Shown piece by piece: positions 1-25,662 of a stretch of 25,662 bases of DNA; the stretch's first letter is position 1; every line of letters begins with the position of its first letter. A model generated the notes under the pieces. It had not been told where the DNA came from, ran no database searches, and saw only the letters and a program-made list of their open reading frames with translations. The translations under genes and the position numbers were made by a program. This stretch comes from Cyclostephanos tholiformis (lineage: Eukaryota > Bacillariophyta > Thalassiosirophyceae > Thalassiosirales > Thalassiosiraceae). The DNA is taken from positions 1 through 25,662 of the forward strand of contig JALLPB010000075.1 in the NCBI GenBank assembly GCA_036939975.1, in the 5' to 3' direction.

Positions 1-16
1 CATACCCTTCCGCCAG

Positions 17-994
17 ATGATTGTCGATGCGTATCGGGCCGGGAACCCTGCCCCCGAGGGAATGAGGTCTAGCGTCTGGAGGTGGACGACAAATGGAGTA
101 GTTCCCTTTCGGATGACAGGTAACAAGCCGGTGTCGGCCTTGTCAGGGCAATACCTCCTGTTGCTTGTTCTAATTAAATTGATTTGGCCACAGGCAACTT
201 TATGTGAATGCATTGCTTTCATTGCCAATCAATCAGATGATGCCAAGATATTTTCGGAGGAAGACATTAGTTTAGCCCTTCGTAAATTGGGCTATACAAT
301 GAAGGTAACGTCGACCGTGGCGTATCAGGCTTTCACTGAGCGCAATTTACTTCGCCGACAGCTATTTTGGACGATGCCTTGGCCGGTTGGCATCCACGGG
401 ATTCCGCGTCATCAATTGATTGATGCGGACGAGTTTGGCCTACACCTCAATGCTGCCAATCGTAAATATGGCTCCTCTCCCCGTGGATTAAAGATTCGGA
501 AGCCGGGGAACTATGATCGGGGTACATTTAAATTGACAATCATCTTGGCTGTTGAATCCGGAGATCCGGGGATCCCCGCGGGAGTTATTGGCTCGGTAAC
601 TAACCCTCGCGTTTGGGCTCGTGTAACAACCGAGCCAGGCACGTCCGCAATGGCTTATCGCCTGTTTGTTGAGCACGTGCTCGACACATACGATGTATTG
701 GAAAATCCAGCTCTTCGTCGGACCTTGATACACGACAATCTCTCCTCGCACAAAGCTCCTGAGGTGTACGAAGCTGTGCGGGAGCGTGGTCATCGTGTCG
801 TATGTCGACCTCCGTATCGGCCTCAGGACGGACCTGTGGAGTACGCAATCAACCAGGTGTGTGGGCGATTGGAGAAGCGTTGGTCCGAGGTACATGATTT
901 GGAATCAATGCAGACTGTTGTCGAGGATATTATCGATAACGACATAAGTAACATGGACGAGACCTTTATTCACTGCGGTTATCTATGGAATTAG
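17..994 (+). CDS. Tc1/mariner-type (DD34E) transposase, probably 5'-truncated by the window edge
   Basis: A DDE-superfamily transposase that would cut and paste its own DNA element. Seen: an N-terminal helix-turn-helix-like region (about residues 1-40), a second one (about 78-115), then the catalytic core. The acidic triad reads D138 (in DADEFG), D240 (in LIHDNLSSHK) and E275 (in DGPVEYAINQ), with 34 residues between the last two, the DD34E spacing of Tc1 elements (DDE_3 / IS630-Tc1 family). The frame is open from base 2, upstream of the ATG at 17, and the codons there (IPFRQ) look like coding sequence, so the real start probably lies left of the window. No internal stop or frameshift is seen, so the element may be recent. 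Terminal inverted repeats cannot be judged because the left end is missing. Family call is firm; activity is unknown. Confidence 0.85.
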   Translation: MIVDAYRAGNPAPEGMRSSVWRWTTNGVVPFRMTGNKPVSALSGQYLLLLVLIKLIWPQATLCECIAFIANQSDDAKIFSEEDISLALRKLGYTMKVTSTVAYQAFTERNLLRRQLFWTMPWPVGIHGIPRHQLIDADEFGLHLNAANRKYGSSPRGLKIRKPGNYDRGTFKLTIILAVESGDPGIPAGVIGSVTNPRVWARVTTEPGTSAMAYRLFVEHVLDTYDVLENPALRRTLIHDNLSSHKAPEVYEAVRERGHRVVCRPPYRPQDGPVEYAINQVCGRLEKRWSEVHDLESMQTVVEDIIDNDISNMDETFIHCGYLWN

Positions 995-1099
995 ATAGTA
1001 ATAAAGTAATCCTAATTTTACTGAATGCTATAAGTAAATCAATTTGATAATACTAATTCAATAATGAGAGTGAATATGAATTCAAACATGGCGGGCGAT

Positions 1100-3182
1100 T
1101 TATTTACGAGCACGTTGAAGCTTCTCTGCCATTAGAAGTTTCAACGCGATCTCCTGCGACATCCCGATGGAGATGCTTCCCCGGTCGGACATGCTCTTGA
1201 CGATCGTCTTCGAAATGTTGTTTGAGCTACTGCTCAAATTTTCAAGAACGCCAATTGCTGCTTGCTGGGATGCCGGGGAACCGTCGACCATGAGCCCAGT
1301 CACTTGATGCACAGTGCGTGCAGTGAAGTCTTGGCCTGGAGAATAGGGTGGTGCCAACGCATTGTTGACATGATGCTTCCTCTTGGGGGAAGGCTCGGGG
1401 GGCAACTTGCGGTCATCTTCCTCAACGTCATCGTCCTCGTCCTCTCTGGACATGTCAATGATGCTTTAAACGCAACAAAAAATAAGTAAGATCCTGCTTG
1501 TTGAGATTCTAAAAAAAACTATACTCACCTTAGGCCATTCTGACTGTGCCTCCTCCCTTTCTTCCTTGGATTCGCATTGAGTACCTGCCTGACGTCACCT
1601 CCCGAAGCTTGTAGCTTTGTAGTGAGCGGAACAAACTGCTGGATGGAGTGCAGCTCCTCCTCGCTCGGCATCTGAAGCCGCGAGAGATGTCCCGCAGCAG
1701 CAGAGAGTACGTTTGTCTCATCGACAATTGAATCTGTGCGACGGAGGTTGTCGATCCCATTCTTGACAGAGTTTGACAGTAGAGCCCCAAAGTTGATGAG
1801 GGCGCGTCTCTCCGTATCGGGAGCTAGCTGGCGAGCCTTGATCTCGTCCTTCTGGGCCTTTGCGATGGCCATAGACTGGATGTCCTTCTCAGTGAAAATG
1901 CCAGTCTGGCAATTACACTTGCAGGTCCGGCAGTCCGGAATTGCCGCGCCATTGGCAATGCAATCCTTGCAGGTCGAGGAGATGATGTCCCCTCGATAGG
2001 TGCGCATTGTTGGGCACGAGCAGGCATATTGCTGCTGAGGGAACTTGGTGCGCCGTGGCTTCGTGCCAACCCCACCCTCGAAGACGGCCATCCTCCTTTC
2101 GAAGTCGGAGCTGTAGGAGTCCTTCTGGCGCCTCAACTCATCTACGTCAATGAGGAACATGACGGTCCCCCTGCAATCACATGATGGGCAATCAAAGCCA
2201 GCAACCTACCGATGAGAACAACGAGAAGGATGATCGTGAGATAATATATAGTCTGAAAAAAATAATGATAAAACATACCTTGTTTGTGTCGTAGCGAAAG
2301 TTAAGCGGGAGAGGCCTCGATGGGGGCCTCGATCTCCCCCTCTGCTGCTGAGTCGATAAATTCAGGGCTGTCGCCCTATTCTGTGATTGGCGAACAGCTT
2401 CTGCAAGATCGATCTCGTTGATGAAGAAGCGGTACATCAAAACGAGAGCGATGAGCTTGGAGTCGTCCGACTCAGTCCCCCCATCCTTCACAATCCTTGC
2501 TTGATGATCATTCGCGTGCTTGGAGATGAGGAATACAGACTCCGCGATCCCATCAAGCGACCACTTGGCACGCTGCCTCACAGATTGGGACCAGAGCTTG
2601 AACTTGTCAGATACAACTTTGGGTGGGGAGTCGCCAAGAATCACCCTCCTCTCGACGGTGAGGGCCTCGTAGAAAATCTTGATCTTCCTCTCCTTCGAGT
2701 ACTCCCTCTGGCACTTCCTTGAAAGGACGAAGAGAGAAATAAACTCGGCGCTGATGTCTCATGGTGAGTTATCCTCGGGGTCGAAAGTCTCCGAAGTAGT
2801 CATACTCCTTGGCGTCATCGTCATCATCGCCGCCGGATCTGGTGAGGGCATCGGCATCGATGGATGCACGGATGGCGACGCAGTTTCTGTTGGGGATTGG
2901 TTTGGGTGCGGGTTTTTGTCTAGGAGCGGTGATGGGGGTGACCTTGGTGGTGGGAGGAGCGTGGTCGGTGGCAAGGGCGGACGATCGTCGAGCCCGAGCT
3001 GTGGCGGATGGGGGCAGGCTTACGGTCTTCCCCCCCGTGGTGCGACGGGCACCAGCAGCAGCTCCGGCGGCACAGGACGTTAGGTTATATGTGGAATTTT
3101 GAGGGGGGAATGGGGGGGGAGGCTGCCGCCCATGGCGAGAGCCAGAACGACGAGCGGAAGATGGAGGACCAGATTCGTCCAT
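1100..3182 (-). CDS. Cysteine-rich, probably nuclear protein of unknown function, four exons
   Basis: Not recognised. Exons deduced by hand: 3182-2806, 2750-2279, 2205-1529, 1463-1100; introns of 55, 73 and 65 bp, all GT-AG, total 1890 nt = 629 aa. The start ATG sits in ACCATGG. Residues 1-125 are low-complexity, rich in Pro, Arg and Ala, ending in an Asp run. Residues 126-280 look helical. Residues 289-294 (CPSCDC) and 345-382 (C-x-C, C-x2-C, C-x2-C-x-C-x-C) form a cysteine cluster that could bind zinc. Basic stretches (RKKGRRHS, PSPKRKHH) resemble nuclear localisation signals, next to an acidic block; the C-terminus looks helical (LLMAEKLQRARK). It converges on the transposase with 105 bp between stop codons, so it may be cargo or a second gene of the same element (inference). 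Structure is well supported by frame; function is not. Confidence 0.72.
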
Positions 3183-3531
3183 GGTTTTTGTGATTTATGG
3201 CTGGCTTCTGCTCCCTCTCTCTCCTCTCTTCTCCTCCTCCTCCGCCAAAAAATGGAACTGGTACATGTCTACGAGGCTTTCTACACTAGAGAGTTCCTAA
3301 CCCTTATCTAACCCTTATCTAACCTTATCTAGCCTTATCTAACCTTATCTAACCCTTAGCTAACCGCTAAGTAGCTAGTGTTTCAATTGTTATAAGAGGG
3401 GTAGTAGCTAAACCTTAGATTACAGCTAAATAAGGCGACAATTGTTAAATCAGCGGTAGTAAGGTAGTTCGTAAAGGTTCGTAATACATCCCCATTTTTT
3501 GCGTCGGGTTTATCGATCGAGGGAGGCTCGA
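3183..3531. other. Divergent intergenic spacer (likely bidirectional promoter)
   Basis: Spacer between two divergently transcribed genes. It holds a pyrimidine-rich stretch just upstream of the minus-strand gene, the short tandem repeat listed separately, and AT-rich sequence containing several CTAA/TTAG words up to the plus-strand start. No open reading frame of note and no clear TATA box. Confidence 0.5.
3299..3361 (+). repeat. Short tandem repeat, six units of AAC(C)CTTATCT
   Basis: Six head-to-tail units of 10-11 bp: AACCCTTATCT twice, AACCTTATCT, AGCCTTATCT, AACCTTATCT and AACCCTTAGCT, followed by a more decayed copy. It resembles the CCCTAA telomere motif only loosely, because of the TATCT insertion. 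It lies in a divergent promoter, 3' of the transposase/cysteine-rich gene pair, so it could be protein-binding sites or a subterminal repeat of an element (inference). Confidence 0.8.
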
Positions 3532-5583
3532 ATGTCGTCGTCGGATCAGCAGCGGGGAGTGCGACACGACCGGTCTACGGGTCGCGTGATGTACGACGAA
3601 CCAACATCCGACCCAGTCGAATCGATCCATAGACGACGACTACTAGAAACGCACGACGATCACCGCGACAAGGACGACGATGACGATGTCATTATTTGTC
3701 ACGAGGACCTACTTCGCGCCTTCGCGGACGACGTCACCTCCCTCGACCTCGATGACGACGACGAAAATGACGCGACGGGACATAGGACGAATGGGGAGAA
3801 ATATCGCACATTGGCCGAATGGAGCTGCATCATCGGATATTGCGAATCGGTATGCACCCACGCTGATGCCACGCGTCGGTATTCGATTTTCCCCCTGCCC
3901 CTACTTTCGTTGCGTCGGTTGGTCGAGGAGGAGTTCCTACCGTTGCTCGATGGCATACCCCGGGCGTCGGACGATGCCACGTCGAAGGATGAGAAGGCGG
4001 TAATTGAAGAAGGGGGGGGGGAGAGCGTACACAGGCGCACGGTTCGGGCCGTGTCGAATGTCATCTGGGGAAGGTAAAAGATGTCGCTTTTCCACTTCTT
4101 CGTGTCGTTCCTCGTCAGGCTGAGGTTCTTGCCCAACACAACTGAATGTCTGTCCCCAATATACAATGACATCACTTATCTCTCTGAAAATGATAATTAA
4201 AGGGCACAGAATAGGAATTCTTCGATTCGGGACGAATTGCATGCCAATGGCCTATACGCATGCGTGCGCGGCGACATCGACAATAAGAGCCTCGATTGTT
4301 TCGGCGCAGCATTGCTCGTCGTGATCGGGATGAACATTTTAGGCCATCACGCCAGCACGTTGACGTTGAGCGAGGATCACGCGTACGAGAGCCACATCGA
4401 TCGCCACGGAGTACGACGCACATGCGAGGTGGCAGTATCTGGTAATACGAACGCCGCTAAGGCCAAGCGGGGGAGGGAGATTTCGTCCACGTTCGATGAT
4501 GGATCGTCGCGCGCGATCGTCGACGCGGAAAATTCGTGGTTGTACATGGCGAAGAATCCAGTGCTTTGCGATACGCCCACCATGGTGTTAGCTGCCATGA
4601 TATCCAACCTGAATTGCGATATCGGCAAGCAAAGATCACCCTGGACCGAAAATGGTGGCAAAAAACCGCCGCTGGTCAGCCTGCCGCTATATCTGATGAA
4701 ACGCGACATGTTGTGGATATTGCATGAGCGGGGAGTGATGATGAAGTTTCCATTCGCGTTGATGGAATTGGGAGAATGCGAAGAGCACCTTAGCTCATCA
4801 AGAGGGTTGGAATGGGTGGACGCATCGGAGTTGTTACAATGTGATAGTGGGGGGACAACGCTAGTTCTTATGAACGAAAAACTGTTCTTGGATGCCATAC
4901 TCGTTTCGAGGACGGTATATAACGATGCTCAGGTTTACCCCTACTTATATTGCGGTCATTATCACCGTGACGCCGGACGGGATGGCGAGGAATATCGTCT
5001 GGTTGAATCGTTGCGACTATACGCCGAGGCAACTCGTGTCGCGAGTTCTTACCGGTATGACACTAGGGATTGCTTGCAGTTGATGAAGCACTTCACGACG
5101 GTGACGTCTTTGATTTCGCACGATATTCTGCTTTCTTCTACGTGGGATTGTCGTGAAGGGATCACGAACGATGTTAGACGGTGGCAAAGGCGGGATAATG
5201 CCATCGCCGCCTCGACGTGGCTGATCGGATTTTTCGATTCCCTCCTGTTATGGGAAGAGCGCGAGCAGAATGCGTTCGTTGAGGTCATTGACCTCCGGCA
5301 CAAGCACTCCATGGCCAGGTTATTTCAGAATTTTTCCGTCGATATTCGACTGGCGGCTATTGAAAAGATTCAGTCTCAAGACGAGCCTGGCGATAATTCG
5401 CTAGCTGTTACGGAAGATCGGTTGATATACTTTAGAAATCCGCGCTCGAAGCGGCTTGCCATAAACAGTCTCCTTGTCGCGGCTTTATCGAAAGAAAAGG
5501 TTATCATTCGTGAATCAGAGATGGCATTGCCATCTACCGGCGAAGTGAGACGCTGCAGGCAAAGGAAAAAAGCGCGCTCGTGA
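3532..5583 (+). CDS. Hypothetical protein, two exons, Asp-rich N-terminal part
   Basis: Not recognised. Exon 1 is 3532-4073 (first ATG in frame, MSSSDQQRG), donor AAG|GTAAAAG; exon 2 most simply begins at 4203 (acceptor AAAG) or 4215 (acceptor AATAG), both in frame, and runs to TGA at 5583. With the first choice the protein is 640 aa. Residues 50-90 are rich in Asp (a GAC/GAT microsatellite, DKDDDDD and DLDDDDEND). The second exon is a long open frame of over 440 codons with mixed, globular composition, including WSCIIGYCES-type and WLYMAKNPVLCDTP stretches, and a basic C-terminus (RRCRQRKKARS). Exon 1 holds a run of ten G (4012-4021) encoding EEGGGES, a likely slippage and sequencing-error site. 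No catalytic motif or membrane segment is convincing. Coding strand is clear from length; function is unknown. Confidence 0.68.
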
Positions 5584-5687
5584 TGGAGCCAATGGACCTT
5601 TGCTATAATGATGATAAGAAAAAAATGTTATATTCATTTGATAACTTTGTTTGTAATCCATCTGCTTTCTCGAAAATGACGTCACAA
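5584..5687. other. Short convergent spacer
   Basis: AT-rich 3' flank shared by two convergent genes; presumably carries both polyadenylation regions. Nothing else visible. Confidence 0.4.
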
Positions 5688-8600
5688 TCACAGAGCTTCG
5701 TCAATCTCAACACATAGGTCGCCACCGTCAAGCGTGTCACCTGCTGTCACCACCACTTGCTTCACAACACCATCACATGGGCTTGTGATCAAGGTCTCCA
5801 TTTTCATTGCTGATAAAAGAATAAGTGGATCTCCCATTTTGACTGTATCTCCTTTCTTAACTTTAGTCTCCAAAACCACCCCTGGCATTGCAGCACCGAT
5901 AGACCCCGTCACTCCTTCCAATGCCTTCAGCCTTTGGGTGTCCTTCACTCCTGCTCTTTTGTCCTTGACATGCACTGAGCGAGGTTGGCCATTCACCTCG
6001 AATTGTATATTCGCGATGCCATCTTTCGATGTTTCCCCTACAGATATCAATTTGAGAATCAAATGCTTACCCTTCTCAAGCGATACATTAAGTTCTTCGC
6101 CAACTTTCATTCCTGTCAGGAATGTGCGCGTGTCGAGGTAGCTCAGCTTGCCATATTCATTTTGGCGCTCCATGAACTCGTCAAAAACAGTGGGGTACAT
6201 TGCGTCTGGGTAGGAAAATGATTCGTTGCGGACCATGCTGAGTGTGATGCGAATAAATACCTTCAAGTAAAGCGTAAAACTCAAAAACTCACAGCTCATT
6301 ACATCGTATTTGCTAATCTTCTCTGTCCCCCACTTGTCTTCCAAATTAGCTCGAGTGCCTTCAAAGTCAAACGATGGAAGTTGCGCTCCAGGGCGCCCAG
6401 AAAAACAAGATAATCCATCTGTCCCTTTGATTGTCCTTCCTTTCAGAACTCTGCTTCTCAAAGGCTCAGGGAAGCCGAATGGTGGGATACCGAGGTAGCC
6501 CTGGAAATATTCAATGACGCTGGAAGGAAAACTTAATTGCTCGGCCTTTGACATGGAGGATGACGAGAACGAGAGGGATCGGTTCAAAAGGATATTTGAT
6601 GTCCATGGATACAGCGGAGTGCCAACAAAATCGCATTTGCCAGCGAATTAATACCGACTTACCTTTTCGATTACATCATTTTCTGTTAGCTTATTTGATA
6701 CGATGAACTGAGCCAAATCACCAGTCACTTTCGAAGAAGGGGTAACTTTAATAATATCCCCAAGTAAACGGTTGGCCGAGGAATAGGCCTGCTTTACTTG
6801 CGACCACTGACCTGTCAGACCCAATTGACTGGATTGATAAAGAAGGTTAGTATACTGGCCTCCTGGCATTTCGTGGAGGTATACATCAGCGGACCTGACG
6901 GATGTGCGACGAAACAAATGTCTGATTAATAGCAACTTGTTATTCAGAATTAAAAAAATTCACGAAATTCAATTACCCCGTTTTCTGCCCAGACTCGAAT
7001 GGTGCGTACAGACCACGACATTCTTCCCAATATTCGTTGAGCTTTAACACGTCATGAAGGTCTAGGAATAAAAAGAAGGAACAATTTTAATGATGGAAGA
7101 TAATTGGACAGTTTGACATGTCATTTGGGAGCACAACCGCAGACTCAAAGGACTAGGAAACGCATACGTAGTTGTTCAAAAAAACTTGCCTAGACCGGTG
7201 TCTAAATCCGTGTTTTGGGTACTGGCAACGAGGGCACCAAGACTTGGCTGTGATGTGGTCTGTGTATGAGATGTGGGAATAAACTAGTTAGTGACGGTGG
7301 GGACAGAATTTCATAAAAAAAAAGACGGTGGTTAGTCTTACCCCACTCATTGCATCTAATGCTGCGTCTACTACATCAGCTCCGGCAGCAGCAGCAGCTA
7401 GCATGCTGGAGACTGCGAGCCCGGCGGTATCATGAGTATGGACATGCACTGGTAGATTAGGGAATTCCTCCCGAATGGCACCAATAAGCAAAGTTGCTGC
7501 TTTTGGCTTCAGGAGTCCGGCCATATCTATTTGAAAAAAGCACATGAGAATGAAAGAATAAATTATACTAGCTCGATTGCAGTGGAAAGGTGTCCAGTAC
7601 CTACGCAGCGTGTTTCTCACCTTTGATAGCTAGAACGTGTATGCCTTGCTTTTCAAGTTCACGCACAAATTGAAGGTAGTACTCTAGATCATAGCATCCC
7701 CTTTTGGGATTTGAGACATCTCCAGTGTAACACACAGCAGCTTCCACGATGCCTCCAGCCTGGCCGACTGCATCAATACCAAGTTTCATGTTTTCGATGT
7801 AGTTCAACGAATCGAAGACGCGAAAGACGTCCATCCCTGATTCTTTCGCTAACTTACAGAATTGATACACAACATTATCAGCATAAGAAGTATACCCGAC
7901 AGCATTGGCACCGCGGAGCAACATTTGAAAAGGAACATCCGGCACGGCCTCACGGAGGTCGTTGAGGCGATCCCAAGGACATTCATGCAAGAATCGCATG
8001 CTCACATCGAACGTAGCTCCACCCCAGCACTCTAGTGAGTAAGCATTCCTCAATGCAACGCGTGTTGGTTCGGCAATTTTCAGCATGTCGATTGTTCGTA
8101 ATCGGGTAGCGAGCAAGCTCTGATGTGCGTCTCGCCAGGTCGTATCGGTAATTAGCAATCCCTCGTTTGCTCGAACCGCCTTCGCGAATGCTTCGGCGCC
8201 ATGCATATCGAAAATTTGTTTGAGCGATTGTTTTTTCTCCTTATGCTCTTGAACAATTTTGGGTATCATCGGGTCTACCGTCGATGGAGCCTCACCAGTC
8301 GCTCCAAGAGATTTCGGAGTACCGTTCAAAACCACCTCCCCGATGTAGTGCAACAACTTCTGGGCGCGGTCCTTCTCTTTCAATGGCGATAAAAGCGTCG
8401 GATTGGCGGCAATGAATCCTGTGTCGACCTCGCCATCAAGAAAGTCACTATTGGACAAAACATTTAAGAGGAAGGACTTATTCGTTTGTACACCGCGAAC
8501 ACGGAACTCCCGCAAAGCCCGAGTTAACTTTGCCGCCGCGTCCTTGCGATTGCGTGCTTTGGCTGTAATCTTCACAAGAAGCGAATCTGATGATAGAACC

Positions 8601-10665
8601 GAAAACATCGTTGTTGGCAACAGCTTTGACAAAAATAGCTCGTACTGAAACGAAAACTCTGGAGTTATAAAGATAACCATCATGACATACCGTAGTGTGG
8701 TGTAATCTTGGCACCAGGGAAGCCAGGTCCGTCATCTAGGCGAATGCCGAATCCGGCGGGCATCCTAAAGACGTCAATCGTACCGGTATCGGGCCTGAAA
8801 TCGTGAGCTGGGTTCTCGGTCGTGACACGGCACTGCATTGCATACGAATTAGGCTCGAGAATCAATTCCTGTGTCAGGCCTATCTCGGCCAGGGTCTTGC
8901 CGGACGCAATCAAGATCTGGCTTTGAACAATATCGATCCCCGTTATCTCCTCGGTAACAGTCTGTTCGTGAACGATGATTATGATGTTAGTGAACGAAAA
9001 TCCATAACTTAGGAGGCGTATCCTTTTTACTTACATGCTCAACCTGCACTCTCGGGTTCACTTCCATGAAGTAGTGTTGACCGTTCTTATCGACAAGGAA
9101 CTCCACCGTTCCCGCGTTCCTGTATTTGTTTAACGCGAGCAAATGGCAGGCATCGCGAAATATGTTCTCCCTCGTCTCGCGCGACAGTCCCGTGGCGGGC
9201 GCGGTCTCGATAACCTTCTGATGCCGACGCTGGACGGAGCAATCTCTATCGTACAAGTGCACGACGTTGCCGTTACCATCCCCCAGGCACTGGACCTCGA
9301 TGTGTCGAGGCCGATCGACGTACTTCTCCACGAAGCACCTGCCATCGCCGAACGCGTTCAGCGCCTCGTTGCTCGCGAGGCGGAACATGCCGTTCAAATC
9401 CGCCGCCGTGGGCACGATGCGTATGCCACGTCCACCACCGCCCATGGCGGCCTTGACAATTACAGGATAAGTAATCGGATTGCTCGGGCCGTTTATCCAC
9501 GCCTCGGCCTCGCCGGGTGTGGCGAACGCGCAATCGGATCCCGTGATGATGGGCACATTTGCTGGGTGATGATGGGAGACGGAGATGATTTTTGCGGAGG
9601 GCGGATTCAAGAAATTAGCTCGATGAAGAAAAAAATGTCGATATAACGTCAACATGACGCACCTTTGATTGCAAGCTCCTTCGCGGACGTTTTATCTCCA
9701 AATGTATTACTTTATAGTTTGAGTTACAAACGGCAGAGCGTATCGTTAGTAGAGAGGACGAGAGGAGAGATGATCGAACAAATCCAACACCATCCAATAA
9801 GAGACAAGGACATAAAGGTGATGGACGACACATCGTCCAACAATCCAACTCACAGATTTTCGACGGTGGGACCTATGAACTTCACCCCGGCCTCCTCCAA
9901 CTTTCTCGCAAAATTCGCATTCTCGCTCAAGAAGCCATAGCCCGGATGTACGGCCTGAACGCCATGTTGCAAGCAAAGTTTCACGATGGTATCGACGTCC
10001 AAATACGCGGCAACGGGCGATTTTTCGGTGTTGAGCTCGAACGCCTGATCGGCCTTGTATCGATGTTGGGTGAAGCGATCTTTTTTTTTGTCCATACATT
10101 ATGTTTTCGGTCGCATTCCATTGTCATGATATGAGAAACGTATCTACGAGAGACAAAAATCATATACAGGTATATACGTATACAACAACAATCACGTGAC
10201 AGGGAAGTGCGCAGTCGTCCGCCGCGAATGGACCGCAATCGTCATTCTCGTGTTCTTTCGCCACGTACCTTCTCGTGAATATATACCAACTGTACCGCAG
10301 CCCAATTCGCTCGCAGCCCTCATGATGCGTGTGGCGATTTCGCCGCGATTCGCGGCCATGACCTTGTCAAAGGGACGACCTCCGGTCGGCGGCACCTGCT
10401 GCTGCTGGGATGTGTCCGATGACGACGATAGGCCACGAATGATCGTCGTCGCGAGTTGTTGGGCCGCGGCGGCATAACGACGCCGACGTCGCGCGACGAC
10501 GATGGATCGCGAAAACGCGGGCGGGACGGCGCCCGATGATCGACGACCCTCTCCTCCGTGCCCGCCGATGCCTCGTGGACGATGCTGCCGCTGCTGCTGC
10601 AGTCTTCGAGCGACGTCGGTCGACGTCGTCGACGAAAACGATTGACGATGCAAATGACGAAGCAT
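5688..10665 (-). CDS. PYC: Pyruvate carboxylase, mitochondrial type, twelve exons
   Basis: Biotin enzyme: bicarbonate + ATP + pyruvate give oxaloacetate, refilling the TCA cycle. Exons: 10665-10269, 10079-9854, 9709-9663, 9561-9035, 8961-8691, 8586-7621, 7526-7342, 7259-7190, 7061-6977, 6894-6663, 6545-6293, 6205-5688; 3777 nt = 1258 aa. Residues 1 to about 97 are Arg/Ser/Gln-rich with almost no acidic residues, a mitochondrial presequence. Biotin carboxylase follows ([23 protein letters not shown]-grasp glycine loop [19 protein letters not shown]). Carboxyltransferase runs from about 632 (TTWRDAHQS 638-646, [11 protein letters not shown], metal ligands in [10 protein letters not shown]841 and H843). 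The C-terminal biotin carrier domain has AMKM with biotinyl-lysine K1221, 37 residues from the end. All introns are GT-AG except 7062-7189, which starts GC. Every splice junction rebuilds conserved family sequence. No plastid-type signal peptide is seen. Confidence 0.97.
7062..7189 (-). other. GC-AG intron in the pyruvate carboxylase gene
   Basis: The eighth intron begins GCAAGT and ends CTAG. Joining CTA G with AC CTT restores the conserved run [16 protein letters not shown], so the unusual donor is real unless the base is a sequencing error. GC donors are a known minor class of U2 introns and here the rest of the donor (G|GCAAGT) is an excellent match. Confidence 0.85.
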
Positions 10666-11212
10666 CCTCCTCCTCGTTCCTCCTCTCTTCTACTGCAACT
10701 TTTACTTTCGTCGGGCGATGGGGGTTTAGATCTCAGATACATGTAAAAGCAGATGTCGCGTTGTGGTGTGTCCCATCTGCGGGCCATCACTGGGCGAATA
10801 GATCGAGATATGAACATTCTAGTTTTGGCGGGAAGGTGTTGCCGGACCAAAAATCAAAAATCGTAATAACATTTTGCTGAGTTGCCAACTCTATTTTTTT
10901 TTACATTATTAAGACCTAAAATACCGTAATTCCTCTTTATTTTTTTATGAATTTAGGTAGTTGCGAACTCTATGACCCCAAGCTGTGAACTCTATTTTTT
11001 TTCATATCATGTGTGGGATGTAGAGACTGTGTGACAATATCAGAAGTGTACTAGTATGCTCGCTGACTTTATGTTGGTCGGGCTTCGGGGACTTCAAAAT
11101 CAGGCTTCGGGTTTTTCCTTCATTTGCCCCCAAGATACAGGCAGCTTAACTTGCCAGATCATAAAATGAAAGTTTGCACAAACCCCACACTTCTAAAATA
11201 CACCTTTTTGTT
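10666..11212. other. Divergent spacer between pyruvate carboxylase and silaffin-like genes
   Basis: About 550 bp between two divergent starts. The part nearest the carboxylase is CpG-rich; from about 10850 it becomes AT-rich with T runs. It holds three imperfect direct copies of GTTGCGAACTCTAT, two of them followed by a T run (10881-10902, 10960-10974, 10982-11002), and a pair of GGCTTCGGG words (11079-11120). No coding sequence is convincing. Confidence 0.5.
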
Positions 11213-11698
11213 ATGCCCTGCAATCATAAAAGAAGGATGAAGCCGAGTATTCTTATGCTAGTTGCATGTGCCCAGATTATGTATCCTTGCTTGGTTTGCA
11301 AAGTAAGTGCCACTTCCGTTAGTGATGGCTTTGCACCAGATGTGGCTAAAAGAGGGTTTGATGCTGCACCTGAGTCAAATGAAGAGAGAAAGGAAAAACA
11401 TCCCAGAGCTAGGAAGACCTATCCCGATGATTTTGAGGAGTCAGAGAGGGCCCTGATGCCCAAAGCTAAGAACAAGGTCAAGATGTCCATGCCCAAAGCT
11501 AGGAAGACCTTTCCCGAAGATTTCGAGATGTCAGTTAGGGCACTAATGTACAAGCCCAAAGCTGAGAAGATGTCCATGCCCAAAGCTAGGAAGACCAATC
11601 CCAAAGATGTGAAGATGGGAATGCCCAATGCTAGAAAGACCGCAGCTGAAGCTGAGAAGACGACTACACCCTTGGGGAAAAGAGAGTTTCTTCACTAG
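11213..11698 (+). CDS. Secreted Lys-rich repeat peptide, silaffin-like (KXXK and RXL motifs)
   Basis: A 161-aa precursor from the ATG at 11213; a second ATG at 11237 gives 153 aa and a tidier signal peptide. Residues 9-33 are a signal peptide (basic start, hydrophobic core SILMLVACAQIMY, likely cut near VSA). The mature part is built of imperfect repeats of about 30 residues: KARKT-(Y/F)P-(D/E)DFE near 66-75 and 95-104, each followed by an RAL tripeptide (79-81, 109-111) and a MSMPKARK-type stretch; two shorter copies follow at 123 and 138. KXXK motifs (KARK twice, KAEK) and RXL sites are known hallmarks of diatom silaffin-type proteins, where RXL is a processing site and the lysines carry modifications. 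That role is inference here: the family is not alignable, Ser is scarce, and a generic secreted cationic peptide is the alternative. No intron is seen. Confidence 0.6.
   Translation: MPCNHKRRMKPSILMLVACAQIMYPCLVCKVSATSVSDGFAPDVAKRGFDAAPESNEERKEKHPRARKTYPDDFEESERALMPKAKNKVKMSMPKARKTFPEDFEMSVRALMYKPKAEKMSMPKARKTNPKDVKMGMPNARKTAAEAEKTTTPLGKREFLH
11453..11597 (+). repeat. Internal coding direct repeats in the silaffin-like gene
   Basis: The word GATGTCCATGCCCAAAGCTA appears twice almost unchanged (around 11482 and 11569), with related copies at 11453 (GATGCCCAAAGCTAAGAACA) and 11618 (GAATGCCCAATGCTAGAAAG). The near identity at DNA level, not only protein level, indicates recent unit duplication. 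Confidence 0.75.
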
Positions 11699-11944
11699 AT
11701 GTTTAATCTGGCTAATCAATACATCTTTGTGAGTGATGAAGCCAGCCCCCGATGTCCTGCAACAGTCAGTAGGCAGCTGCGTTTGATGAATTTGATTGGG
11801 CAGAATCAAGAGAGAGAGACGGTACTTCGCAATAGTTTGAAATTATTATTAGCGTACTTATTATTAATGGTGATTTCATTCGAAATCAAGGGCGTAAAAT
11901 TAGCATTGCTGCCCGGGCTCAAAACATCTTTACTTTGAATGATT
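11699..11944. other. Convergent 3' spacer
   Basis: AT-rich stretch after the silaffin-like stop codon, up to the stop codon of the phosphatase gene on the other strand. A 79-codon open frame here has no start context or recognisable features and I treat it as 3' untranslated sequence. Confidence 0.4.
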
Positions 11945-14150
11945 TTAGAAGCTGAATTTCTTTAAGGCTGGACTCATTGATGTCGACGTTCCACGTTCGT
12001 AGTTTTCGGTCTCTAAGGGATCCACAGTATGGTCGTCATCTTCTCCGTCCACAGTGCTCTCTTCATCCTCATCACTGTCCCCATTCTCCTCAGCGATAGA
12101 GTCAAATTTACCCTTATCCCGCTTCTTTCTCCTCATGGTAGTATCGACACCATCAAAATCAATTTTCTTCGATGGCATCTCGCTATCATCAACCATGAAG
12201 ACATTCCTGTCCTTTGTTCCCTCAGGACTGGACATAGTTCTATTGGGGTCAACGGAGGACTTGCGACGTTCGTCAACGACATACTCCTCCTCTTCCTCCA
12301 AAGAGCTATCGAGGTCCTCGCGGCTAGTATTTAATTCATCCTCATCAAACTCTTCCCATGCCTCCTCCTCGCATTCATCTGGCGCATCTTCGGCGGTGTA
12401 TCCCTCTATCAAGCCGAGCTGCACACGCTCTTTGATCTCTGCCTCGCTTAGCATGGCAATGCTGACAGAGTCACGACGGTGCACATACTGGTTGCGGTAC
12501 GCCGGACTGCGATTGATTACTTGCATCTTCTCAAAGTCGATAAGAATGCACCCCGCCATGGCATTGTTGCCTTGGTTGTGATCCTTGGACGTTGAGAATA
12601 CACTTGGGTCGGTAAGAAATAATAGATGAGTTAATGGGAAGGCTTGTGAAAATTTCGACCTGCACATTAAGACATATGGTATGCGCGACTCACGTGAACA
12701 CCCTTGCACCTTTTGACACTGCCACCCCTTCGGCATGAGCCTCGTGTGCACGCATAATGTACGAAAATCCCTGCTGTTGCAGGAAATTCGTAACGGCCTT
12801 GTGCCCAAAGCAAATAGCACCCCCACCGCGAAGGCTGTCCCCGTAGCCGGTATTTTTGTCCACGCTGTAATTTTCCTGATCCTCGGATGCGGGATCGGAC
12901 CAGATACAGTCTGACGCGACCTGCTGATAATCGTCCTCCTCGTGCTCGTACGGAGGGTTGATCCCGGCTACCTTACTCACGTTCAATATGTCCTTAATCC
13001 TCCCGCCCTCCACGGACGAGTCTGATACGGGACGGGGAATGCCGCCATGGACGCAGAAGATGTCCTGGTCGATGACGGCGGCCAGAGGCATCCGGTCGAA
13101 TGTCGAGTTAGTAAGCTCCCACACCTTGTAGCCGAGGTCGTCCCCGAACCGATCCCGACACTGGGCGATGAACGACCGGGCGCCGTAATGCTCCTCCCAC
13201 CCGTTGACGTCGCGAGTCTCGTGATTCCCCCGGAGTAGGAACACTTTCTGGGGAAGCATCAACTTCATCGCGAGGAGGTAAGCCACCACCTCCAGACAAG
13301 ACATGCCCCGATCGACGTAATCCCCCAGGAAGACGAAGTTGCCCGCGGTTAGGGCCATGCCCAAATTCCAAATATTATCCGAGAAGAAGTGCAGGTCCTC
13401 GAGATTGCCATGTATATCCCCGAAGACGTAGGCGGGACTTTGCAAGAAGACGCAACGCGGCTCGTCCTCTAGGATGCCCTTGACCTTCTTGTTGAGCTTG
13501 ATGAGGTCCTTGGCGAACTGCTCCGACTTCAGGTAGCCGACGTGCTCGTTGGGGCTGCGGAACATATCCTGTACGCGATTGATGAGGGCCTCCTTCGGCG
13601 ATGCCTCATCGGGCAGGGAGTTGAGAATGGCCTGGGTGGATATGGAGGCGTTACGGCCCATTCGTGCTCGTTCTGCCAGGAGCTGTTGGGGTGGGGGGGG
13701 GGGGGGGAGGGGGCAAGGTGAACATCGTCGATTGAGAGAGTGATAGATATGGAGGAAGAAAGAGAGGCACCAGGCGAAAAAAGGTAGCAAGCGTCAAGCA
13801 TAGGCAGCAAAGATGACTCCGACCACAACGACGATTCGCCCTACCTGACGCCTCTTGGCACTGCACTTCGAGGTGGAAACGCGGACGGTATTCCCATACG
13901 GCGTTAGCCCCTTTTTCCCCTTCCTCTGTCCCATGATCATGGCCTGCTCCTTACTAAGTCCCGAGATCTTATTCTTAAGGCCGATAACCTCCTTCTCCAG
14001 CGCTGCTATCTTAGCATCGCGCTCGCGAAGGAGGGACTTAGTCTGCTTGTCGGATATCGCGACGATAGTGCCATCGCGTGCCTCGCGCGACCTGCGCCGG
14101 TTGAATGTCGATCCGAGGCCGCCGATGCCGGCGTTTTGAAACACGTTCAT
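11945..14150 (-). CDS. PPP-family Ser/Thr protein phosphatase with N-terminal coiled coil and acidic tail
   Basis: Metal-dependent phosphoprotein phosphatase (PP1/PP2A/PP2B fold). Exons 14150-13845, 13682-12694, 12602-11945; 1953 nt = 650 aa. Residues 33-72 form a coiled coil ([20 protein letters not shown]), followed by a basic linker. The catalytic core carries the family motifs GDIHG (190-194), GDYVDRG (222-228), GNHE (254-257), HGG (314-316), WSDP and RAHE (413-416), with all metal-binding residues present. Between HGG and WSDP there is a longer, acidic insert than in PP1. The usual FSAPNY loop reads [11 protein letters not shown], so the toxin/inhibitor-binding face differs from PP1. After about residue 470 comes a Glu/Asp-rich, phosphorylatable-looking tail of 180 residues with a basic NLS-like MRRKKRDK. 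An in-frame ATG at 14303 would add 51 Arg/Ser-rich residues; I keep the shorter start. Subfamily and target are unknown. Confidence 0.9.
13683..13844 (-). other. Phosphatase intron 1 with long poly-C tract
   Basis: GT-AG intron (donor CAG|GTAGGG, acceptor CCCCAACAG). Its polypyrimidine tract contains a homopolymer of about 15-16 C on the coding strand (G run near 13692-13707 on the given strand), an unusually extreme splice-site tract and a slippage-prone site. Confidence 0.75.
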
Positions 14151-14559
14151 GATATATTCGATAATCCGGAGGGGAGACGACAGTTGCGGGAGAACAGCCG
14201 GACGGAGATGAGAGACGGAGAGTGTGTGTATCGTACGATGAGGTGATGACGATCGTCGAGTGAGCGATTGAAAAAAAAAGCAACGGTATGGTCGGGGCGT
14301 CATTTTTCTCAACGACACTTCGAGTAAAACATAGGAATTCGTAGGATGCCAGATTGAGATAGCGTCTTAAAAAGGCTAAATGCATGAACAAAAAGAGTTT
14401 TTTTTGTGCGGTACTACGATATTCGACGCGACGAGTGTGTGGAAACGTGGAAACCTTTTGCCTCTTCTCTCTTTGTGACAGACGACGAGTAAACAATCGA
14501 TGGGCAGGCCATGAACATTGAGTTGGAAGGATCATTTTTCAGAGTCCTCCAAGTATCCA
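14151..14559. other. Upstream region of the phosphatase gene
   Basis: Spacer between the small minus-strand gene and the phosphatase start. It contains A and T runs (a nine-A run near 14271, an eight-to-nine T run near 14398) and the possible 51-codon N-terminal extension of the phosphatase (14151-14303). No independent gene is convincing. Confidence 0.4.
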
Positions 14560-14843
14560 TCAATTTCGCCAATCAAAATAAATCAATTCACCCAAGACCC
14601 AAGACGACATAGGTTGATGTACTTTTGCAAATGCGCCGTCGATCCCACCCATGGCGCAGGTCCCCAGCGTCGCCACCGCATTAATGAATTCCATTATTTG
14701 TGTTCGCCTAGTATTGGAATCACAGATATATATCGAGGGACCCCGCCGAGCACTCACCCGCTCTTGCTACGTCCCCTCTTCCTGGGACTCTCCAACACCT
14801 CGTCGGGAATGCCATAGTCTTCAATGGTGGACATTATGGTCAT
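14560..14843 (-). CDS. Small hypothetical protein, two exons
   Basis: Not recognised. Exon 1 is 14843-14758 (ATG at 14843, or 14834 three codons later), donor GG|GTGAGT; exon 2 begins at 14707 after an ACTAG acceptor and runs to TGA at 14560. The 50-bp intron is the shortest in the window and the join is in frame: 77 aa. The N-terminus reads STIEDYGIPDEVLESPRKRG, mixed acidic then basic (RKRGRSKSG); exon 2 has a mildly hydrophobic glycine/alanine stretch, FINAVATLGTCAMGGIDGAF. An alternative donor AAA|GTACAT joined to the acceptor TTGGAG would instead end the protein DSEK at 14532. It sits divergent to the CEP120-like gene, 314 bp away. Support is splice motifs plus plausible composition only. 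Confidence 0.5.
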
Positions 14844-15157
14844 GCTTGACGCGCGGATCTTTCCCCTCTATCTCTATCTTTGACGTTGAAAAAAACTGCT
14901 GTGATGAAGGGCCGCGTTTGGGAGCGAAGAGGGGAATATGAAGTGCTGGGGCTCGCTGTTGCGTTATGGTGCCTGACGCAACTCTCTCATATTATTTTTT
15001 TGGAGGTTATGAGGTCGGTGATGTCGATAAGTGATTCTCTGGAATACTAATTCCACATTAACAATTCACGTGCAAGTTTTTCACGGATTTTTATTCGTTT
15101 TCTTTTTCCTCATCGTCGTCCCCCCAAAATTGATGCACCACCCCAACATCCACGGCC
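14844..15157. other. Divergent spacer upstream of the CEP120-like gene
   Basis: Intergenic sequence of 314 bp between a minus-strand small gene and a plus-strand gene, so a likely shared promoter. AT-rich in its middle; contains a CACGTG palindrome at 15067-15072. Nothing else stands out. Confidence 0.4.
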
Positions 15158-17347
15158 ATGTCCGAGCTTCAACGCAGCGGTGCTCTTCAGATAGAAAAAT
15201 GTGAAGGAAATCATTTGCGCACGAGATGTGAGATTCAATGCAGCCAGGAAAATCATAATGAGCAAGAGAACCGCTTCCCCTCAACTTTGCCAACCGCGGA
15301 AGACTGTGCAAACAATTTGTCGTCGATTTTCAGTACTAGGAGTGATAATATATCTGTTGCGAGCGAATCAACTCATTTGCCACGTAAAAATGAAGCGGAT
15401 AATCAGAGTAAACGGCAAGGTGTTCCAGAAAAACTCGTCCGATTTGCCCTGCCGGTCACGACGAACTTAAAGTCGCCGGCACATGACATTCATGTTCTTG
15501 GAAACGGGAGCGAACTGTTCGAAATAATATTATGCATAGAACGATGTCTTGATTTGTGTCAGCTGAGAGCGTCAACGAACGCAAGTGCATCAAGCAGTGC
15601 CAATCCAATCAGAAACCTGTGGTTGTCCTACCGTTTTATTGGAACCATCGTTCAAAGTGACATACTTTCCTATGACAACTCCATACCAATGATAAATACG
15701 TTTCGAATACAGAGCTCGTTGCCGGAGTTAGTACGTTACTTTAATGACAGGAAGAATGCGACATTGAGGATTCACTTGTGCACGGAAGGCGAGGTGCTAG
15801 GTACCTCGTCTATTGATTTACGGCAATTGATCGCTCCTGATCATGATTCCAAAGGAAGGATTTTGCAAAATGAATACATTATCAAATTACGCAGTACTGA
15901 TGATTCGAAAATAGCAGGTGACCAAGGGAGTAGTAATCCATGTCCTCCTCGTATTGCGGTCAAATTATGCATCGATCGCAGTTCTGTGATTGATGCCGTC
16001 GATAATTTTGAACTGTGCCCAGAGAGGGTGCGAAATACTGCTACTTTGTCTTCGTCCACATCTTCTCAAACGATTGCAATAGAATGTGATGATGAAGATC
16101 CCTCTCATAGAGTAAAAGAATCGGCTGATAAAGATTTGTGCGCTCATAATAAAGAAGAGCAATCAAGTGTCAGAGAAGCAGAGCTGTCACGGAGAGAAAA
16201 GGAATTATACCAAGCAACTGCTTCCCTCGAAAGGAAGCGCTGCGAATGGGAGCAATGGAGGTACCGACAAGAAGTAGACTGGCAAGAAAAACTTCGACAC
16301 AAGGAAGACGCGATGCTGAAAGTCGTTGAGGAACGCGCGCGTATTATTGAAAGGGAGCGATTAATTTCCCTTGAATTATCAAAGAACGAATATGAAAAAT
16401 TAGAAGCCAGGCTTCGAAAAGCTCTCATCGATGTTGAGGCGAAGGAACGGCAACTGAAAGACATTGAACTTGGACATCAACATGAACGTAAGAGGAGGCT
16501 TGCTGAGCTGGAATCGAGAGAAAAGCTGATGAAGGAAGAAATGAAGCACTCGATTGACATCGAGGTAAGATCTCTACCTACCATTTCTGCCAGTGTTATA
16601 TTATGCTAATGAAACATTTCTACTTCTGTGAGCAAGCGAGCCAAAACAAATGCAGCAATCGAGCAAGCTGTCATTGCTGGGAAAGCTATGGCTGCAGCAA
16701 ACAAGAAAGTAGATCAGATGGTATCCGAGATGGATCGGCTACGCGAACAACATAGAGCAACACCGGAATACACCCTGCTGCACAAGTTAGCCGAACTCAC
16801 AGGGCAGCTTGCGGATAGCGAAAGACGAATCGAAATATTGAAAGCGGAGAAGAATCAAGTTAACTCTGAAAAGGAGCAATTTCGATCAAATGTTCATAAA
16901 TTGGTAAGGTGTCTTGTACGTTTTGGGTGAAAGTACCATCGAAGATCTTTATTCACTGACTGCCTACATGTCGCGCAGGCAAAAGCACTTCGGCTCGAGA
17001 GGAAAAAGGCTGCTACAAAGAGAGAATTCAACAATCAGCAAGCTCGCCTAAGTTATGATACAAATGAAAAGTCGTTCTTGCTCGGTGGTGGGCAAGCTGA
17101 AGTACAGCAAATCTTGACGGACCTATACAAAATTTCACAAATCAAAGGGCAGCCCATTGCTACAGGTGGTTCCTATGACAGTCAGAACTGTGTGGTGTCG
17201 CAAGACAACAATGCGCATCCAACGCCAAGTGCACAGCCATTGCGCCCGCCAAACAATGTTTACGATTATGTCGGACATTCATCTATGCAACCACAGGGTG
17301 CATCGCATGTTGTAGATTTAAATGATATGCTAGCATACCCAGGATGA
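15158..17347 (+). CDS. CEP120: CEP120-like centriolar protein (C2 domain plus coiled coil), three exons
   Basis: Centriole-elongation protein family. Exons 15158-16564, 16637-16903, 16979-17347; introns of 72 and 75 bp, GT-AG; 2043 nt = 680 aa. Residues 1-105 are disordered. Residues about 110-275 look like a C2 domain of the CEP120 type (LFEIILCIERCLDL, LWLSYRFIGTIVQSD, LRIHLCTEGEVLGTSSIDLR). Residues about 330-605 are a long coiled coil; EYEKLEARLRKALIDVEAKE and the later YTLLHKLAELTGQLADSE to KALRLERKKA resemble in order the C-terminal coil of animal CEP120, which in animals binds centriolar partners. The C-terminal 60 residues are polar. At 680 aa it is shorter than the roughly 990-aa animal proteins, apparently having fewer C2 domains. 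In a diatom it would act in basal bodies of flagellated gametes. Another C2/coiled-coil centrosomal protein is the alternative. Confidence 0.72.
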
Positions 17348-17498
17348 TTCACATTATTAGACTTCCCAACAATATGTACTGCTTATTCTGGGATGTCACC
17401 GTTTATACTGCTGCTGCATTACCGCAGGCACTAAATACAAAAAAATAGAGATGAACTTGTAATGGTGTTTGACGGTAAGTATTACATATGACTATCTA
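17348..17498. other. Convergent 3' spacer
   Basis: Short AT-rich stretch between the stop codon of the CEP120-like gene and that of the leucine-rich-repeat gene on the other strand; presumably both 3' ends. AATACAAAAAAATAG near 17433 could serve as a polyadenylation region. Confidence 0.35.
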
Positions 17499-18941
17499 CT
17501 AAAACACAAAACACGCACCCAGACAGATGTTAACATCGTCGTCATTGTCGTCATCGAGATCTGCATCTACCTCATTGACATTTCTGCCATCGTCGTTGCC
17601 ATAGCCGTCGTCGTTGTCTTCATTGTCATAGTCATCAATCAGGTAAGACAGTACGTTTGGGACGATAATTTTAACCATTGTAATGGAATCGATACGACAC
17701 TGCATCTTCGCATTTTTACTGAGAGTTTCACAGTTCCGGTCACACTGTTCGGTTATTTTTGCTTTCCAGATAGCAAGTTCCAATATTGTGGGGGAGTCGC
17801 TCAATTTTTCGTAGATAGAAAGCTTGAAATCGATGAAATGAAAATAAGGGTTCAAATCAATGGGAGGGATGGCAGGAATGCGCCTAATCATGTCGTGAAT
17901 ATGCATCTGCCATTTCCTATCTTGCACAAGACCGAAACGCTCCGGAATATTTTGTTGGGCGAAAAAGCTGTATGTACGCAGGGACCTTTCGTGAACTCCG
18001 TGATTCCACCAATGCCGAATAGACTCCCCGGATACGAACTGTTCAATCTCATCACAAAACCGGACATTTGTCAATTTTGTGCAATTTTCAAACGCCTTCT
18101 CGTCAATCTCTTTAACAGTGGAGGGGATAACGATGCGATGGAGCGATGTGCACTGGCGAAATGCCCACATCTCAATAGTCTCCAGCCCATCACAAAGCTC
18201 GACAGTCATCAACTTCGAGCAACGATCGAAAGTACGTTCGTTAATATTTTTTACTGATGGTGGGATCACGATGCCCCGCAGTGATGTGCATTCGCGAAAT
18301 GCCGAATGCCCGATCTTCTCAACCCCATCACAAAGCACCACATTCATCAATTGCGAACACCTGCGGAATGCCCCAGTACCTATCACTTTTACAGAAGGGG
18401 AGATCACGATGCGACGTAATGATCTGCAATTGAAAAATGCCGCACTTCCTATCTTCTCGAGCCCCATGCCAAGATTCACATTCCTCAACCGGGAGCAGTG
18501 ACTAAATGCCCCAGTATAGATCAATTTGACAGATGGGGGGACAATGATGTCACGTAATGACGTGCACCAGCAAAATGCCCCATCCCCAATCTCCACCAGC
18601 TCCTTGCCTAGATCCACGTGCCTCAACTGCGAGCAGCTACGGAATGCATCTTCGTAAATCACCTTGACGGATGGGGGGATCACAATGTGACTTAATGATC
18701 GACAATCATGAAATGCCGCATTCCCTATCTTCTCCAGCCCCTCGCATAGATCCACATGCCTCAACCGCGTGTGGCGGAAAAATGCCCCCGCATCAATCAC
18801 TCTGACAGAATCATGAACTTTGACATGAGTTACATCTCGTGGTATATCGCCCCTCCCATGCCCTGTATAAACGTAGTCCCTTCGTTCGCTCCCGGTGTCG
18901 CTCGTGTCTTCGCTCAACCGTTTGCTCCAGATATCACCCAT
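17499..18941 (-). CDS. BspA-like leucine-rich-repeat (LRR_5) protein
   Basis: Intronless, 480 aa from the first ATG in frame (MGDIWSKR). After a short leader with GDIPRDVTHVKVHDSVRVI, residues about 45-290 are ten LRR_5-type repeats of 23 residues arranged as five 46-residue pairs: one half with ...AF..CS.L..V.L...LE.IG, the other with AF..C.SL..IVIPPSVK.I. A degenerate sixth pair follows. LRR_5/BspA-like repeats are expanded in diatoms and other protists; ligand and location are unknown, and no signal peptide or membrane segment is seen, so an intracellular role is likelier than a surface one. Residues about 310-420 form a conserved-looking helical domain (WWNHGVHERSLRTYSFF, IERFGL-like), and the last 50 residues are an Asp/Asn-rich tail from a GAC/GAT/AAC microsatellite. 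Family is firm, function open. Confidence 0.88.
   Translation of the reverse strand: MGDIWSKRLSEDTSDTGSERRDYVYTGHGRGDIPRDVTHVKVHDSVRVIDAGAFFRHTRLRHVDLCEGLEKIGNAAFHDCRSLSHIVIPPSVKVIYEDAFRSCSQLRHVDLGKELVEIGDGAFCWCTSLRDIIVPPSVKLIYTGAFSHCSRLRNVNLGMGLEKIGSAAFFNCRSLRRIVISPSVKVIGTGAFRRCSQLMNVVLCDGVEKIGHSAFRECTSLRGIVIPPSVKNINERTFDRCSKLMTVELCDGLETIEMWAFRQCTSLHRIVIPSTVKEIDEKAFENCTKLTNVRFCDEIEQFVSGESIRHWWNHGVHERSLRTYSFFAQQNIPERFGLVQDRKWQMHIHDMIRRIPAIPPIDLNPYFHFIDFKLSIYEKLSDSPTILELAIWKAKITEQCDRNCETLSKNAKMQCRIDSITMVKIIVPNVLSYLIDDYDNEDNDDGYGNDDGRNVNEVDADLDDDNDDDVNICLGACFVF
18110..18815 (-). repeat. 138-bp coding tandem repeat of the LRR gene
   Basis: Five consecutive units of 46 codons (138 bp) encode LRR pairs, with words such as CCATCTGTCAA/GGGGGGATCACAATG recurring at about 138-bp spacing on the given strand. 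Units are diverged, so duplications are not recent, but the dimeric period shows the gene grew by pair duplication. Confidence 0.75.
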
Positions 18942-19284
18942 GTTGAGATTCAACAAGTTGATGGGATATCCGCGCTGATTAATATTATCCAGTGTGCTCC
19001 GGCCACGACGGCGGCCTCTCGCGTCCTGTCAAGTAAAAGTCGACCGCCGTCGTCTATCATGGCGGTTCAGGTGCCCGGCTGCAGACGACGGAGAATGGCT
19101 ACAATTATCATTATCATCCCACCCCCCTTGGTCTGTTGATTGACGACATTATTTTGGGTGTTATATTTTTTTTTGTGCGGCCATATTATTGGCGAGGAAG
19201 GAAAATAATTTTATCGTAATTTACACATATAATATTATTATTATTTTGTTTGCTCGCTGCCACCACCGTCTATGCGAATCTGTA
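18942..19284. other. Divergent spacer between LRR and E3 ligase genes
   Basis: Probable bidirectional promoter. It is CpG-rich to about 19090 and AT-rich afterwards, with ATTATT repeats at 19231-19245. No coding sequence of its own is convincing. Confidence 0.4.
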
Positions 19285-20798
19285 ATGATGGCGACGAAGT
19301 CGACCTTCATCGACACCTCTACGGAGTGCGCAATCTGCCTCGAATCGCTGGACGATGATCCCGAGAGAACGATCACCCTCGCGTGCGGACATCGATGGCA
19401 CTTCGCTTGTCTGAGAGAGCAGCTCGTAAGTGCCGGACCGGGCCGATCCGAGAGGCTGATATTCTCGGGATGTCGATGTGCCAAATGCGCCGCATTTTGC
19501 GACCATCCCAAATTGGAAAATTTGACCCGTCGGACGGATGCATTGAGGGGGAAGGTGGATCGCCTCGTGGAGGAGCAATTGAGGGCGGATATCCCCGAGG
19601 GATGGAAACGTGCCGTTAATGATGCGGATGAAATGGCGAGGCTAATCGACGAGGGTCGTCGTTCCTACGCGTTTTATCTCTGCGGGGGTTGCGATGAACC
19701 GTACTTCGGGGGGACCATCGAGTGCGCCGACGAGGATGGTGTAGAGCTCGTTACATCCGAGGATAGACTCTGCCAGTCCTGTTCGCCGAAGTCTCGGGTG
19801 GTATGCCAACGCACATTTGAGCACAGACCCTATCATGTCTGGAAATGCCGATACTGTTGCAGTCCATCGAGATTTGTTTGTTATGGCAATGTCCACTTTT
19901 GCGACAGTTGTCATGATAGGAATTCGCAACGACGTCGGGGGGCAGGGCCTGCGAAATTGGAGGGAATACCGTGCCGTGGGGGCGACTGTGCGTTTCCTAT
20001 GCCCGCTGGATCCGAACGACACTCCAATGGTTCGTCCCTGGATTGCGAACAAGTGTATCATTGTGCTATCTGCGATTCGTCTCCGTCGGGCCATTCCTTC
20101 AACGAGCTCCCTGGATCAAGAAACCTAATAATCAATCCTAGTGGAGAGGAAGGCACGAGAGGGTGGCAGGTCGATCCACGTCATAGGAAATGGGCCATCG
20201 AGCGAATGGAAATTTCAGTAGATGAGAACACAAGCTGCAATTTTGTGAGCAGCTACTATTGGAGTGTCATGTCACAAAGCATACCACTACATCGTATTGT
20301 GCGTCAACCATCGATGGCACGTTTAGAGATATCAGCGAAGTTTATGGGAAGGACAGATTGCCCATCAGTCTTCAAACTTCAAGCCGTTGTAATGAATTCT
20401 CAGAAAAGCGTGATCCATCAATCTAACACCTCTCTGTTGACCGCCCCAGTGGACTTTTGGGAGAAGGTATCATTAATTATAGAGCCTATCGAGGGCGCTC
20501 ATGAAGTAGCAATGATTGTGTGTGGCAAGGATGAGCGTTTTTGGCAGGGTAACTTCGGTTCCAAAGTTTGTCACTGCTCTATTCGGGTGTTAGGCTCGCA
20601 ACAGGAGCTGGAAAACATTCTCATAACTGGGTGAGTTGCATGCCGTTTGCACTTTTCCTCAGAATGGCACAGCTCTGATTGATCATCCACACCCATCATA
20701 GGCAGCACCAGGCTAATAGAAGATTTAAAAGAGAACGACTTATTGAAATCGTCCTTCCCACACTGCTGATCATTCTTTTATGGATGTTGTCTGACTGA
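19285..20798 (+). CDS. RING/tandem-cysteine (MYCBP2-type) E3 ubiquitin ligase fused to an FBA domain, with C-terminal membrane anchor
   Basis: Predicted ubiquitin ligase. Exons 19285-20630 and 20702-20798 (71-bp intron, donor GG|GTGAGT, acceptor ATCATAG); 480 aa. Residues 15-68 are a RING-H2 (CAIC, CGHRWHFAC, CAKC). After a helical linker, 128-263 match the tandem-cysteine domain that follows the RING in MYCBP2/PHR: YFGG at 140, WKCRYCC at 186, FCDSCHD at 205, LEGIPC at 225, CAIC at 260. In MYCBP2 this module passes ubiquitin along two cysteines (RING-Cys-relay) to Ser/Thr. Residues 279-440 match the FBA domain of Fbs-type F-box proteins (NLIINPSGEEGTRGW, then FWQGNFGSKV). The second exon adds a basic stretch and a hydrophobic segment, LIEIVLPTLLIILLWML, a tail-anchor signal. 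There is no F-box. Without splicing the protein would stop at 20634, lacking the anchor. Domain calls are firm; the fusion's substrate is unknown. Confidence 0.88.
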
Positions 20799-21378
20799 GT
20801 CAAACAGTGTGTTTGTACTGCAAACCTAATGATTAACTTGATCCTTATCAAATTCTAGGTATTGTACTTCACAGCTCCTCGCATGAACCCCTCACCACCC
20901 TATCCACCAACTTGTCCTTGTGCACCATTAGTTAGGTTCAGATCAATTCTTTTCCCCAGAATTTTTGTGCGTTGAAAACCAATTGTTGTGTGCAAAGGAG
21001 ATACACATATTACATCCAGTATTTGTGTGATAATGCACTGCTGCGGCACACAAGGACCACAGGTGGGCATGAGCATCTCTCACACTGAAATACATGTGGG
21101 TAATCAGAAAAATTCTAATATCTTAGATACTAGTGAAGGTACATAAGAGTAGAAGTGAGGTCTAACTACCTTAATACTACATATACTAACATTTTCATTG
21201 CTTTTGTTATTTCTACTTAGATTCTTCCCACAATGTGACATTCAAAAGTAGAAGAGCAACTGTCAGTAAAGATCCAATTTATCTGGGATATACCAATTAT
21301 GAGACACAGCATGCATGTTGCTACAACTACAACCACATGTAGCAGCAACCAAATTTGAGAGGCACCCTGCCACCTGAA

Positions 21379-21581
21379 TGATTGGGGACATCCTCCTGAT
21401 TTAAGTGGATGTATTTTTATGGGACAGAGATGATATACCCCATATGGTGATGCATTGAATAATTGCATAGAGAACAAAGTGCATATTGTGTAGTATGTTA
21501 GACATAAAATCATATCTTCCTGTCAACCCCCCCCCAAAAAGCATATGTGCTTTTTCATTAGGGGGGGGTTGTCCCCAATCA
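21379..21581. repeat. Foldback with inner hairpin
   Basis: Outer 12-bp arms TGATTGGGGACA (21379-21390) and TGTCCCCAATCA (21570-21581) are exact inverted copies. At the right end lies a strong hairpin (about 21525-21570): a C run, then the palindrome AAAAAGCATATGTGCTTTTT (one mismatched pair), then a G run. Possibly a decayed MITE end or a transcribed hairpin; no gene is inside. Confidence 0.6.
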
Positions 21582-21682
21582 ATCAGGCATACTGGCATGG
21601 GACTCAGGTCTCATGTGGGATGCTAGGGCAAATTTGTTGAGGATAGCAACAAAGGTAATGATGATGTCAACAAATGGGCCTT

Positions 21683-21868
21683 AAAAAACAACAATCAACT
21701 GGCAATGGTGACACTGGAGGATATGGAAGGTGATGGAGGGGCAAGCAAGGGAGGTGTGAGATGAGGGGAAGTGAGAAGATGGCGGTGGGGGGGAGTGCAG
21801 GAAAGCCCGTGTCATCTACAAAGCTGGTGAGCATAAGAAAAAACAACAATCAGCTGACCATGGTGACA
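21683..21868 (+). repeat. Direct repeat pair, 31 bp, about 155 bp apart
   Basis: AAAAAACAACAATCAACTGG... at 21683-21713 recurs at 21838-21868 with three mismatches in 31 bp; both are followed by a GGA-rich stretch with GGAAGG. Purine-rich minisatellite-like sequence surrounds them. Confidence 0.65.
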
Positions 21869-22569
21869 GAGAGTGAGCACAGAAGGATGTGGAAGGGAGC
21901 GACGAGCGGGCAGAGGATGACACATCAGGCAATGGATGACACAAAGCAATCAGGCTGCAGACAACATGACAGGAGGGAGGGGGAGAATGAGATGAGTGGG
22001 TAGCAGACAATACATGAAGCCAAATAGTAATAAGAGGGAAGGGGCAGAGGGGCGACACTACAAGAGTCAGGAGCAGATGATGTGGGTTGACAGATGGGGA
22101 CCTTGACAGTCTTGCTGTTAATGGAAATACATGATTCATGGTATCAGGCATGAAATGGTCTGATTGAGGATCTCTGCATATACTTCCCATGATCACCAAG
22201 GCATCTTGTGGGAAAATTTTTCATTGGATGAAGGGATGTCTAGTTTGGTTGATGAAACATAGAAGAGCTTCAAGGATAGCCATAGTTGACAATGTAGTTC
22301 TTGGGCCGTGCACAACAAATATAATGTGAAAAGGTTACTGGCACCATGAAGGCATTTGCTATTAGGCATGGGCTATTTTATCATCACCTAAAGGGAAAAT
22401 AAACAGCCTTGATATGGCCAAACCTTGCTTTTGAACTATCAATAGACTTCTTATGGTCATAGCTATCATTTCCATGCCATTGCCATTGCCCTTGCCAACC
22501 TTGCCCTTCTTGATGAACTTGATGACCTTGCTGTTATCATCAACACTGCCCTTCTGCCATCACCTCAAA

Positions 22570-24190
22570 CATGCCTTATCCCAATTTTCCAAACTTTTGC
22601 CCCCCTATGCACAGGTATAACAATGTAAGAGTGCACTCATGCACTCACCCACAACATATGAAGGTGCTCAAACACTTCATAAACATCCAATATGGATGTG
22701 GGATGCAGTCAGTGTTGGTGGTTTGCAGCCTCAACCATGACACCACAATGCCATTTGTAATCCGACTTACCATAATTTTGCAATAATCTTAGTGCAAGAA
22801 ACGTTTTGATATTATGTACATATGAATGTAAAGGTAAGCTCTTCTTGTAACATTGACATTGTTAACCAAAACATTTGAGTTGTCATATATTTATCTAATT
22901 AAAACTTTTGAACAACTCAGAATAGGAGCATGAGTTTTCCTATGGATTCCCTTATCAACTTATGTGAAAACCCCTCAAACATTCCACATTCAATATGGAT
23001 GTGAGATGTAGTCAGCAGCGGTTTCCAGCCACAACCATGATACCACAATGTCATTTTGGATCCACCTTACCCTAATTTTCCAAACTTTCTTGGTCCCCAT
23101 ATGCACAGGTATTACAGTGTAAGGGTGCACCAAATTGCCCATCCACAGCATATGAAGCTGCTCAAACACTTCAACATAGAATGTGGATGAGGTAAGCAGT
23201 CAGTGATGGTTCACAGCAGAAACCATGACACTGCAATATCATTTGGGCTTCACTTTACCTCAATTTTCCAAACTTTGCTGGCCCCCATCTGCACAGGTAT
23301 GGTATAACAGTGTAAGGCTGCACCCATATGCTCATCAGCAGCATATGAAGGTGCTCAAATGCTTTATATGCATCCAATATGGAGGCAGGATGCAGTCAGC
23401 AGTGGTTTATAGCCTCAGTCATGACCTCACAATGTCATTTCATTCTCTATTTTACCTCAAATTTCCAAACTGTGGCCGCCTTCTTTATACTGTACAGGTA
23501 TAACAATAACAATTTCAGGAGCACCCATATGCCCATCCACTGCATCTAAATGTGCTCTTAAACAGTTCATGTACATACAGTATGGAAAGATGGGGTGCAC
23601 CAGTTAAGCAGTAGTTTACAGCCTCAACAATGACATGCCAACATTGTTTGGGCTCCACCTCATCCCAATTTTCCAATATTTTGTCCCCATGTGCACAGGT
23701 ATAACGGTGTAAGGGTGCACCCCAATGCCCATTCACAGCATATGAAAGTGCTCATACACTTATGCATATTCAATCTGGATTTGGGATGTAATAAGGGGTG
23801 GTCTCTAGCCTCAACAATGACACTTAAATGTCATTTGGGCTCCTACTCCAATACTTCAATATTCCAAATTTTGGCTCCCCATCTGTACGAGAAGTATAAC
23901 AGTGTAAGGGTACACCCATATACCTATCTACAGCATATGAAAAAGCTCAAACACTTCACCTTCATCCAATATGGATGTGGGATGCAGTCAGTGGTGGTTT
24001 ACAGCCTTGACCATGACACCACAATATTGTTTGGGATCCACCTTACCTCAGTATTCCAAACTTTGGTCACCATGACCTACACAGTGTAAGAATGTATCCA
24101 TATGGCCATCCACAGCATATGAAGGTGCTCAAACACTTTATATTTATATCTAGCATGGATGTGGAAAGCAATCAATGGATGTCTTTGTAC
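22570..24190 (+). repeat. Degenerate tandem array, unit about 195 bp, about seven copies
   Basis: Recurring landmarks in fixed order: CCAATTTTCCAAACTTT, then CAGGTATAACAGTGTAAG, then CAGCATATGAAGGTGCTCAA, then AATATGGATGTGGGATGCAG, then AACCATGACACCACAAT. The CAGGTATA landmark falls near 22612, 23106, 23294, 23495, 23696, 23890 and 24080, giving a period of 188-201 bp; the first interval is longer because unrelated sequence of about 180 bp (22786-22965) interrupts it. Units differ by many substitutions and small indels, so it is old satellite-like DNA. Open frames across units resemble each other only because the units do. Confidence 0.85.
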
Positions 24191-24289
24191 CAAACCCAAA
24201 CAATTGCACTGTGACATCATTTCATAGCAGAACTTTTCTAATCACCTGTCACCGAAGGTACAACTACTGTTACACAAAAGATGAGTTCT

Positions 24290-24514
24290 GATCATTTTTT
24301 TCATCAAACCTTTCAGGATATCATAGTCACACCTGTCTGAGTAGAATAGACTTACACTCAGAAATGATGAGAAACCATTATTGGGTCACCACAGTTAACA
24401 TAGTGCTGAAAAACCAGCAAAATCCAACAATTTTTCCAAGCACATATCCCTGAATGTTAGTTTGATGTAATTAGGTTATGGTCATTTTTTTCAGCAAAAC
24501 TTTTAAGGCATCAT
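24290..24514 (+). repeat. Direct repeat pair, 35 bp, 190 bp apart
   Basis: GATCATTTTTTTCATCAAAC... (24290-24324) and GGTCATTTTTTTCAGCAAAA... (24480-24514) match at about four of five positions. The spacing is close to the period of the array just upstream, so this may be a second, more decayed repeat family. Confidence 0.5.
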
Positions 24515-24582
24515 TTTTGCTACTACTAATAGAGCAGTTTGTATCACTTAGAAGTTAAATTATTTGGGCTGGACCCCCCACC

Positions 24583-24695
24583 AAGAGTGAGGGTAATTGT
24601 GGCTTTCAAAACTGCCAATTATTGATATTCCAATGCTGGGTGCATTGTCATGGCAATAATGGGCCATTTTGAAAGCCACAAATACCCTCACTCTT
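24583..24695. repeat. Long inverted repeat (hairpin, MITE-like)
   Basis: Arms of 29 bp, AAGAGTGAGGGTAATTGTGG... (24583-24611) and its reverse complement (24667-24695), differ in two adjacent positions (ATT versus AAT). The 55-bp spacer pairs further (CCAATTATTG with CAATAATGG, and CAATG with CATTG round a short loop), so the whole 113 bp folds into one stem. Runs of C and G lie just outside (24573-24578, 24725-24730). Small non-autonomous transposon or hairpin RNA precursor; no flanking target duplication is obvious. Confidence 0.7.
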
Positions 24696-25199
24696 GACAT
24701 AAAGTATGTATCCACTTGTTGCTTGGGGGGTGTATGGTTTGTGACTCAATGCAATGGAGTAGGATAAACCACTCTCTATGAGGATCATTTATGCCATCAG
24801 TGGCCATAATCAAATAAACTTGTGATTTTGGCCACTTTGGCCTGAGGAGAAAGGGGTCTAGCTTCTACAGGATTTCATGTGAAATAGTGTGAGTCTTCCA
24901 GAAAAGTTCAGCAAAGTCTCCAGCTTAGCTGTGAATATCTGGGACATGTCGATGATGTGTTATATTGCTGCCAATTTTGTCCCAACATGCATGTTGTGGC
25001 CAACATTTTAAGTGTCTCTACACATATTTAAATGTTTTTTTGTGTTGGGGTATATTTCTACCTAGGTAGATATGTACCCCTCCTCCCTTGCACTTTGTTG
25101 TCCTTCCCTACCATACTAAATACTAATATCATCCACCACCTCTCCTCTTGTGCATCTTTACCTTGTCAAATCTTTGCCCCTCATAGTGCCAAATTTGTT

Positions 25200-25480
25200 T
25201 GGTTGGTTTTTGCACCATTTCTCTGCCTCTTGTCATCACACAACTGCATCATGCTGTTGCATCTTGTCATGTCATCACTTCTTGTGGGTTTGTCATGTCT
25301 TGTCGTCATGTTGCATTACATTGTGTCTTGTTTTGACTCAACTTGTCTTATCTCTTTTCATTGTTTCATGATGTCTTTGCCTCTCAATGCACCTGCTTTG
25401 TGTGGTTGGTTGCTGCATTGTCACATTGCATCTTGTCCTTGCATCCCATTGTCATGTCCTTTTGTGATGTCCTGTTGTTG
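25200..25480 (+). repeat. Low-complexity TTGTCATG / TTGCATC-rich sequence
   Basis: Short words TTGTCATG, TTGCATC, CTTGTC and TGTCTTG recur irregularly over about 280 bp without a fixed unit. The 73-codon open frame nearby (25150-25371) is a by-product of this composition. Confidence 0.5.
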
Positions 25481-25662
25481 CATCTCATCAAATGACATAT
25501 GCATCAGTTCATGGGAAAGCACAGTTGAACAATTTAGCTATCACATCCTACAATACAACATTATTAGTTGGTGCTTAAACCCCAGCCTATGTAGCAGTGC
25601 TATATATGGAATACTTGGGGTATATACTCACAAGAGATGGTATCAAACCACAGCCGAACAAG

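Follow-up and report, generated by a model that had tools for sequence, protein, structure and literature searches.

Can a relay-type ubiquitin ligase and a substrate-binding domain of the F-box-associated (FBA) kind be built into one small protein, and if so, what would such an enzyme do? The question is raised by a locus of the diatom Cyclostephanos tholiformis (assembly GCA_036939975.1), situated in the 25,662-nucleotide stretch of contig JALLPB010000075.1 that was analysed here and is called the window. An earlier note on this DNA had read the locus as a RING, a MYCBP2-like tandem-cysteine (TC) region and an FBA domain, that is, a RING-Cys-relay (RCR) ligase with an attached recognition domain and no F-box.

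Gene structure and domain composition

The open-frame list of the window gives a plus-strand open reading frame of 449 aa at 19285-20634. Its coding part, exon 1 (19285..20630, +), runs from residue 1 to the second base of codon 449 and encodes the RING, linker helices, the TC domain and the FBA domain. In Pfam searches with the 449-aa frame, the RING (19324..19500, +; about residues 14-72) scored over the cut-offs of zf-RING_11 and zf-RING_2, with E 3.7e-8 for zf-RING_11 over residues 14-43 and a Pfam RING span of 14-47. The MYCBP2-type TC domain follows at 19666..20088 (+; about residues 128-268), and the FBA domain, an Fbs-type beta-sandwich, at 20110..20589 (+; residues 276-435; E 1.6e-16). 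In phmmer searches against the PDB, the MYCBP2 RCR module (5o6c) matched residues 10-218 at E 9.4e-18 and the FBA domain of Fbs1 matched residues 277-434 at E 1.3e-10. As a check that the kinship with MYCBP2 does not come from the RING alone, a search was made with residues 120-268 only, and at E up to 1 it returned no PDB entries but the two of MYCBP2 (E 9.4e-14). A profile of 56 family rows matched MYCBP2 at E 2.5e-36 and Fbs1 at E 8.6e-24. Judged by sequence, the kinship of the window protein with both MYCBP2 and the Fbs proteins is far beyond chance, and the layout proposed in the earlier note was borne out by Pfam, by phmmer and by the search with the TC part alone. Its statement that there is no F-box also agreed with our results: none was detected among the six Pfam families listed for the window protein at E up to 10, nor in 61 scanned family members at E up to 0.01. 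By this measure, the window protein falls outside the SCF F-box family.

An overlay on MYCBP2 and Fbs1 structures had been proposed in the note. The FBA region of the predicted model was shown to have the Fbs-type beta-sandwich fold. Because the structure-match (VIA) rows for the whole-protein model spanned residues 266-446 only, the RCR part was modelled alone. This model superposed on MYCBP2 with an rmsd of 5 A over 152 residues only; its residues 151-160 had a pLDDT of about 60, and the VIA rows below the two RCR entries covered the RING only. An artefact in which the RING-TC and FBA parts come from separate genes has next to no probability, since both lie in one open frame, zf-RING_11 and FBA occur together in 61 of 61 scanned relatives, and five MMETSP-derived ORFs (P0004, P0007, P0014, P0039 and P0041) hold RING and FBA together, which refutes it for the family.

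The layout had been placed in a single open frame of about 480 residues. This part of the claim did not survive, as the last 31 residues need splicing into a second exon. A donor GTGAGT at 20631 closes exon 1, and a predicted intron of 71 bases (20631..20701, +; GTGAGT...CATAG, with GT at 20631 and AG at 20701) leads to predicted exon 2 (20702..20798, +), which carries a 31-residue C-terminal tail and the stop codon, giving a 480-aa protein that ends at 20798. Exon 2 was tested by tblastn of all 57 hydrophobic tails of family members against the window. The tail of P0003 aligned in the exon 2 frame over 20706-20792 with 59% identity (E 5.9e-9), and the exon was also matched by the tails of P0014 (E 3.4e-7), P0031 (E 3.6e-7) and P0005 (E 3.0e-6). 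At E <= 0.01, 9 of the 57 tails matched (6 of 57 with composition correction), and the best chance match elsewhere in the window had E 6e-4 to 8e-4 (P0096). By these scores, four relatives give a clear match (E 3e-6 or lower) and five a marginal one, and most give none. The acceptors at 20719, 20722 and 20731 share the frame of 20701 and would yield 474, 473 and 470 aa, and 20701 is favoured because the P0003 tail matches from 20706 onward. The combination GT20631/AG20705, a 469-aa form, was rejected with a best tail score of 24, against 92 for GT20631/AG20701. The predicted exon structure of the ligase gene is thus backed by tails of some relatives.

The other genes of the window are of mixed character. 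Adjoining the ligase gene and divergent from it is a 480-residue leucine-rich-repeat protein of the BspA type (17502-18941, -; LRR_5 E 6.8e-78). Further away lie, at the edge of the window, an ORF that resembles a transposase (17-991, +; DDE_3 superfamily endonuclease, E 2.1e-11), an ORF with PYC_OADA and biotinyl domains (5691-6554, -), and ORFs at 7601-10665 (-) that by eye resemble more exons of the same pyruvate carboxylase. A Calcineurin-like phosphoesterase (12693-13661, -; E 3.1e-24) resembles, by eye, a Ser/Thr protein phosphatase, and the ORF at 15158-16606 (+) encodes a protein of centriole type in a diatom, with a Cep120-type DUF3668 (E 2.3e-9) ahead of a charged stretch that resembles a coiled coil.

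Conservation of the relay and catalytic residues

Residues were counted in an alignment of 145 family members, the window protein included (a first count had been made on 121). The MYCBP2 numbering was set by an offset on C4572 and agrees with the chain numbering of the PDB; C4572, H4583, E4534, F4573, F4578 and F4586 serve as the relay, triad and Thr-pocket positions. The upstream relay cysteine C4520 corresponds to C147 (19723..19725, +), which is cysteine in 145 of 145 members. The downstream, esterifying cysteine C4572 corresponds to C199 (19879..19881, +) and the triad histidine H4583 to H210 (19912..19914, +), each identical in all 144 aligned rows; the sole row gapped at C199 is the Rhodosorus gene model, which is without that stretch. 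At the position of the triad acid E4534 stands D160 (19762..19764, +), in a gappy stretch of the alignment where D occurs in 74 rows, E in 39, Q in 11 and other states in 21, so that 113 of 145 have an acid and 32 have neither D nor E. Elsewhere in the TC domain, too, most cysteine positions agree with those of MYCBP2. The Thr-pocket aromatics are kept in kind at two places (F4573 is Y200, with Y in 136 of 144 rows, and F4578 is F205, with F in 133 of 144) and replaced at one (F4586 is N213, with N in 124 of 144). Among the relay candidates named earlier, C199 was upheld and C230 was not: two alignments differ in where they put the C-terminal block that holds C230, and neither pairs it with a relay cysteine. 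The part of first relay cysteine falls instead to C147.

For MYCBP2, passages of PMC9527308 describe a relay in which ubiquitin moves by way of two cysteines to a Cys-His-Glu site that prefers Thr, and a C4520S mutant is mentioned in PMC12664034 as the inactive form in use. With both relay cysteines and the histidine kept and the acid mostly kept across the 145 members, relay capability is strongly supported, and the protein very probably acts as a relay ligase. A direction of the ligase towards hydroxyls (Ser/Thr) is plausible and fairly probable. An ordinary RING ligase would pass ubiquitin straight from the E2 to the substrate, with the TC domain serving a structural role only, and the intact RING would suit it. 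The linchpin, which directly follows the last zinc ligand of the RING, is usually basic in direct-transfer RINGs. In this family it is G in 90 rows, A in 13, N in 9, S in 6, K in 6, R in 1 and other in 7 of 132. Such a frequency of G or A (103 of 132), together with the conserved cysteines, histidine and acid, makes direct transfer very improbable.

The window protein and its family thus resemble the MYCBP2/PHR/Highwire module (PDB 5o6c, 6t7f) in the RING and TC domain, the two relay cysteines, the triad histidine, in most members an acid, and most other cysteines. The window protein differs in having about 480 residues rather than more than 4600, and in carrying the module at its N terminus, whereas MYCBP2 carries it at the C terminus. 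In the family, unlike MYCBP2, the acid is often Asp, F4573 and F4586 are replaced by Y and N, and the RCR part is followed by an FBA domain and, in many diatom-type members, by a hydrophobic tail. Passages on RCR ligases give the giant animal MYCBP2 as the example (PMC9527308, PMC10959754, PMC12664034, PMC13061254, PMC13270118, PMC13008643), and the passage in a 2026 compendium of human E3 enzymes lists it as an atypical E3 (PMC13061254). In the open-licence literature we found no description of the RING-TC-FBA combination in diatoms or red algae. In a red-algal inventory of E2 and E3 enzymes (PMC10506303), a Highwire gene is named for Gracilaria relatives, and term counts for that source returned no FBA, MYCBP2 or 'F-box associated'.

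Distribution and origin of the family

A search with the whole protein returned 172 relatives at E <= 1e-3. Among the best 120 of these, all organism-named relatives were diatoms (the genera listed include Thalassiosira, Cyclotella, Stephanocyclus, Skeletonema, Fragilaria, Seminavis, Cylindrotheca and Epithemia), except for P0109, which is filed under the red alga Purpureofilum and could be a contaminant. A search seeded with P0109 gave 156 matches and added red algae among the best 120. Gracilariopsis chorda P0221, named 'E3 ubiquitin-protein ligase highwire', lies on a 590 kb genome contig, and Rhodosorus marinus P0217 on one of 3.19 Mb, with a gene model that is without its middle. P0221 has the same RING-TC-FBA layout as the window protein and differs from it in having no hydrophobic tail; judging from the name, the Highwire gene of the inventory would be this same gene. 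A search for the same architecture in diatoms had been proposed in the earlier note, and its outcome is that the architecture is common to diatoms and red algae and not a one-off. The RCR module therefore occurs outside animals as well. The automatic database names 'protein ligase MYCBP2' (Seminavis) and 'highwire' (Gracilariopsis) show that the RCR kinship had already been caught by annotation.

With a profile of the RCR part only (candidate lengths about 142-451 aa), the best 120 of 524 matches comprised the RING-TC-FBA family, MYCBP2-type sequences and a few fragments or odd ends. In most of the MYCBP2-type matches listed, the RCR sits at the C-terminal end or close to it, and the named ones are animals. 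RCR modules with other C-terminal partners were sought, and these best 120 of 524 gave nothing beyond the groups just named. Six bivalve sequences (P0178, P0179, P0180, P0187, P0210 and P0213) are stand-alone MYCBP2-like RCR proteins of 290-321 residues, which would be another compact RCR form if their models are complete.

In a six-frame search of the window's own genome (24.95 Mb, 1566 contigs; an assembly that may be incomplete), the window protein (P0001) matched only itself at E <= 0.001. This gene was also the one FBA match in that genome. A second RCR protein or giant MYCBP2 was sought there with the human RCR (P0124), in six frames and in an assembly that may be incomplete; it was rejected, the search giving this gene and a weak RING-sized match (E 0.0019, C1046). 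Skp1 is present in the genome. Viral relatives were also sought; in a scan of IMG/VR, 14 stretches fitted a pattern and none was a relative.

To place the lineages, a tree was built from 76 rows, comprising 69 of the 145 family rows (picked as named, divergent and diverse) and 7 animal rows. The diatom-type clade of 47 rows had support of 100/99, and the tail segment occurs in 27 of these 47 and in none of the 22 family rows outside. Most of the outside rows are metagenome proteins, and three have red-algal names (P0109, P0217 and P0221). A Cys-rich motif just before the RING is found in 4 of 145 family members, all outside the diatom-type clade (P0109, P0122, P0215 and P0217). Its pattern, which was written after seeing the sequences, recurs in 42 of 89 other RCR-profile sequences, many of them animal MYCBP2-type, and in 0 of 46800 shuffles; P0149 and P0168 of the 89 look like diatom fragments. 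Given this shared motif, the family and MYCBP2 seem to have common ground beyond the RCR core. Since the tree leaves the family base as an open fork, with a branch of 2.65 to the animals, transfer from red algae to diatoms with the red-algal endosymbiont is only a suggestion.

The hydrophobic tail, possible glycan recognition and a proposed mechanism

Exon 2 contains a hydrophobic segment of 17 residues (20739..20789, +), a putative tail anchor that ends two residues before the C terminus. Its mean Kyte-Doolittle value is 2.59, whereas the rest of the protein reaches at most 1.32, and a single such segment at the extreme C terminus fits the tail-anchored type. The earlier note had no tail, and its addition changes the functional reading of the ligase. 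When a simple hydropathy rule was applied to 145 members, 57 carried a C-terminal segment, at a median of 4 residues from the C terminus and at 10 residues or fewer in 52 of the 57. All of these are diatom-type members (n = 123), of which 60 others are short (35 residues or fewer after the FBA domain) and 6 are longer and without a segment; the remaining 22 of the 88 tailless rows are on the non-diatom side. By length alone, 61 of the 88 are short and 27 long. Some short members are genomic ORFs that end in an intron, like the window ORF, and 5 of the 60 short diatom-type rows have almost nothing after the FBA domain or a truncated one.

These data point to a putative tail-anchored membrane protein, and membrane anchoring in diatoms is highly probable. 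An enzyme that is mainly soluble, its tail being no stable anchor or being used only in some lineages or isoforms, would accord with the 22 tailless rows outside the diatom-type clade and with the MMETSP ORF P0004 and several database models that end soon after the FBA domain (the tailless set includes the named models Seminavis P0080 and Cyclotella P0013 and P0025), and retention of the intron would give a 449-aa form. Against this, the 57 tails lie so consistently near the C terminus, and keep that place although the stretch from FBA to tail varies widely in length, that we regard a mainly soluble enzyme as improbable.

Other C termini were also seen. P0076, P0080 and P0083 are tailless and share similar GGET/AGET-like C-terminal stretches, perhaps a lineage-specific C terminus. 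The model of P0026 (Thalassiosira profunda) runs on into an FKBP-type prolyl isomerase (1 of 61 members), either a fused gene model or a real extra domain replacing the tail. Outside the diatom-type clade, 3 of 21 sequences (P0109, P0114 and P0217) have CaaX-like ends, which is too small a number to argue for lipid anchoring there. Components of SELMA, the ERAD-like system of the plastid, carry an N-terminal bipartite plastid signal. In the current gene model the RING begins at residue 14, too near the start for signal and transit peptides to fit before it, but a further exon upstream is possible.

We then compared the FBA domain with Fbs1, in which F177, Y279 and W280 touch GlcNAc-GlcNAc, according to passages of PMC4603797. 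The window protein has Y324, F419 and W420 at these places, and in the family the first two places hold F or Y (131 of 142 and 132 of 140 rows) and the third holds W in all 140 rows. At the place of T215 the family has T in 126 of 142 rows, and at that of D216 it has D in all 142; nothing in the family alignment corresponds to N159, and the place of K281 is taken by Q, A or another residue. In the same passages, FBG3/FBXO44 has an aromatic trio (Tyr, Tyr, Trp) and binds no sugar owing to its loop conformations (PMC4603797). Because FBG3 keeps the trio without sugar binding, sequence cannot prove glycan binding, and the trio is necessary but not sufficient for it. For the window FBA domain, we infer glycan binding as fairly probable. 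A possible but somewhat doubtful alternative is a relay E3 whose FBA domain is a protein-binding receptor, as in FBG3, with a tail directed to the mitochondrial, peroxisomal or outer plastid membrane and no link to N-glycans or ER-associated degradation.

Under the N-glycan reading, the RING would bind E2~ubiquitin, and C147 would accept ubiquitin by transthiolation and relay it to C199, which with H210 and the acid at 160 would transfer it to a hydroxyl of Ser/Thr or possibly of a sugar. The FBA domain would be a built-in substrate receptor, most likely for the chitobiose core of N-glycans, and the hydrophobic tail would fix the enzyme to the cytosolic side of a membrane. This would most likely be that of the ER, at which glycoproteins come out in the course of ER-associated degradation. 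An ER location with a role in glycoprotein degradation appears evenly balanced, and the choice of the ER over other membranes as the tail's target is a guess. We offer tentatively, as the most probable of the alternatives, the whole reading of a single-chain, tail-anchored RCR E3 with a role at the ER membrane and an FBA domain that most likely reads N-glycans. The fullest version, in which a single ER-anchored polypeptide reads N-glycans and esterifies hydroxyls by its relay, as a red-algal invention with a diatom-added tail, is unlikely to hold in every part.

The window protein shares with Fbs1/FBXO2 and Fbs2/FBXO6, the glycan-recognising F-box proteins of SCF, the FBA family and beta-sandwich fold, and it has aromatic residues at the trio positions of Fbs1. 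It differs from them in having no detected F-box, in the hydrophobic C-terminal tail of many diatom-type members, and in carrying the ligase engine in the same chain, so that Skp1-cullin should be unnecessary. The nearest functional precedent is SCF-FBS2 with ARIH1, which, in passages of PMC13270118 telling of Yoshida 2024, places oxyester ubiquitin on GlcNAc and on sequon Ser/Thr of the ERAD substrate Nrf1. Like that system, the diatom protein would combine FBA-based glycoprotein recognition with a cysteine-using, oxyester-making ligase; that system, however, is a cullin assembly of several subunits working with an RBR ligase, and the diatom protein is one polypeptide with an RCR.

A compact algal family that keeps both relay cysteines provides an independent test of which residues are needed for the relay and for hydroxyl preference, and a natural enzyme of small size that brings its own receptor is handy for structural work and for work on ester-linked ubiquitylation. 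The family also tests whether glycan recognition and ester ubiquitylation pair up outside animals. If the reading is true, one chain would do the work of animal SCF-FBS2, its cullin and ARIH1, ubiquitin would be ester-linked to Ser/Thr of the glycosylation site or to the sugar itself, and an ancient red-algal family would have passed to diatoms, possibly with the red-algal endosymbiont.
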